A DNA stretch of 64,000 nucleotides, from NCBI GenBank assembly GCA_031257915.1, contig JAIRNR010000094.1, positions 1 to 64,000 of the forward strand, written 5' to 3'. The notes beneath the pieces are model-generated. The model saw only the letters and a list, made by a program, of their open reading frames with translations. It did not search any database and was not told the origin of the DNA. This DNA comes from Bacteroidales bacterium (GTDB taxonomy: Bacteria > Bacteroidota > Bacteroidia > Bacteroidales > P3). This document shows positions 1-64,000 of the stretch, piece by piece. The position numbers and the translations under genes are program-made. Position 1 is the first letter of the stretch; every line of letters begins with the position of its first letter.

Positions 1-1877
1 ACAGCAGCACTCTGTCCGCCAACCGAAAACACCTGCCCCTTCGTTACGGTTTTTCCGCTAACAATATCCTTTCCCGTACTTGCAGGAAACATATCAAGCA
101 CTTCGGCATACTTTGCCCAGTCAATATCACGCTGTTCCGTAAGGTTGTTTATCACGGTCATAACACACTCCTTACCGGTATAGCGGAAATAAACGTAAAA
201 GTTATTATCCTCAGGAACAAACTGTATCATTTTTCCGTTGTGAACAGCGTCTGATGTGCTGCGCCACGAATAAATATTTTTAATATAATTGAACAAATCG
301 TTTTCAAGTTCGGTTCTGCCTTTTTCCGTAAAAGCATTTCGCGTATCCTCTTTCCAGCCGCCGACCATATCAAGACGTTCATGTATATCGCCCTGCTTTT
401 CCTTATTCTGCATAAACAGTTCCGACCCCTGGTAAATTTGCGGAATACCGCGCATTGTCGCTAAAAGAGTATAAATCATTTTCTGCTTTTCAACGCTTCC
501 TTTAAGTTGCCATGCAAGGCGTCTTACATCATGATTTTCGGCAAGAATAAGAAAATCGTACGGATTTTTATAAATAAAATCTTGCGAAAGAACTTCATAA
601 ATCCTTATAAGTCCTTTGCCCCATACTGTTTTGCCGTCTTCCATTATTCCAAGTAAAAGATTTTCTTGCAGAGGAAAATCCATAGGACAGGGCAGGTAAC
701 TGTTATAGCCGTCTCTGTTTGCAGCGTCCTTTTCCCAGTAAGAAATAAGGGAAGTAAAATGAAACCATGTTTCACCTGTAATATTTATATTCGGATATTC
801 ATCTGTAATTCCCTTTGTCCATATAGAAATTCCGTATTTATCGCTGTATGGATACGTATCAACACGCAAGCCGTCAAGGTCGGCATATTCAATCCACCAT
901 ACTGCCATTTGCAAAAGATATTGAACAACGAATTTATTGCGCAGATTCATATCGGGCATTGTGTAGTCGAACCAGCCGTTAAGACAGGCATCTTTGTCGT
1001 ATTGAGAATTGTGAGGATCGCTTTGTGCTACAACCTGAAATGTAGAGCGCGTAAACGAGGGAAACATATTAACCCAGTCGGAAAAAGGCAAGTCGTTCAT
1101 CCACCAGTGGGCGGTACCGCAATGGTTCGGCACCATATCCATTATTACTTTAAGTCCTTTTTCGTGTGCTTCCTTTACCATTGAACGGTAAAGTTCATTT
1201 GTGCCGAAACGCGGGTCAATGGCGTAATAGTCGGCACAGGCATAACCGTGATATGACGCTGCTTTTTCATTGTCAAGAGTAAGGGGTGTGGGCCATATAA
1301 CTGTTGCACCAAGTTCTTTTATATAGTTGAGATTATTCGTAATCCCCTGAATATCGCCGCCGTGCCGCATTGCAGGATCCCGGCGGTCTGCCTTTTCGGC
1401 AATTTTAACGGAACCGAGTGTTGCGGCATTGTCATTAGAGGGGTCGCCGTTGGCAAAACGGTCGGGTACAAGGCAGTAAATAACATCGGCGGTACTGAAA
1501 CCTTTTCTTTCGGCGGAATTGCCGCGGCGGGCATTTATTTGATAGTCGCAATGCCGTGCCTTGCCGTTTTTACCGGTAAAAGTCAAACGGTACTTTCCTT
1601 CCGGTGTGCTTTGGTCAATGCTTATATCAATAAAAAGATAATTTTCGCTTTCCGCTTTATGAACGGAATTTATTTTAAGTTTATCGCTTTCGCTCTTAAC
1701 GGTTGCATTACCTATATCAGCAGCATATACCATAAGTTGCAGCGGAGTTTTCATACCGGTCCACCATGAAGGCGGTTCTACTCTTATAATATTTTCTTTT
1801 TTTGCAAACGCTGTTGCTGCAAAAAGGACAGCAAGCACGGTGCATAATGCAGTGCGTAAAAAATTTTTAATATTCAT
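1..1877 (-). CDS. GH13 alpha-amylase / cyclomaltodextrinase-neopullulanase-like (SusA-like), 3' end outside window
   Basis: Read on the minus strand from ATG at 1877: signal peptide MNIKNFLRTALCTVLAVLFAATAFA, then GH13 motifs (VDMVPNHCG, DGLRVDTYPY, ILAENHD). Runs off the window at position 1; absent from the ORF track because it has no stop in the window. Confidence 0.88.
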   Translation of the reverse strand, partial: MNIKNFLRTALCTVLAVLFAATAFAKKENIIRVEPPSWWTGMKTPLQLMVYAADIGNATVKSESDKLKINSVHKAESENYLFIDISIDQSTPEGKYRLTFTGKNGKARHCDYQINARRGNSAERKGFSTADVIYCLVPDRFANGDPSNDNAATLGSVKIAEKADRRDPAMRHGGDIQGITNNLNYIKELGATVIWPTPLTLDNEKAASYHGYACADYYAIDPRFGTNELYRSMVKEAHEKGLKVIMDMVPNHCGTAHWWMNDLPFSDWVNMFPSFTRSTFQVVAQSDPHNSQYDKDACLNGWFDYTMPDMNLRNKFVVQYLLQMAVWWIEYADLDGLRVDTYPYSDKYGISIWTKGITDEYPNINITGETWFHFTSLISYWEKDAANRDGYNSYLPCPMDFPLQENLLLGIMEDGKTVWGKGLIRIYEVLSQDFIYKNPYDFLILAENHDVRRLAWQLKGSVEKQKMIYTLLATMRGIPQIYQGSELFMQNKEKQGDIHERLDMVGGWKEDTRNAFTEKGRTELENDLFNYIKNIYSWRSTSDAVHNGKMIQFVPEDNNFYVYFRYTGKECVMTVINNLTEQRDIDWAKYAEVLDMFPASTGKDIVSGKTVTKGQVFSVGGQSAA

Positions 1878-1881
1878 ACTG

Positions 1882-2865
1882 TTATTTCTTTTTATCCTTT
1901 TTGCCGAACACTGAAAAATGCACGTAACGTTTAGGATTATCCTGTAAATCCTTTAACAGAGAATTAAGATTTGCTGTTGCCTGCTCAAGATTATTATACA
2001 GTTTTTCATCGTAGATAAGTTTTCCGGCAGTGCCTTCGCCTTTGTTAATGTGATTAAGCGCGTTTGTCAAATCGGTGACAGATGTATTCAGCGAACGCAG
2101 CGTTTCGGCAATTTGTGCTTTTGCAATAGAATCGCTTAAATCAGAAAAATTTCCGATAATATTATCTATTCTTTTCTCATTTTGTTTTAACGTTTGCGCG
2201 ATACTTTCCGCATCACGAACTATATTCTGAATATGCGTTTTTTCGCTGCCGATAAGATTTTTTGCATCTTCGGTAATTACTGCAATATTTTTAAGCGATA
2301 TACTTAAATCGGCGAAACTCTCAGTCAGATTATGAACTGTTTCGTTATTCAGAGTTGCGTTGATATTAGCTAAAAGTGTATCAACAGAACTTATCAGTTC
2401 ACCCGCTTTACGTTTCAACGGATCAAGTTTATCCATAAAATTGGGAACACTGCTTGCAATAAGTTCGCCGCCGTTTTTCAATTCTTTCGGACTGTTACCG
2501 GGAATAATCACAATACACTTCCCTCCTATAATACTTGTTGCTTCAAGGGACGCAACAGACCCTTCGGGCAGCGGATATTTTTTCAGAACGCTAATCGTCA
2601 TCTTTATTCTCCGGTCTGTTTCGCTTACGAAATCAAGTTTACTCACGCGACCTACTTTCATGCCGTTTATAAGTACGGGACTTGACGCAACAACGCCCCC
2701 TGTAGTTTCGTAAATAGCATAAAAATGATCTTCTTTTGAGAAAACATTCTTTCCTTTCAGAAAAAATGCAAACCAGATAAAAAGAGAAATAGTTGCTATG
2801 CTGATTATGCCGATAGCAATATCCTTGTTATACTTGTTTTTGAACATTATGCTTCTACCTGTCAT
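1882..2865 (-). CDS. MlaD/MCE-domain protein (lipid transport substrate-binding component)
   Basis: N-terminal TM followed by MCE signature (YAIYETTGGVVASSPVLINGMKVGRV...IIGGKCIVIIPG). Confidence 0.85.
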   Translation of the reverse strand: MTGRSIMFKNKYNKDIAIGIISIATISLFIWFAFFLKGKNVFSKEDHFYAIYETTGGVVASSPVLINGMKVGRVSKLDFVSETDRRIKMTISVLKKYPLPEGSVASLEATSIIGGKCIVIIPGNSPKELKNGGELIASSVPNFMDKLDPLKRKAGELISSVDTLLANINATLNNETVHNLTESFADLSISLKNIAVITEDAKNLIGSEKTHIQNIVRDAESIAQTLKQNEKRIDNIIGNFSDLSDSIAKAQIAETLRSLNTSVTDLTNALNHINKGEGTAGKLIYDEKLYNNLEQATANLNSLLKDLQDNPKRYVHFSVFGKKDKKK

Positions 2866-3509
2866 AGCGTCATTGCTTTTATCATATTATACACACCGTT
2901 ATATACCTCGCTTATGCGGGCATTCGGAAGCATATAGCAGGGTGTTGAATACAGATTATTTTCTTCGTCGTAAACATATTCGCCTGCTTTTGTCGGTTTA
3001 TGACGTGCGCCCATTTTGAGCAAATTTTCTATTGTCGCAGGGTCATCACCGCTTGTAACAAGAGCGTTTGGGATAAGTTTTGCAATAATAACAGGTGCAA
3101 TGCAGAGCGCAGCTACAGGCTTTCCAAGTGCATGCGTTTCCGAAACTGCTGCTGCAACCTGTGTGTCCACAGTCATTTCCGCACCTTTAAAAGCATAGTC
3201 GCAAAGATTTTTTGCTGCACCGAAACCGCCCGGAAGCACAAGTGCATCATAATTCTCCGCACAATACTCCGTTAACGGTCTTATATTGCCTCGTGCAATA
3301 CGCGCTGCTTCCAAAAGCACATTCCGCTTTTCATCAGGCATTTCTCCGTCTGTGAGATAATTCAGTGTGTGAAAAACAGGTTTGTCGGGCGCAAAAATAT
3401 CATAAGATGAACCGCACTGGTCAATAGCAAGAAGCGTTGTAAGGGATTCACCCACTTCTGCTCCGTCTTTGTTGCCGCATCCGGCAAGTATTACTGCAAA
3501 TTTTTTCAT
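2862..3509 (-). CDS. elbB: ElbB-like glyoxalase / DJ-1-PfpI family protein
   Basis: MKKFAVILAGCGNKDGAEVGE... LVLPGGFGAAKNLCDYAFKG... typical ElbB sequence. Confidence 0.85.
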   Translation of the reverse strand: MKKFAVILAGCGNKDGAEVGESLTTLLAIDQCGSSYDIFAPDKPVFHTLNYLTDGEMPDEKRNVLLEAARIARGNIRPLTEYCAENYDALVLPGGFGAAKNLCDYAFKGAEMTVDTQVAAAVSETHALGKPVAALCIAPVIIAKLIPNALVTSGDDPATIENLLKMGARHKPTKAGEYVYDEENNLYSTPCYMLPNARISEVYNGVYNMIKAMTL

Positions 3510-3520
3510 GTTATTTATTA

Positions 3521-4456
3521 TTATTTGTTTTCAAGCAAAAATCTTTCTGCTTCAATAGCCGCCATACAACCGGTACCGGCTGATGTTATTGCCTGGCGAA
3601 AGTTCGTGTCCTGCACATCTCCGGCAGCAAATACGCCCGCAACCGATGTTTGTGTAGTACCGGGTTTCGTTTTAATATAGCCGCCCTCCTGCAAATCCAA
3701 ATATTCCTTAAATATTTCCGTATTCGGCGTGTGACCTATAGCCACAAAAAAACCTGTAATATCAATTTTCTTCTGCTCGTTTGTCTTTACGTTTTCAAGT
3801 AATGCGCCTGTAACACCGCTTTCGTCTCCGAGAATTTCTTTCGTAACATGATTCCAAAGAATTTCAATATTCGGAATATCCGTTACACGTTGTTGCATTG
3901 CCTTTGACGCACGAAAAACATCACGTCTTACAATCAAATAAACCTTATTGCATAAATTACTCAAATACGACGCTTCTTCAAGAGCCGTATCGCCGCCGCC
4001 AACGACAGCAACATCCTGTCCGCGGTAAAAAAAGCCGTCGCACGTAGCGCATGCGGAAACACCCATGCCTTTAAATTTTTCCTCACTTGGCAATTTAAGC
4101 CAGTTTGCACATGCTCCTGTGGCTATAATAACCGTTTCGGCTTCAACCTGCTTTGTTTCGTCAACAGTTATGACGAACGGACGGTTGGAAAAATCAACTT
4201 TTGTAACAAGCCCGGTGCGGAAATCGGCTTTAAAACGGAGTGCCTGTTTTTTCATTATCTCCATAAGTTCGGGACCTGTCACCCCATCGGGAAATCCGGG
4301 ATAATTTTCTATTTCGGTAGTAATTGTGAGCTGTCCGCCGGGTTGAAATCCTTCGTACAAAACAGGGTTTAATTCTGCGCGGGCAGCGTAAATAGCAGCA
4401 GTACAACCTGCGGGACCGCTGCCGATAATAAGACATTTTATTTTTTCCATATCCAC
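3521..4456 (-). CDS. trxB: Thioredoxin-disulfide reductase
   Basis: GSGPAGCTAAIYAARAEL, CATCDGFF redox motif, VVGGGDTALEEA, VFAAGDVQD. Confidence 0.95.
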   Translation of the reverse strand: MDMEKIKCLIIGSGPAGCTAAIYAARAELNPVLYEGFQPGGQLTITTEIENYPGFPDGVTGPELMEIMKKQALRFKADFRTGLVTKVDFSNRPFVITVDETKQVEAETVIIATGACANWLKLPSEEKFKGMGVSACATCDGFFYRGQDVAVVGGGDTALEEASYLSNLCNKVYLIVRRDVFRASKAMQQRVTDIPNIEILWNHVTKEILGDESGVTGALLENVKTNEQKKIDITGFFVAIGHTPNTEIFKEYLDLQEGGYIKTKPGTTQTSVAGVFAAGDVQDTNFRQAITSAGTGCMAAIEAERFLLENK

Positions 4457-4541
4457 GAAGTTACATATTTTTACGCATAAGCGAGATAAAGTTCGTATAT
4501 TTGTTACCTTTTAATTTAAAAACCAATAGTTCCCTAACGTT

Positions 4542-6503
4542 ATGGAAGAAAATAAAATCATTGTTTCCGATGTGCAGGATGTGCCGATAGCGACAGATGT
4601 TGTGCCTGCCATATTGAAAGACGGACAAGATTCGGCACCCGAAAATGAGACGAATATCGTATTAAAAGATATTCCGGATGTTATGCCTGAAAGTACATCA
4701 AGTGATGATATGTCTGACTCCGCTCTGTCGTCGCTTTCACGTGAAGAAATTGTTGAAAAATTGCGTGCTTTTACAAATGAAAACGCACTTAAACAGCATG
4801 GCAATATCATTTCCGAACTTAAAATTCACTATCGCGAACTCACTGCCGAAGCCCGTCAGGAGGCATACAACAAATATAATGAAACGGAAACGGAAGGAGA
4901 AAAGCCCGAATTTGTTTTTGAAGACGAAACGGAAAAATCGTTTAAAGAAGTCAATGAGCAAATAAAATCAATTCTCAAAAAAGAGAAAGAAGATTTGGAA
5001 AAGTTGATGGAGGAAAATTTCATCAGGAAAAAAGAATTGCTTGAAGAATTGCGCACTCTTGTTGACAGCGATTTACCACTCAAAATGATGTATGACGGAT
5101 TCAAGGAACTTTCGGAAAAGTGGAAAAGCATAAGACCTGTCAGCCGCCTTGTAAATAACGATCTCTGGAATAATTATCAATTCCTTACCGACCGTTTTTT
5201 TGACAAGGTAAAAATGAATGTCGAACTTCGTAATCTTGACTACAGGAAAAATCTTGAGGAAAAAATAAAAATTTGTGAAGAAGCGGAAGCATTGCTGCTT
5301 GAGGAAAATGTAAACAAAATGTCAAATGCGCTTCACCGTTTACATGAGCGTTGGAAAGAAATCGGTCCTGTTGCGCACGAAAAGCGGGATGAAATCTGGA
5401 ACAGATTTAAAGCCGTGAGCGATGTAATCAGTACCAAACGCAAGCAAGCGGAAGAATTGCTTGAAGAGGAACGTCAGCAGAATTTGCTTGCAAAGCAGGC
5501 ACTTTGTGAAAAGATGGATATTCTTGCAGACGGTACGGACGGATGGAACGCCAGAACACAGGAAGTCGAAGAATTGATGAAAATCTGGAAAAGTATCGGA
5601 CGCGCACCCGAGAAACTCAATGATGAGATTTGGGAGCGTTTTCGTACTTCAATGAATAAATTTTACGAAAGTAAGAAAGATTATTTCCGTACCGTAAATG
5701 AGGAGAAAAAGCGCAATTATGAACAAAAATTTGACTTGGTCGTACAGGCGGAACTTATAGCGCAAAAACGTGAAGACTGGCGTAAAGCAACGTATGAGAT
5801 AAAAGAATTGCAGCGCAAATGGAAAGAAATAGGACCTGTTCAGGAAAAATACAGTGAAAAAATATGGAAACGTTTCCGTGCGGCATGTGACGAATTTTTT
5901 GAGCAGAAAAAAATTATTTACGAACAGCAACATGCGGGCGAAAATGAAAATCTTGAAGCAAAAAAGGCACTTATAGAAGAAGTAAAAGCACTTGACCCGA
6001 AAACCGAAAAAGAAGCTTTTATTGCGGCAATCAAGGATATTCAACGGCGTTGGACGGAAACAGGTTTTGTTCCCGCAGCGGAAAAAGAGAAAATCTACAA
6101 AGAATTTCGCGCGGAGATAGACACAAAATTTGCGCAGCTCGGCGAGCGTCCGAAACGTTGGATAGACACTCTTGAAAGAAGTGCCGACACATTATCGTCA
6201 AAAGATATGCAAATACTGTTTCGTAAGGCACAGCAGATGCGTTCCGATATTATTACGTGGGAAAACAATGTAGGATTTCTTTCACGTTCCAAAAATGCGG
6301 ATATACTTCGGCAGGAATTTGAAACAAAAATCCAAAAAGCAAAAGAAGACCTTGCTCTTGTGGAAGCGAAGTTAAAAATGTTGCGTGGGAATGAGCCGGA
6401 ACAGCCTGTAAGATTATTTAATATCGCCGCACGGAACAATAGACCGAATCGTAATCGTGTCAAGAAAAGCAGTGAGAAAAGCAGTGAGAAAAGCAGTGCC
6501 TGA
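4542..6503 (+). CDS. DUF349-repeat protein
   Basis: Repeated W-K-x-I-G-P/R units (RWKEIGPVAHEKRDEIWNRFK, KWKEIGPVQEKYSEKIWKRFR) characteristic of DUF349. Confidence 0.85.
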   Translation: MEENKIIVSDVQDVPIATDVVPAILKDGQDSAPENETNIVLKDIPDVMPESTSSDDMSDSALSSLSREEIVEKLRAFTNENALKQHGNIISELKIHYRELTAEARQEAYNKYNETETEGEKPEFVFEDETEKSFKEVNEQIKSILKKEKEDLEKLMEENFIRKKELLEELRTLVDSDLPLKMMYDGFKELSEKWKSIRPVSRLVNNDLWNNYQFLTDRFFDKVKMNVELRNLDYRKNLEEKIKICEEAEALLLEENVNKMSNALHRLHERWKEIGPVAHEKRDEIWNRFKAVSDVISTKRKQAEELLEEERQQNLLAKQALCEKMDILADGTDGWNARTQEVEELMKIWKSIGRAPEKLNDEIWERFRTSMNKFYESKKDYFRTVNEEKKRNYEQKFDLVVQAELIAQKREDWRKATYEIKELQRKWKEIGPVQEKYSEKIWKRFRAACDEFFEQKKIIYEQQHAGENENLEAKKALIEEVKALDPKTEKEAFIAAIKDIQRRWTETGFVPAAEKEKIYKEFRAEIDTKFAQLGERPKRWIDTLERSADTLSSKDMQILFRKAQQMRSDIITWENNVGFLSRSKNADILRQEFETKIQKAKEDLALVEAKLKMLRGNEPEQPVRLFNIAARNNRPNRNRVKKSSEKSSEKSSA

Positions 6504-6504
6504 T

Positions 6505-7209
6505 ATGGTTTGTATCAAAATAGATATTGTTGCACTCTTTCCCGAAATGTTCTGTGGTTTTCTCGAACATTCCATCGTTAAAAGAGCACGGCAAAAAGAA
6601 GCAGTACAGGTAACAGTTCACCAGTTGCGTGATTACAGCGTTGATAAACACCGTAGCGTGGACGATGAACCGTATGGCGGCGGTGCGGGAATGGTTATGA
6701 CAATAGACCCTGTCGCACGCTGCCTTGACACATTGCAAAAAAACGGCAAAGCAGACGAAGTTGTTTTTCTTACGCCGGACGCACCCGTATTTACCCAGAA
6801 AACAGCGAACGAACTGTCCCTTAAAAATCATATAATTATTCTTTGCGGACATTACAAAGGTGTTGATGAACGGATACGCGAGCATTTTGTTACACGTGAA
6901 ATTTCTATCGGCGATTATGTCCTTTCCGGAGGCGAACTGGCAGCGGCAGTGCTTACTGACGCTATTGTGCGTGTTATCCCCGGCGTACTTCATGACGAAA
7001 TGTCCGCGCTTACGGATTCTTTTCAGAACGATGGACTTTTATCTCCCCCTGTTTATACCCGTCCCGCCGATTACAACGGTTGGAAAGTGCCGCCTGTGCT
7101 GTTAAGCGGCAACGATAAGCTTATTGACCGGTGGCGAAGAGAACAGGCGTTGTTACGCACGGAAGATAAGCGTCCCGATTTACTTCGTACAATAAATAAT
7201 AACCTTTAA
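6505..7209 (+). CDS. trmD: tRNA (guanine-N1)-methyltransferase
   Basis: KIDIVALFPEMFCGFLEHSIVKRA, DDEPYGGGAGMVM, LCGHYKGVDERI, ISIGDYVLSGGELAA. ORF track opens at 6457, but the ATG at 6505, just after the DUF349 stop, is the likelier start. Confidence 0.94.
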   Translation: MVCIKIDIVALFPEMFCGFLEHSIVKRARQKEAVQVTVHQLRDYSVDKHRSVDDEPYGGGAGMVMTIDPVARCLDTLQKNGKADEVVFLTPDAPVFTQKTANELSLKNHIIILCGHYKGVDERIREHFVTREISIGDYVLSGGELAAAVLTDAIVRVIPGVLHDEMSALTDSFQNDGLLSPPVYTRPADYNGWKVPPVLLSGNDKLIDRWRREQALLRTEDKRPDLLRTINNNL

Positions 7210-7220
7210 TATAATAAGAT

Positions 7221-9995
7221 ATGAAACATCTATTGCTGCTTATCTCAATATTTATACTGTGCCGTATTTCGGCGCAGGTTGTAACAACAGTGCCGTCTAT
7301 CATTACCACACAATATAGCGGTGAAGTGGAAATTATTTTTAACGCAGTCGAGGGTAACGGCGGCTTAAAGGATTATTCGGGAGATATTTACGCGCACACA
7401 GGCTTAATTACCGACAAAAGCACAGGCGGCAGCGACTGGAAATATGCGCCTGCCTGGGGTACCAACACTGAAAAATACAAGTTGCAGCCGCTTGGCAATA
7501 ATTTGTGGAAACTGTTGATAACACCCGATATGCGTACATATTACGGTGCCGCGGCAAACGATACGATAAAAAAGATGGCATTTGTTTTTCGCAGCAGCGA
7601 TAACAGCAAAGAGGGTAAAGATGCAGGAAGTGCGGATATTTTTGTTGATGTTCTGAATCCTGAACTGTCCGTCACCTTTGCCGCCCCTGCGCAAAAAACA
7701 CTTCTTGTAAATAAAAACGACAGCGTAACGTTTATAGTACATGGATTGTTAAGCACGTCGTTATCACTGTCCATAGATGGTTTACAGGCAGGAGCAACGA
7801 CCGGCGAATCTCTCACCGTTAAGCATAAATTTACGGTTGAGGGCAATTACAATGTGGTCGCAATTGCTTCGGACGGAGTAAATACGGTTACCGATACCGT
7901 ATTTGTCTGTGTGCCTCAAAACACAGTACAGCAGCCCGTCCCGAACGGCTTGCAGGACGGTATTACGGTGCATTACGGCAGTGATTCCGCCTCTTTCGTG
8001 CTTTACGCACCGCATAAACAGCAAATTTTTCTGATGGGCGATTTTAATGACTGGAAAGTTGATAACGACTGTCTGATGAAGAAAGACGGCGACCGCTTTT
8101 GGATTACACTGCACGGATTGAGCGCAAACAGAGAGTACGCATTTCAATATTTTGCGGACGGTACTGCAGCGGACGGCGGCGTAAGAGTGGGCGACCCTTA
8201 CTGCACAAAAATTCTTGACCCCTGGAATGATAAATGGATAGATGAGTCGGTTTATCCGAATCTGCAAACGTATCCGCAAAGTAATACGAGCGGAACCGTA
8301 AGCGTGTTTTCAACTGCCGAAAGTACTTACAATTGGCAGACCGGCAATTTTACAAGACCACCGAAAGAACAGCTTATTATTTACGAATTATTATTTCGTG
8401 ATTTCACAGCACAGGGTACGGTAAAGGCTGCTGAGGAAAAACTTGATTATTTAAAATCGCTCGGCATAAACGCCATTGAACTTATGCCTGTAATGGAATT
8501 TGACGGAAACGACAGCTGGGGCTACAATCCGACATTTTATTTTGCTCCCGACAAAGCATACGGAACGCCGAATGATTACAAACATTTTATTGACGAATGT
8601 CATAAGCGGGGAATAGCAGTTATTCTTGATGTTGTTTTTAACCACTGCTGGGGTGAAAGCCCGCTTGCAAAACTTTGGTGGGATGGTGTAAACAGCCGTC
8701 CTGCTGCAAACAGTCCGTACGCAAATCAGGTGCCGAAACATCCGTTCAATGTCGGCAGCGACCTTAATCATGAAAGTCCCGCCACTCGCGCATACTTTAA
8801 ACGTGTGCTGGAATACTGGCTCAACGAATATAAACTTGACGGCTATCGTTTTGATTTAAGCAAAGGACTTACGCAAAAAAATTCAGGCGATAATGTTGAA
8901 CTTTGGGGACGTAAGGATACGAGCCGTATAGATATTATAAGAGATTATCAGAATACGGTTAAAAGTACCGACAGTACTGCATATATGATACTTGAACATT
9001 TTGCCGAAAACAGTGAAGAGATTATACTTGCAAATGACGGAATGATGCTTTGGAATAATTTGAATAATTCATTTTGTCAAAGTGCTATGGGCTGGGATGA
9101 AAGCAGTAATTTCAGCGGAATTATACCATCGCAGCGCGGCTTTACAAAACCTCATTTAGTCGGCTTTATGGAGAGCCATGACGAAGAAAGAGTAGGGTAT
9201 AAAACGCTTCAATGGGGTAATTGGGACATGGCTTCAAAACCGCGTTTACGTGCGTTAAGGGCGGGACTTGCCGCTACATTTGTTTTACTTGCACCCGGAC
9301 CGAAAATGATTTGGCAGTTTGGTGAGATGGATTACGACGTAAGCATTGACGAAAACGGCAGAACAGGCAGGAAACCGTTACACTGGGAATATTTGGAGTC
9401 CGAACGTGGAAAATACGTGCACAGTATTTACAGCAATATTCTCGCTTTGCGCGGACACTTCCCGCAGATATTTTCAGGTACGGACAATAATTTTTCGTAC
9501 ATAATCGGGGGTTCGCTTAGTAATATGCGCTCGTACGCTTATAATTCCGACAATTGCAACATAGCATTATTTGGGAATTTCAGCAATGATACAATGGAAG
9601 CGGCAGTTCCGGAAAACAGCGGAAAGAAGTGGTACGACTATCTTGAACAGCAACAGATAGCATCATCATCTTTAAAAATACCGCCTCACCATTTCGTATT
9701 ACTCACAGATACGCTCACTCCGCTTGTTGAGGAATATCAGGACCTTAATCTTGCAAAAGAAACAATACAGGCAGCAACTAATACGGCACTCGCAATTTAT
9801 CCCAATCCTGTAACGGCAGAGTTGAAAATAACAGGCATAAACAGAGCGGAGTATTACAAAATTTACTCAATGCAGGGAAAATGCGTACAGAGCGGAAATG
9901 TTCAAAAGGACGGCAAAATAAGGGTAGCGGCACTTGCCAAAGGAATGTACATTATGGAGATAAACGGTCGGAGTGCCAAGTTTGTTAAGCATTAA
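7221..9995 (+). CDS. Secreted GH13 alpha-amylase-family protein with T9SS type A C-terminal sorting domain
   Basis: Signal peptide, GH13 barrel (DVVFNHCWG, LDGYRFDLSKG, MESHDEER), early-set/CBM48-like part, C-terminal LAIYPNPVTAELKITGINRAEYYKIYSMQGK...KGMYIMEING sorting domain. Confidence 0.9.
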   Translation: MKHLLLLISIFILCRISAQVVTTVPSIITTQYSGEVEIIFNAVEGNGGLKDYSGDIYAHTGLITDKSTGGSDWKYAPAWGTNTEKYKLQPLGNNLWKLLITPDMRTYYGAAANDTIKKMAFVFRSSDNSKEGKDAGSADIFVDVLNPELSVTFAAPAQKTLLVNKNDSVTFIVHGLLSTSLSLSIDGLQAGATTGESLTVKHKFTVEGNYNVVAIASDGVNTVTDTVFVCVPQNTVQQPVPNGLQDGITVHYGSDSASFVLYAPHKQQIFLMGDFNDWKVDNDCLMKKDGDRFWITLHGLSANREYAFQYFADGTAADGGVRVGDPYCTKILDPWNDKWIDESVYPNLQTYPQSNTSGTVSVFSTAESTYNWQTGNFTRPPKEQLIIYELLFRDFTAQGTVKAAEEKLDYLKSLGINAIELMPVMEFDGNDSWGYNPTFYFAPDKAYGTPNDYKHFIDECHKRGIAVILDVVFNHCWGESPLAKLWWDGVNSRPAANSPYANQVPKHPFNVGSDLNHESPATRAYFKRVLEYWLNEYKLDGYRFDLSKGLTQKNSGDNVELWGRKDTSRIDIIRDYQNTVKSTDSTAYMILEHFAENSEEIILANDGMMLWNNLNNSFCQSAMGWDESSNFSGIIPSQRGFTKPHLVGFMESHDEERVGYKTLQWGNWDMASKPRLRALRAGLAATFVLLAPGPKMIWQFGEMDYDVSIDENGRTGRKPLHWEYLESERGKYVHSIYSNILALRGHFPQIFSGTDNNFSYIIGGSLSNMRSYAYNSDNCNIALFGNFSNDTMEAAVPENSGKKWYDYLEQQQIASSSLKIPPHHFVLLTDTLTPLVEEYQDLNLAKETIQAATNTALAIYPNPVTAELKITGINRAEYYKIYSMQGKCVQSGNVQKDGKIRVAALAKGMYIMEINGRSAKFVKH

Positions 9996-10447
9996 GCCGT
10001 AACCCAAACAACAAGTCCTTCAATCCACCTGAAAAACAGTGAACCGTCGCGCAATGATGTACTGATAAATTTACATTCGGGGTCAAACGAAACAATAAGA
10101 TAAACAATTACTCCGCAAAAAATAAGTGCCTTCAAAAGCCCGAATACAAGTCCGAGAATACGGTTAAAAAACGAAAGCGACAATTTTTTAGCAGCGGCAG
10201 AAATGGCTTTTCCCAAAAAGAAAATGCCGATTAGTACAGATAAAAACGTAATAATAAAAGCAACAGCCTTTGCGCCGCTTCCTGTTAAATTCAGCCATTC
10301 GTAAACGAGTTCCGAGAAATGGTATGCAACGTAAATGCCCGCAATAATAGCAAGCAAAGATGCGATTTCCATAATAAAACCTTTACGCACGCCATTGAAG
10401 CCAAGCCAGCAAAGCGGAATAATAAAAATAATATCAAGCCGGTTCAT
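9992..10447 (-). CDS. CvpA family membrane protein
   Basis: MNRLDIIFIIPLCWLGFNGVRKGFIMEIASLLAIIAGIYVAYHFSE. Start placed at 10447 (ORF track 10468) because a -7-like element occupies 10466-10473. Confidence 0.8.
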   Translation of the reverse strand: MNRLDIIFIIPLCWLGFNGVRKGFIMEIASLLAIIAGIYVAYHFSELVYEWLNLTGSGAKAVAFIITFLSVLIGIFFLGKAISAAAKKLSLSFFNRILGLVFGLLKALIFCGVIVYLIVSFDPECKFISTSLRDGSLFFRWIEGLVVWVTA

Positions 10448-10577
10448 TGTTATACGGAATTTGAACAAAGGTAGTAAAATATCATTTTTTTTTTATACCT
10501 TTGGCGAGTGCAAAATTTGTGCAAAATTATCAATGTCAACAAAATCAACAAATTAAAATAAAAAAACAACAGTAATT

Positions 10578-11381
10578 ATGAAACAACTTGAAAAAAGAAG
10601 CTTGGGAGTATCCGGTTTGCTTATTATCGTATTGTGTTTGATTGTAGCAGAATGTATTTTCTATTTTGTTTACGGCAATCCGTCGAACTTTATGAACAAC
10701 GACCCTAATAACCACCCTTTACCCGGTAATCTTCTCGGCACTATCTACAAAGGCGGTATTATTGTTCCTATTATTCAAACTTTACTTCTTACGGTTCTTA
10801 CCCTTGCAGTAGAACGGTTTATTGCCATAGGCAAAGCAAAGGGAAAAGGAAATCTTGAAAAATTTGTAGTAAAAGTAAAAGAACTGCTTGACAAAAGGGA
10901 TATAGCAGGTGCCGTTGCTCTTTGCGATAAGCAAAAAGGTTCTGTTGCAAATGTTGTTAGAACATCTCTGAAAACGTACGTAGAAGTTGCAGACGATCCG
11001 AATATGACAAAAGAGGAAAAGCAACTTGCTTTGCGTAAGGATTTGGAAGAGGCAACTATGCTTGAACTTCCGAGTATGCAGCAAAATCTGCCTATTATCG
11101 CTACTACTACAACGCTTGGTACCCTTTTGGGACTTCTTGGTACTGTTATCGGTATGATTAAGTCGTTTGCTGCTCTTTCTTCCACCGGCGGCACCGACTC
11201 TATAGCACTTTCAACAGGTATTTCCGAAGCACTTGTTAATACGGCGTTTGGTATCGCAACAGGTGCTTGTGCAGTTATATTTTATAACATTTTCACAACA
11301 AAAATTGATGGTATTACCCATTCAATTGACGAAGTTGGTGCATATTTGGCACAGGCATTCACAGGAAAGCACAAGGTGTAG
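10578..11381 (+). CDS. exbB: MotA/TolQ/ExbB proton channel family protein
   Basis: LPIIATTTTLGTLLGLLGTVIGMIKSFAALSSTGGTDSIALSTGISEALVNTAFGIATG. Confidence 0.9.
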   Translation: MKQLEKRSLGVSGLLIIVLCLIVAECIFYFVYGNPSNFMNNDPNNHPLPGNLLGTIYKGGIIVPIIQTLLLTVLTLAVERFIAIGKAKGKGNLEKFVVKVKELLDKRDIAGAVALCDKQKGSVANVVRTSLKTYVEVADDPNMTKEEKQLALRKDLEEATMLELPSMQQNLPIIATTTTLGTLLGLLGTVIGMIKSFAALSSTGGTDSIALSTGISEALVNTAFGIATGACAVIFYNIFTTKIDGITHSIDEVGAYLAQAFTGKHKV

Positions 11382-11409
11382 TTATAAAAAACAGTGGTAA
11401 TAAAGCACT

Positions 11410-12021
11410 ATGAGCAAAAAAGTAAAAAAGCAATCTACTTTTATTGACATGACGGCTATGAGCGACGTTACGGTTCTGCTGTTAACGTTTTTCATGCTCA
11501 CATCGACTTTTATTCAAAAAGAGCCGGTGCAGGTAAATCCCCCTCAGTCGGTTTCGGAAATTAAGATTCCCGAAACAAATATCATGTCCATTCTTGTAGA
11601 AAAAGACGGTAAAGTTTTTATGTCTTTGGATAAACAGACCGACCGTTGGAGTGTGCTTGAAAAAATGGGAGAGTTCTACAGTGTAGAATTTACGAGCGAA
11701 GAACTGAAAAAATTCAGTTTGGCACCCAATTTTGGTGTACCTATCCATGGAATGAAACAGTTTTTGGGCTTGCCATCGGAAGAGCAGGACAAAATAATTA
11801 TGGATTACGGTATTCCTTCCGACAGTACAAACAATGAACTGAAAAATTGGGTTAAATTTTCTCGTGAAGCAAATGCCGAACTCATTATAGCAATAAAGGC
11901 AGACGGAACTACTCCGTATCCGGTTATACGCGATATAATGAATACATTGCAGGATTTGCGTGAAAACCGTTATAACCTGATTACATCTTTGCGTGATATG
12001 CCCGCTATTTTAAACGATTAA
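11410..12021 (+). CDS. exbD: ExbD/TolR family biopolymer transport protein
   Basis: IDMTAMSDVTVLLLTFFMLTSTF ExbD TM motif; follows ExbB. Confidence 0.88.
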   Translation: MSKKVKKQSTFIDMTAMSDVTVLLLTFFMLTSTFIQKEPVQVNPPQSVSEIKIPETNIMSILVEKDGKVFMSLDKQTDRWSVLEKMGEFYSVEFTSEELKKFSLAPNFGVPIHGMKQFLGLPSEEQDKIIMDYGIPSDSTNNELKNWVKFSREANAELIIAIKADGTTPYPVIRDIMNTLQDLRENRYNLITSLRDMPAILND

Positions 12022-12033
12022 GAAAAAAAAGTT

Positions 12034-12705
12034 ATGGCAGAAATACAGGAAAAAGACTCGGGAGAACAAAAAAAAGGCAAACAGAAGAAATTTAATATTC
12101 ATGTGGATTTTACCCCTATGGTGGACATGAATATGTTGCTTATCACTTTTTTTATGCTTTGTACTACGATGAGTAAGCCGCAAACAATGGAAATTTCGAT
12201 GCCTCGAAAAGATATTGTTTCGGAGCAGGATCAAAACAAGGTTAAAGAGTCAAAAGCAATAACCATACTTTTGGGTAAAAATTCTAAGGTATATTATTAT
12301 TTCGGACTGCCCGATTATGATCATCCGGAAAGTGTTACCGAAACCGATTTTTCGGCAGACGGAATCCGTAAAGTGTTGCTGGGAAGAAATGAAGAGGTTG
12401 TCAGGAAAATTTTGGAATTAAAAAAGAAGAAAGAGAATTTGGAAATATCCGATGAGCAGTACCAAACGGAGGCATCCGAAGTACGTTCCGATAAAAATTC
12501 GCCTGTAGTAATGATTAAGGCAACCGAATTTTCGCAGTATAAAGACTTGATTGATGCTCTTGACGAAATGCAAATATGCAACATAGGCCGCTACGCTATT
12601 TCAGACATTACTCCGGGCGACTTGCGTGTTTTGCAGGACCTTACTCATGAAGGATATACATCCGATTTGAAAGAAGTAATAGAATATAGAGAACAAAGTC
12701 AGTAA
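12034..12705 (+). CDS. ExbD/TolR family protein (second copy)
   Basis: VDFTPMVDMNMLLITFFMLCTTMSKPQTMEISMP. Confidence 0.87.
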   Translation: MAEIQEKDSGEQKKGKQKKFNIHVDFTPMVDMNMLLITFFMLCTTMSKPQTMEISMPRKDIVSEQDQNKVKESKAITILLGKNSKVYYYFGLPDYDHPESVTETDFSADGIRKVLLGRNEEVVRKILELKKKKENLEISDEQYQTEASEVRSDKNSPVVMIKATEFSQYKDLIDALDEMQICNIGRYAISDITPGDLRVLQDLTHEGYTSDLKEVIEYREQSQ

Positions 12706-12709
12706 AACT

Positions 12710-13525
12710 ATGGCAAAAGATATTAACATATTTTCCTCATCGTGGAGAGGATTAGTTTTTGAAGGTAAGAATAAGCAATACGGAGCCTACAAACTTCGTG
12801 AAAATACTTCCAAACGACACCTGCTTGCTTTTGCTATAATTTTAATATTTGCATTTCTTGTCGGTTCAATACCGTCTTTAATGACACTTTTGAAATTTGA
12901 AGGCAGAGACAGAGAGGAAACGCGTGTAACCGAACTTTCCGCATTAGAGGAGAAGCCGAAAGAAGAGGAACAACAGATAGATCATTCCACGCCCCCCCCG
13001 CCCGAATTGAAAACAACTATCAAGTTCACCCCGCCTGTAATTACTGAGGATAGCAAGGTTAATGACGAGGACGAAATGAAAACACAGGAAGAACTCACAA
13101 AAAGTACGGCGGCGATTTCCATCAAGGACGTTCAAGGAAATGACGACGGTACAGGTGAGGATATAAGAGATGTTGAGGAAGCAAATCTTATTGCAAATGC
13201 GGTTAATGACCAAGTTTTTGAAATTGTAGAGCAATCACCCGCTTTCCCTGGTGGTGAGGCAAAACTTTTGGAGTGGCTGCAAAGTGAATTGAGATACCCC
13301 CCTGCCGCCGCCGAAAGAGGTGTTTCGGGTACGGTGTATGTCCAATTTACTGTGGGAAAGGATGGCACAATTCGCGACATTAGTGTTTTGCGCAGTCCGG
13401 ATCCTGTTTTTGACAGAGAGGCAATTCGCGTAGTTCAGAAAATGCCCAAATGGTTGCCGGGTCGTCAGCGTGGACAGGCAGTAGCGGTGCGTTTCAGGCT
13501 GCCTATTAACTTTAATTTAAAATAA
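12710..13525 (+). CDS. tonB: TonB-family energy transducer
   Basis: Pro/Glu-rich linker (STPPPPELKTTIKFTPP) and C-terminal TonB domain (YPPAAAERGVSGTVYVQFTVGKDGTIRDISVLRSPDPVFDREAIRVVQKMPKW). Confidence 0.9.
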   Translation: MAKDINIFSSSWRGLVFEGKNKQYGAYKLRENTSKRHLLAFAIILIFAFLVGSIPSLMTLLKFEGRDREETRVTELSALEEKPKEEEQQIDHSTPPPPELKTTIKFTPPVITEDSKVNDEDEMKTQEELTKSTAAISIKDVQGNDDGTGEDIRDVEEANLIANAVNDQVFEIVEQSPAFPGGEAKLLEWLQSELRYPPAAAERGVSGTVYVQFTVGKDGTIRDISVLRSPDPVFDREAIRVVQKMPKWLPGRQRGQAVAVRFRLPINFNLK

Positions 13526-13587
13526 TATTTTGCCACAATTAGTTTGGCGAATTTTGTTGCAGGTTTAACCTGCAATATCCGGTAATA

Positions 13588-14547
13588 ATGGTAAACGGCA
13601 ATCATATTAACAAATGGATATGCGCACTGGGAACAGTGGGCATATCTGTATTTATGGGACTGCTTATTTTAACGGTCGCAGGATGCGGCAGGAGTAAAAA
13701 CAATGCTCCGAAAGAAACGCTTTTCAGCGGTTTTATAAAGATTGCGGTTGATGAAACACTTGTACCCATTGTGAGGGAAGAAGCAGATGTTTTTGAAGCA
13801 ATGTATCCGATGTCGGGCATAGTGTTGAAAAGTGTAAGTGAAGTAGAGGCAATAAATGCGTTGTTGCATGACAGTACGCGCCTTGCCGTTATGACACGCC
13901 AACTTACGGACGAAGAAATAAAGTACTTGAACAGTAAGAAACAGTTTCCGAAATCAATAAAAATGGCAACAGACGGCATCGCGTTTGTTATCAATAAAAA
14001 TAACCCCGACAGCGCAATTACGGCAAATGCGCTGAAACAAATTTTAAACGGCGAAGTTACACGCTGGAACGAAGTGTTTAAGAACAGTCGTCTGGGTGCA
14101 TTTTCAATCGCTTATGACAACCGCAATTCAAGTACTGTACGCTATGTGCAGGACACTGTTATTAACAGCAAAGAACTTTCGCCGCGATCGTTTGCGGCGG
14201 GCAGTAGCGATGCCGTTGTAAAGTATGTGAAAGAAACGCGGTCTGCTATAGGAATAATAGGTGTTAACTGGATTAGCAGCGAGTATGACTCCATTACGAG
14301 AGAGTTTTTGAGCGATGTACAGGTAATGCGTATCAATGGAGTTCAACCGTATCAATATTACCTTTATACGGGGCAGTATCCGTTCAGACGTGATATTTAT
14401 CTGAATATAAACGATCCTTTTGGCGGACTTCCGACAGGATTTGTTAACTTTGTAACCTCAAGCAGGGGACAGCGTATAATTCTGAAAGCAGGATTACTTC
14501 CTGCGACAATGCCTTTGAATATTGTTAATGTCAGGGAACAATTGTAG
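13588..14547 (+). CDS. PstS-like phosphate-type substrate-binding lipoprotein
   Basis: LTVAGCG lipobox; PBP-like fold (DGIAFVINKNNPDSAITANALKQILNGEVTRWNEV, RNSSTVRYVQDTV). Confidence 0.8.
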   Translation: MVNGNHINKWICALGTVGISVFMGLLILTVAGCGRSKNNAPKETLFSGFIKIAVDETLVPIVREEADVFEAMYPMSGIVLKSVSEVEAINALLHDSTRLAVMTRQLTDEEIKYLNSKKQFPKSIKMATDGIAFVINKNNPDSAITANALKQILNGEVTRWNEVFKNSRLGAFSIAYDNRNSSTVRYVQDTVINSKELSPRSFAAGSSDAVVKYVKETRSAIGIIGVNWISSEYDSITREFLSDVQVMRINGVQPYQYYLYTGQYPFRRDIYLNINDPFGGLPTGFVNFVTSSRGQRIILKAGLLPATMPLNIVNVREQL

Positions 14548-14616
14548 CGGTAACCGGCAGCCTCGTTTTGGCTATACAGCGAGTAGAGAAAAGTAAATTA
14601 TGTGTGATGTAAATAA

Positions 14617-16317
14617 ATGTATAATAATATGAAGATTTTGAAAATTCTTATCAGTGCGGCAATGGTAACGATATTACTGTTTGCCATCCCTGTGAAAGCG
14701 CAAAGCACCACAGGTTTAAATCTTTATCATTCGGGAATGGATGAGGCTGCCGTTGTGTTCTTCAAAAAAGTTTGTGCTTCAAGTGCGGAGCCGAGAAGCA
14801 AGGCAGAAGCGTGCTATTATATTGCAAACGCATTTATCCGTATGGGAATGCCTGATTCGGGAATTTTTTATTTTGACAAAGGCATAGTTGAAGATCCTGC
14901 GTATTTGTATAATAACGTAGGTAAAACAGGTCTTACAACGCTTAGCGAAAATCCGAAGGCAGCCGAGGGAATTTTTAAACAGGCAATTTCTGCCGACAAA
15001 AAAAATGTAGAGGTTTATCTTGCTGTTGCACGTGCGTATGTTTCGCAAAAAGATTATAATAGCGCGAATAAGTATATTGACAGGGCAATTAAAGTGAACA
15101 ATAAAAGCGGATTGCCTTATATGTTAAAGGGAGATATAGCATATCTGCAAAATAAACCGATGGATGCTGCCTCACAGTACGAGCAGGCTTCGTATTTCAG
15201 TCCCGAACTGTTAAGTTCTTATATAAAATACGCAACTATTTATATGACTTTGAACAGAGATTTGGCATTAGCGACATTGCAGCAGGCGAAGGAACAGGAA
15301 GCGGCAACAGGTGATTTATTTGCGGGTATTGACGCTATTTTCGCAGAATATCATTACCGTCAGGGCAAAATGAGCGATGCCGTTGCAAGTTATGCGAAGT
15401 TTATTAAAGACGGTAATTATACGGAAAATCATCTGTTGAATTACGCGCTTTATCTGTACATGGATAAGAGATACGACGAGGTGTTCCCCATAATCATGCC
15501 TGTTTTGGAAAAAGAGCCGGATAATTTCGTAGCAAATCGTATTCATGCTTATATAAAGGCAAAAACCGAAACAGGTGTAACGGACATGTTGGAAAAATTT
15601 ATAGCCGGTGCGCCGAAAGACAAGATTATAGCACTTGACTATATTGCACTTGCTGAGGAACAAGCCGAAAGTACCCTTTATGGCGAAGCAGCCGAAAGTT
15701 ATAAACGTGCAATAGAAATTGACACAAACCGCAAACTTTTATATCAGGACATTGCGGATATGTACGCAAAAGAAAAGCGGATTGATTCCTCTGCAAAATA
15801 TTACGATTTGTACGCGGTTATAGCAGGAAAAGATGATCTTGTTGTGCTTTTTAAATACGGCAGGAATCTGTATTCAATGGCGAGTAATCTTGATTCTACA
15901 ATGCGTGAATCTCAGATATTTTACTTGAAGAAAGCCGACACGATTTTCCAACTGTTTTCCGAACTTGCTCCCGATAACTATCTTGGTTATTTTTGGAGAG
16001 CGAGAGTAAATTCCCTTATTGATATGGAAACGGTTGACGGTCTTGCAAAGCCGTATTATGAGAAAGTTATTGAGATTTGTTTGCCCGATGCCGATAAACG
16101 CAAACGTGAACTTTCGGAGGGTTACCGCTATTTGGGATATTATTATTACGTTCAGGCGGATGTAAAGGCAACGGCGAATAAAAATAACGTAAAGGCGGCG
16201 AAGGATGAGTACCTTAAAGCAAAAGAATATTTTTCAAATGTTCTTAGTGTTGACGCGGATGATCCGGTTGCCATACAGGCAATTGAAGCAATAGATAAAC
16301 TAAATTTGGAAAAATAG
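14617..16317 (+). CDS. Tetratricopeptide-repeat protein, exported
   Basis: Signal peptide and multiple TPR-like units (AEAYYN/YNSANKYIDRAIKVNNKSGLPYMLKGDIAYLQNKP...). Confidence 0.8.
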   Translation: MYNNMKILKILISAAMVTILLFAIPVKAQSTTGLNLYHSGMDEAAVVFFKKVCASSAEPRSKAEACYYIANAFIRMGMPDSGIFYFDKGIVEDPAYLYNNVGKTGLTTLSENPKAAEGIFKQAISADKKNVEVYLAVARAYVSQKDYNSANKYIDRAIKVNNKSGLPYMLKGDIAYLQNKPMDAASQYEQASYFSPELLSSYIKYATIYMTLNRDLALATLQQAKEQEAATGDLFAGIDAIFAEYHYRQGKMSDAVASYAKFIKDGNYTENHLLNYALYLYMDKRYDEVFPIIMPVLEKEPDNFVANRIHAYIKAKTETGVTDMLEKFIAGAPKDKIIALDYIALAEEQAESTLYGEAAESYKRAIEIDTNRKLLYQDIADMYAKEKRIDSSAKYYDLYAVIAGKDDLVVLFKYGRNLYSMASNLDSTMRESQIFYLKKADTIFQLFSELAPDNYLGYFWRARVNSLIDMETVDGLAKPYYEKVIEICLPDADKRKRELSEGYRYLGYYYYVQADVKATANKNNVKAAKDEYLKAKEYFSNVLSVDADDPVAIQAIEAIDKLNLEK

Positions 16318-16911
16318 ATGTTTAATGTTTCTAATTTTATTTTTGATTTTAATGAATTTGCGAACGTATTTATCATATTGTTTTCAATTATTGATATTAC
16401 AGGTGCTGTTCCCATTATCATAGATATAAACAAGCGCAAAGGCAGGATAAATGCTCTTAATGTATCGCTTCTGTCGCTCGTTATAATGGTGGTGTTTCTT
16501 TTTGTCGGGCAGGTTATCCTTGATTTATTTAATGTTAATAACAATGCGTTCGCTGTTGCAGGCGCACTTATCCTTTTTGTGCTTGCGGTAGAAATGATTT
16601 TAGATATAGAAATTTTTAAGTATAATGCTCAGGAAAGTTCAAACGGTTTTATTCCGATAGTGTTTCCTCTTGTAGCCGGTGCAGGTGTTTTGACAACGCT
16701 TTTGTCGCTGCGTGCGGAATACCGTTTATTAAACATATTACTTGCTGTGGTGGCAAATTTGGTTGTAGTATTTGTTGTGATACGCTATGTAGGCGTGCTG
16801 TCAAAATTTCTTGGCGGCAATACCGTATATATTTTAAGAAAATTTTTCGGTGTAATCCTTGTTGCCGTAGCGGTGAGGATGTTAGTTTTCAATTTATCAA
16901 AATTATTATAA
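16318..16911 (+). CDS. MarC family membrane protein
   Basis: IIDITGAVPIIIDINKRKGR, VFPLVAGAGVLTTLLSLRAEY. Confidence 0.85.
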   Translation: MFNVSNFIFDFNEFANVFIILFSIIDITGAVPIIIDINKRKGRINALNVSLLSLVIMVVFLFVGQVILDLFNVNNNAFAVAGALILFVLAVEMILDIEIFKYNAQESSNGFIPIVFPLVAGAGVLTTLLSLRAEYRLLNILLAVVANLVVVFVVIRYVGVLSKFLGGNTVYILRKFFGVILVAVAVRMLVFNLSKLL

Positions 16912-16923
16912 CAACATAAAATT

Positions 16924-17490
16924 ATGGCATCTACAGCAGATATTAAAAATGGGCTTTGTATTGATTTTAAAAATGATCTTTGGCAGGTTGTAGAATTTCA
17001 ACATGTGAAGCCGGGTAAAGGTGCGGCATTTGTGCGTACGAAATTAAAAAATTTAAAAACGGGTAAAGTTCTTGAAAATACTTTTCCCTCAGGCGCTAAA
17101 ATTGATACCGCACGTGTGGAACGCCGTCCCTATCAATTTTTGTATCAAGACGATACAGGGTATAATTTCATGCATACAGAAACATTTGAACAGATGGCTA
17201 TTCCTGAATTTATGATAACAAATCCGCAGTTTCTGAAAGAGGGAACAGTTGCGGAAATTCTTATCCATGCCGAAACAGAAACGCCTCTTGTTGTTGAATT
17301 GCCTGTGTATATGGATTTTATCATCACATACACTGAGCCGGGTATTAAAGGTGATACTGCAACGAATGCAATGAAAGATGCAAAGATTGATACAGGTGCA
17401 ACCGTTCGTGTTCCGCTTTTTATAAATGAAGGTGAAAAAGTACGTATAGATACTCGTTCAGGCGAGTACTCTAATCGTGTTAATGATTAA
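16924..17490 (+). CDS. efp: Elongation factor P
   Basis: QVVEFQHVKPGKGAAFVRTKLKNLKTGKVLENTF; C-terminal IDTRSGEYSNRVND. Confidence 0.96.
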   Translation: MASTADIKNGLCIDFKNDLWQVVEFQHVKPGKGAAFVRTKLKNLKTGKVLENTFPSGAKIDTARVERRPYQFLYQDDTGYNFMHTETFEQMAIPEFMITNPQFLKEGTVAEILIHAETETPLVVELPVYMDFIITYTEPGIKGDTATNAMKDAKIDTGATVRVPLFINEGEKVRIDTRSGEYSNRVND

Positions 17491-17492
17491 AT

Positions 17493-18500
17493 ATGAAGTT
17501 TGAAAAACCGATTTCTCTGAAGGATATAGTTACTATTCTGGGCGATGTTAAAATGCACGGAAATATTAATTTGGAATTATGTGGAATGAATGAAGTCCAT
17601 GTGGTAGAGAACAACGAAATTACGTTTGTTGATTTGGCGAAATACTACGACAAGGCACTGAATTCAAAGGCGTCTGTTATTATTATTGACAGGGAAGATG
17701 TAGAAATTCCCTCCGGTAAAGCGATTCTTGTTTCAAAAGATCCTTTTGCCGATTTCAATAAATTAACTCTGCATTTTCGTCCGTTTATATCATATAAGCA
17801 GGGACTCGAAAAGACTGCCGCTAATGAAGATTTTCAATCGCGGTTTCCGAATACGGTTATTGCACCTACTGCGGAAATAGGTAAGGGTACTGTTATCCAG
17901 CCGAATGTATTTGTAGGTAATTTTGTCAAGATAGGAGAGAACTGCATTATTCACGCAAATACCACAATCAACGATTATTCCATTTTGGGCGATAATGTAA
18001 TTATTCAGTCTAATGTTTCTATCGGTAGCGACGCTTGCTATTTCCAGCGAAAAAATCCTGAAGGGCAATTCAGAAAGTTTGAATCGTCCGGTCGTACAAT
18101 TATTGAAAACGATGTGGAAATAGGTGCGTTATGTGCAATTGACAGAGGGGTTTCGGCAGATACCGTTGTGGGGCAGGGAACAAAGATGGACAATTTTGTT
18201 CAGATAGGGCACGACACCAGAATAGGAAAGCATTGTCTTATTGGCTCGCACTGCGCTATAGCAGGTGTTACCGTTATAGAGGATAACGTTATTCTTTGGG
18301 CTAATGTTATGGTGAATAAAGATATTGTTGTGGGTAAAGGTGCGATTGTCTTGGCTACTTCGGGAGTAGATAAGTCAATAGAGGGCGGAAAAACGTATTT
18401 CGGTGCGCCCGCTATTGAAGTAGTCAAAAAATGGAGAGAACTTGTTGCGTTGCGTCAACTTCCCGATATTCTTGAAAAATTTGAAAAAAACAATGTTTAA
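17493..18500 (+). CDS. lpxD: UDP-3-O-(3-hydroxymyristoyl)glucosamine N-acyltransferase-like
   Basis: Left-handed beta-helix hexapeptides with LpxD pattern (GENCIIHANTTINDYSILGDNVIIQSNVSIGSDA, MDNFVQIGHDTRIGKHCLIGSHCAIAG). Confidence 0.88.
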   Translation: MKFEKPISLKDIVTILGDVKMHGNINLELCGMNEVHVVENNEITFVDLAKYYDKALNSKASVIIIDREDVEIPSGKAILVSKDPFADFNKLTLHFRPFISYKQGLEKTAANEDFQSRFPNTVIAPTAEIGKGTVIQPNVFVGNFVKIGENCIIHANTTINDYSILGDNVIIQSNVSIGSDACYFQRKNPEGQFRKFESSGRTIIENDVEIGALCAIDRGVSADTVVGQGTKMDNFVQIGHDTRIGKHCLIGSHCAIAGVTVIEDNVILWANVMVNKDIVVGKGAIVLATSGVDKSIEGGKTYFGAPAIEVVKKWRELVALRQLPDILEKFEKNNV

Positions 18501-19797
18501 CCGCATAGTTTTATTTTCCTGTTTTCTGTTTGTTTATGGTTCCTCTATATCTCAGACTGTTATCAGCGGGACGGCAAAAGGTGCGGAAGGCAGAACAGTA
18601 AAAGTATTAACTGTTGCCGATTATATCACGCATAAGCCGCTTTATTTGGCGTGCGATACGATAAGCAAAGACGGAGAATTTTATTTAGACTTTAATATTA
18701 CAAATTCATGTTCCGTTAAATTGGAAATTGACTATTATCAAACGTTTGTATATGCTGTGCCGGGAATGCGTATTTCATTGGATTTTCTTGCGTTCGATTA
18801 TCATCTTGCAGAAAAAGTAAATTGCTTTTGGGAAAGCGAACAGATACCTGATTTGATGTATGCTGTGTCTTACTCCGATTCCTCATTTTTTCTTTTTAAA
18901 AATGATTCCGGTTATTTGACAAAAATGAACCGCTATCGTCTTGCAAAATATGAGGAAGCAACAGGTAAAATGAATCGCAAAGCACTTTTTGAAAATTATA
19001 TAGAAAGTGTTCCGTTTTCTCTAAATAACGACTATTTTGTGGAGTTTGTCGGCGATTTTTTCAATAATTACTTTTCTCGTTTTTCCGGTAAATTTCTGTT
19101 GAATACAACAATAGATAATCTGCTTGACACAATGGGTATAGATCCGTTTTTACGCAATGAAATGTTGCGTGAATATATCTGTATAAAAATGCTTTATCAG
19201 TATGTTTTATCGGTGCCTGCACATGCGCAGGCTGTTGTTATGGCGCGTGTAAAATCACTTTTAAAAGCGTTATCGGATAAGACAAAGTTTAACGAATTGA
19301 GTCGGATAATAGACAATGTGTTGAATGAGTGGAGTAGTGTAAAAAGTTTCAAATCAATGATTTTGAAAGATTTTAACGGACAGAATATCTTATTTGAAAA
19401 TTTGCTGAAAGATTTTGACGCACCATATTTTTATGTCGGATTTATAAGTGCAAATAATATTCTTTGTCCTGATTGTCTTACTGAAACCGATGTATTACTT
19501 CGTATTCCCGAAAAAAATTATAAAGATAGCGTTAAGGTAATTTTGATAAATGTTGATGATGAATTTATGACTTATTATCACGATTATCGTACATTTAGTT
19601 CAAAAAAATCCAAAATACCTTATCTTTATTTTAATCGTCAAATTTCTTTAATGCGCTCTTTGGATGCCGTACATTTTCCGTGCTATTTTCTGTTAGACCG
19701 CACAGGGGTTATATTGCAGAGTGATTTCGCAAAACCGAGTGACGGATTAGAAAGTCGCAGACCATTTTGCCGGCGTCAGCAAGATGGTCAAAATTAG
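18493..19797 (+). CDS. Exported protein with DUF4369/thioredoxin-like organisation; C-terminus possibly altered
   Basis: Signal peptide MFNRIVLFSCFLFVYGSSIS; C-terminal thioredoxin-like segment (CFLLDRTGVILQSDF). Track ORF opens at 18442; ATG at 18493 overlaps the lpxD stop by 8 bp. Confidence 0.6.
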   Translation: MFNRIVLFSCFLFVYGSSISQTVISGTAKGAEGRTVKVLTVADYITHKPLYLACDTISKDGEFYLDFNITNSCSVKLEIDYYQTFVYAVPGMRISLDFLAFDYHLAEKVNCFWESEQIPDLMYAVSYSDSSFFLFKNDSGYLTKMNRYRLAKYEEATGKMNRKALFENYIESVPFSLNNDYFVEFVGDFFNNYFSRFSGKFLLNTTIDNLLDTMGIDPFLRNEMLREYICIKMLYQYVLSVPAHAQAVVMARVKSLLKALSDKTKFNELSRIIDNVLNEWSSVKSFKSMILKDFNGQNILFENLLKDFDAPYFYVGFISANNILCPDCLTETDVLLRIPEKNYKDSVKVILINVDDEFMTYYHDYRTFSSKKSKIPYLYFNRQISLMRSLDAVHFPCYFLLDRTGVILQSDFAKPSDGLESRRPFCRRQQDGQN

Positions 19798-19824
19798 TTA
19801 CGATACTGCAAATGATAGAATTAT

Positions 19825-22800
19825 TTACGCTATCAAAAACTCCAGACGGTTATGCAAATTAACTTTCGCCGTTCCGCCGTCAATATCAAGAAACAGCATA
19901 TTCATTTGCGGGTAGAATTTTTTCAGCCGCTTCTCAATACCTTTAGCAATAACATGGTTGGCAATACATCCGAAAGGCTGGACACACACCACCTTGTTAA
20001 TACCTCTGTGAGCGTAGCAGGCAACTTCAGCCGCAATATTCCACCCCTCGCCGAACTGATTTGAGAGGTCTAAAATATCGGAAGCATACTCAGCCTTTTC
20101 AAAAATAGATTCGGACGGTTCATAGTACCTGAAATGCCGGACAATACGCTGTACATCTTTGTCACATTTGTTCATATACTTTATAGCCAGCGAGTTGAAA
20201 AAGCGAATAAATCTGTTTTTTTGCTCTACACCATTATCGGCATTTACTCGTGAATTAACGAAATACTGCATAAAAAAATCATAAATCGGAGGCGTTACAA
20301 CTTCCAGCCCCTTCTCCCGCAGCCATTCCGCAATATGTGCCTGACCGTAACTGTTATACTTTACATAAATTTCACCAATCAAACCTATTTTGCAAAAAGA
20401 TTTATTCTCTACATCAATATTGTTAAAATCAGCGACAGCCTGTTTCAAAAGTTGAAGTAACGTTTTATGGCTGTTGCGTTTTACAGCACTGATACCAAGA
20501 TCTATATAATGATTGAACAGTGATTGCGTTTCACCTCTTTTCAGTTCTTTCACAATTGTCGAACTGTACATTTGTTGCAGCATGTCGGCATACAACAGAG
20601 TATAAATAATTATATTAAGATATTTAACTAACGGAAAATTAAATGCTTTCTGCTCGTTTTGATAGACTTTTCCGGTTGTAACCGCCAAAACAGGAACATT
20701 GTCAAAACCGGCATTTTTCAATCCTGATTTGATTTGTGCCAAATAATTGCTCGCTCTGCACTGTCCGCCGGTTTGCGTAATTGCCGCGACACAGTTTTCC
20801 GTGTCGTATTTTCCCGATTGCAGAGCATTTATAATATCGCCCAAAATCAAGGTAGAAGGATAGCAGACTTCGTTATTTCCATACTTCAAACCTGTTTCAA
20901 CAGAGGCTTTGCCCGGCTTGGGAAGATTAAACACTTTGTAGCCGCCAAGTTCGCCGACAGCGGGAATAAAAGGCGATAAAAAATCGCTAAACCATGGAAC
21001 AAGTATTATCTTTTCCCGATCTTCTTTGCCGTAAATTGTCGGATAACTCCTGTATTTATTGTTTACGGCAGGTGGTGCCGCGTTACGAAGCGATTCTATC
21101 ATCGACCGTAACCTCAATCTGATGGCACTGGGACTTGCAATTTCGTCAATACGTAAAACAATATGATTTTTGCCGGCTTGTTTAAGTATTTGCCCTGTTT
21201 CATCCATAAAAAACGAATCGGGACCGCAACCAAAAGAGTTAAGCTGTACGAGTTGTACATTTTGAGGGAGTTTTGCTACTTCCATTGCTGCTTGTACGGT
21301 GCGGTTGGGATATGCCCACTGCGAAACAATATTCAGTCGGTCGAACTCATCGTTTTTTCCCTGCAAAAATACATCATCGGTTAGAACATTTACACCGAGG
21401 TCGGATAGAATCTGTCCTGTTTTTTGCTGTACGAGAGGGTCGGCATGGTAAGGGCGTCCGGTAACAATAAATACAGGCTCGTTGTTGGCAACAAAACTGT
21501 CGAGCAAACGTTTTTGTGTTTCATACATTTGTTCTTTTACCCTTTTATGTTCGGCTATAGCCGCTTTAAAAGCCCGGTTAAACTGTTTTTCCGAAACACC
21601 GAGTGTTGACATATATTTCAAGCAGCCTTTTTTAAGTGCCTTTTCGTTATGAAACGTAATAACCGGCTTGTCAAATGGAATGTTATAGTTTTCCGCCGGC
21701 TCAATAGCACTTCGGATAACGTCCGGATAGCCGCTTACTACAGGGCAGTTATAAGAATTGCAGGAACTTTCCGACTCCTTTTTTTCTTTCACCACGACAG
21801 GATAAAAAATGCGGCTGACGCCCGCTTCAAGCAGCGACAACACATGTCCCTGTACAAGTTTTGCTGGAAAGCACAAATTATCCGACATTACATAGCCCGC
21901 GCCTTTTCCATACAGAGCAAAAGTTGATTCGGGCGAAAGCACCGGCTCAAATCCGCACTGCTCAAACAGAGTTTTCCAGAACGGATAGTTTTCGTACATA
22001 TTCAACACGCGGGGAATACCCATCTTCTTCCCTCGTCCGGCGGTGCGCATGCCGAAAAGTACTTCGTTCTTCAGTTCAAAAGCGTTAAAACCTTTTTTCG
22101 GCGCGGTACTCTTATCGTAAAACACTTTTTCACACTTATTTCCTGCATAGCATATATTTCCGTTCGCAAATTTGAAACACAGAACCGCACATTTGTTACT
22201 GCAACCTTTGCAATTTAATTCCCTTGTCTCAATGTTTTGCAAATCCGTCAGCGGCGTTATGCCAATTGCAGCCGCTTTGCCGCTCGCCGTCTTTTTCGCA
22301 TACAAGGCTGCTCCGGGCGCATCAATTGCAGCCGCTTTGCCGCTTACCATCTCTTTCGCATACGGAGTTGTTCCGGGCGCACCAATTGCAGCCGCTTTGT
22401 CGCTTACCATCTCTTTCGCATACAAGGCTGCTCCGAGCGCACCCATCAGTTCGGGATGGTCGGTACTGCTTACCAACTTACCGGAGAGCAATTCCAACGC
22501 CCTGTACACTGCGTCATTGCGGAAAGTTCCGCCCTGAGCGACAATATTATCGCCGAGACAGTTCAGATTATTTATTTTCAGTACTTTAAACAGGCAGTTT
22601 TTAATCACCGAACAGGCTAATCCTGCCGCAATATCACTTAAAGAAGCATTCTCGCGCAGAGACTGTTTTACTTTTGAGTTCATAAAAACGGTGCAGCGTG
22701 TTCCCAAATCGGCAGGACAGTCAGCCAAACAGGCAACCTCCGAAAATTCGGACATGGACAAATTCACAGTTGCTGCAAAATTCTGTAAAAACGAGCCGCA

Positions 22801-24147
22801 GCCCGACGAACACGCTTCATTGAGTTCAATACGTGAAATAGCACCATTATCAATAAAGATAGATTTCATATCCTGCCCGCCTATATCAAGCACAAAAGAT
22901 ACATTCGGGTCAACATATTTTGCGCCTGTAAAATGCGCTGCCGTTTCTACAATTCCGTAATCAAGATTAAAAGCCGATTTTATCAAATCTTCGCCGTAGC
23001 CGGTGGAGCATGAAGTGATTATATTGATTTCAACGTTCTTTTCCTTTGCCGAATCGTAAAACTTCTGTAACCCTTCTACCGTCTTTTTCAGCGGGTTTCC
23101 CTGATTTGTCGTGTAGTAATTGAATACGACACGCTCATTTTCGTCAATAATCAGAATTTTCGTAGTCGTTGAGCCGCTATCTATACCGAGAAAGCAATTA
23201 AGCGTTTCATTTTCCTGCAATTCGCGGCTTTTTAATGTTTTAATTTTCCTGTTTTGTTTCCATTCCCGATATTCGGCAGTGTTTTTAAAAAGAGCAGGTA
23301 ACGTATCTTTTCCGGTATTTTCCTTTGTGTCTATCTTTCGGATTAGTTCCTGTATATCAACTTGATTATCGGAATTTAGCAAAGCGCAACCCCATGCAGG
23401 AAAATACTCGCTGTTTTCAGGCACAAGCAACTGGGTACTTTCAAGTTTGAGAATATTTTGAAATGCCTTGCGGACAGTAGGGAGATAAGTGAGCGGTCCG
23501 CCGATACAAACAACAGGCGGGCAAATAGTGTGACCTCTTGACAAAGTGGTAATACTCTGTAATGCTACAGCGTGAAGTATAGACAGGGCAATATCGGAAG
23601 TTTTGGCTTTTCTTGAAATCAGATTTTGTACATCTGTTTTGGCAAACACGCCGCAACGTGAAGCGACAGGATAAATTCTTTCACCCTGTAAAGCAAGTTT
23701 GCCAAGTTCATCAACGGTGATATTCATCAAATCGGCCATTTGATCTATAAACGCACCTGTTCCGCCTGCACAACTGCCGTTCATACGAATATCAGGCTGT
23801 TTATCGTTCTCCAAAAACACCATTTTGGCATCTTCACCACCCAGGTCAACAAGCGTTTTTGCCTGCGGATACAGTCTTTTCATCACCTCAACGGAAGCCA
23901 CAACTTCTTGAATAAAAGGGACTCCCGCACGCTCCGCAATACCTATACCCGCCGAACCTGTAAGTGTAACGCTGAAATTCGTATCGGGGAAGCGGCGGCT
24001 TATTTCCCGCAATTCCTCAGTAAACACTAAACGAATATTTGCCTGATGACGTCGATATGACTTATATACGATTTGGTCGGACGTATCCATGACTATAAAT
24101 TTAATCGTCGTAGATCCTGCATCTATACCTGTTTTCATTCGTTTCAT
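19825..24147 (-). CDS. Large acyl-CoA dehydratase activase-related protein: two BadF/BadG/BcrA/BcrD/HgdC ATPase domains, Cys-rich linker, DUF2229-like and HgdB-like regions
   Basis: Two activase cores (GIDAGSTTIKFIVMD...GGEDAKMVFLEND...NGSCAGGTGAFIDQMA and GIDSGSTTTKILIID...DIGGQDMKSIFIDNG...NEACSSGCGSFLQNFA), CKGCSNKCAVLCFKFANGNICYAGNKCEK, then the C-terminal activase-associated region. Confidence 0.88.
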   Translation of the reverse strand: MKRMKTGIDAGSTTIKFIVMDTSDQIVYKSYRRHQANIRLVFTEELREISRRFPDTNFSVTLTGSAGIGIAERAGVPFIQEVVASVEVMKRLYPQAKTLVDLGGEDAKMVFLENDKQPDIRMNGSCAGGTGAFIDQMADLMNITVDELGKLALQGERIYPVASRCGVFAKTDVQNLISRKAKTSDIALSILHAVALQSITTLSRGHTICPPVVCIGGPLTYLPTVRKAFQNILKLESTQLLVPENSEYFPAWGCALLNSDNQVDIQELIRKIDTKENTGKDTLPALFKNTAEYREWKQNRKIKTLKSRELQENETLNCFLGIDSGSTTTKILIIDENERVVFNYYTTNQGNPLKKTVEGLQKFYDSAKEKNVEINIITSCSTGYGEDLIKSAFNLDYGIVETAAHFTGAKYVDPNVSFVLDIGGQDMKSIFIDNGAISRIELNEACSSGCGSFLQNFAATVNLSMSEFSEVACLADCPADLGTRCTVFMNSKVKQSLRENASLSDIAAGLACSVIKNCLFKVLKINNLNCLGDNIVAQGGTFRNDAVYRALELLSGKLVSSTDHPELMGALGAALYAKEMVSDKAAAIGAPGTTPYAKEMVSGKAAAIDAPGAALYAKKTASGKAAAIGITPLTDLQNIETRELNCKGCSNKCAVLCFKFANGNICYAGNKCEKVFYDKSTAPKKGFNAFELKNEVLFGMRTAGRGKKMGIPRVLNMYENYPFWKTLFEQCGFEPVLSPESTFALYGKGAGYVMSDNLCFPAKLVQGHVLSLLEAGVSRIFYPVVVKEKKESESSCNSYNCPVVSGYPDVIRSAIEPAENYNIPFDKPVITFHNEKALKKGCLKYMSTLGVSEKQFNRAFKAAIAEHKRVKEQMYETQKRLLDSFVANNEPVFIVTGRPYHADPLVQQKTGQILSDLGVNVLTDDVFLQGKNDEFDRLNIVSQWAYPNRTVQAAMEVAKLPQNVQLVQLNSFGCGPDSFFMDETGQILKQAGKNHIVLRIDEIASPSAIRLRLRSMIESLRNAAPPAVNNKYRSYPTIYGKEDREKIILVPWFSDFLSPFIPAVGELGGYKVFNLPKPGKASVETGLKYGNNEVCYPSTLILGDIINALQSGKYDTENCVAAITQTGGQCRASNYLAQIKSGLKNAGFDNVPVLAVTTGKVYQNEQKAFNFPLVKYLNIIIYTLLYADMLQQMYSSTIVKELKRGETQSLFNHYIDLGISAVKRNSHKTLLQLLKQAVADFNNIDVENKSFCKIGLIGEIYVKYNSYGQAHIAEWLREKGLEVVTPPIYDFFMQYFVNSRVNADNGVEQKNRFIRFFNSLAIKYMNKCDKDVQRIVRHFRYYEPSESIFEKAEYASDILDLSNQFGEGWNIAAEVACYAHRGINKVVCVQPFGCIANHVIAKGIEKRLKKFYPQMNMLFLDIDGGTAKVNLHNRLEFLIA
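22259..22440 (-). repeat. Three tandem ~60-bp units inside the activase-family gene (in frame, about 20 aa each)
   Basis: Plus-strand units beginning CAATTGCAGCCGCTTTG recur at about 22262, 22322 and 22382; protein repeats as YAKEMVSDKAAAIGAPG / YAKEMVSGKAAAIDAPG / YAKKTASGKAAAIGI. Confidence 0.9.
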
Positions 24148-24200
24148 ACGATTATAAATTTTATATGCTCATTTCATATTTTAATAATTATTCTAAATAT

Positions 24201-24216
24201 CTGTTTAATTAAACAG
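24201..24216. promoter_or_regulatory. Perfect 16-bp palindrome CTGTTTAATTAAACAG (candidate TetR operator)
   Basis: Direct read; lies between the TetR gene and the 1440-aa activase gene. Confidence 0.6.
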
Positions 24217-24232
24217 TAAAAAATAAATCTTT

Positions 24233-24853
24233 TTATTTTCTGATAGCTTGAATAATAAAATCAGCTACATATTCCCGATGTTTTTTCATCGCTTTGACGT
24301 ACTGTGATTTTGAAAGGTTTAAAAACTGCGACACAACAGGATAAGCAGCAAAGGGAAAAACCGAAAGAGAAATAATATTAATCACAAAATCATTGACAGG
24401 AACATGACGAATTGTTCCTTTTCTTTCTTCTTCGAGCAACTGTTCAACCAAATAGTAGTAAAGCTGATGTAACTGCTGAAATTGCTTATTGTCTTTCAGC
24501 ATACCGGGATTATGTGAAAGTTCATTCAGCACAAAATTCGGCAAATCGGGGTATTCTATCAATGTGTCATAATAAGAATAAATCCATTCGCGCACAAGGT
24601 CAAAAAAAGGCAAATTTGAATTTTTGATTGAAAAAATTTTTTTCACCAGAATATTAAAAGTTTCCCCAAAAACTGTTTCAAAAAGATTATTTTTAGAACG
24701 AAAATAATAATTAACCATTGCAATATTCGTATTGGAATCGTTTGCAATATCGCGTACGGTAGTTCCTTTCAACCCCCTTTGAATAAACAGTTTACGCGCA
24801 GACAGAACTATTCGCTGCTGAACTTCGGTATAGTCATTTTTATTATTAAACAT
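24233..24853 (-). CDS. TetR/AcrR family transcriptional regulator
   Basis: QQRIVLSARKLFIQRGLKGTTVRDIANDSNTNIAMVNYYFRSKNNLFETVF HTH. Track ORF extends to 25123, but MFNNKNDY at 24853 is the natural start. Confidence 0.88.
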   Translation of the reverse strand: MFNNKNDYTEVQQRIVLSARKLFIQRGLKGTTVRDIANDSNTNIAMVNYYFRSKNNLFETVFGETFNILVKKIFSIKNSNLPFFDLVREWIYSYYDTLIEYPDLPNFVLNELSHNPGMLKDNKQFQQLHQLYYYLVEQLLEEERKGTIRHVPVNDFVINIISLSVFPFAAYPVVSQFLNLSKSQYVKAMKKHREYVADFIIQAIRK

Positions 24854-24858
24854 GTATT

Positions 24859-24874
24859 TTAAACATTTGTTTAA
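24859..24874. promoter_or_regulatory. Inverted repeat TTAAACA-TT-TGTTTAA upstream of the TetR start codon (candidate operator)
   Basis: Same TGTTTAA/TTAAACA half-sites as the palindrome at 24201-24216. Confidence 0.55.
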
Positions 24875-25151
24875 TGCAAAGATATGAAAAAAATAAGAAT
24901 TATTATAATGTACCCCGCTTTGCGAAAATAAGCAAAAATGACAAGCAGAAAACAGAAAAATCATTACTTGCGTTTCTTGCAAAGAAATCTTAACTTTGCA
25001 CGCTTTTAAATTAAGGCAAAAATCAGTATGAAACGAACATGTCAAAAATTTACCACTCGAATAAATGATTATTATGCGGATTTGGATTCGGCTGTGGGCG
25101 CGACTTTCAATTGTAAGTTCCATATAACTTTGATTAACAAATTATAATCAC

Positions 25152-26249
25152 ATGAAGTTATCACGCTTTAAGTATTCACTACCGGAAGAGTTAATCCCCG
25201 CTTATCCATTGGAAACAAAAGATGGAATTCTTACGCCCGAAGAAGGGCGGCTTATGATTGTTCATCGGGATACCGGTAAAATAGAACACAAAAAATTTAA
25301 AAACATTCTTGACTATTTTGATGAGGGCGATATGATGGTATTTAACAATACTCGTATTTTCCCTTCTCTTTTAAGCGGTGAAAAAGCCGACAAAACAAAG
25401 ACAGAGGGCGGTCCGGCGCAAATTTCCGTTTTTATGCTCCGCGAACTTGACCGCGAAACCCTGCTATGGGACGTTCTTGTCGATCCTGCACGTAAAATAC
25501 GCATAGGCAATAAACTTTTCTTCGGCAAAAACGAAGATCTTGTTGCCGATGTTATAGATAATACGACATCCCGCGGCAGAATTATTCGTTTCCTTTTTGA
25601 CGGTCCTTATGAAAGTTTCAGGGAACAGTTAAGCAAAATAGGGCGTACCCCTTTGCCGAGATACCTTTTAGAGAAAAGAAAGCCCGAAGAAGAGGCGAGA
25701 GACAGGATTCGCTGTCAAACTGTTTTTGCGACTGAGGAAGGTGCTGTGCGTGTTCCCGAAACAGGACTGCATTTTAGCAGAGAGATGTTGAAGAAAATGG
25801 AGATAAAAGGGGTAGAAAGTGAATTTATCACCCTGCATTGCAGTTTGGATGCCGAGCGCAGTATTGATGTTGAGGATTTAAGTAAACATAAGATAGACTC
25901 GGAAAAAGTGTTTATTTCCGAAAAGTCGGCAGAGCATATAAATGAAGTTAAGCGCAACAAGAGAAAGGTTTGTGCTGTAGGTACTTCAACTCTTAAAGCG
26001 ATGGAAAGTTCGGTGTCGGTAGATGGTTTTGTAAATCCCTATGATGGCTGGACAAGCAAATTTATTTTTCCGCCTTACAATGTCCGCGTTCCTAACTGCA
26101 TGTTGAGCAATTTTCATTCTTCCTCACACCAGCCGTTTATTATGGTTTGCACATTCGGCGGACGCGACCTTGTCATGAAAGCATACGAGGAAGCCATTGC
26201 TAAAAAATACAGATTTTTAACTTTCGGCGACGCAATGCTTATATTATGA
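25152..26249 (+). CDS. queA: S-adenosylmethionine:tRNA ribosyltransferase-isomerase
   Basis: KLSRFKYSLPEELIPAYP, HRDTGKIEHKKF, MMVFNNTRIFPSLL, VPETGLHFSREML, NFHSSSHQPFIMV. Confidence 0.93.
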   Translation: MKLSRFKYSLPEELIPAYPLETKDGILTPEEGRLMIVHRDTGKIEHKKFKNILDYFDEGDMMVFNNTRIFPSLLSGEKADKTKTEGGPAQISVFMLRELDRETLLWDVLVDPARKIRIGNKLFFGKNEDLVADVIDNTTSRGRIIRFLFDGPYESFREQLSKIGRTPLPRYLLEKRKPEEEARDRIRCQTVFATEEGAVRVPETGLHFSREMLKKMEIKGVESEFITLHCSLDAERSIDVEDLSKHKIDSEKVFISEKSAEHINEVKRNKRKVCAVGTSTLKAMESSVSVDGFVNPYDGWTSKFIFPPYNVRVPNCMLSNFHSSSHQPFIMVCTFGGRDLVMKAYEEAIAKKYRFLTFGDAMLIL

Positions 26250-26836
26250 CAATTTTGGGGATTGATCCGGGTACTCTTTTAATGGGCTATGCCGTTGTTT
26301 CGCGCAATAACTCTAAGATTTCTTTTATTCGGATGGATGTACTCAATATGAGGCGTGTAAAAGAGCCGACTGAAAAATTAAAACTTATTCACCAAAAAAT
26401 TATTTCGCTTATTGAGAAATATAATCCCGGCGAACTTTCAATAGAGAGTCCGTTTTACGGTAAAAATCCACAGTCGTTAATTAAGTTGGGACGTGCGCAG
26501 GGAGTCGCTATTGCGGCGGCGTTAAGCATGAATGTTCCTGTTTATGAGTACGCGCCCTTGAAAATAAAGCAGTCAATCACAGGACACGGACGTGCAACTA
26601 AAGAGCAAATGTGGGCAATGCTCGTGCGAATACTCAATCTTGACGGCGCAGCAGCACCTCACTATTTGGATGCGAGTGACGCTCTGGGTGCGGCTGTGTG
26701 CCATTGCTTGCAGTTTGGAGTAAATGTTGCGGCGCGTACAAACCATGTTACGGCGGGCGTTACACATACAGGCGGAAAAAAAACATCGTGGCAGCAATTT
26801 ATAATAGCCAACAGCAACAGAATAATTAAAAAGTAA
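26246..26836 (+). CDS. ruvC: Crossover junction endodeoxyribonuclease RuvC
   Basis: ILGIDPGTLLMGYAVV, IESPFYGKNPQSLIKLGRAQGVAIAAA, HYLDASDALGAAVCH. Confidence 0.93.
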   Translation: MTILGIDPGTLLMGYAVVSRNNSKISFIRMDVLNMRRVKEPTEKLKLIHQKIISLIEKYNPGELSIESPFYGKNPQSLIKLGRAQGVAIAAALSMNVPVYEYAPLKIKQSITGHGRATKEQMWAMLVRILNLDGAAAPHYLDASDALGAAVCHCLQFGVNVAARTNHVTAGVTHTGGKKTSWQQFIIANSNRIIKK

Positions 26837-26837
26837 T

Positions 26838-27233
26838 ATGACTGTTTTTTCAAAAATCATTGCAGGTGAAATTCCCTCTTACAAAGTAGCAGAGGACGAA
26901 AATTATTACGCTTTTCTCGACATCAATCCCCTCGCAGCAGGGCATACGCTCGTTGTCCCGAAAAAAGAAACAGATTACATTTTTGATCTTTCCGACGAAG
27001 ATTTAAGCGGATTGATGGTTTTTGCAAAAAAAGTTGCGCATGCGCTTATAAAAGCATACCCTGCGCCGAAAATCGGTATAAGCGTTATAGGGCTTGATGT
27101 GCCGCATGTTCACGTACATCTTGTACCGTTGCAGGATAATACGACAATAAATTTTGCTAAAGAAAAATTAAAATTGTCGGCAGCGGAATTTCAAGAAATA
27201 GCCGAAAATATTGCAAACAATTTTCATCTGTAA
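26838..27233 (+). CDS. HIT family hydrolase
   Basis: TVFSKIIAGEIPSYKVAEDENYYAFLDINPLAAGHTLVVPK; HVHVHLVPL. Confidence 0.93.
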   Translation: MTVFSKIIAGEIPSYKVAEDENYYAFLDINPLAAGHTLVVPKKETDYIFDLSDEDLSGLMVFAKKVAHALIKAYPAPKIGISVIGLDVPHVHVHLVPLQDNTTINFAKEKLKLSAAEFQEIAENIANNFHL

Positions 27234-27487
27234 AGGTACGTAGAGCAGATAGTATGCGGCACACGGCGGACAGCAGAGGCTATAAAAGTACGTGAAAGGT
27301 ACGTAGAGCAGATAGTATGCGGCACACGGCGGACAGCAGAGGCTATAAAGGTACGTAGAGCAGATAGTATGCGGCACACGGCGGACAGCAGAGACTGTAA
27401 AGATACGTAAAAGGTACGTAGAGCAGATAGTATGCGGCACACGGCGGACAGCAGAGGTTAAAAGGTACGTGAAAGGTACGTAAAGCG
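27233..27487. repeat. Intergenic tandem repeat: four identical 46-bp cores, spacing 63/52/63 bp, plus a degenerate tail
   Basis: AAGGTACGTAGAGCAGATAGTATGCGGCACACGGCGGACAGCAGAG begins at 27233, 27296, 27348 and 27411. Confidence 0.95.
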
Positions 27488-27499
27488 GGTATTTTTATA

Positions 27500-27991
27500 T
27501 TATCGGGAAATATCCAAAACTTCAAACAGCATTTTTCCTGCCGGTGCTTCTATCTCTGCTTTATCGCCAACCTTTTTTCCAAGCAGTCCTTTTGCAATAG
27601 GTGAACCAATGGAGATTTTGTTTTTTTTCAAATCGGCATCGTTTTCAGGAACGAGCGTGTAAGTCATAACCGCATTGTTTTTCGTGTTCCTGACTTTAAC
27701 AATTGACATAAGCAAAACTTTAGACGTATCAATTTTACTTTCGTCAAGTATTCTTGCATTTGCAATTTCCGCACGCAATTTTACAATTTTAAGCTCACAA
27801 AGCCCCTGCGCCTCCTTTGCTGCGTCATATTCGGCGTTTTCGGAAAGATCACCCTTATCACGCGCTTCGGCAATTTGTTTTGAAATATTGGGACGTTCCA
27901 CATTAGTTAAATGGTCGAGTTCATCCCTTAATTTTTGCAAACCTTCTTTACTGTAATATTTAATTTTATTCATAATCCTGATTTTATGCAA
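27500..27991 (-). CDS. greA: Transcription elongation factor GreA/GreB family
   Basis: YYSKEGLQKLRDELDHLTNVERPNISKQIAEARDKGDLSENAEYDAAKEAQ. Likely start is MNKIKYYS at 27973. Confidence 0.93.
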   Translation of the reverse strand: MHKIRIMNKIKYYSKEGLQKLRDELDHLTNVERPNISKQIAEARDKGDLSENAEYDAAKEAQGLCELKIVKLRAEIANARILDESKIDTSKVLLMSIVKVRNTKNNAVMTYTLVPENDADLKKNKISIGSPIAKGLLGKKVGDKAEIEAPAGKMLFEVLDISR

Positions 27992-28025
27992 TAAAAAAAG
28001 AAAACCCCCAATAATATGGGGAGTT
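27992..28025 (-). terminator. Intrinsic-terminator-like hairpin in the greA 5' leader
   Basis: Minus-strand AACTCCCCATATTATTGGGGGTTTTCTTTTTTTAT: G/C stem followed by a U-rich tract. Confidence 0.55.
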
Positions 28026-28068
28026 ATCTGTTCTCAAAGCAATAAAAGTTAAATTTGTCCGATGTGAA

Positions 28069-28076
28069 CAAAGTTA
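28069..28076 (-). promoter_or_regulatory. Candidate -7 element TAACTTTG upstream of greA leader
   Basis: Matches the Bacteroidota TAnnTTTG consensus on the minus strand; no clear -33 TTG seen. Confidence 0.4.
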
Positions 28077-28101
28077 GAAAAAATACGGAAAATTGAAATA
28101 C

Positions 28102-28132
28102 TTGTTTTTTAAAAAAAATTATTATACCTTTG
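28102..28132 (+). promoter_or_regulatory. Bacteroidota-type promoter TTG-N20-TACCTTTG upstream of the TetR/efflux operon
   Basis: TTG at 28102-28104 and TACCTTTG at 28125-28132. Confidence 0.6.
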
Positions 28133-28216
28133 TGCGTTTTGAAAACCGAGAAAACTTTTTTTTTTTTTTGAGTTTCCTAATGGTTTTCTAAAATTAAAAA
28201 AAATAAATGATAAAAT

Positions 28217-28825
28217 ATGATACTTGAAGAACGTATAATAGAAAAAGCAAAACAGCTTTTTTATTTACATGGTGCCAAATCCGTCACAATGGACAAAATT
28301 GCGGTGCAGCTTGGTATTTCAAAACGTACATTATACGCAATGTATGCTTCCAAAGACGACCTGCTTCGCAGTGTATTGAATAATGAATATGAAAAATTCA
28401 GAGAAAATATTGAAACGGAAAATGAGCAGAATAAAAATAATTACATGCGTGGTCTTGTTAAATTGATAAGTTATTCAAAGCAACTTGCCGATAAAATATC
28501 AGAGAGATTTTTTGATGAGTTGGAAAAATTTCATGCCGACCTGTTTCATGAATACTTCACTAAATTTAAAAAAGAAAGTGATGAATATATAGTCGGTTTT
28601 ATGTATATGGCACAAAAAAAAGGCTATGTCCGTCAGGAAGTCAATATAGAATTAGCCAATCTGTTTCTGGCTGTGATAATGAAGAATAATCACGAATTGT
28701 TAAAAAAAGGAAAATATACGAAAGACGATATAAAAAATAATGGAATAAAGCCGTTTATTCGAGGAATATGTACCGCAGAAGGAATACGAATATTAAATAA
28801 ATTAAGTAAAGAATTGGATTTGTAA
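28217..28825 (+). CDS. TetR/AcrR family transcriptional regulator of efflux operon
   Basis: IIEKAKQLFYLHGAKSVTMDKIAVQLGISKRTLYAMYASKDDLLRSVL HTH; first gene of the TolC-MFP-RND cluster. Confidence 0.9.
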   Translation: MILEERIIEKAKQLFYLHGAKSVTMDKIAVQLGISKRTLYAMYASKDDLLRSVLNNEYEKFRENIETENEQNKNNYMRGLVKLISYSKQLADKISERFFDELEKFHADLFHEYFTKFKKESDEYIVGFMYMAQKKGYVRQEVNIELANLFLAVIMKNNHELLKKGKYTKDDIKNNGIKPFIRGICTAEGIRILNKLSKELDL

Positions 28826-28860
28826 AATATTTTTAATGTTTAATTGTCTATAACAGTAGT

Positions 28861-30216
28861 ATGAAAAAAATATTTAAAATTGGTCTTATGATTTCCGCGG
28901 TTTCGGGTGTTTGCATTTCAACTTCCGTATCCGCGCAGGATTTTCCGAAAGAGAGAGAAAAGCACTTGTACAAATTGCGGGAAGAAAGTTCATCTGCAAA
29001 AACATACAACATTTCTTTGCAGGAAGCAGTCGATTATGCTCAGGAAAATAATAAAAATTTGCAGCAGATAAAGAACAACACTCTTAAAGCACTTTACGGC
29101 AAAGTAGAAACAATTGGAAATTATTTACCTAAAGTTACCGGTACGATTGATTACAGTAACAGTTTAAAAGACATAAATACGGATATGGGATTTACCATAC
29201 CTGCCGCAAGCGGTACGGTTGGAGTGCAGGCTACGCAGGTTATTTTTAACGGTAATGCTATTGTCGGAATAATCCTTGGTAAAATAGGGCAGATGATGGC
29301 AGAACTGAACGAGGAAAATCAAGCGTCAATTTTAAAAATGTCGGTCGCACAGGCATATTACGCCGTATTATTAAGCGAGGAGTCAAGAAAAATTCTTGTG
29401 CGGAATATTGCTTTTATGCGTGATTTGGCAGAGAAAACAAAATCGCTTGCAGACGGCGGTGCGCTTGAACAGACAGATGCCGACCAAATACAGGTACAGG
29501 TAAGTCTTGTGGAAAATATGCTTAAAGATGCCGACCGTAACAGCGTTCTTGCATATAGCACACTCAAAATTCAAATGGGTTTGCGCAATAATGATGAAAT
29601 TATTCTTACGGACAGTCTGGAATATTTAATAAATTCAAAAAATAATCTTGAAATTGCCGCTACTCCTTACGATATTGAGAGCGATCCCGCTTTTATGCTT
29701 GTTAGAGGAAATGAAGATTTGGCAAAGAAACAGCGGCTTACGGCAGTGATGAATTTTTTGCCCACCGTTGCAGGGTTTTATAGATACACTTACAATATGG
29801 TAGAAAGTCCGATGAATTCTCTTATGTCAAGACCGAATTTAGTCGGATTGCAGGTAAATGTCCCTATCTTTTCGGGATTACAAAACACTTATAAATACAA
29901 ACAGGCAAATGTAGATTATATAAACGCACGTTTAAATACTGCTTTACTTGAAGATCAAATGTTGATAAAGGAGCAACAACTGCGCTTTAATTTTCGTTCG
30001 GCATTGGAACAGTATGAAACGCAAAAACAAAACAGTTCCGTTGCCGCAAGAGTATTAAGCAGTGTACAGTTAAAATATATAAACGGAGTAAAGTCGTCAA
30101 TGGAAATGACAACGGCAAATTCCGATTATCTGCGTGCGCAAACCGATTACATAAGTGCAGTTTCAAAAGTATTGCAGGCAAGAGTAGAGTTAGAACAGTT
30201 ATTAGGTACATTATAA
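28861..30216 (+). CDS. TolC family outer membrane efflux protein
   Basis: Signal peptide; SLQEAVDYAQENNKNLQQIKNN, repeated TolC helices; adjacent to MFP and RND genes. Confidence 0.88.
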   Translation: MKKIFKIGLMISAVSGVCISTSVSAQDFPKEREKHLYKLREESSSAKTYNISLQEAVDYAQENNKNLQQIKNNTLKALYGKVETIGNYLPKVTGTIDYSNSLKDINTDMGFTIPAASGTVGVQATQVIFNGNAIVGIILGKIGQMMAELNEENQASILKMSVAQAYYAVLLSEESRKILVRNIAFMRDLAEKTKSLADGGALEQTDADQIQVQVSLVENMLKDADRNSVLAYSTLKIQMGLRNNDEIILTDSLEYLINSKNNLEIAATPYDIESDPAFMLVRGNEDLAKKQRLTAVMNFLPTVAGFYRYTYNMVESPMNSLMSRPNLVGLQVNVPIFSGLQNTYKYKQANVDYINARLNTALLEDQMLIKEQQLRFNFRSALEQYETQKQNSSVAARVLSSVQLKYINGVKSSMEMTTANSDYLRAQTDYISAVSKVLQARVELEQLLGTL

Positions 30217-30227
30217 GATACGGATAT

Positions 30228-31328
30228 ATGAATATGAATACGATTATAAATATAATTATGAACAGAAATTTAGTATTAGTTGCGGCAGCAGGATTTGCAT
30301 TCGCAAGTGTGTCGTGCAATGAGAAAAAACAGGAAACATCACTTGACGTAAAAGAGCAGGTGGAGCAAACGGAAAAAGTTATTACCGTAACTTTAAATGA
30401 GCAGACTATTGACAGGGAAGTTGAATATCCTGCAAACGTGAAAGCGTATGAAGAAGTGCATTTCGCACCCGCTTCGCCCGGACGCATTGAACATTTTTTT
30501 GTTGATGTGAGCGATGTTGTAAAGAAAGGGCAAACATTAGTGCAGATGGATAAGACGCAATTTTTGCAAACGGAATTGCAGCTTAAAAATTTGGAAACGG
30601 AATATAAACGCGCCGAAGTTCTGTATAAAGCGGGCAGTTATGCGCAACAGGCGTATGAGCAGATTAAGACGCAGTATGAAGTTGCAAAAACGAATTGTGA
30701 ATATTTGTCGAGGAATACCGTGCTTAAAGCACCGTTTACCGGAATTGTCAGTGGAAAATATTTTGAAGACGGCGAAATGTATTCAGGCACTCCTGTTACG
30801 GCAATAGGCAAGGCGGCTGTCCTGTCACTTGTTGAGATTGATAAACTCAAAGCGATTGTATCTATTCCCGAATCGTATTTTCCGCAGGTAAAAAAAGGAA
30901 TGACGGCAGATGTAATTGCAGATGTTTATCCTGATAAAAAATTCACAGGCAAATTGGAAATTGTTTATCCGACAATAGATGTTAATTCGCGTACATTTGA
31001 TGTTGAAATTGTAATCGCAAACAGTAGTAATACTCTGCGTCCGGGAATGTTTACACGTATTGTTTTACATCTTGGAAAAGCCGAAGCACTTGTGTTGCCC
31101 GATTACGCAATTTTAAAAGCACAGGGTTCCAATGAGCGGTATATTTTTGTTAATGAAAATGGTGTCGCACGCAGAGTTGTTGTTTCACTCGGCGCACGTT
31201 ATAATAATATGATTGAAGTAATTTCTCCCGATATAAAATCAGGTATGGAAGTAATTGTTGAAGGACAGGGACGGCTTATCGACGGCAGTAAAATTTCCGC
31301 CATGAATGTTCGGGACAGCGTTCGTTAA
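30228..31328 (+). CDS. Efflux RND transporter periplasmic adaptor subunit
   Basis: Lipoprotein signal (FASVSCNEKK); VKAYEEVHFAPASPGRIEHFFVDVSDVVKKGQTLVQMD; LKAPFTGIVSGKYFEDGEMYSGTPVTAIG. Start may be 30258. Confidence 0.9.
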   Translation: MNMNTIINIIMNRNLVLVAAAGFAFASVSCNEKKQETSLDVKEQVEQTEKVITVTLNEQTIDREVEYPANVKAYEEVHFAPASPGRIEHFFVDVSDVVKKGQTLVQMDKTQFLQTELQLKNLETEYKRAEVLYKAGSYAQQAYEQIKTQYEVAKTNCEYLSRNTVLKAPFTGIVSGKYFEDGEMYSGTPVTAIGKAAVLSLVEIDKLKAIVSIPESYFPQVKKGMTADVIADVYPDKKFTGKLEIVYPTIDVNSRTFDVEIVIANSSNTLRPGMFTRIVLHLGKAEALVLPDYAILKAQGSNERYIFVNENGVARRVVVSLGARYNNMIEVISPDIKSGMEVIVEGQGRLIDGSKISAMNVRDSVR

Positions 31329-31352
31329 ATAAAAAATAAAGAATAAAGAGTT

Positions 31353-34300
31353 ATGAGTATATATCAAACGTCGGTAAATAAGCCGGTATCGGTTATAATG
31401 ATATTTTTGGCAGTATTGATTCTCGGATTGTATTCTTCGACAAAACTGCCTATTGACCTCTATCCTGAAATGGAGATGCCCGCTATTTCAATTATGACCA
31501 CTTATCCCGGCGCGAATGCGGAGGATATAGAGGAAAATATTACTAAAATTGTTGAAGATGGCGTTAATATGGTTGAGAACGTCAAAACTCTTACTTCATC
31601 CTCTCGTGACAATATTTCCGTAGTGTCAATAGAGTTTGAATGGGGTACGGATTTGGACGGTGTTACGAATGATATTCGCGATGCCATAGACCGTATTCTG
31701 GAAAATTTGCCCGACGATTGCGACCGTCCTACAATCTTTAAGTTTTCTACAAATATGATGCCTATCATGATGTTCTCTATTACGGCAAAAGAGAGTATGT
31801 CGGGTTTGGATAAACTTATTGAAGACAGGATTGTCAATCCGCTTAACCGCGTTAATGGTGTTGCATCTATCTTTACTAACGGTGCGCCTGAACGTACGAT
31901 TTACATAAATGCGGATGCGAAAAAACTTGACGCCTGTAATTTAACCATTGAACAGATTGGTGCGGCAATTCAGGGTTCAAATTTGGATTTGCCTGCCGGC
32001 AGTATGCGTATGGGCAGGTTAGATTATCAGGTTCGTGTTGAGGGTGAATTTAACGAGAGCGACGAAATAAGTAATCTTATAGTCGGAAGTTATAACGGAC
32101 GTAATATTTATATACGCGATGTTGCTACGGTGAAAGATACTATCAAAGATATGATGCTTGTTTCGCGTTCTAACGGACAGCGCGGCCTGCAACTTATTAT
32201 TATGAAACAAAGCGGCTCAAATACCGTAGCGGTTGCGAAAGGAGTGAAAAAACGTCTCAATGAACTTTCCGTTACATTGCCGAAAGATATACAGATAAAT
32301 GAGGTTTTCGATTCATCTTCATTTATTCAAAATTCTATTAACGGGCTTTCGGAAACTATAATGTATGCACTGCTGTTTGTCGTTTGCGTTATACTTATAT
32401 TTTTGGGACGCTGGCGGGCAACTTTTATTGTTGCACTTACGATTCCCATATCGCTTATTGTTTCATTTATTTATTTGTTTTTAACAGGCAGTTCGATAAA
32501 TATCATCTCTCTTTCATCTTTATCCATTGCTATAGGACTTGTTGTTGATGATGCTATTGTTGTGCTTGAAAATATTACAAAGCATATTGAGCGCGGAAGC
32601 CGACCGCGGGAGGCGGCGATATATGCCACAAATGAGGTTTGGGTTTCCATTATTGCCGCAACGCTTGTTATTGTGGCGGTGTTCCTGCCGCTTACAACCC
32701 TTACGGGTATGGTAGGTGTGTTATTTAAAGAATTGGGATGGATTGTTACGATAACAATTATCACCTCTGCTGTTGCGGCTATAACCATTACGCCGATGCT
32801 TGCGGCGCAACTTCTGAAATTGCGCGACAAAAATCAAAAATTATCGTGGTTTGCAAAGTTTCATGATAAATTTATTCTGCCTGTACTTAACAAATTTGAT
32901 GTGTTTTATGCACGTATGCTTTCAGGTGCGTTAAGACATAAGAAAGTGGTAATATTCGGTATGCTTGGGCTTTTTGCTGCTTCCATGTTTTTATTTAAGT
33001 TTATCGGTACCGACTTTATGCCGCAAACGGATGAGGGGCGTTTTCAGGTGACGGCAGAACTTGCTACGGGATACAGAGTAGAGGAAACACTTAAAACAAC
33101 TGAAAAGTTAGAAGATTTGCTGCGCGGCCGCTATCCCGAAGTAAAGATTGTTTCGTCATCAACAGGTGCCGACGACCAGGCGGGTTTTTCGTCCTTATTC
33201 GGCAGCAGTGCGACAAATATTATAACTCTTACGGTACGTCTTACGGATAAGAAAGAACGTGAGCGCAGTATTTTTGAGATTGCAGATGATTTTCGTTCGG
33301 AATTGAAGAAATTTCCCGAAATTATTAACTCGTCTGTTGTCGTGTCGGGTGGTATGTTGGGCGGCGGCGGCGGGTCCAACAATCTTACGCTTGAAATTTA
33401 CGGTTATGACCTTGACTACACGTATCAAATTGCCGAAGAAGTAAAAGGTCTTGTTGCAGACGTTAAAGGTGCGCGGGATGTTACGATTTCGCGTAAAAAA
33501 GATAAGCCGGAATTGCAAGTGAATTTTGACAGGGAAAAACTTGCCATACATAATTTATCCGTTGCACAGGTGGCAACTATGCTGCGTAACCGTATAAATG
33601 GTCTTACAGCAACGCAGTTCCGTGAAGTGGGAGAGGAATACGATGTTATTGTTCGTCTTGATGAGGATTATCGTAACAGTATTGATAATATTAACGATAT
33701 TACGCTTACTTCTCCGACAGGTAAAAAACTTAAATTGTCCGAACTCGGTACGGTGAGCGAATATTGGGCACCGCCGAGCATTGAGCGTAAACAGCGTCAA
33801 AGAATGTTGTCGGTGAATATTACCCCTGTTGGGGTTTCGCTCGGACAACTTGCGGAAAACGTACGCGCCAAACTTGATGCTGATTTGCATATTCCGTCCG
33901 ATTCCGATATTATGATTGACTTTGCTGGTTCTTATGAAGACCAGCAAGATTCATTCCGTGATATGGGACTGCTGATGTTGCTTATTGTTGTTCTCGTATT
34001 TGTGGTAATGGCATCGCAGTTTGAATCGCTGCTGCAGCCGCTTATTATTATGAGTGCGGTACTGTTCGCCTTTACAGGTGTGGCTTTATCGCTCTTTATT
34101 ACCGGAATGTATCTTAATATGATTGCGGCACTTGGTGCGATATTACTTATAGGTATTGTGGTCAAGAACGGTATAGTTCTGGTAGATTACACAAACCTTA
34201 TGCGCGAGCGCGGACATTCAATTGTTGATGCCGTAACGCTTGCAGGCAAGAGCCGTTTACGCCCTGTTTTAATGACTTCAATGACAACAATTCTCGGTAT

Positions 34301-34496
34301 GTTGCCGATGGCGCTTTCAAGCGGCGAAGGGTCGGAAATTTGGGCACCTATGGGCGTTGTTGTTATAGGCGGTCTAACTGTTTCTACTATTGTTACGCTT
34401 ATTGTTGTACCGATGTTTTATGCTTTAATATCAAGGCGCGGTGAACGTAACAAGGCAGAAAAATTACGCAGAGATTATAAATTTTTGGAGGGATAA
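31353..34496 (+). CDS. Efflux RND transporter permease (AcrB/HAE1-like)
   Basis: 1047 aa; ELPIDLYPEMEMPAISIMTTYPGANAEDIEENITKIVED, GLVVDDAIVVLENITKHIERG. Confidence 0.95.
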   Translation: MSIYQTSVNKPVSVIMIFLAVLILGLYSSTKLPIDLYPEMEMPAISIMTTYPGANAEDIEENITKIVEDGVNMVENVKTLTSSSRDNISVVSIEFEWGTDLDGVTNDIRDAIDRILENLPDDCDRPTIFKFSTNMMPIMMFSITAKESMSGLDKLIEDRIVNPLNRVNGVASIFTNGAPERTIYINADAKKLDACNLTIEQIGAAIQGSNLDLPAGSMRMGRLDYQVRVEGEFNESDEISNLIVGSYNGRNIYIRDVATVKDTIKDMMLVSRSNGQRGLQLIIMKQSGSNTVAVAKGVKKRLNELSVTLPKDIQINEVFDSSSFIQNSINGLSETIMYALLFVVCVILIFLGRWRATFIVALTIPISLIVSFIYLFLTGSSINIISLSSLSIAIGLVVDDAIVVLENITKHIERGSRPREAAIYATNEVWVSIIAATLVIVAVFLPLTTLTGMVGVLFKELGWIVTITIITSAVAAITITPMLAAQLLKLRDKNQKLSWFAKFHDKFILPVLNKFDVFYARMLSGALRHKKVVIFGMLGLFAASMFLFKFIGTDFMPQTDEGRFQVTAELATGYRVEETLKTTEKLEDLLRGRYPEVKIVSSSTGADDQAGFSSLFGSSATNIITLTVRLTDKKERERSIFEIADDFRSELKKFPEIINSSVVVSGGMLGGGGGSNNLTLEIYGYDLDYTYQIAEEVKGLVADVKGARDVTISRKKDKPELQVNFDREKLAIHNLSVAQVATMLRNRINGLTATQFREVGEEYDVIVRLDEDYRNSIDNINDITLTSPTGKKLKLSELGTVSEYWAPPSIERKQRQRMLSVNITPVGVSLGQLAENVRAKLDADLHIPSDSDIMIDFAGSYEDQQDSFRDMGLLMLLIVVLVFVVMASQFESLLQPLIIMSAVLFAFTGVALSLFITGMYLNMIAALGAILLIGIVVKNGIVLVDYTNLMRERGHSIVDAVTLAGKSRLRPVLMTSMTTILGMLPMALSSGEGSEIWAPMGVVVIGGLTVSTIVTLIVVPMFYALISRRGERNKAEKLRRDYKFLEG

Positions 34497-34557
34497 TAAT
34501 GCTGTGAATTAAGCCAAAGGTGAAATCCGTACTCCTAATGTAAAAATAGAAGATATT

Positions 34558-34851
34558 ATGAAATCAGTATTTATCGTATTCAATCAAAGTCATCAAGACA
34601 GGGTAGAGTATATTCTTGATATGTTGGAAATAAAAGGCTTTACCCTGTGGGGCGAAGTTCAGGGACGCGGAAGCGTGGACGGTGAGCCGCACAGAGGTAC
34701 ACACACGTGGCCCGAAATGAACGTTTCAATTCTTGCCGTTATGGATGAAAGCAAGATAGATCCGCTGTTTGAAAAACTGCGGACATTAAACGAATTGAAT
34801 CGGGAAGTCGGTTTACGTGCTTTTGTGTGGAATATTGAGCGCAATCTATAA
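34558..34851 (+). CDS. Small conserved-type protein, possibly PII-like, downstream of RND permease
   Basis: 97 aa; MKSVFIVFNQSHQDRVEYILDMLEIKGFTLWGEVQGRGSVDGEPHRGTHTWPEMN... resembles small alpha/beta PII-like regulators; family assignment not verified. Confidence 0.6.
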   Translation: MKSVFIVFNQSHQDRVEYILDMLEIKGFTLWGEVQGRGSVDGEPHRGTHTWPEMNVSILAVMDESKIDPLFEKLRTLNELNREVGLRAFVWNIERNL

Positions 34852-35934
34852 GGTGGGCATGGCTTCGCAAGAGGCAAAGTATTCGGAAATTTGCCGTTCG
34901 GTCAGTTTTACTGTGCGGTCGTTGCTGTTTCCGGTACTTTCGGCGTAATAGGTGCGGTACCATTCTACGGTTTTTGCAACAGCCTCCGTTGCCGACAGTT
35001 GAGGTTTAAAACCGAGTTCTTTTTTCGCCCTTGTTATATCTAATTGCAGCAAATTTGCTTCGTGCGGAGAATTTTCATCCTTCATTACAGTATATGGAAT
35101 ATTTGCTGCTTTTGCTATCTGTTCTACTGTTAAAACATCTTGCGGGTCGGGTCCGAAATTATATGCGTTTGATACATTCAGAGGATTTTCGTACTGCATT
35201 TTGGCTGCAAGCAAATAACCGGTTAACGGCTCCAAAACATGCTGCCACGGACGTACTGCGGCAGGATTGCGAAGTACCACTGTTTCGCCTTTGTGCATTG
35301 CTCTCATCATATCGGGAAGCAATCTGTCGGCAGCCCAGTCGCCGCCGCCTATTACATTACCTGCGCGTACGGAAACAATACTTTTTTTATGTTCGTTAAA
35401 TTTTGCCGGATTAAAGAACGACAGTCCGAATGATTGAATTACGATTTCCGCAGATGCTTTGCTCGCACTGTATGGGTCGTAGCCGCCTAACGGATCGTTT
35501 TCCTGATACGCCCTGCCGTTTTCAAGATTTTTGTAAACTTTGTCGGTTGTGATAAGTACTGCTTCCGTACGTTTATTTACCGACCGCAATGCCTGTAAAA
35601 GATTAGCCGTCCCCATTGTGTTAACGGTGAATGTTTCTACCGGAATTTGATAAGATGTACGGACAATGGGTTGTGCGGCAAGGTGAAAAATAATATCCGG
35701 CTGCGCATTTAACAGTGCCGTTTTCAATGCTTCGTAATCACGCAAATCGCCTGTAATATGCTCGCATTTTGAGCCGATATTCAAAGCGTTAAAAAAATTG
35801 TCTTTACCCTCGGCAGGCAGAGAATATCCGCAGACATTTGCACCCCACAGATGCAAAATTTCCGTTAACCAGCCGCCTTTAAATCCTGTATGTCCGGTAA
35901 TAAAGACGTTTTTATTTTTGTAAAAATTTTTCAT
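34846..35934 (-). CDS. rfbG: CDP-glucose 4,6-dehydratase / SDR-family sugar nucleotide dehydratase
   Basis: VFITGHTGFKGGWLTEILHLWGANVCGYSLPA; ITTDKVYKNLENGRAYQENDPLGGYDPYSASKASAE. Confidence 0.88.
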   Translation of the reverse strand: MKNFYKNKNVFITGHTGFKGGWLTEILHLWGANVCGYSLPAEGKDNFFNALNIGSKCEHITGDLRDYEALKTALLNAQPDIIFHLAAQPIVRTSYQIPVETFTVNTMGTANLLQALRSVNKRTEAVLITTDKVYKNLENGRAYQENDPLGGYDPYSASKASAEIVIQSFGLSFFNPAKFNEHKKSIVSVRAGNVIGGGDWAADRLLPDMMRAMHKGETVVLRNPAAVRPWQHVLEPLTGYLLAAKMQYENPLNVSNAYNFGPDPQDVLTVEQIAKAANIPYTVMKDENSPHEANLLQLDITRAKKELGFKPQLSATEAVAKTVEWYRTYYAESTGNSNDRTVKLTERQISEYFASCEAMPTL

Positions 35935-35940
35935 ACCGTT

Positions 35941-37992
35941 TTATTTTACAGACCATGTTTCCTCAATTCGCCAATCCTCTTCAATTTTAATTGTTTTATT
36001 GTATTTCCAGCGTTTTTCAGGTTGTTTGCCATCGTAAAAATTGCCCTCATCCCACTTACCGTTGCCGTTTAAATCCTCGTAAATCCACACGGTATATTCG
36101 CCGGAAGGAATAAATTTTATGTCTATGATTTTCTCGCTGCCTGTAAATGCGATTTGCCGTACAGGGGCATTTTTACTGTTTAAAAGTTGCAAAAAGTATT
36201 CACCTGCCGGAAGCCCTGAAATACTTATTCCCAATTCGCCGAACTGCTCCAAAGAAACGGCTTTTGCGGTTATATAAAAAGTATCGATTGATCTGTCAAA
36301 AAAATCGGAAAAAGTACAGTACGGAACAGTAATTTTATATGAATACGCGCTGCTCCAGTCATATTTTATTTTTACTGCCGCAGGCGAGATTTTTTGCCAT
36401 GTAACAAAACCGCTTAACGTGTCTTCTTCACCGACAGCGGTAAAATTTAACTGCGTATCGCCGAGATAGTCAAATAATGGGAGTGTGAATGTAAGGATAA
36501 TTGAATCGCCGGAAAATAATCTGTCTTTATTTGTGCTTACCGAACATCTGAACGCAGTCGTATCAACATTTCTTAATTGCTGTTCTGTCAATAGCAAGTC
36601 AAAAGTATCAGTATATTCACCGCTTTTTACAATGGCGCGGGCATCTTCGAGATTCATTTCACGGGTATATACAACCGCACTCATTCCGTCATTTGCAAGT
36701 ACCGTTTCAACAGGAACAGTATCTGCAATATAAACTGATAAATCGTTAATCGGATAATTAAATGCTATGTTTATAATGCCGCGTTTGCCGAATGAGCCTT
36801 CTTTGAGGAAATATTGCGGTTCCTTATCCTGATAAAGCAGCATTACAGGCTCGTTATTGTTATCCGTAGAGGCTTTGTATTCCACCGTTGTATCCGCATG
36901 TATTGCTGTTGTGTCTTTATGTATCGCTGTTGTATCCTTATATATTGTTGTTGCGTCCTTATATATCGCTGTCGTGTCCTTATATATTGTTGTCGTGTCC
37001 TTATATATTGCTGTTGCGTCCTTATATATCGCTGTTGTGTCCTTATATATTGCTGTTGTGTCCTTATCTATTGCTGTTGTGTCCTTATTTATTGCTGTTG
37101 TGTCCTTATATATTGTTGTCGTGTCCTTATATATTGCTGTTGTGTCCTTATATATCGCTGTTGTGTCCTTATATATTGCTGTTGTGTCCTTATCTATTGC
37201 TGTTGTGTCCTTATTTATTGCTGTTGTATCTTTTGAAACTGTACTGTCACCTGTACTTACTGTCGCCATATTATTCGTCGTTGTGCCTCCTGCGGCAGTT
37301 GTGGAAATGCAAATATCGGAGTAAGCAATCTTTTCTTCGTTTGCCTCTACAGCATAGTTTTTTGACTTCTCCTTAACGGCATAAACGTAGTAGCAACCAC
37401 TCTTAATATGGTTTACGACAAAACGTCCGTTGCTGTCCGTAACACCTGTATAGTCGGGATCTTTAACAAGATACAGAGAGTCTTTTTTTTCCTTAAACAG
37501 AAGTATGCTTACATCATTGACAGGGTCAAGCGTAAAAGCATCTATAATAATTCCCGAAACATAATCGGTATCAATGCTGTTGCTTTGAGAAAATATGTAT
37601 TGAAAACCCGAAAGAGGATTACTCTCGTTAATATCTGTTAGCGAATTTCCGAAATTAACCGCATAAGTAACATCAGGATTAAGTGTATCCATTATATCAA
37701 TACGTACCTGTTTCAAATTAAATGAATATGAAATGCCTTTCATTGGTGGGGAAATGTAGATTTTTCCCGCATCTTTCAGCTGAATGTATTCGTTAAAGTT
37801 AAGACGTACCTGTTTTGCAGTGAAATTTACGGAATAATTTGCAGGTGTCGAGCCTGTAAATCTTGGGGGCGTAATATCTTTATCGCCTCCTATGGGCGAA
37901 GGTCCGTAAGTGGCACAGGAACACAATAACAGTATCAAAAAGAGTAAACCCGACATCTTTCGGGTTGTACCGCTGACATCGGGTTTAAACAT
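35941..37992 (-). CDS. Bacteroidota lipoprotein with Ig-like (SbsA/Big_5-type) domain and internal heptapeptide repeat
   Basis: Lipobox (LLLCSCATYGPSPIGGDKDITPPRFTGSTPANYSVNFTAKQVRLNFNEYIQLKD) typical of this family; repeat of KDTTAIY. Confidence 0.8.
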   Translation of the reverse strand: MFKPDVSGTTRKMSGLLFLILLLCSCATYGPSPIGGDKDITPPRFTGSTPANYSVNFTAKQVRLNFNEYIQLKDAGKIYISPPMKGISYSFNLKQVRIDIMDTLNPDVTYAVNFGNSLTDINESNPLSGFQYIFSQSNSIDTDYVSGIIIDAFTLDPVNDVSILLFKEKKDSLYLVKDPDYTGVTDSNGRFVVNHIKSGCYYVYAVKEKSKNYAVEANEEKIAYSDICISTTAAGGTTTNNMATVSTGDSTVSKDTTAINKDTTAIDKDTTAIYKDTTAIYKDTTAIYKDTTTIYKDTTAINKDTTAIDKDTTAIYKDTTAIYKDATAIYKDTTTIYKDTTAIYKDATTIYKDTTAIHKDTTAIHADTTVEYKASTDNNNEPVMLLYQDKEPQYFLKEGSFGKRGIINIAFNYPINDLSVYIADTVPVETVLANDGMSAVVYTREMNLEDARAIVKSGEYTDTFDLLLTEQQLRNVDTTAFRCSVSTNKDRLFSGDSIILTFTLPLFDYLGDTQLNFTAVGEEDTLSGFVTWQKISPAAVKIKYDWSSAYSYKITVPYCTFSDFFDRSIDTFYITAKAVSLEQFGELGISISGLPAGEYFLQLLNSKNAPVRQIAFTGSEKIIDIKFIPSGEYTVWIYEDLNGNGKWDEGNFYDGKQPEKRWKYNKTIKIEEDWRIEETWSVK
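36890..37238 (-). repeat. 21-bp coding tandem repeat (consensus KDTTAIY, about 16-17 copies) with a 126-bp higher-order period
   Basis: Plus-strand unit ATTGCTGTTGTGTCCTTATAT repeated; sixth-unit pattern N,D,Y,Y,Y,(TT)Y occurs twice in succession. Confidence 0.93.
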
Positions 37993-38008
37993 ATCGTATA
38001 ATATAAAA

Positions 38009-39505
38009 CTATCTCTTTGAAACTACCTGTCCGCCGTTTGCCGACCCAACTCTTGACATTGCGCAGCGGAAACCGATCCAGTCAGTACTTTGATCCTGTT
38101 CTAAAAAGCGGCGGCCGCCGGGTGCAAGGTAATATGCTCTGTCTTTCCACGAACCACCCTTAACCACGCGCGACTTATCGGAAATAAGAGAGGTTTTTCC
38201 GAAGTCATACAAAAGTGAAGTTGTGCTTTTTGTTTCGTCTTCGGGTTTTGCAAGCCAGTCATCAACAATAGCCGACTCCAAATCGCCATCTTTATAATTA
38301 CGGTTATCGCTCTTTTTGAAATTTGTGCGATTTGCAAGTTCTTCGGGGGTAAAGTCGCGATATTTTATGCGCCCCAAATCGTCTTTTTCGGCAATTTGTC
38401 CCTCTTCATCTCTTTCGGGCGTTTTGTATATATTACCTCTGAAAGGATTAAGTTCGTTTGCGTCTTCAAATGTTAAAGGACGGTAAACATCCAAGCACCA
38501 TTCGGCAACGTTACCTGCCATATTGTACAGTCCCAAATCGTTGGGAAAGTATGAATAAACTTCGGCAGTATATTCCGCGCCGTCGTTGAGAGCACCCGCA
38601 GTACCCATCATATCGCCATTCCCGCGTGAAAAGTTTGCCATAAAATATCCGCGATAGGGAGCATCCGCCATTCTGACTCCGGAGCCGTTCCATGAATAGA
38701 TACGGCGTTCGAGAACGCGCTCTTTTGTTGTATTTCCCTGAAGTGCCAATGCTGCATATTCCCACTCTGCTTCGGTAGGCAGGCGGAAACTTTCAATAAA
38801 AATACCGTCTCTTTTTTGCACATTACGCGTTTTTTCGGTAGCATTCGGATTCATATCGCGCAGACTTTTATTAACTACGCCGGTAAACTGACCTGCGAGA
38901 TAAGCCTCTGTATTAAAGTTATTGTCCGGAGTTTGAGCCAAAGCAAGTTTTATAATACCTGCATCTATAAGAATTTTTTCATTCACGCGGTCGGTACGCC
39001 ATTTGCAGTAATCGCCTGCCTGTTCCCAGGTAACACCCACAACAGGGTAGTCTTTATAAGCCGGATGTATAAAATAATCGGCAAGAGCATCGCGAAACGA
39101 AGGAACATCATTCCATACAAGATCGTCAGGCTGGGCTTGCTTCACAACTTCAGGGAAATCCTGACCGTAAATGCGTTGCAACCAGTATAAATATTCCTGA
39201 TAATCCTGATTTGACGTTTCAACTTCATCCATATAGAATGAACTTATCGTCACTCTGCGTGTTATATTGTCGTATTCGTAAAGCAGGTTATCCTGATTGA
39301 GACCCATTAAAAAAGTGCCGCCCTCGACGAAAACCATACGTAGCGGCACAGGTTGCAAATAGTTACCCATGCTTTGAAATCCGCCCCATTTAGGGTCGTT
39401 TATACCCCAACCGGTGGATTTTGATTGATTAGTATTCGTAGCACAACTGCTCATTATCAATGCGATTGATAGAAGCAAACTGAATTTTAGAATGTTTTTC
39501 ATCAT
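38009..39505 (-). CDS. SUMF1-domain lipoprotein, GldJ/GldK(PorK)-like
   Basis: Lipobox MSSCATN; TGWGINDPKWGGF; VEGGTFLMG; NVAEWCLDVYRP; VVKGGSWKDRAYYLAPGGRRFLEQDQSTDWIGFRCAMSRVG. Confidence 0.82.
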   Translation of the reverse strand: MMKNILKFSLLLSIALIMSSCATNTNQSKSTGWGINDPKWGGFQSMGNYLQPVPLRMVFVEGGTFLMGLNQDNLLYEYDNITRRVTISSFYMDEVETSNQDYQEYLYWLQRIYGQDFPEVVKQAQPDDLVWNDVPSFRDALADYFIHPAYKDYPVVGVTWEQAGDYCKWRTDRVNEKILIDAGIIKLALAQTPDNNFNTEAYLAGQFTGVVNKSLRDMNPNATEKTRNVQKRDGIFIESFRLPTEAEWEYAALALQGNTTKERVLERRIYSWNGSGVRMADAPYRGYFMANFSRGNGDMMGTAGALNDGAEYTAEVYSYFPNDLGLYNMAGNVAEWCLDVYRPLTFEDANELNPFRGNIYKTPERDEEGQIAEKDDLGRIKYRDFTPEELANRTNFKKSDNRNYKDGDLESAIVDDWLAKPEDETKSTTSLLYDFGKTSLISDKSRVVKGGSWKDRAYYLAPGGRRFLEQDQSTDWIGFRCAMSRVGSANGGQVVSKR

Positions 39506-39714
39506 ATTTTATATCTGTTCAGGAGGTTACAAATATACAAAAAATTTGAGAATATTTACAAATACGGATTTATATGCAGTAATTTGTACGGCTTTACGGC
39601 ATTATCTTAATTAGTTGTAAATGTACTAATTATAGGCAATTATAATGAATTCACCGATTACAGTTAATAAAAAAAATAAAAAACAAATATATAATAGTAA
39701 AAATACTATTCACT

Positions 39715-39816
39715 ATCTCGGTAGAGAGTTGCTTTCTGTGACTTTATAGACACGCACCCCCGTAGCAATGATTGTTGGAATCTCGGTAGAGAGTTGCTTT
39801 CTGTTACTTTATAAAC
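39715..39816. repeat. Two copies of a 37-bp repeat separated by a 28-bp spacer (CRISPR-like organisation, no cas genes)
   Basis: ATCTCGGTAGAGAGTTGCTTTCTGT[G/T]ACTTTATA[G/A]AC at 39715-39751 and 39780-39816; spacer ACGCACCCCCGTAGCAATGATTGTTGGA. Confidence 0.85.
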
Positions 39817-39840
39817 TGTTATGCCGTTAATCAAACTTTT

Positions 39841-40536
39841 TTAACTCCGTCTGTTGCCTCCGAGAAAAATCATTACATAGTAGAGTAGTGTGGCAAGGGA
39901 AGACAGTGCCGCAATTACGTATGTGTAAGCGGCTGTGCGCAATGCGCTTTTTGCCATTGGCAGCGTGTCGTATGTCGTTATGCCGGCATTATCCAACCAT
40001 GCTACGGCACGCATGCTTGCGTTTATTTCTACAGGCAGAGTTATAAAACTGAACAATGTTGTTATTGCGAAAAGTATAATACCGAATAGCAGTAAATGCG
40101 GAAATCTGTCTAAAAGCAAAATACCTGCGAGCAGTACCCATTGTACCCAGTTAGAAGCAAACGATACCACAGGGACAAGTGCCGAGCGCATATTAAGCCA
40201 GCGATATGCGGTTGCATGTTGAACGGCATGTCCGCATTCATGCGCTGCCACAGCCGCCGCAGCAATGCTGTTACCGTTATAAACATCCGCACTTAAATTT
40301 ACTGTTTTGTTAACAGGATTGTAATTGTCGGTTAATCGTCCTGCGGTGCTTATAACAGTAACGTCGGAAATGCCGTTTTCACGTAACATTTTCTCTGCAA
40401 CTTCTTTGCCTGTAAGTCCGCCTACAGTAGGGATTTTAGAATAGCGTTTGAATTTATTTTTAAGCGAGGCACTTACAGCCCAGCTTAAAAGCATAAATCC
40501 TATAAAAATAATCCAGATAAATGGTATTCCGTTCAT
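39841..40536 (-). CDS. Zinc metallopeptidase, YugP-like
   Basis: AAAVAAHECGHAVQHATAYRWLNMRSALVPVVSFAS; HEXXH-like HECGH, multi-TM. Confidence 0.88.
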   Translation of the reverse strand: MNGIPFIWIIFIGFMLLSWAVSASLKNKFKRYSKIPTVGGLTGKEVAEKMLRENGISDVTVISTAGRLTDNYNPVNKTVNLSADVYNGNSIAAAAVAAHECGHAVQHATAYRWLNMRSALVPVVSFASNWVQWVLLAGILLLDRFPHLLLFGIILFAITTLFSFITLPVEINASMRAVAWLDNAGITTYDTLPMAKSALRTAAYTYVIAALSSLATLLYYVMIFLGGNRRS

Positions 40537-40541
40537 AATTT

Positions 40542-42056
40542 TTAGTGTTTAATTGTCCATTTTGCGCCGTCTTTTCCGTCCATAATTTGAATACCTTTTT
40601 CGGAGAGTTCATCGCGGATTAGATCCGAAAGCGCAAAGTCTTTATTGTTTTTTGCCTGCTGGCGCAGTTGTAACAGCAACACCATTACTTCATTTAGCAG
40701 ATTATCGCTGTTTGTCCCGCTGTTTGCAGTATCTGAAATGCCGAGCACATCATTTAAAAATCCGTACATTTTTTTTGCAGCGGCAATATCCTCCTGTGAA
40801 AATTTTTCTTTGCCGTCACTTGCAGCATTGATTAACCGTACTAATTCAAATAAATGAGAAAGTGCAACAGGGGAATTAAAATCGTCATTCATTGCTGCCG
40901 TACAACCGTTTTCTATCGCCTGCAACCGCTCTGTTACGGTAGAAGTGTCCTGTTTGGAAAGTGTGCCGAGCGTTTTTCCTGCCTGCTGTAATCTCTCTAA
41001 TCCCTTTTCTGCAGCCTGCAACGCTTCATTGCTAAAATCAAGTGTACTGCGGTAATGCGCTTGCAGCAAAAAGAAACGGATTATTTGCGGACCGTATGCC
41101 TTTTCCAGTAAAGGATGTTCACCTGTAAAAAATTGTTCAAGTGAAATTGCGTTGCCAAGCGACTTGCCCATTTTTTTACCGTTAATTGTTACCATATTAT
41201 TATGCATCCAGTAGCGGCAGGGATTATGCCCGCAAGCGGCGTTGGACTGTGCAATCTCCGCTTCGTGATGTGGAAAAATCAAATCCATACCTCCGCCGTG
41301 AATATCAAAATTTTCACCAAGATATTTATGCGACATGGCAGTACATTCCGTATGCCATCCGGGAAATCCTTCGCCCCACGGAGACCACCAGCGCATAATA
41401 TGTTCAGGTTGTGCTTTTTTCCAAAGAGCAAAATCAAGCGGACTGCGCTTTTCGCTTTGCGCATCAAGATTGTCGCGGGTATTTGCAAACAGGTCGCCTA
41501 TGATACGCCCTGATAATTTTCCGTAATCTTCGGTATATGCGTACTTGTCTAAATTAAAATACACGGAGCCGTTCACCTCGTATGCATAGCCGTTATCCAT
41601 AATTTGTTTGATAAGTTCTATCTGCTCTATGATATGTCCCGACGCAAGCGGCTCAATAGAGGGCGGCAACACGTTAAGTAAAGACATAAATTCGTGATAG
41701 CGGTTTATGTAATACTGTGCAACTTCCATTGGCTCTAACTGTTCAAGACGTGCTTTTTTTGCAATCTTATCTTCGCCCTCGTCTGCGTCATTTTCCAAAT
41801 GTCCCACGTCGGTAATATTGCGTATATAACGCACTTTATAGCCCAAATAGCGCAGATAGCGAAACACTAAATCAAACGTTACAGCCGAACGTGCGTGTCC
41901 CAAATGCGGTTCGCCGTAAACAGTCGGTCCGCAAACATAAAGTCCTGCAAACGGCGGATTTGCCGGTTTAAATTCCTCAACTGTTCGCGAAAATGTATTG
42001 TAGATGTTTAATAACGGTTGTTCTGCCGGTGAATGTTTGTTATCGGAGTTGCTCAT
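40542..42056 (-). CDS. cysS: Cysteinyl-tRNA synthetase
   Basis: [56 protein letters not shown]. Confidence 0.96.
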
Positions 42057-42146
42057 ATTCTTACAAATTTAACTAATTTCCGTATAATATTTTAAGTAAC
42101 TTTGCAAAATTAGCCGGCAGAAGCGTTAGAGCGGTTACATTATACT

Positions 42147-42563
42147 ATGGGCAGAATACTTTCTATTGATTATGGGCAGAAAAGAACAGGATTAGCGGTG
42201 AGCGATCCGATGAAAATTATTGCAACCGCACTTGATACCGTTGCGACGAAAGAATTGATGCCGTTTATAGAAAAGTATCTGCAAAAAGAAGATGTGGAAA
42301 CAATTGTTGTCGGCGAGCCGAAGCAAATGAACGGAATGTTGTCGGAAAGCAGCAGGTATATAGATCCGTTTGTAACACGTTTAAAAAAAGTGTATCCGCA
42401 AATTCCGATTGTACGGTACGATGAACGTTTCACGTCTAAAATTGCTTTTCAGGCTATGATAGACGGTGGTTTAAAGAAAAAAGCACGGCGGAATAAGGCG
42501 TTGGTGGACAGGATTAGTGCAGTACTGATTTTGCAGTCGTATATGGAAAGAAAAATTAAGTGA
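42147..42563 (+). CDS. ruvX: Holliday junction resolvase RuvX/YqgF
   Basis: RILSIDYGQKRTGLAVSDPMKIIATALDTV; VVGEPKQMNG; YDERFTSKIA. Confidence 0.92.
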   Translation: MGRILSIDYGQKRTGLAVSDPMKIIATALDTVATKELMPFIEKYLQKEDVETIVVGEPKQMNGMLSESSRYIDPFVTRLKKVYPQIPIVRYDERFTSKIAFQAMIDGGLKKKARRNKALVDRISAVLILQSYMERKIK

Positions 42564-42669
42564 AAACAAAAAACTGTTAACTTTACGTAAAAGACGTCAC
42601 CCTGAAAATTAAAATTGCAGTCCGACCGAAAAAAGGTGCGGATATTATGTATAAAAATTACTGACGAAA

Positions 42670-43230
42670 ATGATATATCCGATTGTAGCGTATGGAAATT
42701 CAATACTCCGTACAAAAGCGAAAAAAATTGAAAAAGGCGAAATTGATGTTAAGCAATTGGCAGATGATTTGTTTGCAACTATGGAGCATACGGGCGGTAT
42801 AGGGCTTGCTGCGCCGCAGATAAATAAACCGGTAAGAGCATTTGTGATTGACGCAAATGTTTTGAGTGAAAAATATCCGGAGGGAAAAGGCGTTAAGATG
42901 GCGGTGTTAAATCCTGTGATGCTGGAGGAATACGGCGAGGAGTGGAGTTATAATGAGGGCTGCTTAAGTTTTCCCGGACTTCATGAAGATGTTGTACGCA
43001 AGTCAAAAATTCGTGTGCGTTACGAGGATACCGACTTTAATACGCACGAGAATGAATTTACAGGAATTGTTGCCCGTATAATTCAGCATGAATATGACCA
43101 TTTGGAGGGCAAGGTTTTTACCGATAAATTAAGTTCTATCAGGCGCGTTATTATCAGGGGACGACTTGATGATATTATAAAAGGAAAAGTAAAAACCGAT
43201 TATAAAACGATTTTTGCTAAAAGGAGATAA
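42670..43230 (+). CDS. def: Peptide deformylase
   Basis: GGIGLAAPQINKPVRAFV; EGCLSFPGL; IQHEYDHLEGKVF. Confidence 0.96.
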   Translation: MIYPIVAYGNSILRTKAKKIEKGEIDVKQLADDLFATMEHTGGIGLAAPQINKPVRAFVIDANVLSEKYPEGKGVKMAVLNPVMLEEYGEEWSYNEGCLSFPGLHEDVVRKSKIRVRYEDTDFNTHENEFTGIVARIIQHEYDHLEGKVFTDKLSSIRRVIIRGRLDDIIKGKVKTDYKTIFAKRR

Positions 43231-43333
43231 ATGCTATTTCGCCAAATATAAGTAACTTCGCTAATAAGATTTATTCAGGCACACATTGTTGCAAATAATA
43301 ATTAAGATATTACCAATATTAAAACAACACTAT

Positions 43334-45424
43334 ATGAAACACACAACATTTTTTTTATCTGTCTTACTTACTTTAGGCACACTGCAAGCACAAATTACAG
43401 GCAACAACACTGCACCGAAAAATCCTGTCAAATGGAAATATACTGTTGAACAGTCTTCAGGCGATGAAGCATTCCTTGTCTTTACGGCAACTGTAAATAA
43501 GGGATGGCATTTATATTCGCAATTTCTTGAAGCGGGCGGACCTCTTCCTACTGTTTTTAATTTTGAAACTTCAAATGATTTCTCGCTTATTGGTAAAATT
43601 TCCGAAAGCCCCAAACCTGTAGAAGGTATTGATGATATTTTCGGAACAAAAATTGCATATTTTGCGCGTAATGCAACTTTTAAGCAACGTATAAAAATAA
43701 ACACCGACAAAAACTTTACAGTAAAAGGTACTGTTGACTATCAGGTATGCAATGACGAAACGTGCATTCCGTTTACCGATATTGATTTCAAGTTTAATGT
43801 CAACACTGCAGCAGCAAGCAGTGAGGATGGCAGCACTGTAGCGGCACACGAAGAAACACCGTCAGACATCGCAAATGCAGACAATGCAGCGGAAAGTAAC
43901 ACAACAGCAAACGAAATAACAGTAAACAGTAACAGCGTAGCGGCAGATGACACAAAAACAGACGGCGGAATCTCGTGGGGTTTTATCCTGACCGCAATTC
44001 TAATGGGCTTTCTTGCCGTTTTAACTCCATGCGTATTTCCAATGATACCAATGACAGTATCATTTTTTATTGATACCGAAAACGGCGCAAAAGGCAGAAG
44101 CAAAGGAATTGTAAAAGGATTTGTTTTTGCTCTGTCGGTAACGCTTATCTATACTGCTGTGGGCGGCATTGTTGCACTTACAAAAAGTGCCGATTTTGCA
44201 AATGTTATAAGCACACACTGGATTCCGAATCTTATTTTCTTTGCACTGTTTATTGTATTTGCAATGTCGTTTTTCGGATTGTTTGAACTTACATTACCAT
44301 CGGGCTTATCTACGAAATTAGATGCGAAAGCCGACAGAGGCGGCATTATCGCAGCATTCTTTATGGCTACGGTACTTGTACTCGTATCGTTTGCCTGCAC
44401 AGGTCCGTTTGTTGCGGCACTGCTTGTAGAAGCCGCAATGGGAACATCGGTATTAAAACCGCTTATCGGTATGTTTTGCTTCGGACTTGCACTCGGATTA
44501 CCGTTTTTTATTCTGTCTTTATTCCCAGCCCTGCTTGATAAAATGCCCCGCAGCGGCGGCTGGCTAAATTCCGTAAAAGTCGTATTCGCGTTTTTGCTGC
44601 TCGCTTTCGGTATGAAATTTCTTGTAACAATAGACCAAACCTACAATTTTGAAATTATTACACGAGAAGCATATATAGCAATATGGATTGTACTTTTTGC
44701 ATTGCTCGGATTTTACCTGTTGGGCAAAATAAAATTTTCACATGACAGCGATATACCGCATATCGGAGTATTTCGTTTATTTCTCATTATAGCAGTATTT
44801 TCATTCACTGTTTATCTTATTCCGGGACTTTTCGGCGCACCGCTTAAAATGGTTGCACCACTGTTGCCGCCCTCTACCGCGCAGCAGTTTGATTTGTCAA
44901 AAGCCGCACCACAGGCGGCAGTCTTGTCGGGTACGGAACAGGTATTATGCGGCACGCCTAAATATTCCGACAAGCTAACATTACCCTACGGATTAAAAGG
45001 TTACTTTGATTACGAGGAAGGATTAAAATGCGCAAAAGAGCAAAATAAGCCGGTATTTCTTGACTTTAAAGGACATGCGTGTGCTAACTGTAAAAAAACG
45101 GAGATAGAAATTTGGAGTGATTACCGTGTGCAGGAAATGCTTAAAAAGTTTATTATTATAGGCTTATACTGTGATGATAAGACGGAATTGCCCGAAAGCG
45201 AGTGGGTAACGTCTAAAATAGACGGCAAAGTGAAAAACACAATGGGAAAACGTAATTTGAATTTTGAAGCGGAACGTTTTAAAACAAATACACTTCCGTT
45301 TTATCATCTGCTCGACTCTGACGGAAACCCGTTGGTAACAGATGGTATCGGTTACAGCAACGACCTTACAGTTGAAAAGTATCTTGAATTTTTACAATCA
45401 GGATTAGATAAATTTAAACCATGA
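43334..45424 (+). CDS. dsbD: DsbD-like thiol:disulfide interchange protein
   Basis: N-terminal DsbD alpha-like domain, TM region (LTPCVFPMIPMTVSFF), C-terminal thioredoxin-like CANCKKTE motif. Start at 43334 (ORF opens at 43286). Confidence 0.9.
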   Translation: MKHTTFFLSVLLTLGTLQAQITGNNTAPKNPVKWKYTVEQSSGDEAFLVFTATVNKGWHLYSQFLEAGGPLPTVFNFETSNDFSLIGKISESPKPVEGIDDIFGTKIAYFARNATFKQRIKINTDKNFTVKGTVDYQVCNDETCIPFTDIDFKFNVNTAAASSEDGSTVAAHEETPSDIANADNAAESNTTANEITVNSNSVAADDTKTDGGISWGFILTAILMGFLAVLTPCVFPMIPMTVSFFIDTENGAKGRSKGIVKGFVFALSVTLIYTAVGGIVALTKSADFANVISTHWIPNLIFFALFIVFAMSFFGLFELTLPSGLSTKLDAKADRGGIIAAFFMATVLVLVSFACTGPFVAALLVEAAMGTSVLKPLIGMFCFGLALGLPFFILSLFPALLDKMPRSGGWLNSVKVVFAFLLLAFGMKFLVTIDQTYNFEIITREAYIAIWIVLFALLGFYLLGKIKFSHDSDIPHIGVFRLFLIIAVFSFTVYLIPGLFGAPLKMVAPLLPPSTAQQFDLSKAAPQAAVLSGTEQVLCGTPKYSDKLTLPYGLKGYFDYEEGLKCAKEQNKPVFLDFKGHACANCKKTEIEIWSDYRVQEMLKKFIIIGLYCDDKTELPESEWVTSKIDGKVKNTMGKRNLNFEAERFKTNTLPFYHLLDSDGNPLVTDGIGYSNDLTVEKYLEFLQSGLDKFKP

Positions 45425-48018
45425 CGTCACAACAAATACGTAAAGCATTTCTTGATTTTTTTGAGTCAAAGCAACACGCCATTGTACCGTCCGCGCCGAT
45501 GGTAGTAAAGAATGACCCTACTCTTATGTTCACCAACGCGGGTATGAATCAGTTCAAAGATATTTTTCTCGGCAATCTCGCAGCGGAAAATACACGTATT
45601 GCCGATACTCAAAAATGTCTGCGTGTAAGCGGAAAGCACAATGATTTGGAAGAAGTAGGACACGACACCTATCACCATACAATGTTTGAAATGCTCGGCA
45701 ACTGGAGTTTTGGCGACTATTTCAAAAAAGAAGCTATCGCATGGGCATGGGAATTTCTTACGGAGAAAATGGGTATTGCCCGCGAAAATATTTACGTTAC
45801 TGTTTTTGGCGGTGATAAAAAAGACGGATTAGAAGCCGATTTGGAAGCAAAAAATTTTTGGAAAGAACACATTGACGGGGAACGGATTATCTTTGGCAGT
45901 AAAAAAGATAATTTTTGGGAAATGGGTGACACCGGTCCGTGCGGACCATGTTCGGAAATACATGTTGACATTCGTTCGTCGGAAGAAAAAGCGCGTGTCA
46001 AGGGCATAGAACTTGTAAATCACGACCATCCGCAAGTTATAGAAATATGGAATCTTGTATTTATGCAGTTTAACCGCAGGGCAGATGGTTCGCTTGCAGA
46101 ACTGCCTGCCAAACATGTGGATACAGGTATGGGCTTTGAGCGTCTTTGTATGGTAATGCAGGGCAAACAAAGCAATTATGATACGGATGTCTTTACGCCG
46201 ATAATCAAAGCCATTGCCGATAAAGCAGGTATTGCTTACGGTTCGCAACCGAAAGCAGATATTGCAATGCGTGTTATTGCCGACCATGTCCGTGCTGTTT
46301 CGTTTGCTATTGCAGATGGACAACTTCCGAGTAATAATAAGGCAGGTTACGTTATCCGCCGTATTTTACGCAGGGCAGTGCGCTATGGCTATACGTTTTT
46401 AAATCTTAAAGAGCCGTTTATCTACGAGATTGCAGATACTCTTGAAAAGCAAATGGGCAGCGCGTTTCCCGAACTTGTTCACGAAAAAAAACTTATCTCA
46501 AAAGTAATGCAGGAAGAAGAGAGCGCGTTTCTGAAAACACTTGAAAACGGAATAAAACATCTTGCCGCATTAACACAAAAAATTACAGGTGATACGATTA
46601 ACGGTGAGGATGCTTTCGTGCTTTACGATACTTACGGTTTTCCACTTGACCTTACGGAACTTATTCTGCGTGAACAGGGATTAAAAGTTGATTTGGCAGG
46701 ATTTGAAAAAGCAATGCAGCAGCAAAAAGCACGTTCACGCGAAGACGCAAATGTTGAAACAGGTGACTGGACCGTTTTACGCGAGGGCAATCATTCCGTT
46801 TTTGTCGGTTATGATTCGTCTATTGCAGATGTGCAAATAATGAAGTATCGTAAAATTGTAAAAAAGGACAGTACGTTTTATCAACTTGTATTTGACAAAA
46901 CACCTTTTTACGCCGAAATGGGCGGACAGGTGGGCGACAGCGGTACACTTGAAGACACAGTAACAGGCGAAAAGATTAAAATAATCGACACACAGAAAGA
47001 GAACGAACTCGCAGTACATCTGGCTTCCGAATTGCCCGCAAACGTTAATGCTTTTTTTGTTGCACGGATTGATTTACACGCACGCCGCCGCACAGAAGCA
47101 CATCACTCGGCAACGCATTTAATGCACCTCGCCCTGCGAAGCGTACTTGGAAATCATGTAGAGCAGAAAGGTTCGCTTGTGAATTCCGACATGTTACGTT
47201 TTGATTTTTCACATTTTCAGAAAATGACTGCTGAGGAAATACGAAAGGTGGAGAAGAAAGTAAACGGATATATACGTGCAAATTTTTTGCTCGAAGAATG
47301 GCGCAACATGCCTGTTGATGAAGCAAAAGCAAAAGGAGCCATAGCACTTTTTAACGAAAAATACGGTAACAGAGTTCGCGTTGTAAAATTCGGCGATTCA
47401 ATAGAACTTTGCGGCGGCACGCATGCACATTCTACAGGTAATATCGGATTTTTCAAAATTTTAAGCGAAAGTGCTATTGCGGCAGGTATTCGCCGTATTG
47501 AAGCCGTTGCGGGCGAAGCCGCAGAACAGTATGTTTACGGCATATCCGATACACTACGTAATGCAAAAGAGATATTAAAGACCCCTGACCTTGAAGCGGG
47601 CTTGCGCAAACTGTCGGAACAGGCAAGTTTAATGAAAAAGCAGATAGAAGTTGCGACAAAGGAAAAAGTTATTGACAGACTGGAAAAAATATTATCAATG
47701 ATTAAGGATGATTTAATTGTTGTTAATAGAGTTGAAGCCCCTGAGATAATGCGTGCTATATGCACCGAATTGCGCAAAAAAATGCCCGACGGCATATTTA
47801 TCGCTTATGGTATTTTTGAGGGTAAGGCAGCATTGCATTTAATGGTTGGCGACAATCGCGTGAAGCAGGGATTAAATGCGGGCAATGCGGTAAAAGAAGT
47901 TGCGCCGTTAATTTCCGGCGGTGGCGGCGGACAGCCGTTTTATGCAATGATTACAGGTACAAACCCTAATGGTTTGGAAGTCGCGGTTGAAAAAGTCAAA
48001 GAGATTGTTAAAAACTGA
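45421..48018 (+). CDS. alaS: Alanyl-tRNA synthetase
   Basis: IRKAFLDFFESKQHAIVPSAPMVVKNDPTLMFTNAGMNQFKDIFLG; HSATHLMH; CGGTHAHSTGNIG. Confidence 0.97.
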   Translation: MTSQQIRKAFLDFFESKQHAIVPSAPMVVKNDPTLMFTNAGMNQFKDIFLGNLAAENTRIADTQKCLRVSGKHNDLEEVGHDTYHHTMFEMLGNWSFGDYFKKEAIAWAWEFLTEKMGIARENIYVTVFGGDKKDGLEADLEAKNFWKEHIDGERIIFGSKKDNFWEMGDTGPCGPCSEIHVDIRSSEEKARVKGIELVNHDHPQVIEIWNLVFMQFNRRADGSLAELPAKHVDTGMGFERLCMVMQGKQSNYDTDVFTPIIKAIADKAGIAYGSQPKADIAMRVIADHVRAVSFAIADGQLPSNNKAGYVIRRILRRAVRYGYTFLNLKEPFIYEIADTLEKQMGSAFPELVHEKKLISKVMQEEESAFLKTLENGIKHLAALTQKITGDTINGEDAFVLYDTYGFPLDLTELILREQGLKVDLAGFEKAMQQQKARSREDANVETGDWTVLREGNHSVFVGYDSSIADVQIMKYRKIVKKDSTFYQLVFDKTPFYAEMGGQVGDSGTLEDTVTGEKIKIIDTQKENELAVHLASELPANVNAFFVARIDLHARRRTEAHHSATHLMHLALRSVLGNHVEQKGSLVNSDMLRFDFSHFQKMTAEEIRKVEKKVNGYIRANFLLEEWRNMPVDEAKAKGAIALFNEKYGNRVRVVKFGDSIELCGGTHAHSTGNIGFFKILSESAIAAGIRRIEAVAGEAAEQYVYGISDTLRNAKEILKTPDLEAGLRKLSEQASLMKKQIEVATKEKVIDRLEKILSMIKDDLIVVNRVEAPEIMRAICTELRKKMPDGIFIAYGIFEGKAALHLMVGDNRVKQGLNAGNAVKEVAPLISGGGGGQPFYAMITGTNPNGLEVAVEKVKEIVKN

Positions 48019-48071
48019 TTTTCCACAGTTAGCACAGCAAACTGACAGAAAATGTTTGCCTTGACAAATAG

Positions 48072-48211
48072 CAGGGTCAACGCATTTAAAATCTTTAAAC
48101 AATTGATTATAAGGCATTTATGAAGATTATTTTTGATGAAAATTTATAAAAATTTACGCCTATAATCCATTTATTATCAGCGAATTACCTCATTTAAATG
48201 CGTTGACCCTG
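48072..48211. mobile_element. MITE-like non-autonomous element: 140 bp, perfect 19-bp TIRs, 10-bp direct repeats
   Basis: CAGGGTCAACGCATTTAAA (48072-48090) and its exact reverse complement TTTAAATGCGTTGACCCTG (48193-48211); TGACAAATAG at 48062-48071 and 48212-48221. Confidence 0.8.
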
Positions 48212-48286
48212 TGACAAATAGCAGTCTGAAAGGGGGTATGTTAAATTATTCGTATCTTTACACGGCAGGATTTTTGGATCGTTATA

Positions 48287-49249
48287 ATGACTAAAAGGAA
48301 AAAGAAAAGAGTACTTGTTTTTAATCCACATTCGCTTTCCATGCATACTCATGAGAAAAGCGCGAAAGCGGTTATGCTTCGTATTTTGAGCTATTTGCTC
48401 GTAGGCAGCATATTCTTTGGTTTTGCAATGCTTCTTGTGCCGTTTTTGTCGCCACATACGCGTTCTGTGAAAGAAGATATTGATAATATGAAGCACCAGT
48501 ACGAATATCTTTCGGAAAAAACGGAAAATTTACAATCAATATTACAGGATATTCACCGTCGGGATGCCGACCTTTACCGTCTTATTTTTGAAGCAGAGCC
48601 GCCGCAAAATATGACAAGTATAAAAAGTGAATCTCTAAAATTGCACAGTCAGGAATTATCAAAAATAATTATGGAAACGCAGGAACAGATAGATTCTTTA
48701 TCTGTTGCACTCTATAATCAGAGTAAAAGTTTTGATCAGATTTATTATTTAGCGAAGCAAAAGAACGAAATTCTTATATCAATGCCTTCCATTATACCTG
48801 TGAACAAAACAGAGGCAAAAGTATTTTCCGGATTCGGTCCCCGCAAACATCCTATCTATAAAGATTTACGAATGCATACAGGCATTGATTTTGCAGGTCC
48901 GACAGGTACTCCTATATACGCAACAGGCAATGGAAGTATTATTGAGGCGGGCAATGCGGAAGGCTACGGCGGCTACGGAGTATGCTGTGTCATAGATCAC
49001 GGTTTCGGATATAAAACACTGTACGGACACATGAGTAAAACAGTTGTGCGCAGAGGACAAGAAGTTAAGCGTGGTGATTTGATAGGGTATATCGGCTCTA
49101 CCGGCGATGCCACAGGTGCGCATCTGCATTACGAAGTATGGGTTAATGATAAAAAAGTAGATCCTGTCAATTATTTCTTTGGTGACGTATCGCCTGAGGA
49201 ATATAAAAAAATATATGAAAAGGCGCAAGAGGTAAATCAAAATATGTAA
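48287..49249 (+). CDS. M23 family metallopeptidase
   Basis: FGPRKHPIYKDLRMHTGIDFAGPTGTPIYATGNG; YGHMSKTVVRRGQEVKRGDLIGYIGSTGDATGAHLHYEVWVN. Confidence 0.94.
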   Translation: MTKRKKKRVLVFNPHSLSMHTHEKSAKAVMLRILSYLLVGSIFFGFAMLLVPFLSPHTRSVKEDIDNMKHQYEYLSEKTENLQSILQDIHRRDADLYRLIFEAEPPQNMTSIKSESLKLHSQELSKIIMETQEQIDSLSVALYNQSKSFDQIYYLAKQKNEILISMPSIIPVNKTEAKVFSGFGPRKHPIYKDLRMHTGIDFAGPTGTPIYATGNGSIIEAGNAEGYGGYGVCCVIDHGFGYKTLYGHMSKTVVRRGQEVKRGDLIGYIGSTGDATGAHLHYEVWVNDKKVDPVNYFFGDVSPEEYKKIYEKAQEVNQNM

Positions 49250-49254
49250 CGAGC

Positions 49255-49572
49255 ATGGACAAATTGTTTTATACTATTGGTGAAATTGCGGAAATTTTTA
49301 AAGTGAATACATCCCTTATTCGCTTTTGGGAAAAAGAATTTGATATTATTAAACCGCAACGGAATAAAAAGGGCGACCGCCTTTTTACCAAAAAAGATTT
49401 AACGAACTTTTACACTATCTACAAACTCGTAAAAGAGCAGGGATATACTTTGCAGGGTGCAAAAGACAAATTAAAAGAAAGATTGCTTACGGACGAAGAA
49501 ACAAATGCGGAATTATTGCTGCGCTTAAAGAAAATTCGCAGTTTCCTTATAGAATTAAAAAAATCGTTATAA
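49255..49572 (+). CDS. MerR family transcriptional regulator
   Basis: YTIGEIAEIFKVNTSLIRFWEKEFDIIKPQRNKKGDRLFTKKDL. Confidence 0.9.
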   Translation: MDKLFYTIGEIAEIFKVNTSLIRFWEKEFDIIKPQRNKKGDRLFTKKDLTNFYTIYKLVKEQGYTLQGAKDKLKERLLTDEETNAELLLRLKKIRSFLIELKKSL

Positions 49573-49583
49573 AATTATAATTT

Positions 49584-50375
49584 ATGGTAGAAAATTACAT
49601 TGTTTGGACTTTTGACCCCGTAGCCTTTTCGCTTTTTGGGCTTGAGGTGCGCTGGTATGGAGTAATGTTTGCGTTAGCATTCGGACTTGGTTTTTATATT
49701 TTGGGTAAAATGCTAAAACATGAGGGCGCACCGGTAGCCATCGCAGACAGTCTGTTTTGGTCTGTTGCTATCGGTGTTTTTGTGGGTGCGCGGCTGGGGC
49801 ATTGCTTTTTTTATGAGCCGATGGAGTACATTAAACATCCATTGGAAATTTTAGCAGTAAGAGATGGAGGACTTTCCTCGCACGGTGGAGGAATCGGTAT
49901 GTTAATTACAATTTGGCTTTTATCACGCAGGAAGAAATTATCGTTTTGGTATCTTATGGACAGAGTTGTTGTGATTATTGCTTTCGGCGGCGTTCTTATA
50001 CGAATGGGCAATCTTTTTAACTCCGAAATTTACGGTCACGCAACATCATTGCCATGGGGTTTTCTTTTTGTAAGAAATCATGAAGCAGTACCAAAACATC
50101 CTACGCAAATTTATGAAGCACTCTGTTACTTTATTTTATTTTTGGGATTATTCTTCTACTATTGGAAAAAGAAAGGACGTTTTAACACTGGTATTCTATT
50201 CGGATGGTTTCTGACCGGTTGTTTCAGTGCGCGTTTTCTTATAGAATTTATCAAGGAACATCAGGAGGGAATAGACCAGCAGTTACAAAGTATTAACATG
50301 GGACAACTTTTAAGTATCCCTTTTATCGTTGCAGGAATAACAATACTTTTACTCGCCCGCAAGAAACGTTTGTAA
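49584..50375 (+). CDS. lgt: Prolipoprotein diacylglyceryl transferase
   Basis: VRWYGVMFALAFGLGFYI; GGLSSHGGGIGMLI; RMGNLFNSEIYG; HPTQIYEAL. Confidence 0.95.
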   Translation: MVENYIVWTFDPVAFSLFGLEVRWYGVMFALAFGLGFYILGKMLKHEGAPVAIADSLFWSVAIGVFVGARLGHCFFYEPMEYIKHPLEILAVRDGGLSSHGGGIGMLITIWLLSRRKKLSFWYLMDRVVVIIAFGGVLIRMGNLFNSEIYGHATSLPWGFLFVRNHEAVPKHPTQIYEALCYFILFLGLFFYYWKKKGRFNTGILFGWFLTGCFSARFLIEFIKEHQEGIDQQLQSINMGQLLSIPFIVAGITILLLARKKRL

Positions 50376-50389
50376 GCCGGCACGACTGA

Positions 50390-50500
50390 TTACTCGGGAA
50401 CATAGATTATTTTACCCCAACGCTGTTTGAATTGCAACGTAACAAGACCTGCTATACTTACAACAAGTCCTGTAACAGTCGTTGCAAAAACGACCTGCAT
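50390..50500 (-). pseudogene. Short ORF resembling the C-terminal TM of an ExbB/MotA-type channel (possible gene remnant)
   Basis: MQVVFATTVTGLVVSIAGLVTLQFKQRWGKIIYVPE*; in-frame upstream residues KISACFAY, with a stop shortly before. Confidence 0.3.
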
Positions 50501-50670
50501 ATAAGCAAAGCACGCAGATATTTTGTGAATAGTGAATTATCTTTTAGCAAACTGTTTGCCACCTGGAATAATGATTTTGAAATAATTTTCATGTAAAAGG
50601 GGATTTCCGGATTTTTTATACCAATAAAAAGGGATTTGAGTTTATAATTTCTTAACTTTACCGATTAAGA

Positions 50671-53157
50671 TTGTTTTACATGAAAATCCTAAAACGAATA
50701 ATAACAGTTATCTCAATTTTAATAACAGTAATACTGCTAATGCTGGGCGGGGTAGCAGTTTACGTTTACACACATCAGGATGAGATAAAGCAAATGCTCG
50801 TTAAGGAAATAAATAAAAATCTGCTCGCACCTGTAACCGTGCAGAAAATGGATATAAGTATCTTTGAGGAATTTCCCCTTATTTCATTGCAATTAAAAGG
50901 CGTAACAGGAATGGCATTGCCGCCGCAACAGGATATGGAAATAGAAGAAGAATTATTTGATATGGAAAGCCTGTCCTTATCCTTTAATATCATTGACATC
51001 TACTATGGAAAATACATTATAAAAAAAATCACAATAGAAGGTGGGGAATTTAATCTTGTTCAATACGATAAAATTCAAAATAATTACATATTCTGGAAAA
51101 CTTCAAAATCGCAGGATACGGCAAAAAAAACTTTATCTTTCAGATTAAGCGATATAAAAGCCAAAAATACGTTTATACGTTACCGTCAGCCGTACAGAAA
51201 CCTTGATGTGCAAATTCTCTGCAAAAATATTAAAGCGAGCGGTGAACTCTTTTCAGGTGGACAAAAATTTAATATAAAGGGAAATTATAAAGCGCGGCTC
51301 TTTGAAACAGACAGCATTGTTTGGGTTAAAGAACGTGAAGGCGAACTGGATATTTATTTCGCACACGATGTGAAAAAAGGTGCCGTATATCTTAATAACA
51401 GCAGTATATCAATGAATACTGTCGCTTTCAAAATAGAAGGAAATGTTTTTTATAACGATAAAATTCATACGCTTGATTTATTTTTAGAGGGTAAAAAAAA
51501 TAATCTGGAAAATATTTTATCGCTTTTGCCTTTAAAATATTCTAAAGTGCTTAATGATTATAAAAGCGTGGGAAGTGTTGATTTTTCATTCCGTCTTAAT
51601 GGTGATTATTCGCAGACATTACAGGCGAATATTAAATTCAGTTATCAAAACGGCACAGTTACAAACAGTAAAACAAATATAAAAGCGGAAGATATTTTTA
51701 TTGACGGGGAATTTACAAACGGTGAAAACAGATGTTTGGAAACAAGTGAACTGATATGCGGAAAATTATCTGCAAAGATTGAAGAAGGCACTGTTGACGG
51801 TACTCTTGCGGTCAAAAATTTTGCTTTTCCTTACGTTAATTTTAACGGTAATATTGAGAGCGAACTTTCCACTCTTGCGAAATTTTCAGGACTTTCCGAT
51901 AAGTGGGATATGCGTGGAAAAATAACCGCGCAACTGTTATACAGGGGCGGTACTTCGGAAGAAGAGTTTAAAAGTGCGGCAGTTAGCGGCATAATTAGAG
52001 GAGAAAATATTTTTGTAAGTAAGCAGAATAATACTGCGTATAAATTTTATGCCGACAGTATAATATCAAATTTAGATAATAATATAACTGCCTATATTTA
52101 CAATTGTTTTTACAATGAGGATAGAGCGTCTTTTGTGAAAATTTCCATTGAAAATTTCTTTCCGTTTTTATTCAAAAAAGGTGAATTAAATGCAAAAATA
52201 AATGCGGAAAATATTTATTGGAATAAGGTAAATGCAACATCTGTAAATACGGATTTATTTTATCATAATTCAATACTTCGTTTGAATAATTTTTATGCAG
52301 ATGTTTTTAACGGAAACATAAAAGCAAATGCAGTAATTTCGGAATATTCGGGATATTTGCAGGCGGCTGTAAATGCAAATGTTGAAAATATAGATATTGC
52401 GAAATGCTTTGCGGCATTTGATAATTTTAATCAACAGACATTAACAGATAAAAATATCTCAGGAGTGCTTAAAAGTGACTTCGGTACAGGGTTTATTTAT
52501 AATTACGACAGTGGTATAGATGTGGAAAGTATTTTATTTGACGGTACAATAAATATTAGAAACGGTAATTTGAAAAACCTCGAATGTCTGCGTTCCGTTG
52601 CGCGTTTTACAGGTGAAAATGACTTACGGAATATTCATTTTTCCGAAATGTCAAATACATTGAATATAAAAGACGGAGTTATCACAATTCCGCTAATGCA
52701 AATAAAATCCGATGTATCCGATTTCAACTTTCAGGGAACTCATACTTTTGATAATTATGCCGATTACAGAATAAATCTTGAACTGTCGGATATGTTATCA
52801 AAAAATTTCAAAAAGAAAAAAAATAAAGATTCGGAATTTGGAAATATTGTGGAAAATGAAAAAGAACGTATTCGTTTACCGCTGCATGTTTTCGGATTTA
52901 TAAGCGATTTGAAAGTGAAATATGACTTTAAGCAGAGTAGAGAAAATTTCAAAGAAAAAGCAAAAGAAGAAAGGTCAAAAACAAGAGAAATTTTAAAACA
53001 GGAATTTTCGCGTTCATCCCAACAACAGGAAAAACAGCAGTGGAAAGAGCAGGAAAAGGGAAAATTTGTTTTTGAAAAAGAGGACGAAATACCTAAAACG
53101 CAAACAAAAAAACAGAAAAAAATCGCAAATCAATTTTCAATAGAAGAAGATGATTAA
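50671..53157 (+). CDS. AsmA-like C-terminal region-containing membrane protein
   Basis: N-terminal TM followed by long beta-rich AsmA-type sequence (LLAPVTVQKMDISIFEEFPLISLQLKGVTG...). Start may be 50680. Confidence 0.8.
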   Translation: MFYMKILKRIITVISILITVILLMLGGVAVYVYTHQDEIKQMLVKEINKNLLAPVTVQKMDISIFEEFPLISLQLKGVTGMALPPQQDMEIEEELFDMESLSLSFNIIDIYYGKYIIKKITIEGGEFNLVQYDKIQNNYIFWKTSKSQDTAKKTLSFRLSDIKAKNTFIRYRQPYRNLDVQILCKNIKASGELFSGGQKFNIKGNYKARLFETDSIVWVKEREGELDIYFAHDVKKGAVYLNNSSISMNTVAFKIEGNVFYNDKIHTLDLFLEGKKNNLENILSLLPLKYSKVLNDYKSVGSVDFSFRLNGDYSQTLQANIKFSYQNGTVTNSKTNIKAEDIFIDGEFTNGENRCLETSELICGKLSAKIEEGTVDGTLAVKNFAFPYVNFNGNIESELSTLAKFSGLSDKWDMRGKITAQLLYRGGTSEEEFKSAAVSGIIRGENIFVSKQNNTAYKFYADSIISNLDNNITAYIYNCFYNEDRASFVKISIENFFPFLFKKGELNAKINAENIYWNKVNATSVNTDLFYHNSILRLNNFYADVFNGNIKANAVISEYSGYLQAAVNANVENIDIAKCFAAFDNFNQQTLTDKNISGVLKSDFGTGFIYNYDSGIDVESILFDGTINIRNGNLKNLECLRSVARFTGENDLRNIHFSEMSNTLNIKDGVITIPLMQIKSDVSDFNFQGTHTFDNYADYRINLELSDMLSKNFKKKKNKDSEFGNIVENEKERIRLPLHVFGFISDLKVKYDFKQSRENFKEKAKEERSKTREILKQEFSRSSQQQEKQQWKEQEKGKFVFEKEDEIPKTQTKKQKKIANQFSIEEDD

Positions 53158-55510
53158 AAAAATTGCAATATTTATGGTAACGGCGGCTATTATAATGCCT
53201 GCCGCAGTGTATGGGCAAACCGGTGAATGGACACTTCATTTTGCTAACCGCAATCCTGTTACGGAACTTGTCTATACAGGTAACTATATTTACGCCGCCT
53301 GTAAAAAAGAGATTCACTATCTTGATATTGAGAACAATTCACTGCATGCCTTTAATAAGGTAAACGGTCTTTCGTCCACCGATGAGATTTCTGCCATAGG
53401 ATACTCCCCGGCAACAGAAACAATAATTGTCGGATATACTGACGGAAATATAGATCTTCTTGACGCAGAGAACAGCGTATATACTATTGATGCAATAAAG
53501 AAAAGAAATATAAGCGGAGAGAAAAAAATCTACAAAATTTTTTCAGACGGACGCTATGCTTACCTTGCCTGTGGCTTTGGCATTGTAGTTATTGATTTAA
53601 AAAAAGAGGAAATAAAAGACAGTTATTTTATAGGAGAAGGCAATAGTCCGATTAAGATTTACGATGTTATTGTTGATGCGAAAAATATTTATGCCGCAAC
53701 TGAAAATGGTCTTTATTTCGCACTGCAAAACGCACATAATTTAAATGATTATCACGCGTGGCAAAAAGATACCGTTGCAGGAAGTGATCCGATATTTAAA
53801 ATTTGCAAAAAAAACGATACTGCATTGTTTGTTTATTATAAATCACAGTCAGATACCGTAAGCGATGTTCTTTTTGAATGTGTGCCGAATAAGAGTAAAA
53901 ATAATTCTGCAGTTATTGCTCACCGTATAAACAGCATTCGTCCTGTTACCGGTGGTGGTTTTTTACTGACAGTGCAAAGATTGAAAGACGAGCATTATAA
54001 AGTTGTTTTTCTCAATAATCAAGGTCAGGAAACGGACAGTGTGGAATATATATACAGTAATGCGTATCTTGACGCGTTAATCACAAAAGAAAAAATTCTT
54101 TTTGTCGGACACGAAAGCGGCAATATTTTAAAATACACATATCCGTACGATGAAAATAGAATTTCGTACTATGCTTTTGCAGGACCATCTTCTAACGATG
54201 CTTTTTCGCTTACGGCGGCAAAAGACGAAATGCTCGTTTGCGGCGGACGGTACAACAGTTTTTTTGCACCCATGTACGAACAGTTTAATTTTAGCGGGAG
54301 AGATAATAATGGAAAGTGGAAACATTACAAAGATCAGTCCGAATTGCTGCTTCGGGGCAGAGATGCAATAAATGCTTTTGAGGACCCTCAGGAGAAGGGT
54401 CATTACTATGTCTCTTCGGGATATATGGGATTACTTGAATTCAGGAATGGGCAATTTGTGGGGCAGTATATTGACAGTAACAGCGCACTGTCAAGTGTGG
54501 GAAATTCCTGTCGCGTATATGGTCTTGCAATGGGCGAAAGGAGTTTAGGTAATTTATGGATGACTAATCCTTTTTCTCAGGCGGGAACGGAGCTTGTTGT
54601 AAAACGTGCGGACGGCAGTTGGCAGGGCTTTGATGTAACGTTTATTGACAATACCCATCGTCAAATAAAAGTAATGGTTGATTACTGGAATCAGATTTGG
54701 GTGCTTGCGGGAGCCAGCGACATTTTCGTTTACAGAGAAAACGGCAATGGTCTTGATGGTTTAAGTATAGATATAAATCGCGGAAATGAACTTACCGCAA
54801 ATCAGGTTTACGATATATTTGAAGATGAAAAGGGTTTTGTATGGATTGGAACAAACCGCGGAGTACGTCTTATAGAAACGCATAAAGATATTTTTACAAA
54901 TCCGCTCGGCACAATATCATCGGTAGAATGTAAAACAATTCCCGTGCGTTCGGGTGAATATGTTATAGAACTTTTGAAAAACGATGTTGTGACTACTGTT
55001 GCAATGGACGGAGCATATAGAAAGTGGCTCGGTACGGCATCTAATGGAGTATTTCTTGTTTCCGACGCGGGTACGGAGGAAATTTTACACTTTACGGTAG
55101 AAAATTCACCCCTGCTGTCAAACAATATTCTTGACATTGCGGTCAATAATTATTCGGGCGATGTTTATATTGCTACCGATCGGGGGCTTTGCTCGTACAG
55201 AGGTACGGCAACGGCGTATTATAACGAAAATGAAAAAATAGTAACATATCCCAATCCTGTAACGCCTGATTACAGCGGCAATATCTATATAAGAAATATA
55301 CCTCATAATTCAAAAGTTAAAATTACGGATATTTCGGGAGGACTTATTTTTCAGGGGCAGGCTGAGGGCAATCAGTTAGTATGGAATGGCACTGCGCTTA
55401 ACGGCAAACGTCCGTCTTCCGGCATACTGCTTGTATTTGCAACTGCTTATGATGTTGATAATGAAACATCTGAAAAAAAAGTTGGTAAAATATTTTTTGT
55501 TGATAAATAA
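53150..55510 (+). CDS. porZ: PorZ-like two-component-regulator-propeller protein with T9SS C-terminal domain
   Basis: GEWTLHFANRNPVTELVYTGNYIYAACKKEIHYLDIENNSLHAFNKVNGLSS; propeller motif EDEKGFVWIGTNRGVRLI; C-terminal YPNPVTPDYSGNIYIRNIPHNSKVKITDISG. Confidence 0.85.
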   Translation: MIKKIAIFMVTAAIIMPAAVYGQTGEWTLHFANRNPVTELVYTGNYIYAACKKEIHYLDIENNSLHAFNKVNGLSSTDEISAIGYSPATETIIVGYTDGNIDLLDAENSVYTIDAIKKRNISGEKKIYKIFSDGRYAYLACGFGIVVIDLKKEEIKDSYFIGEGNSPIKIYDVIVDAKNIYAATENGLYFALQNAHNLNDYHAWQKDTVAGSDPIFKICKKNDTALFVYYKSQSDTVSDVLFECVPNKSKNNSAVIAHRINSIRPVTGGGFLLTVQRLKDEHYKVVFLNNQGQETDSVEYIYSNAYLDALITKEKILFVGHESGNILKYTYPYDENRISYYAFAGPSSNDAFSLTAAKDEMLVCGGRYNSFFAPMYEQFNFSGRDNNGKWKHYKDQSELLLRGRDAINAFEDPQEKGHYYVSSGYMGLLEFRNGQFVGQYIDSNSALSSVGNSCRVYGLAMGERSLGNLWMTNPFSQAGTELVVKRADGSWQGFDVTFIDNTHRQIKVMVDYWNQIWVLAGASDIFVYRENGNGLDGLSIDINRGNELTANQVYDIFEDEKGFVWIGTNRGVRLIETHKDIFTNPLGTISSVECKTIPVRSGEYVIELLKNDVVTTVAMDGAYRKWLGTASNGVFLVSDAGTEEILHFTVENSPLLSNNILDIAVNNYSGDVYIATDRGLCSYRGTATAYYNENEKIVTYPNPVTPDYSGNIYIRNIPHNSKVKITDISGGLIFQGQAEGNQLVWNGTALNGKRPSSGILLVFATAYDVDNETSEKKVGKIFFVDK

Positions 55511-55556
55511 TGCTAAATAAAAATCGTAAATTCGCGGGATTATAAAAAGGTTTTAC

Positions 55557-56210
55557 ATGAAGTGGAATACAATTTTTCGTAAACTGATCCCCAATGAAGA
55601 CAAGTTTTTCTCAATTTTGAACGATATGTCTTCAAATCTTGTCAAATGCTCGGAGTTCGCAATTAAACTTTCGCAAGCCGGCACTATTGACGAACGTAGA
55701 GAGATTCAACGAACAATTAAATTTCTTGAAACAAAAGGGGACGGTCTTATCGGCGTTTTGTACAGGGAATTAAACAATACTTTTGTTACCCCTTTTGACA
55801 GGGAAGACATGCACGCCCTTGCAGATGATATTGACAATGTTATTGACAGAATAAACAGTACTTCAAAGCGGGTAATAATGTATGAGCCAAAGCATCTTTC
55901 GGAACATTTTGCCAAGATGAGCAAAATCATAAACGAACAGTGCAGCCTCATTTCAATAGCGATAAGCGAACTTAAAAGTGTTCAGAAAAATTTAAAATCA
56001 ATAAAAGAAATTTGCGATCATTTGCACTTTTTGGAAAATCAGGCAGATGATTTATATGAGCATTTTATTACCGATGTTTTCCAACATGAAGATCCTGATA
56101 TTCTCGAACTTATAAAAGAAAAGGAGATAATGCAAGAGCTTGAGCGGACAACGGACTGCGCCGATAATGTTGGTAAATCAATAAAAACAATAGTAGTAAA
56201 ATTCGCATAA
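55557..56210 (+). CDS. DUF47 family protein (Pit accessory)
   Basis: KFFSILNDMSSNLVKCSEFAIKL; DREDMHALADDIDNVID; ERTTDCADNVGKSIKTIVVK; directly upstream of a Pit gene. Confidence 0.92.
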   Translation: MKWNTIFRKLIPNEDKFFSILNDMSSNLVKCSEFAIKLSQAGTIDERREIQRTIKFLETKGDGLIGVLYRELNNTFVTPFDREDMHALADDIDNVIDRINSTSKRVIMYEPKHLSEHFAKMSKIINEQCSLISIAISELKSVQKNLKSIKEICDHLHFLENQADDLYEHFITDVFQHEDPDILELIKEKEIMQELERTTDCADNVGKSIKTIVVKFA

Positions 56211-56211
56211 A

Positions 56212-57231
56212 ATGGCACTGTTAATAACCTGTCTTGTACTGGCTTTTATTTTTGATTACATAAACGGCTTTCACGATGCCGCGAATTCCGTAGCGACAGT
56301 TGTTTCTACCAAAATCCTGTCTCCGTTTCAAGCGGTTTTATGGGCAGCAACGTTTAACTTCGTTGCTTTTTTTATTGCAAAATATATCATAGGTGAGTTT
56401 GGTATTGCCAATACGGTAGCAAAAGTTGTGTTGCCGCAATTTGTTAGTTTGCCTGTTATTTTTTCGGGGTTGCTTGCTGCTATTACATGGAATTTAATAA
56501 CATGGTATTTCGGCATACCGTCTTCATCATCACATACTCTTATAGGCGGCTTTGCAGGTGCGGCTATTATGAGTCAGCATGCTTTCGGCGCAGTGCATCT
56601 TGAAATAGTTCTTGTTATTGCTTCATTTATTGTTCTCGCGCCGTTGATTGGCTTTACAATTTCTCTACTTTTGGCAATATTCACTTACTGGGTTTGTCGA
56701 AGAGCTAACCCTTACAGAGCAAATAAATGGTTTAAGAAACTTCACCTTTTTTCGTCGGCACTTTTTTGTGTCGGGCATGGGCTTAACGATTCGCAAAAAG
56801 TTATGGGCATTATAGCTGCCGCGCTTTTTGCCGCTTATCAGGAAGGGCTACCGCTTGGCATAAGCGATATTACGGCAATTCCTACGTGGGTGCCTTTTGG
56901 TTGCTTTACGGTTATTGCACTCGGCACAATGTCAGGTGGTTGGCGTATTATCAAAACTATGGGATCGCGTATAACGAAAGTAAATCAGATTGAAGGCGTT
57001 GTTGCTTCTATGGCAGGTGCGCTTACACTTTTTCTCACGGAAATTTTGAAAATACCTGTAAGTACAACACATACAATAACAGGTTCCATTATCGGAGTCG
57101 GTGCTGTTAAACGTATGTCGGCTGTACGCTGGGGCGTTACAAAACAATTGCTTGTCGCATGGATACTCACAATTCCCGTCAGTGCGCTTATGGGAGCAGG
57201 GTCTTATTTGCTGGTGTGTTTATTTATTTGA
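56212..57231 (+). CDS. Inorganic phosphate transporter, Pit family
   Basis: FDYINGFHDAANSVATVVSTKILSPFQAVLWAATFNFVA; GIPSSSSHTLIGGFAGAA; IPVSTTHTITGSIIGVGAVKR. Confidence 0.95.
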   Translation: MALLITCLVLAFIFDYINGFHDAANSVATVVSTKILSPFQAVLWAATFNFVAFFIAKYIIGEFGIANTVAKVVLPQFVSLPVIFSGLLAAITWNLITWYFGIPSSSSHTLIGGFAGAAIMSQHAFGAVHLEIVLVIASFIVLAPLIGFTISLLLAIFTYWVCRRANPYRANKWFKKLHLFSSALFCVGHGLNDSQKVMGIIAAALFAAYQEGLPLGISDITAIPTWVPFGCFTVIALGTMSGGWRIIKTMGSRITKVNQIEGVVASMAGALTLFLTEILKIPVSTTHTITGSIIGVGAVKRMSAVRWGVTKQLLVAWILTIPVSALMGAGSYLLVCLFI

Positions 57232-57294
57232 TAAATTTGTTTTTTTATTCGTATGTCATAATGTCAGCATTGCAAACGTCAGCATAGATTTTGT

Positions 57295-59289
57295 ATGATG
57301 TTTGAAAAAAATAAATTAAATGATATGAACAGAAAAGGAACTATTGGCGTATCAACTCAGGATTTATTCCCGATTATTAAAAAATTCCTTTATTCCGACC
57401 ACGAAATTTTTCTTCGTGAAATAATATCAAATGCAGTTGATGCAACGCAGAAATTGCGGGCATTAGCGGCTAAAGGTGAATACAAGGGTACTGTTGACGA
57501 CCTGAATATACATGTGTCGTCCGACACTTCCAAAGGCACAATAACCGTTAGTGATAATGGTATTGGCATGACGGCAGAAGAAGTTGAAAAGTACATAAAT
57601 CAAATTGCTTTTTCAGGTGCGGAGGAATTTCTGAAAAAATATAAAGATACTGCTGCATCTATTATTGGGCATTTCGGACTTGGCTTTTACTCGTCATTTA
57701 TGGTTAGCGATAAAGTTGAGATTGTTACCCGCTCGTATCGTGAGGGTGAAAAAGCCGTCCGCTGGGTATGTGAAGGGACAACTGACTATACAATGGAAGA
57801 GACCCTGCGCGATACACATGGAACGGATATAATTATGTATCTGAATAAAGATGAATTGGCATTTGCGGGTGAGGAAAAAATAGAGGAATTGTTGAGAAAA
57901 TATTGTCGTTTTTTGCCTGTAGAGATTATTCACGGCAAGGAAAAGGAATGGAAAGACGGTAAGTATATTGACACCGATAAAGAGCATACGGTAAATGATA
58001 CAAAGCCGCTCTGGACGCGAAAACCTGTCGAACTCACCAAAGAAGATTACGATAAATTTTATCATGAACTTTATCCTTATGCACCCGATCCGCTTTTTTA
58101 TATTCATTTGAATGTTGATTTTCCTTTCACATTAACAGGTATTCTTTACTTTCCGAAAATAGAAAATCGTTTGGAATTAACACGTAATAAAATCGGACTG
58201 TACGCAAATCAGGTATATGTTACTGATTCCGTTGAAGGCATTGTGCCTGATTATCTCACTTTGCTTCACGGAGTAATTGACTCTCCCGATATTCCATTAA
58301 ACGTGTCGCGCTCATATTTACAGAGCGACAGAAGTGTTAAGCAAATATCAACACATATCACAAAAAAAGTTGCCGACATGCTGCTTGATTTGTACCGTAC
58401 TTCGCGTGCGGAATTTGAGAAAAAGTGGGATGACTTGAAAATCTTTGTGCAGTACGGCGTACTGAGTGACGAAAAGTTTGCGGAAAAGGCAGTTGATTTA
58501 TCAAACGGTGGTTTTTATCTTTTAAAAAATGTTAATGGCAAATACTACGGAATAAATGATTATACTGCCGCTGTGAAAGATATTCAGACCGACAAAGACG
58601 GTAAAACAGTGTTGCTTTATACTTACAATGCTGCGGAACAGTACGCTTATATTGAAAGTGCGAAAACAAAGGGGTACGATGTGCTTGTTATGAACAGTCC
58701 TCTTGATACGCCGTTTTTTAATTACATTGAGCAGAAGAACGATAAATTACGGTTTGTACGTGTTGACAGTGAAATTGCGGCAAAGCTTGTTCCCGCCGAT
58801 AACGACACGGCAGCGCATAATTTAAGCGAAGAAGACGAAAAAACGTTGCGCGAACTTTTCAATGGTGTACTGCCGTCAAACAGTACCCCTGCAAGCGATA
58901 GTGATGCTGCGCCTGAAACATCCGAAACATCCGCAACGTCTGCTGCACAGGATTTACTCACTCCTCATTACAGTATAGAATTTTCCGCTTTGGGTGAAAA
59001 CAGTGCGCCGGCAGTTATAACACGTTCGGAGTTTATGCGCAGGATGAAAGAAATGTCAGACATCCAGCCTGCAATGAGTTTCTACGGTAAGATGGGCGAC
59101 CAGCTGTCAATAGTTATCAATACCGACAGTCCCGCCGTACGAAAAATTTTAAGTGCTGTTGATAAGGAAAATATTGACAAAAAAGAAATAGCAGGACAGA
59201 TTATTGATCTCGCGCTGTTATCTAACGGTTTGCTTAAAGGCGAAGCACTTGCAAAATTTCTCAGGCGGAGCGCAAGTATGTTGGAATAA
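57295..59289 (+). CDS. htpG: Molecular chaperone HtpG (Hsp90)
   Basis: YSDHEIFLREIISNAVDATQKLR; TVSDNGIGMTAEEVEKYINQIAFSGAEEF; IGHFGLGFYSSFMV; PDIPLNVSRSYLQSD. Confidence 0.97.
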   Translation: MMFEKNKLNDMNRKGTIGVSTQDLFPIIKKFLYSDHEIFLREIISNAVDATQKLRALAAKGEYKGTVDDLNIHVSSDTSKGTITVSDNGIGMTAEEVEKYINQIAFSGAEEFLKKYKDTAASIIGHFGLGFYSSFMVSDKVEIVTRSYREGEKAVRWVCEGTTDYTMEETLRDTHGTDIIMYLNKDELAFAGEEKIEELLRKYCRFLPVEIIHGKEKEWKDGKYIDTDKEHTVNDTKPLWTRKPVELTKEDYDKFYHELYPYAPDPLFYIHLNVDFPFTLTGILYFPKIENRLELTRNKIGLYANQVYVTDSVEGIVPDYLTLLHGVIDSPDIPLNVSRSYLQSDRSVKQISTHITKKVADMLLDLYRTSRAEFEKKWDDLKIFVQYGVLSDEKFAEKAVDLSNGGFYLLKNVNGKYYGINDYTAAVKDIQTDKDGKTVLLYTYNAAEQYAYIESAKTKGYDVLVMNSPLDTPFFNYIEQKNDKLRFVRVDSEIAAKLVPADNDTAAHNLSEEDEKTLRELFNGVLPSNSTPASDSDAAPETSETSATSAAQDLLTPHYSIEFSALGENSAPAVITRSEFMRRMKEMSDIQPAMSFYGKMGDQLSIVINTDSPAVRKILSAVDKENIDKKEIAGQIIDLALLSNGLLKGEALAKFLRRSASMLE

Positions 59290-59356
59290 AAACAAACGCA
59301 AGTGATTATAACATAAATTGTATAAATTTGTATAAACATAATAAAAAACAGATAAA

Positions 59357-59938
59357 ATGAAACGAACGACATGGATTATTTTGGGTGTGGTTGCTGCCGT
59401 TATTTTATGGTGTGTATTCGCCTATAACAGTTTGGTAAGCACCGAAGAAAGCACAAGCAGTGCATGGGCGCAGGTAGAAAGTGTATATCAGCGCAGAGCA
59501 GACCTTATTCCGAATTTGGTAAATACGGTAAAAGGCAGTGCAGAGTTTGAAAGTAACACTTTGCAGGAAGTTGTAGAGGCTCGTACAGCCGCTATGGGTG
59601 TAAAAGCGGATCCGTCCAAACTTACGGAGGAACAGGTTGCGCAATTTGAAAAAGCGCAAAATAATTTATCCGGTGCATTGCAGCGGTTAATGGTTGTGGT
59701 AGAGCGTTATCCCGACCTTAAAACAACTGCTAATTTCCGTGAATTGCAGGCACAGCTTGAAGGCACGGAAAACCGTATTGCGGTTGAGCGAATGAAATTT
59801 AATGAAGCGGTAAAAAAATACAACAGAACTATTCGCCGCTTTCCGAGCAACTTAATTGCGAGTATGTTCGATTTTGAGAAAAAAGGATATTTTGCTGCGG
59901 CAGAGGGCGCGGAAAATGCTCCCGAAGTTAAATTTTAA
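59357..59938 (+). CDS. LemA family protein
   Basis: YNSLVSTEESTSSAWAQVESVYQRRADLIPNLVNTVKGSAEFE; FNEAVKKYNRTIRRFPSNLIA. Confidence 0.95.
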   Translation: MKRTTWIILGVVAAVILWCVFAYNSLVSTEESTSSAWAQVESVYQRRADLIPNLVNTVKGSAEFESNTLQEVVEARTAAMGVKADPSKLTEEQVAQFEKAQNNLSGALQRLMVVVERYPDLKTTANFRELQAQLEGTENRIAVERMKFNEAVKKYNRTIRRFPSNLIASMFDFEKKGYFAAAEGAENAPEVKF

Positions 59939-59976
59939 TAAATTAATCTGACTTTAATCAAAAATACATAATCATT

Positions 59977-60348
59977 ATGAAACAAACATTATTAATCATT
60001 ATTGCTGCAACTGCAATGTGTTTTGCATCTTTTTCTTGTGGAGAAAAAGATGTTACGCCGGAATTGGTACTTGAAAATACCGTATGGATTGACAATACAA
60101 CGCATGCTCCTACCGTTTACAAAATCGAATTTGGTGACCATGGTCTGATTGCAAGTCTTAGTGCAGATTTTATGGGCAGTGGAAATTATATTCTTGGTCA
60201 AAACTGTACAGTCAAAGTATCGGACGGTAAAAATATTACCTTGAAAAAATTAGGAGAAACAGATGTTTTTTACAGTGGTACTTTTACCTCAACAACCATG
60301 ACCATTAATAATGGTACTGTAACATTAGTTCTCACAAAACAAAAATAA
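59977..60348 (+). CDS. Small putative lipoprotein, unknown function
   Basis: MKQTLLIIIAATAMCFASFSCGEKD lipobox; lies between LemA and TPM genes. Confidence 0.7.
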   Translation: MKQTLLIIIAATAMCFASFSCGEKDVTPELVLENTVWIDNTTHAPTVYKIEFGDHGLIASLSADFMGSGNYILGQNCTVKVSDGKNITLKKLGETDVFYSGTFTSTTMTINNGTVTLVLTKQK

Positions 60349-61109
60349 TGCATCGTTCAAAATTATTCCCGTTTCTGTTATTTGCAGTAGCATATTTATC
60401 ATTGCAAACGGTTTGCTGTGCGGGAGTAATTCCGTCAAAACCCGTACCGCCGCGTTTAGTAAATGATTATGCGCAGATATTTACTGCAACTGAGCGTGCC
60501 GAAATGGAGCGTATGCTCACAGCATTTAACGACAGCACGTCAAATCAGATTACTGTTGTTACGGTTAGCGATCTGCAAGGGTACTCCGCACAACAATTCG
60601 CTTATGAGATAGGCGAACAGTGGGGTGTTGGCAGTAAGAAATACAACAATGGTATTGTGATTGTTTTAAAGCCGCGTAATAATAAGGGCGGCGGTGAAGT
60701 AAATATTTCTACAGGTTACGGACTTGAGGGCGCAATTCCCGATGCCGTATGTAAACGGATTATTGACGAAGAAATGATTCCGTTATATGGGCGTGGCGAA
60801 TATTACGAGGGAACTTTAAGAGGTGTTGAAGTGTTAATGAGGCTCGCTGCGGGCGAAATAAGTGCAGCCGATTACGGTAAAATCACAGGCTGGGATGGTT
60901 TAGTTGCACTCATGGTAATAGCAGGTCCTATAATAATACTTTTTATCTTGTTTAGAAAGAAGCGTCCGGGGAACGGTAAAGGCGGCGTCAGACGCGGCAC
61001 TTTCTTTGGCGGGGTAGGCGGTTTTGGAAGTTCGGGCGGCAGCAGAGGCGGCTTTGGAGGTTTCGGAGGCGGCTCATTCGGCGGCGGCGGTGCGAGCGGT
61101 CGGTTTTAA
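60348..61109 (+). CDS. TPM-domain (YgcG-like) protein with Gly-rich C-terminus
   Basis: PPRLVNDYAQIFTATERAEMERMLTAFNDSTSNQITVVTV; GYGLEGAIPDAVCKRIID; GGFGGFGGGSFGGGGASGRF. Confidence 0.9.
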   Translation: MHRSKLFPFLLFAVAYLSLQTVCCAGVIPSKPVPPRLVNDYAQIFTATERAEMERMLTAFNDSTSNQITVVTVSDLQGYSAQQFAYEIGEQWGVGSKKYNNGIVIVLKPRNNKGGGEVNISTGYGLEGAIPDAVCKRIIDEEMIPLYGRGEYYEGTLRGVEVLMRLAAGEISAADYGKITGWDGLVALMVIAGPIIILFILFRKKRPGNGKGGVRRGTFFGGVGGFGSSGGSRGGFGGFGGGSFGGGGASGRF

Positions 61110-61705
61110 AATAACCTCTGCAATTCCTCCCGCACTTGTCCCGCAGTCGTAAACTGTATTGTATGTATGCCAAGGGCATCAGCAGGTGCGAGATTCGCTT
61201 TGCGGTCGTCTATAAAAACCGTTTCGTTGGCTGTGAGGGAATAACGTTCTAAAAGCAGTTTATAAATACGCACGTCTGGTTTAATAATTTTTTCTACACC
61301 TGAAACAACAATGCCGTTGAAAGTACTGAAGAAATGTAAATCCTGTCTGACAACAGAAAACGTTTCATTACTCCAGTTTGTAAGTCCGTATGTTGCGTAT
61401 CCTGCATTTTGCAAGTCGTAAAGCAATTCTACTGTTTCGTAAATCGGTGAACCGATTGTTTCAAGATAACGTGTAAAATAAGCATTTACTTCGCGTTTAA
61501 GGGATGGATATTTTGCGAGCAGTGCAAGACGCGTACTTTCAAGCGTTTCGCCTCTGTCAAGCGGGTCATTCCATTCGGCAGCATTCCAGTTAACGCGCAT
61601 AAAATCATCTAATTCTTTACGGGTGCTGAAAAGTTTTGCAAAAAGGTAACGCGGATTCCAGTCGATAAGTACATTTCCGAAATCAAAAATAATATTCTTT
61701 ATCAT
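61106..61705 (-). CDS. HAD family hydrolase
   Basis: IKNIIFDFGNVLIDWNPRYLF; GLTNWSNETF; VFIDDRKANLAPADALGIHTIQF. Confidence 0.93.
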   Translation of the reverse strand: MIKNIIFDFGNVLIDWNPRYLFAKLFSTRKELDDFMRVNWNAAEWNDPLDRGETLESTRLALLAKYPSLKREVNAYFTRYLETIGSPIYETVELLYDLQNAGYATYGLTNWSNETFSVVRQDLHFFSTFNGIVVSGVEKIIKPDVRIYKLLLERYSLTANETVFIDDRKANLAPADALGIHTIQFTTAGQVREELQRLF

Positions 61706-61754
61706 ATTTTCGTTAGGTTATGGATAAATTTATAAAATGGACATTGGCACAAAT

Positions 61755-62465
61755 CTACTCACCGGCTCGAGCCTTATATTTTGAACGGTTCACAAAAAAA
61801 TAAAACCACGAAAATACAGGGTAGCAAACAACGGAAAGCGCAACGCCGAGAAAGTCGAATACAGCTACGGCTACTGTCACAAACACTATAAACAGGTATA
61901 ATACCCACTGTGCATGCAGCGACCAGTCTGTTACTTTTAGCGAGAACATCCGCATATTGCAGACGAGCAGGAATGAAAGAACAACAGCAAAAATAAGGAG
62001 TTGTTCCGGCTGCCAGATAAAACCGGTTACTGCCCAATGTGCCGAAAGCGCAGCCCAAAACAGTGCGTTTGCGGGCGTGGGCATTCCCTTAAAGTAGTGG
62101 TGCTGTTCGTTATCTATATTAAACTTTGCAAGGCGGTATGCGGAGGCGAGCGCAATTAAAAATGCGATATACGTCCAGTATGGTGTACCCGCAGTTGTTT
62201 CAGTGTTGTATTTTATCATCACAAACGCCATTGAAGCAGGAACAACACCGAAACTTACAACGTCCGATAATGAATCAAGTTGCGCTCCGAGAGGACTGCC
62301 CGTTTTCAGCAATCTTGCAACAAGACCGTCCGCAACATCAAATAGAGCCGCAATACCGACAAATATTGCAGCCCATAACATGCTATCGTTATAAATATTA
62401 ACGAGCGATAAGCAACCGAAAAAAAGATTGCCGAGCGTCAAAAAATTGGGAATATGTTTCTTCAT
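61755..62465 (-). CDS. pssA: CDP-diacylglycerol--serine O-phosphatidyltransferase
   Basis: IPNFLTLGNLFFGCLSLV; DVADGLVARLLKTGSPLGAQLDSLSDVVSFGVVPA. Confidence 0.94.
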   Translation of the reverse strand: MKKHIPNFLTLGNLFFGCLSLVNIYNDSMLWAAIFVGIAALFDVADGLVARLLKTGSPLGAQLDSLSDVVSFGVVPASMAFVMIKYNTETTAGTPYWTYIAFLIALASAYRLAKFNIDNEQHHYFKGMPTPANALFWAALSAHWAVTGFIWQPEQLLIFAVVLSFLLVCNMRMFSLKVTDWSLHAQWVLYLFIVFVTVAVAVFDFLGVALSVVCYPVFSWFYFFVNRSKYKARAGE

Positions 62466-63283
62466 ACGATATTTTTTTCCAACTGCAAAAACACTTGCGG
62501 CAGATACGCTACAATATCGCTTGCAGTCATTGATGTTTGTGAAAGAGCGGCGGCGGCGAGGTTGCCTGCCGTACCATGGATATAAACGCCCAGAACAGCC
62601 GCATTATATGCACTGTAATCCTGCGCCGTTAAGCCAAGCAATATGCCTGTAAGAACATCGCCGCTACCTGCTGTCGCCATTCCGGAATTACCTGTTTTTA
62701 TTATTGTCGGTTCGCGATTCGGAGCAGTTACGGTATTGGGAACACCTTTTTTTATAACAATGCAGCCGAAACGATCGGAAAACGCTTGTTGTGATTTTAG
62801 TGTTGCGTCAAATTTTTCCGCCGCTGTCATTAACCGTTCGTATTCTTTTGCATGTGGAGTAAAAATACTGCCGGCTGTAATAAGCGAAAGTAATGACGGC
62901 TCGGCAGCAATAACGTTAATTGCATCTGCGTCAAAAATCATTGGACGCGGATTGTTTTTCAGTAGCGATTGCAACATTGAAAAAATTCTTTCGTTTGCGG
63001 ATATTCCCGGTCCGACAGCAATAGCACTGTATTTCTCAAGATTTTTCGGATACGTGTCGTAAATTTTCATTATTGCTTCAGGCACGGATGTCTGAATTAT
63101 ACTGATATTTTCGGGTGGAATTGCAACAGATACAAGCCCTATGCCGCTGCGAAGTGCGGCACGCGCACCAAGCACAGCTGCGCCTGCCATACCGTAAGAG
63201 CCTCCGATAAGCAAACCATGTCCGAATATACCCTTATGCGCGTCAACAGCACGTGGACGAAATAATTTTTCAATATCTGTCAT
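62462..63283 (-). CDS. nnrD: NAD(P)H-hydrate dehydratase (YjeF C-terminal type)
   Basis: HKGIFGHGLLIGGSYGMAGAAVLGARAALRSGIGLVSVA; TPHAKEYERLM; NSGMATAGSGDVLTGILLGL. Confidence 0.93.
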   Translation of the reverse strand: MTDIEKLFRPRAVDAHKGIFGHGLLIGGSYGMAGAAVLGARAALRSGIGLVSVAIPPENISIIQTSVPEAIMKIYDTYPKNLEKYSAIAVGPGISANERIFSMLQSLLKNNPRPMIFDADAINVIAAEPSLLSLITAGSIFTPHAKEYERLMTAAEKFDATLKSQQAFSDRFGCIVIKKGVPNTVTAPNREPTIIKTGNSGMATAGSGDVLTGILLGLTAQDYSAYNAAVLGVYIHGTAGNLAAAALSQTSMTASDIVAYLPQVFLQLEKNIV

Positions 63284-63290
63284 CCTGTAT

Positions 63291-63319
63291 TTGTTTTTTC
63301 AAAAAAATGCGTACCTTTG
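63291..63319 (+). promoter_or_regulatory. Promoter TTG-N18-TACCTTTG on plus strand between nnrD and asnS
   Basis: TTG 63291-63293; TACCTTTG 63312-63319; no annotated plus-strand gene downstream. Confidence 0.55.
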
Positions 63320-63353
63320 CATTGCGAATTTAATTAAATGTTTTTTCTAAAGA

Positions 63354-63386
63354 AGCGGGGGGCAGTGATTGCCCCTCGTTTTTTTT
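63354..63386 (+). terminator. Intrinsic terminator: GGGGCA-GTGAT-TGCCCC hairpin followed by eight T
   Basis: CGGGGGGCAGTGATTGCCCCTCGTTTTTTTT read directly; polarity (T-run) is plus strand. Confidence 0.8.
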
Positions 63387-63405
63387 AGTCAAATAGCAAG
63401 TTCTA

Positions 63406-64000
63406 CTAAAACTCGGCGTTTTGCGGATAGCGAGGGAATGGAATAACATCCCGGATATTTGTCATGCCTGTAATGAAAAGAAGCAGACGTTCAAAACCAA
63501 GCCCGAAACCACTGTGAGGTGCTGTACCGAATTTACGCGTATCTAAATACCACCACATATCTTCGGATTTTATACCAAACTCGTGCATACTGCCAAGCAA
63601 TTTTTCGTAATTCTCCTCACGTTGCGACCCGCCGATAATTTCACCTATTGACGGAAATAGAACATCCATTGCGCGTACTGTTTTTCCGTCCTCATTCTGT
63701 TTCATGTAAAACGCTTTTATCTTTTTCGGATAATCGGTAAGAATAACAGGATTTTTAAAATGTTTTTCCACTAAATAACGCTCGTGTTCACTCTGCAAAT
63801 CAGTACCCCATTCAACTTTGTATTCAAACTTTTGTCCTGACGTTTTAAGAATTTCTATTGCTGCCGTATAGTCCAAACGTGTAAAAGTCGCTTCAATTAT
63901 ACTTTCTAATCGTGCGATCAATTCCCTGTCATACATGTTGCACAGAAATTCCAAATCCTCGCGGCAGTTGTCAAGCGCATACCGAACGAGATATTTCAGA
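63406..64000 (-). CDS. asnS: Asparaginyl-tRNA synthetase, 5' end outside window
   Basis: C-terminal class II motif [34 protein letters not shown]; frame stays open to 64000 ([26 protein letters not shown]). Confidence 0.93.

Follow-up and report, generated by a model that had tools for sequence, protein, structure and literature searches.

Results

The 122 bases between asnS and nnrD in a Bacteroidales genome carry, on the strand opposite to both genes, a promoter-like sequence that is followed within a short distance by a hairpin and a run of T. Does this arrangement constitute a gene for a small RNA, as a preliminary description of the locus had proposed, or is it explained by something less? 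We analysed it within a window of 64,000 nucleotides (the whole stretch of DNA presented) and in its source genome (G000; 2.49 Mb in 109 contigs, 86% complete). Its order was deduced from relatives and from the promoter type; a contig search with NnrD yielded only three Bacteroidales sequences, at 45-46% identity. The promoter, a tiny open reading frame, the hairpin and the T-run were all found at exactly the positions, to the base, given in the preliminary description.

Genomic surroundings

The gap is bounded by nnrD, encoding NAD(P)H-hydrate dehydratase (62462-63283; PF01256, E 3.6e-58), and by the 3' part of asnS, encoding asparaginyl-tRNA synthetase (63406-64000; PF00152, E 7.6e-36). Both genes lie on the minus strand, so that the unit does run opposite to each of its neighbours, as had been noted. 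The order of genes on the minus strand is metG, mltG, rpoD, asnS, nnrD, pssA and a HAD hydrolase gene, where we take the first three to be metG, mltG and rpoD (a sigma-70 type factor) from reading their sequence. Immediately ahead of asnS, and in its orientation, come the sigma-70 type rpoD and the mltG-like gene (G000 C18 64810-66763, corresponding to L125 810-2763).

A probable promoter for the primary sigma factor of Bacteroidetes

The putative promoter spans 63290-63319 on the plus strand. It consists of a -33 box TTTG (63290-63293, with TTG at 63291-63293), a spacer of 18 nt after TTG, and a -7 box TACCTTTG (63312-63319), which can be read in the longer form TACCTTTGC (63312-63320). The primary sigma factor of Bacteroides has the promoter consensus TAnnTTTG, with TTTG near -33 (PMC7366714). 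Within the window the bare motif TANNTTTG showed no excess over shuffled sequences, so its presence by itself proves nothing. The longer form TACCTTTGC occurred 92 times in the genome compared with 45 times for a reversed control. We further examined 1.14 of the 2.49 Mb, with genes called there by a simple ORF selection. In this portion 71 of 159 occurrences of TANCTTTGC were intergenic and mostly pointed toward a gene, whereas its reversed pattern was intergenic in 5 of 76 cases.

A promoter weight matrix trained on 137 sites preceding genes and tRNAs gave the target a score of 20.2. Sites scoring at least as high numbered 74 in 1.14 Mb, and 59 of these were non-coding, though ~93% of bases were called as coding. 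When the 122-base stretch was searched as DNA against 190 genomes of the family, a 30-base promoter block from around 63290-63340 came up throughout; it stands, for example, before a tRNA-Leu and many protein genes. The target promoter is indistinguishable from tRNA and protein-gene promoters of its own genome and family. The weight matrix and the family-wide occurrence both indicate that the unit has a promoter of its own and of a known type, as is expected of an intergenic sRNA gene in Bacteroidales, and judged by its sequence the promoter at 63290-63319 is almost certainly genuine.

Applied to the minus strand from 61.7 to 72 kb, which takes in rpoD, asnS and nnrD, the same matrix detected no promoter of this type scoring at least 10. 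For this reason nnrD may have to rely on transcripts that read through the hairpin.

The hairpin is a strong terminator on the plus strand only

Folds of both strands were compared for the putative intrinsic terminator at 63349-63386 (plus strand). Its GC-rich arms (63349-63364 and 63370-63385) form 16 pairs around a 5-nt loop (63365-63369), and eight T follow at 63379-63386. The preliminary description had spoken of a strong GC hairpin with eight T, and the energies bear this out: the minimum free energy of the plus-strand RNA of 63326-63388 was -23.9 kcal/mol (z = -5.07), which none of 200 shuffled sequences equalled. The minus-strand RNA reached -14.9 kcal/mol. G-U accounts for three of the 16 plus-strand pairs, and these become A-C mismatches on the minus strand, while the reverse case occurs in no pair; the tail is eight T on the plus strand as against CTTCTTTA on the minus strand. 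The 58 gene-end hairpins found in 1.14 Mb include just two whose T-run is on the antisense side alone, and the target is one of them. By these modelled folds the hairpin is strong as a terminator on the plus strand only, and hence it is more than just an asnS terminator. Most likely it belongs to the plus-strand unit, which would thereby possess the same-strand intrinsic terminator of an intergenic sRNA gene.

The predicted RNA and its open reading frame

Taken together, the positions of promoter and terminator predict a transcript of ~55-62 nt (63325-63386, plus strand), with a start near 63324-63327 as estimated from the distance to the -7 box. Between the -7 motif and the stem lie ~29 bases of AT-rich DNA, and the predicted RNA would begin with an AU-rich segment (63325-63348) that is unpaired in the fold. 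When this 5' segment was tested for pairing with 807 translation-start regions, it performed no better than shuffled sequences. The unit matches no Rfam family, and neither ARAGORN, also at a lowered threshold, nor Rfam detected a tRNA or tRNA remnant between promoter and terminator, so that it is not a tRNA transcription unit.

A 16-codon open reading frame, MFFLKKRGAVIAPRFF, extends from an ATG at 63338 to a TAG ending at 63388 on the plus strand. Its codons had been said to form the terminator hairpin, and they are indeed largely dictated by the A-tract, the stem and the T-tract of the terminator. An ATG reading frame of at least 16 codons was also present in 3.7% of shuffles of the 70-nt stretch. 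Because of both observations the reading frame is weak evidence in itself, and the peptide has probably arisen only as a consequence of the hairpin sequence. A leader peptide, offered earlier as the other reading of the locus, or a small-protein gene would be in keeping with an intact ATG frame ~13 nt past the predicted start site. However, the regulated gene that a leader-peptide attenuator needs downstream on the same strand is absent, which leaves attenuation nothing to control, and no relative was found. We regard a coding function as extremely unlikely.

Promoter-terminator units elsewhere in the genome

The 1.14 Mb contain 112 promoter-like sites outside coding sequence, from which we judged how unusual such a unit is. 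Twelve of them serve tRNAs and 75 protein genes; the remaining 25 are orphan, distant or of the terminator-before-gene type, several of them at contig ends. Among these 25 orphan or leader-class units the target has the strongest terminator (-21.3 kcal/mol). Short promoter-terminator units are mostly tRNA genes or leaders of same-strand genes (nusA, greA and others). A terminator with no close same-strand gene behind it was seen at the target, at L108 11841 and, more weakly, at L124 974.

The unit at L108 11841-11975 (G000 C1, plus strand) is likewise free-standing, ~115 nt in length, contains no tRNA and has no Rfam match; it is a second candidate intergenic sRNA. At L118 174-320 (G000 C11), a promoter is followed by a leader of ~136 nt and a strong terminator (-18.8 kcal/mol) before a lipoprotein-like gene, again with no Rfam match, which may be a leader regulator or an sRNA. 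Within the window, a greA-like gene on the minus strand (27975-28069) has a promoter (TAACTTTG at 28069) and ~69 nt later a terminator just before the start codon, a layout that resembles the GraL leader of E. coli greA.

Relatives and conservation

The preliminary description had proposed to look for conservation of the asnS-nnrD unit across Bacteroidales, and had held that a -7 motif and hairpin lacking conservation in related genomes would refute an RNA gene. As a whole, the unit is not conserved in the relatives searched. Of 47 other asnS 3' flanks in the family, none has an asnS-facing promoter followed by a terminator at this place. Across 190 family genomes the DNA search matched essentially the promoter part only, and the whole unit was absent, as it was from G001, the other genome of the genus that was compared. 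In G001, asnS and pssA lie on one contig but are separated by three different genes, each of them on the minus strand, and nnrD was not found in that genome. From their sequence, we take the three to encode methyltransferase-like, TonB-receptor-like and beta-propeller-like proteins. No second copy of the unit was found in G000.

Conservation and covariation, which are usual for intergenic sRNA genes but are not required of them, are thus missing here; with the unit conserved in no genome searched, neither covariation nor selection can be demonstrated. As far as the sequence collections reach, the unit appears to be private to this genome or species. In B. thetaiotaomicron, 27 of 49 high-confidence intergenic sRNAs are strain-specific (PMC7366714), so that an unconserved unit may still be an sRNA. 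What stands of the proposed small RNA gene is a plus-strand promoter and terminator that form a unit of their own, built like a short intergenic sRNA gene; its conservation does not.

Comparison with known RNAs of Bacteroides

RNA genes of such a kind are already known in Bacteroides, while the target's own unit was seen in no relative examined. The 49 high-confidence intergenic sRNAs of B. thetaiotaomicron have a start site and an intrinsic terminator, and 76% of its intergenic sRNA candidates have this promoter type (PMC7366714). The target resembles them in its promoter, its intrinsic terminator and its intergenic position, and they too are often strain-specific. It differs in being predicted from sequence, and since the flanking genes are close its start would count as antisense by the 100-nt rule of PMC7366714, whose authors warn that many of the antisense start sites in Bacteroides could be spurious. 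The DonS-type cis-antisense RNAs described in the same paper are, like the target, short RNAs opposite neighbouring genes; unlike them, the target has no adjoining susC homolog.

The FopS sRNAs of B. thetaiotaomicron (Rfam RF04319) are 65-70 nt long, with a sigma-ABfr promoter, an unpaired 5' part and a terminator (PMC11697453). The target shares with them the canonical promoter type, a length in the ~65-70-nt class, the unpaired 5' segment and the single terminator hairpin. Membership of this family was rejected: the match scored 18.8 bits compared with a gathering score of 56, the terminator half alone aligned, and model positions 1-27 remained unaligned, so that the R1 seed is not found in the 5' segment. 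Paralogous copies are also lacking, because G000 has a single copy of the unit and no FopS match. Other weak Rfam matches (L20 leader, SQ2397, MIR8008, RsaD and others) fell far short of their gathering scores, and for most of them it was the terminator that matched.

Competing explanations

Three further accounts of the unit have to be weighed. It could be a relic, in which the promoter of a lost gene (a divergent neighbour of nnrD, or a tRNA) was left beside a leftover terminator after rearrangement, and any transcript would be inert. The interval between asnS and pssA is variable, as the gene content of G001 illustrates, and ~11 of the nnrD loci in relatives have an outward-facing TANNTTTG at most 300 nt upstream of nnrD. 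With the tRNA itself subtracted, the distance from -7 box to T-run is ~40-70 nt in the tRNA units of the genome, and it is 59 nt in the target; moreover, one relative (L033) has a tRNA-His near the end of asnS and an asnS-facing promoter 254 nt from the asnS stop. Against this, promoter and terminator are both intact and a tRNA remnant is not detectable. We give the relic a real but minor share of belief. Somewhat less probable, and in our view unlikely, is a terminator of asnS that works both ways by chance beside a chance promoter. The hairpin does begin ~20 nt past the asnS stop, and on the minus strand it is preceded by an A-tract and followed by T-rich sequence, but there the helix is broken by the A-C mismatches, is 9 kcal/mol weaker and ends in CTTCTTTA. 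In many family members, asnS is directly followed by a close same-direction gene, apparently rpoN, with no terminator.

The unit might instead control nnrD and pssA in cis, antisense transcription or a promoter-bound polymerase lowering read-through from asnS, an explanation that overlaps with the one we prefer. It draws on the -33 box being 7 nt from the nnrD start codon, on a minus-strand promoter for nnrD not being visible and on the full complementarity of the predicted RNA to the intercistronic RNA. These arguments are purely positional, and a missing motif match does not prove a missing promoter; we consider this account rather improbable.

We favour, at somewhat better than even likelihood, a genuine, free-standing and lineage-specific plus-strand unit that makes a short RNA. 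On the best reading it is a young short sRNA gene, possibly inert, antisense to the asnS-nnrD intercistronic RNA. The housekeeping sigma factor would start plus-strand transcription at ~63325, and RNA polymerase would stop at the T-run ~60 nt further on. The resulting short RNA would have a 5' segment that is AU-rich and single-stranded, and then the terminator hairpin. Any action would most likely consist of base pairing, either with targets in trans by way of the AU-rich segment, or in cis with the asnS-nnrD intercistronic stretch, to which the RNA would be perfectly complementary. With no promoter of this type seen for it on the minus strand, nnrD is probably dependent on read-through from upstream. 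A recently born antisense cassette between asnS and nnrD might then serve as a transcriptional valve, with polymerase at this site or the 60-nt RNA setting the read-through of a long rpoD-asnS-nnrD-pssA transcript, an elaboration that we think quite unlikely. A substantial part of the probability falls on an RNA that is transcribed but has no action. If transcribed, the unit would be a further example of a possible origin of short sRNA genes in Bacteroidales, in which a rearranged intergenic region brings together a terminator and a housekeeping promoter and no ancestor is recognisable.

Resemblance to the rimP-nusA leader

The transcript part alone, searched against 393 genomes of the order, gave weak matches, mostly to its AT-rich part, together with six rimP leaders. 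The rimP-leader transcription attenuator has a GGGc..gCCC stem, and the 2010 text on it makes no mention of Bacteroidetes (PMC2965389). Over 28 nt, the target hairpin was 89% identical (25/28) to the rimP-leader hairpin of six genomes from two other families. The two also share a promoter, a short leader, a G-rich 5' arm, a C-rich 3' arm and a T-run, and in a model that included leaders found with the target, the target ranked first in 1.14 Mb (27.9 bits). That model is circular, however. In an independent model built from 22 leaders located through nusA alone, the genome's own nusA leader took first place at 24.5 bits (E 0.0024), with the target 13th, amid ordinary terminators (15.1 bits, E 1.6), so the resemblance of the hairpins is not evidence. 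The target also lacks the position of such a leader, with neither rimP-nusA nor any same-strand gene downstream: what follows on the plus side is the convergent asnS, and nusA is on contig C64. That the unit is a stray copy of this attenuator is refuted at this sensitivity, and we leave the idea only a trace of probability. Similarity of GC-rich terminators across families is easily over-read.

The rimP-nusA leader itself, with a promoter, ~8-66 nt and a G-rich/C-rich terminator, was present in most family genomes examined (L229-L258) and in six genomes of two other families (L221-L226). In L235, L236, L238 and L240, the promoter upstream of rimP-nusA is followed by a tRNA-Leu-like sequence. 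The nusA leader of G000 lies around C64 53983-54067 (L167 14023-14067, minus strand). RimP (PF02576) was not found in this 86% complete genome, and the leader stands directly before nusA (C64 53603-53983, minus strand). It seems that rimP was lost from its operon in G000 while the leader stayed.
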